A DNA stretch of 6,503 bases from contig JBHIBR010000105.1 of the NCBI GenBank assembly GCA_046759145.1, forward strand, positions 1-6,503, in the 5' to 3' direction. The notes under the pieces are model-generated. The model was not told the DNA's origin. It did not search any database and saw nothing but the letters and a program-made list of their open reading frames with translations. The DNA comes from JBHIBR01 sp046759145 [NCBI: Nitrospinota bacterium] (GTDB taxonomy: Bacteria; UBA8248). Within the stretch, counting starts at the first letter, position 1; every line of letters starts with the position of its first letter. The position numbers and the translations under genes were made by a program. Positions 1 to 6,503 of this stretch are shown one piece after another.

Positions 1-214
1 CTCGAAGACTGGTTTCGCTGAATCGCAGGGGCCCTACCGGAAGGGGTCCTTCTGGCGCTCGTGGAAGGGGCGGGATTCGAGGCGATCCGGGTGTGTGCCC
101 GGGGCCGAAACGACCGGACGCGCACGGAGGGGACCTTCGTGGCCACTCTGGTTGCGAGAAAGTCCCGTGCGGGTCGAACCGTCCCTCGCTCGGGGGTCAT
201 GAGGGGGGAAGACG
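1..214. other. Upstream region without a convincing gene
   Basis: No supported gene lies here. Reading frame 1 on the + strand gives six codons (LEDWFR) followed by TGA at 19-21. This could be the tail of a gene that begins left of the window, but six residues cannot establish that. A G/C-rich imperfect inverted repeat around 30-50 lacks a T-tract and is not called a terminator. A G-rich Shine-Dalgarno stretch at 201-211 serves the gene starting at 215. I see no clear -35/-10 pair. Confidence 0.4.
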
Positions 215-802
215 ATGAGCGCCCTGATTGACGTTCTCAGAGTCATCCACATCGTCAATGCCATCCTTATGGCGTGGCCTTTCTACGCTCTGGTAGCCGT
301 CAACGAGCGCGTTCGGCTGGGTCCGCCGCTGGGCGATCGCACCGACACCTACGTGGAAAACATCATCAAGAGCCGCACCGTTCCCTGCTTCGTCTTCCAG
401 GCCACGGCTCTCATCACCGGGCTGGCGCTGGTGCTGCTGCGGGGGCTCGGGCTGGATGCCCTGGTCACCAACCCGGCCGTGGGGGTCAAGTTCCTGCTCC
501 TCCTCCTCATCGCTGGGCTTCTCACTCACGTTCACATCAGCTTGCAACCGCGCATCGACGCTCTCTTTGCCCGGGCGGGAAGCAACCCGGTACCAGCAGA
601 AGTTGCGCCGAGCATTGGTGCCTTGCGGCTACGCCGCAAACGCATCGCCTCAATCTGCCTCTTCGCCGTGCTGACGATGGCGATGCTGGGCATGCAGGTC
701 TGGACTGCGTTTCCCCTGTGGCTCAGCGGAGCCCTCGTCCTCGCCATCGCCGTCTTTACCTGGCGAGCCTATCGAAGTGTCACGCCATACGGGTGGGCGT
801 AG
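215..802 (+). CDS. Small multi-pass membrane protein, possibly DUF2269/CopD-like
   Basis: This 195-residue integral membrane protein has about five hydrophobic helices, near residues 8-29, 57-79, 88-109, 143-163 and 166-185. Soluble segments lie at about 30-55 and 110-142; the second is rich in Arg/Lys just before the fourth helix (RLRRKR), which suggests a cytoplasmic face there. Histidines sit in or at the ends of helices: H12 in the first, H105 and H107 at the end of the third. The pattern of a VIHIVNA-type first helix and a VKFLLLLL...HVH third helix resembles DUF2269/CopD-like membrane proteins, some of which are suspected to bind haem or metal. That assignment is by resemblance only. 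The ATG at 215 is preceded by a purine-rich GAGGGGGGAAG with 3 nt between its end and the ATG. The stop is TAG. Its function is unknown, and a gap of about 230 bp separates it from the next gene. Confidence 0.75.
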   Translation: MSALIDVLRVIHIVNAILMAWPFYALVAVNERVRLGPPLGDRTDTYVENIIKSRTVPCFVFQATALITGLALVLLRGLGLDALVTNPAVGVKFLLLLLIAGLLTHVHISLQPRIDALFARAGSNPVPAEVAPSIGALRLRRKRIASICLFAVLTMAMLGMQVWTAFPLWLSGALVLAIAVFTWRAYRSVTPYGWA

Positions 803-943
803 AAAAGAGCGCCCGGGGACCCAAAGAAGCCCATCCTTGGGGGGAGTCCACGCAGGCGCTCGAGCGGGTACGGGAGGGCGTGAGGCTGGAGAACGAGGTC
901 ATAGTGGGAACCGACGGCCGCGGGTCCGACGCCACCTCTCCCT

Positions 944-973
944 TTGACATCGGTTTCACGGAGAGGATAGGTT
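944..973 (+). promoter_or_regulatory. Candidate sigma70-type promoter for the amidohydrolase gene
   Basis: A perfect -35 hexamer TTGACA lies at 944-949. Eighteen bases later, at 968-973, is TAGGTT, a weak -10 that keeps the first two bases and the last T of the consensus. This falls in one of the few AT-richer patches of the gap and ends about 57 bp before the ATG at 1031. The remainder of the 803-1030 gap shows no other gene or RNA that I can support. The -10 is poor, so this is a candidate only. Confidence 0.4.
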
Positions 974-1016
974 TGAAATGCGTTCGCATGGGCAAAAGGG
1001 AGAGGCAAATTGGGGG

Positions 1017-1024
1017 AAGGGGAG
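1017..1024 (+). promoter_or_regulatory. Ribosome binding site that sets the amidohydrolase start
   Basis: AAGGGGAG lies six bases before the ATG at 1031. This favours ATG 1031 over the in-frame TTG at 1010, which would sit upstream of this Shine-Dalgarno sequence and add only seven residues (MGEGEFF) foreign to the family's N-terminus. Confidence 0.75.
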
Positions 1025-1030
1025 TTTTTC

Positions 1031-2554
1031 ATGAACGACACCGAGCTCGCTCTTGTCAATTGTCAGGTTGTGACCCCTGGCTCCACCTATCCGGCTGTTC
1101 TGTATCTCCGAGACGGAAAGATCGCCAAGATCGCGGATAGGCTCGAGGAGCGGCCGGCCCGGGCCCTGGATGTGGGCGGTCGGTACGTGATGCCGGGCCT
1201 CATCGACTGCCACGTGCACATGATGGACCCGGGTTATCCCGAGTGCGAGGACTTCATCGCGGGGACCAGTGCCGCGGCCAAGTCCGGAGTCACCACCATC
1301 CTCGACGTCCCCCGCCACCTTCCCCCCGTGGACAGTGCCAAAAGGGTCGAGGAGCAGAAGGGGTACCTGGCCGATCGGGCGGTGGTCAACTACGGCGTCT
1401 TCGCCGCGGTGTACCCCTACAACCTCGATTCGGTCGAGGAGATGTGGCGGGCCGGCGCCGTTGGCCTCAAGGTGTTCACGGTGGAGATCCACGAGACCCC
1501 CCCGCTCATGCCGGGGGACCTGATGAAGCTCTTTGGTCTTGCCTCTGAGTTCGGCGGAGCCATCCTCCTCCACGCCGAGGACGACTCCATCGTGAAAGCC
1601 AACGAGGCGCGGCTGAGGGCGTCGGGGCGCCGGGACCCCATGCTCCATGCGGAGATGCATTCCCCTGAGGCTCAGGTCCTCGCCGTGGAGGCGGTCTGTT
1701 CGGTGGCGGAGCTCTCCCTGGGGGGCAGCGCGCGGCTGGTCTTTGCGCATCTCAGCGACCCCCTCTGCCTCCACCGGGTGGCGCGGGCAAGAGAGAAAGG
1801 GACCCCCGTCTTCGCCGAAACCATGCCCCACTACCTCTACTTAACCTACGAGGACCTGCGGGAGAGGGGGCCCTGGGTGAAGTTTGCCCCCACGGTCCGC
1901 TCCCCCGGGACGGTGGCCGAGATGTGGAGGTGCCTGGGCCGCGGGCTGGTGCACCTGGTGAGCACCGATCATGCGCCTCAACCCGCCCGACTCATCCGGC
2001 CGGGGGAGGAGGACATCTGGAAGAGCCCCCTGGTGACGGGCTCCAACATCGAGGTGGGCTCGCGCCTCATGCTTCACGCCGTCAACGAGGGCAAGATCTC
2101 GCTCAACCAACTCGCCCAGCTCATGTCCGCCGGGCCCGCCCGGATCTATGGCCTCTACCCCCGCAAGGGGGCGATCCAGGTGGGCGCCGACGCCGACCTG
2201 GTGGTCGTGGACCTGGAGCGGGAAGAGACGGTCCGGCCCGGGGGCCTCGTCTCCAAGGGTGGATGGACCATGTACGACGGCCGCACCCTGAAGGGCGCCC
2301 CCGTGATGACCTTGGTCCGGGGCAGGGTGGTCTACGAGGAGGGGAGAGTGACCGGCGAAGCCGGCTGGGGGCGATACGTTGCTCCCGGGAGGGGGGTTAA
2401 GCCGTTTGGGAGGCCGCTTCCCGGGGGAGATGAATGCGTGTCCGTTCAGGGTGTCTCTGGCTTCGGCCGGCCCCCCTTCCGCAGGGCCAGTTCCTTTTCT
2501 CGGAGGAGGTGCTCGAAGAGGGAGAAGGAGACCGGGCTCGCCCAGTTGCGGTAG
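1031..2554 (+). CDS. Cyclic amidohydrolase (dihydroorotase/allantoinase/hydantoinase superfamily), probably with a run-on 3' end
   Basis: This is a metal-dependent hydrolase of cyclic amide rings with a TIM-barrel fold. A small beta domain comes first (residues 1-55), followed by PGLIDCHVH. The expected binuclear metal ligands are all present: H61 and H63 (HVH), K147 (GLKVF, the carboxylated lysine), H181 (LLHAED), H240 (FAHLSD) and D313 (STDHAP). ETMPHYLYLTYEDL (263-276) is typical of allantoinase and hydantoinase relatives. True dihydroorotases have HxHxR and MPNT motifs; here these read HVHMMDPG and VPRHLPP, so orotate synthesis is unlikely and the real substrate is unknown. The frame as read has 507 residues. 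The family-like sequence ends near residue 455 (GWGRYVAPGRG), and the last 50 or so residues are low-complexity Arg/Ser/Gly sequence that runs antisense into the next gene. One extra G in the G6 run at 2391-2396 would stop the protein at TAA 2398-2400 with 456 residues, a normal length. The true end is therefore probably about 2400. Confidence 0.85.
   Translation: MNDTELALVNCQVVTPGSTYPAVLYLRDGKIAKIADRLEERPARALDVGGRYVMPGLIDCHVHMMDPGYPECEDFIAGTSAAAKSGVTTILDVPRHLPPVDSAKRVEEQKGYLADRAVVNYGVFAAVYPYNLDSVEEMWRAGAVGLKVFTVEIHETPPLMPGDLMKLFGLASEFGGAILLHAEDDSIVKANEARLRASGRRDPMLHAEMHSPEAQVLAVEAVCSVAELSLGGSARLVFAHLSDPLCLHRVARAREKGTPVFAETMPHYLYLTYEDLRERGPWVKFAPTVRSPGTVAEMWRCLGRGLVHLVSTDHAPQPARLIRPGEEDIWKSPLVTGSNIEVGSRLMLHAVNEGKISLNQLAQLMSAGPARIYGLYPRKGAIQVGADADLVVVDLEREETVRPGGLVSKGGWTMYDGRTLKGAPVMTLVRGRVVYEEGRVTGEAGWGRYVAPGRGVKPFGRPLPGGDECVSVQGVSGFGRPPFRRASSFSRRRCSKREKETGLAQLR
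2408..2422. terminator. Weak hairpin between the convergent genes
   Basis: GGGAGG-CCG-CTTCCC can form a 6-bp stem (one G.T pair) with a 3-base loop. It sits between the suspected true end of the amidohydrolase (2400) and the stop of the leftward redox gene (2446), where a shared terminator would be expected. Neither strand has a U-tract after the stem, so intrinsic termination would be weak at best. Confidence 0.2.
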
Positions 2555-3033
2555 CCTATCGAGCCTCCCACCACCCGGCCCTTGCGGTCGATGATGAAGT
2601 TGGTGGGGACGAGGCGCTGCCCGAATGGGCCGGCGGCCCGCCTCTGGGGATCCAGGAGGTGGGGGAAAGTCAGCTTATGCTTCCGGACGTAAGGCGGGAC
2701 CAGCTTCGGTTCCTGGTCGACCGAGACCGCCAGCACCACCAGTCCCTCCCCCCGGTACTTCCGCCAGAGCGCTTCGAGAGCCGGCCGCTCCCGTAGGCAG
2801 TACGGTCACCAGGTGGCCCAGAAATTGAGCAGTACCACCTTCCCCCGGAACTCGGAGAGGCGCACCGTCCTCCCCGCCAGGTCGGGCAGCGTGAAGTCGG
2901 GGGCGGGGATGTCCGGCACCCGGGCCATCATGAGCGCCTTGAGGTGAGCCTCGAGCGCCTCTCCCGCCCCCGCCAACGGGGGAGGGAAAGCCCAGAGCGC
3001 CAGGGCCAGGAGCAGGGGCGAGAATCTCTTCAT
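2446..3033 (-). CDS. Exported TlpA/ResA-like thioredoxin-fold selenoprotein (UxxC active site)
   Basis: This is a predicted thiol-disulfide oxidoreductase of 195 residues, with selenocysteine at position 76 encoded by TGA 2808-2806. An N-terminal signal peptide is clear (MKRF, then LLLALALWAF, with a likely AGA cleavage site at 21-23), and there is no lipobox cysteine. The mature protein has APDFTLPDLAGRTVRLSEFRGK, then VVLLNFWATW (66-75), U76-P-Y-C79, an ALEALWRKY helix, VVLAVSVD, the cis-proline loop VPTNFIID (P143) and GYRNWASP near the end. This order is typical of the AhpC/TSA-TlpA-ResA group, whose usual motif is WATWCxxC. C79 is the only cysteine, so the TGA supplies the missing partner. 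No frameshift is needed, since both halves share one frame. The ATG at 3033 has a strong GAGGAGG four bases upstream; an in-frame ATG at 3126 would put 31 residues before the signal peptide and is disfavoured. The final stop is TGA 2448-2446. The gene lies 110 bp after argG. The alternative is a nonsense mutation (TGC to TGA), which the intact downstream frame and the hairpin argue against. Confidence 0.85.
2775..2793 (-). promoter_or_regulatory. Candidate bacterial SECIS hairpin
   Basis: On the mRNA strand, counting the U of UGA as 1, bases 16-22 (CGGGAGC) pair with 28-34 (GCUCUCG) in a 7-bp stem containing one G.U pair. The loop is GGCCG, and two more pairs are possible below an A.A mismatch. 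Bacterial SECIS elements lie inside the coding region just after the UGA and have a short apical loop with a G in its first two positions. In E. coli fdhF the loop sits at a similar distance. The stem also encodes normal protein sequence (LRERPALE). A competing 5-bp hairpin directly after the UGA (2791-2805, CCGUA/UACGG) shares three bases with it. SelB binding cannot be judged by eye. Confidence 0.65.
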
Positions 3034-3037
3034 GGTT

Positions 3038-3044
3038 CCTCCTC
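3038..3044 (-). promoter_or_regulatory. Ribosome binding site of the selenoprotein gene
   Basis: GAGGAGG on the minus strand lies four bases before the ATG at 3033-3031. It fixes the start at the signal peptide MKRF and shows that this gene has its own strong initiation site rather than relying on coupling to argG. Confidence 0.8.
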
Positions 3045-3081
3045 GAAGCCCTTGGCCTCGCCGGGGCCCGATGGGGTCAGA

Positions 3082-3109
3082 GGGCGTTCTTTCTCTCAAA
3101 CGCCTTTTT
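3082..3109 (+). terminator. Rho-independent-type terminator, oriented rightward
   Basis: GGCGTT (3083-3088) pairs with AACGCC (3099-3104) around a 10-base pyrimidine-rich loop and is followed by TTTTT at 3105-3109. This is the classic form on the + strand. On the minus strand the same stem is followed by CCTCTG rather than U residues, so leftward transcripts from argG could read through into the selenoprotein gene. No + strand gene ends close by; the nearest is the amidohydrolase, whose stop lies 530-680 bp upstream. Confidence 0.6.
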
Positions 3110-3143
3110 CCCCCGCTCCATTCCACCCCGTGCCCCTTCTCCT

Positions 3144-4358
3144 TCAGGGTTTCGGCGGAAGACCCTGGAGGGCGCGGATCCGGAGGCGGAGCGCGTTCAG
3201 GCGGATGAACCCCTCGGCGTCCTTCTGGCGATACACCTCGTCCTCGCCGAAGGTGGCGAAGTCCGCGCGGTAAAGCGAGCGCGGGGAGCTTCGCCCCACC
3301 ACGGTGACGCTTCCCTTGTAGAGTTTGAGCCGCGCCGTCCCGCTCACGGCCCGGGCGGCCTCATCCACCGCCCCCTGGAGGAATTCCCGCTCGGGGGAGA
3401 ACCAGAATCCATTGTAGACCATGGCCGCGTAGCGGGGCAGAAGGGAGTCCCTGAGGTGCATCACCTCCCGGTCCAGAGTGATGGACTCCACAGCCCGGCG
3501 GGCGACGTGGAGGAGCGTGCCCCCCGGGGCCTCGTACACCCCCCGGCACTTCATCCCCACGAAGCGGTTCTCCACCATGTCCACCCGGCCCGCCCCGTGC
3601 TCGCCCCCGACGGCGTTGAGGCGGGCGAGGAGGCTCGCCGGGGAGAGCCGCTCATCGTCCACGCCGACGGGGTCTCCCTCCTCGAAGTGCACCTCGATGT
3701 AGCGGGGCTCGTCGGGGGCCTCCTCGGGCGCCCGGGTCAGGACGAAGAGGTCGGAGGGAGGCTCCCGCCAGGGGTCCTCTAGGGTGCCCCCCTCGAAGCT
3801 CATGTGCAGCAGGTTCCGGTCGGTGCTGTAAGGGCGCTCGCGGGTTGCGGGGACGGGGATGCCGTGGCGGTCGGCATAGGCGATGAGATGCTCCCTTCCG
3901 CCAAAGTCCCACTCCCGCCAGGGGGCGAGCACCTTGAGGTCGGGGGCCAGAGCGGCGTAGGTGAGCTCGAAGCGGACCTGGTCGTTCCCCTTGCCCGTCG
4001 CCCCGTGGGCGAGGGCATCCGCCCCCGCCCGGCGGGCCACCTCCACCTGCCCCTTTGCGATGAGGGGCCGGGCGATGGCAGTGCCCAGGAGGTAGCCCCC
4101 CTCGTAGGTAGCCCCCGCCCGCAGTAGGGGGATGATGAAGTCCCGGGCGAATTCCTCCTTGAGGTCGAGGACGAAGGTCTCCTCCGCCCCCGTCCGACGG
4201 GCCTTCTCTTCCAGGCCGGCCAGCTCCTCCTGGCCCTGTCCCACGTCTGCGGCGTAGGCCACCACGGGGCAGCGGTAGCGCTCCCCGATCCAGCGGAGCA
4301 TCACTGAGGTGTCCAGCCCCCCCGAGTAGGCCAGCACCACCTTGCGGAACTCACCCAC
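3144..4358 (-). CDS. argG: Argininosuccinate synthase
   Basis: This cytoplasmic enzyme joins citrulline and aspartate with ATP to give argininosuccinate, AMP and pyrophosphate, the penultimate step of arginine synthesis. It has 404 residues, the usual length. The N-terminal ATP-pyrophosphatase motif [10 protein letters not shown] is at 10-19 and [10 protein letters not shown] at 35-44. [14 protein letters not shown] (85-98) and [13 protein letters not shown] (119-131) are the citrulline/aspartate and ATP contact regions typical of the family, and YSTDRNLLH is at 177-185. The start is GTG at 4358-4356. A GGGAGG Shine-Dalgarno sequence eight bases upstream supports it, as does the usual family N-terminus (KVVLAYSGG within ten residues of the start). 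It overlaps the end of argF by 8 bases and stops with TGA. Nothing looks damaged. Confidence 0.97.
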
Positions 4359-5283
4359 TGCGGGAGCCTCCCATCAGGAATTCGAGCAGCGCCTTGTGCG
4401 TGTGGAGCCGGTTGCCCGCCTGGGGGATGACCGCGCTGCGCGGGCCATCCAGCACCTCCGCGCTCACCTCCTCTCCCCGGTGAGCGGGAAGGCAATGCAT
4501 GAAGATAGCATCCGGGCGTGCCTCCCGGAAGAGGGCCTCCTCCACCCGGTAGCCCCCGAAGGCACTCCGGCGCCGGTTGGCCTCTCCCTCCTGGCCCATG
4601 CTCACCCAGACGTCGGTGTAGAGCACGTCCGCCCCGCGTGCGGCCTGGCGCGGGTCGCGCACCACCTGGAGGCTATCGGGCTCGACCGCCAGCGAGCGGG
4701 CCCGGGCGAGGACCTCGGCCCGGGGCTCAAACCCCTCGGGCGAGGCCACCGTGACGGCGAAACCAAGGCGCGCCCCCGCCAGGAGAAGGGAGTGGGCGAC
4801 GTTGTTCCCATCGCCGATGTAGGCCAGGCGCACGCCCTCGAGCCTCCCCAGGTGCTTCCGGATGGTGAGGGCGTCGGAGAGCACCTGGCAGGGGTGGAGG
4901 AGGTCGGTGAGGCCGTTGATTACGGGCACGGAGGCAGCCCGGGCCAGCTCCTCGAGACCCTCGTGGGCGAAGGTGCGGACGAGGAGGGCGTCGGCGTACT
5001 CGGAGAGGATGCGCGCGGTGTCGGCGATGGTCTCCCCCCGGCCGAGCTGGAGCTCCCCCCGGCCGAGGAAGAGGGCGTGGCCCCCGAGCTGGAACATCCC
5101 CGCCTCGAAGGAGACCCGGGTGCGGGTGGAGGGTTTCTCGAAGATCATGGCGAGGGTCTTGCCCGCGAGCGTCTGTGGGGAGCGGCCCTCGCGGTGGAGG
5201 CGCTTGAGTTCCTCCGCCCGGTCGAGGAGGCGCAGGAGCTCCTCGCGGCTGAGGTCGGTGATGGAGAGGAAATCTCGCTTCAA
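4351..5283 (-). CDS. argF: Ornithine carbamoyltransferase
   Basis: This cytoplasmic enzyme transfers the carbamoyl group from carbamoyl phosphate to ornithine, giving citrulline. It has 310 residues, standard length for the anabolic form. The carbamoyl-phosphate motif STRT is at 52-55 ([13 protein letters not shown]) and HPCQ at 130-133. GDGNNVAHS (157-165) and DVWVSMG (224-230, the ornithine loop) follow, and HCLP is at 263-266. The start is TTG at 5283-5281, which overlaps the argD stop as TTGA. No good Shine-Dalgarno sequence precedes it, so translation is probably coupled to argD. The next in-frame ATG (residue 46) would remove the N-terminal helix, so TTG is preferred. It stops with TGA, overlapping argG. 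Confidence 0.96.
4367..4372 (-). promoter_or_regulatory. Ribosome binding site of argG inside the end of argF
   Basis: GGGAGG on the minus strand lies eight bases before the GTG at 4358 and within the last codons of argF. It supports GTG as the argG start and a polycistronic argF-argG message. Confidence 0.65.
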
Positions 5284-6503
5284 GCGGGCAGGTTCCGGAC
5301 CGGAAGGTCCCCGACCGGAAGGTCCCCGAGGACCTCATCCAGTGCGGCGAGGAGGGCGTCCACCTCCTCCCGCCCCACGGCCAGCGGGGGGAGGAATCGC
5401 AGGACGGTGTCCATGGTGCAGTTGATGAGGAAGCCCCGCTCCATGAGGGTGCTCACCACGGCGCCGCCCGGCCGGTCGAGCTCGCAGCCGAGGAGGAGAC
5501 CGAGCCCCCGGACCTCCCGGATGGGGGGATGTTTCGCCTGGAGCTCCCGCAGCCGCCCTATGAAGTACCGGCCCATCTCCGCCGCGCCCTCGAGGAGGCC
5601 GGCCTCCAGGGTGGCCCGGAGGGCGGCCACACCCGCCGCCGTCGCCAGGGGGTTGCCGCCGAAGGTGGCGGCGTGGTCGCCCGGGGCGAAGGCCATGGCC
5701 TTCTCGCTCATGCACAGGGCGCCGATGGCCGTCCCCCCGGCGAGGCCTTTGGCCAGGGCCATGGCGTCGGGGGCAACCCCGAAGTGCTCGTAGGCGAAGA
5801 GCTTCCCCGTCCTCCCCATCCCCGACTGGACCTCGTCGAAGAGGAGGAGGAGGTCGCGCCCATCGCACAGGGCCCGCAGGCCCGGGAGGTAGTCGGGGGA
5901 GGGGACGTTCACCCCTCCCTCTCCCTGGAGGGGCTCCACCAGGATGGCGCAGGTCCGCTCGTTCACCGCCGCCCCGGCGGCCTTCAGGTCACCGAAGGGG
6001 ACGTAGCGGAAGCCGGGGAGGAGGGGGGCGAACCCCTTGTGGAATTTCGTCTGCGCCGTCGCCGCGAGAGAGCCCATGGTGCGGCCGTGGAAGCCGTTTT
6101 CCATGGTGAGGATCTCGTGGCGGCCCTCGCCGTAGCGGGCGTAGGAGTACTTGCGGGCGAGTTTGATGGCCGCCTCGTTTGCCTCGGTGCCGCTGTTGCA
6201 GAAGAAGACTTTCTGCGCGAAGGTGTGCCGGCACAGGAGCTCCGCGAGCTCCACCTGGGGCTCGATGTGGTAGAGGTTGGAGACGTGGAGGAGCCTGCCC
6301 GCCTGCTCCCGCAGGGCGGCCACCACCGCGGGGTGGCAGTGGCCCAGGTTGTTGACCGCCAGGCCGCAGACGAAGTCCCAATAGGCCTTCCCGTCCGCGT
6401 CCCACACCCGCCCTCCCTCGCCCCGGACGAGGGCGATGGGGAAGCGGTTGTAGGTCTTGGCGACGCAGCGCTCCGCCCGCTCGATGAGCTCGCGGTTCCC
6501 CAT
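5280..6503 (-). CDS. argD: Acetylornithine aminotransferase (PLP-dependent)
   Basis: This class III aminotransferase interconverts N-acetylglutamate semialdehyde and N-acetylornithine, using glutamate and pyridoxal phosphate. It has 407 residues, normal for ArgD. The N-terminus TYNRFPIALVRGEG with VWDADGKAYWDF is typical. NSGTEANEAA (103-112) binds the PLP phosphate, and GFHGRTMGSL is at 137-146. EPLQGEGGV is at 190-198, and DEVQSGMGRTG (223-233) contains the aspartate that contacts the pyridine ring. ALAKGLAGG carries the Schiff-base lysine K252. The ATG at 6503-6501 is the last codon in the window, so its Shine-Dalgarno sequence and promoter are out of view. The N-terminus looks complete by family comparison, but a start further upstream cannot be excluded. 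The C-terminal tail ([15 protein letters not shown]) is a small repeat unusual for the family. The TGA stop overlaps the argF TTG start. Confidence 0.95.
   Translation of the reverse strand: MGNRELIERAERCVAKTYNRFPIALVRGEGGRVWDADGKAYWDFVCGLAVNNLGHCHPAVVAALREQAGRLLHVSNLYHIEPQVELAELLCRHTFAQKVFFCNSGTEANEAAIKLARKYSYARYGEGRHEILTMENGFHGRTMGSLAATAQTKFHKGFAPLLPGFRYVPFGDLKAAGAAVNERTCAILVEPLQGEGGVNVPSPDYLPGLRALCDGRDLLLLFDEVQSGMGRTGKLFAYEHFGVAPDAMALAKGLAGGTAIGALCMSEKAMAFAPGDHAATFGGNPLATAAGVAALRATLEAGLLEGAAEMGRYFIGRLRELQAKHPPIREVRGLGLLLGCELDRPGGAVVSTLMERGFLINCTMDTVLRFLPPLAVGREEVDALLAALDEVLGDLPVGDLPVRNLPA
5298..5327 (-). repeat. Perfect 15-bp tandem duplication in the 3' end of argD
   Basis: Two identical 15-bp units (on the + strand GACCGGAAGGTCCCC) lie head to tail, and a degenerate third unit follows towards the argF start. 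They encode GDLPV twice and then RNLPA, the last residues of ArgD. Each unit contains an inverted repeat, GACC-TTCC-GGTC in the mRNA, that could form a 4-bp hairpin just before the argF TTG. The reading frame is kept because the unit is a multiple of three. Confidence 0.85.

Follow-up and report, generated by a model that had tools for sequence, protein, structure and literature searches.

A TlpA-like gene behind argDFG with a conserved in-frame UGA at the first active-site cysteine position: a probable UxxC selenoprotein

Selenoproteins with a UxxC motif have been catalogued in several groups of bacterial oxidoreductases. As described in a 2026 review (PMC13188914) and in an earlier survey (PMC1088965), they include the 'Thiol-disulfide isomerase-like protein' (cd02966) and the 'Prx-like thiol:disulfide oxidoreductase' (PF00578). 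Thiol-disulfide isomerase-like proteins with UxxC were already known from the Sargasso Sea in 2005 (PMC1088965), and a Methylomirabilota MAG has been predicted to hold 63 selenoprotein genes (PMC13188914). The TlpA-like gene analysed here resembles the catalogued UxxC TlpA/AhpC-TSA selenoproteins, as these are described, in encoding a thioredoxin-fold oxidoreductase with selenocysteine (Sec) predicted where CxxC members have their first Cys, and it shares with the Prx-like selenoproteins the family PF00578, which is also its best Pfam match. It differs in its linkage to argDFG, which the catalogue entries in those sources (PMC13188914, PMC1088965) leave unmentioned, the comparison being one of descriptions rather than of sequences. 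A search of the open-licence literature found no report linking a UxxC TlpA to argG. UxxC TlpA-like selenoproteins are thus already known, and what is new is an argG-linked subfamily for which no NCBIfam model reaches its cut-off.

The gene lies in a window of 6,503 nucleotides (the whole stretch of DNA analysed) as the last gene of a minus-strand cluster in the order argD-argF-argG-tlpA, for which shared transcription is the simplest reading. The features of the cluster, with their basis in brackets, are as follows.

5280..6503, minus strand: argD, a class-III aminotransferase gene ending in TGA (name from gene order and Aminotran_3)
4351..5283, minus strand: argF, ending in TGA (ORF list, family match)
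3144..4358, minus strand: argG, immediately upstream of tlpA, ending in TGA (ORF list, family matches)
3038..3044, minus strand: Shine-Dalgarno-like GAGGAGG just upstream of ATG 3033 (by eye)
2446..3033, minus strand: tlpA-like coding sequence with UGA read as Sec, 195 aa, WATW-U76-PY-C79 (frame, PF00578, 3kcm alignment, orthologues)
2962..3033, minus strand: probable Sec-type signal peptide or N-terminal anchor, about residues 1-24 (translation by eye; low pLDDT at residues 1-20)
2806..2808, minus strand: predicted Sec codon UGA at residue 76, where the CxxC-equivalent motif begins (same-codon TGA in five argG-linked orthologues)
2797..2799, minus strand: Cys79, predicted resolving Cys of UxxC (invariant alignment column)
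2772..2796, minus strand: candidate bacterial SECIS, CGGGAGC/GCUCUCG of 7 bp plus two outer pairs, loop GGCCG (folding, published model)
2605..2607, minus strand: Pro143, the residue expected to be the cis-Pro in a thioredoxin fold (invariant alignment column)

The preliminary description of this DNA had pointed to the reading frame, and we re-derived it from the sequence. The minus-strand ORF starts at ATG 3033-3031 and meets a TGA at 2808-2806, codon 76, directly after WATW; PYCLRERPALEALW follows, and the frame runs on for 119 codons to the final TGA at 2448-2446, so that reading through the first TGA gives a product of 195 residues. The DNA beyond the in-frame TGA has the codon pattern of coding DNA: G+C by codon position is 0.68/0.49/0.91 before the TGA and 0.71/0.46/0.86 after it, compared with 0.74/0.47/0.91 in argG and a different pattern, 0.58/0.70/0.78, beyond the final tlpA stop. 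Elsewhere in the window, a plus-strand amidohydrolase ORF (1010-2554) converges on the 3' end of tlpA and overlaps it by about 109 bases (2446-2554); its family match stops near residue 451 of 514, the tail beyond being without a match. A second plus-strand ORF (215-802, 195 residues) appears hydrophobic by eye and has no Pfam match at 0.001. The window contains no tRNA-Sec, and an Rfam search of it returned four matches, all below threshold and at chance level.

Sequence and structure comparisons place the tlpA product in the AhpC-TSA/Redoxin domain group with a thioredoxin fold. With C written at residue 76, its best Pfam match is AhpC-TSA (PF00578, 100.6 bits against a cut-off of 26), Redoxin also matches, and comparison with PDB sequences aligns the protein to the WATWCPPC motif of 3kcm, in agreement with the earlier proposal that the residue after WATW is the first Cys of CxxC in this family. 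An AlphaFold model, built with C in place of U and an alignment of 14, has a mean pLDDT of 88.7 and a pTM of 0.80, with a helix beginning at residue 77; Foldseek returned 3kcm as its best match (TM 0.92 by target length) and also ResA, 1st9. The protein has the UxxC motif and the conserved Pro before strand 4, residues 76, 79 and 143 are invariant in the alignments (TGA at 76 counted as C), and the N-terminus is signal-like in the translation by eye. The Cys-type TlpA/ResA proteins (3kcm, 1st9, 1jfu) share the fold and the position equivalent to WATWCxxC, but carry Cys where the window has UGA. Among NCBIfam models, 16 match the product and none of the 16 reaches its cut-off. The ResA model NF002854 scores 101.2 bits against a curated cut-off of 170, and NF041054 (WAxxUGC_long) scores 67 bits against 300; going by its name, the latter has its Sec motif at the same place in a ResA-like domain, but it differs in its length of 354 and its UGC motif, the window protein having UPYC.

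The evidence that carries most weight comes from orthologues. ArgG was searched in 28 genomes reached through Cys-form loci, 23 of which matched, and this led to a locus (L081) in the MAG ODZ_NOB7a (G009) where a TlpA gene carrying the same-codon TGA comes after argD-argF-argG. Within the G009 phylum, the gene was found in five of the 18 genomes examined (G009, G133, G136, G137 and G138), each time with TGA at codon 76 and each time directly behind argG; the 198-363 nt between the ends of the argG and TlpA matches include the tlpA N-terminus and contain short open runs, as expected in such DNA. The order argD-argF-argG is visible in four of the five, the contig of the fifth starting within argF. 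The gene of G138 is truncated by a contig end beyond the TGA, and the other four cover the rest of the protein intact. The orthologous proteins are 56-76% identical to that of G009, and the window is 64-67% identical to this cluster in argD (four genomes), 53-58% in argF (full-length matches) and 68-71% in argG. Five other genomes with both the same-codon TGA and the argG linkage are beyond chance, and they confirm tlpA as a genuine gene rather than a broken one, since related genomes have the same codon. We also considered a placement of the window in Methylomirabilota, where most full ArgG matches have 64-72% identity, but rejected it: none of 31 Methylomirabilota argG loci (the 30 best and L082) has a TlpA match behind argG, two of them (L131, L136) having less than 700 nt downstream. 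The argG-linked phylum of G009 therefore fits the window better.

UxxC relatives occur in other phyla as well. All 95 Methylomirabilota genomes (the phylum of G003) have some TlpA-like match, and TGA stands at the codon in 12 of 26 loci read, from 11 genomes (L083, L089, L094, L199-L201, L203-L208), a proportion that is not a census, as the 26 are the 12 best and 14 picked for a listed TGA. Among 295 Nitrospirota genomes searched, 210 have a match at 1e-30 or better, and five of 20 loci read carry the TGA (L213, L214, L217, L219, L226). Both groups resemble the window in the same-codon TGA and in a hairpin 16-20 nt behind it, and both differ from it in having no argG match in their loci with the window proteins as queries. 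Individual Methylomirabilota genomes contain up to 26 TlpA-like matches, one of them (G103) has two distinct UxxC TlpA paralogues (L204 and L205), and two loci (L206, L207) encode a UxxC variant in which FFTTT-U-PLC replaces FWATW, with a strong hairpin of its own.

As the preliminary description had anticipated, homologues with Cys and with TGA at residue 76 both exist. A scan of genome contigs with the tlpA protein gave 80 loci, with a best identity of 46%, in which the aligned codons are all TGC (58 matches) or TGT (29); the set leans to Cys forms, the active-site Cys having been part of one of the six search patterns. The remaining 13 genomes in the phylum of G009 have Cys paralogues, and the one nearest to the window, L110 in G004, is also its nearest relative by identity (55-56% over the tree columns). 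L110/L198 of G004 lies on a 4.4 kb contig without a match to argD, argF or argG, outside the arg cluster, and its hairpin at the SECIS place is weak (-2.5). In the phylum of G010 (24 genomes, 18 matched), 20 loci were read and all are Cys, with TGA at the codon in none. Viral contigs gave 17 relatives, and all 12 that align across the codon have Cys.

The machinery for Sec insertion is present in the relatives. In the phylum of G009, 16 of 18 genomes have a tRNA-Sec that scores over cut-off and 14 of 18 a SelB that does, in both cases including all five that have the UxxC gene. The top tRNA-Sec matches exceed 72 bits, compared with 48-54 bits for false matches resembling tRNA-Leu or tRNA-Ser, and ARAGORN identified tRNA-SeC (tca) in all three loci given to it (G009, G133, G137). 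G137 has two tRNA-Sec matches of 74.1 bits each (C100:3109-3201 and C104:29651-29743), which represent a duplicate gene or an assembly copy. SelA is over cut-off in eight of 12 genomes tested, including four of the five with the UxxC gene, that of G009 being below it at 48.9 bits. SelD exceeds its cut-off in 10 of 12, among them the five UxxC genomes, each with a single TGA in frame; reading five of the SelD loci placed this TGA at the usual N-terminal position, within an (A)GG/GAG-U-xxK motif. In the Cys-form genome G004, SelD is over cut-off and SelA, SelB and tRNA-Sec are not, in an assembly of only 2.3 Mb, so that they may simply be missing from the sequence. By analogy with these relatives, we infer that the window's own organism would have the Sec machinery.

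A candidate SECIS lies just behind the in-frame UGA. The bacterial SECIS model, as given in PMC13188914, has a loop of 3-9 nt, an upper stem of 4-16 bp, a G within the loop's first two positions, a spacing of 16-37 nt and an MFE of at most -7.5. The window hairpin, whose 5-nt loop starts with G and begins 19 nt behind the UGA (-12.2 kcal/mol), satisfies this model, although the model is permissive, with 43 of the 137 TGA triplets of the window passing it. Stricter limits (loop at 16-20 nt, -10 or better) are passed by five of 137 in this G+C-rich window. We rejected the hairpin as stand-alone proof, as by itself it is within chance: its z against shuffles is -0.72, and 13% of synonymous recodings match it. 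The comparison across homologues is stronger support than the window hairpin alone. With limits chosen after seeing the data (loop 16-20 nt behind the codon, -6 kcal/mol or better), a hairpin is found at 23 of 23 TGA sites versus five of 71 Cys homologues, a contrast whose Fisher p of 2e-17 is too strong, the rows being related. Where the minus-strand genes of the window end in TGA (four stops), the hairpin scores -5.3 or weaker. The stem shows covariation among the 12 Methylomirabilota sequences, three of seven pairs changing on both sides (eight cells), a level that none of 500 shuffles reached, while slid versions gave at most one pair; the hairpin axis there is 3 nt closer to the UGA than in the argG-linked set (index sum 36 versus 42). 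The argG-linked stem (six sequences) is conserved, with two one-sided and no two-sided changes, and its A/G end pair is unpaired in two of the six.

Purifying selection acts behind the in-frame TGA, where dN/dS is low: dN 0.17 and dS 1.43 between L105 and L106, and dN 0.44 and dS 1.57 between the window and L108, values near saturation. A tree of 88 proteins groups the window with L110, a Cys protein, and with the U proteins linked to argG (support 100/89; 99/88 in another tree). This group falls within a weakly supported clade (83/73) of 17 rows, which comprises L110 and 16 U proteins and spans three phyla, and six further U proteins fall outside it. Sec-containing TlpA may have arisen once, with later loss, or more than once. 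We regard as evenly balanced the more specific proposal that an unnamed UxxC TlpA subfamily behind argDFG predates the split between at least the window lineage and the phylum of G009, that it belongs to a three-phylum Sec-TlpA clade in which Sec was replaced by Cys at least once (in L110, outside the arg cluster), and that the SECIS shifted by one codon between phyla.

The model that follows, almost certainly correct in its outline, builds on what was observed: the reading frame, the fold family, the in-frame TGA and its conservation, the order of the genes, the hairpin, and the machinery in relatives. SelB and tRNA-Sec would decode UGA76 as Sec under the direction of the stem-loop that directly follows the codon, the role of SelB being taken from the relatives, and the terminal UGA of tlpA, which has no comparable hairpin, would stop translation. 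The product would be an exported thiol-disulfide oxidoreductase of the TlpA/ResA fold whose active site reads WATWUPYC. Lying at the N-end of the first helix, Sec76 would attack as the nucleophile and Cys79 would resolve, as in CxxC members. By analogy, the reductase of this Sec-TlpA may be a CcdA/DsbD-type protein. Sec insertion in the window's organism, export and the redox role are what we infer here, and the identification as a UxxC TlpA-family selenoprotein, already proposed in the preliminary description, is strongly supported: the conditions named there as refuting it turned out in its favour, through the same-codon TGA in the five argG-linked orthologues, the Sec machinery of those genomes and the TGA stops of the neighbouring genes.

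It is very improbable that the TGA arose as an error in sequencing or assembly, or that a nonsense mutation has recently turned the gene into a pseudogene. Within one contig an isolated TGA would look identical, but other genomes have orthologues with TGA at this codon and in the same gene order, which makes an error or an isolated mutation unlikely; four of the five are intact beyond it, further homologues share it (12 of the 26 Methylomirabilota loci read, which are not a census, and five of the 20 in Nitrospirota), and dN/dS behind it is low. Even less probable is that TGA has been reassigned across the genome, for example to Trp or Gly. The tlpA frame would be equally open with Trp in place of Sec, but argD, argF, argG and tlpA itself all end in TGA, so that the codon is not globally reassigned, as had been argued before. 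The in-frame TGA also falls on the catalytic Cys column, Cys being found in 80 of 80 genome-contig loci (from six search patterns, one of which contained Cys), and relatives carry tRNA-SeC(tca).

A third reading retains Sec insertion but supposes mixed decoding, in which translation mostly terminates to leave a 75-residue fragment and the full-length Sec protein is made only with selenium, as a selenium-dependent switch. Decoding of UGA as Sec is generally in competition with termination, but a fragment of 75 residues would be without most of the fold, and we consider such a switch about as improbable as an error or pseudogene. The preferred reading remains a full-length selenoprotein with Sec at residue 76.

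Routine annotation would end this gene at codon 75 or label it as broken, and as none of the 16 matching NCBIfam models reaches its cut-off, the argG-linked subfamily is likely to go unnoticed in relatives too. The window-type gene and the Cys form L110 form a naturally occurring Sec/Cys pair with which to ask why selenium is used in a periplasmic oxidoreductase. The shift of the hairpin between phyla offers material on how an in-frame SECIS moves inside a coding sequence.
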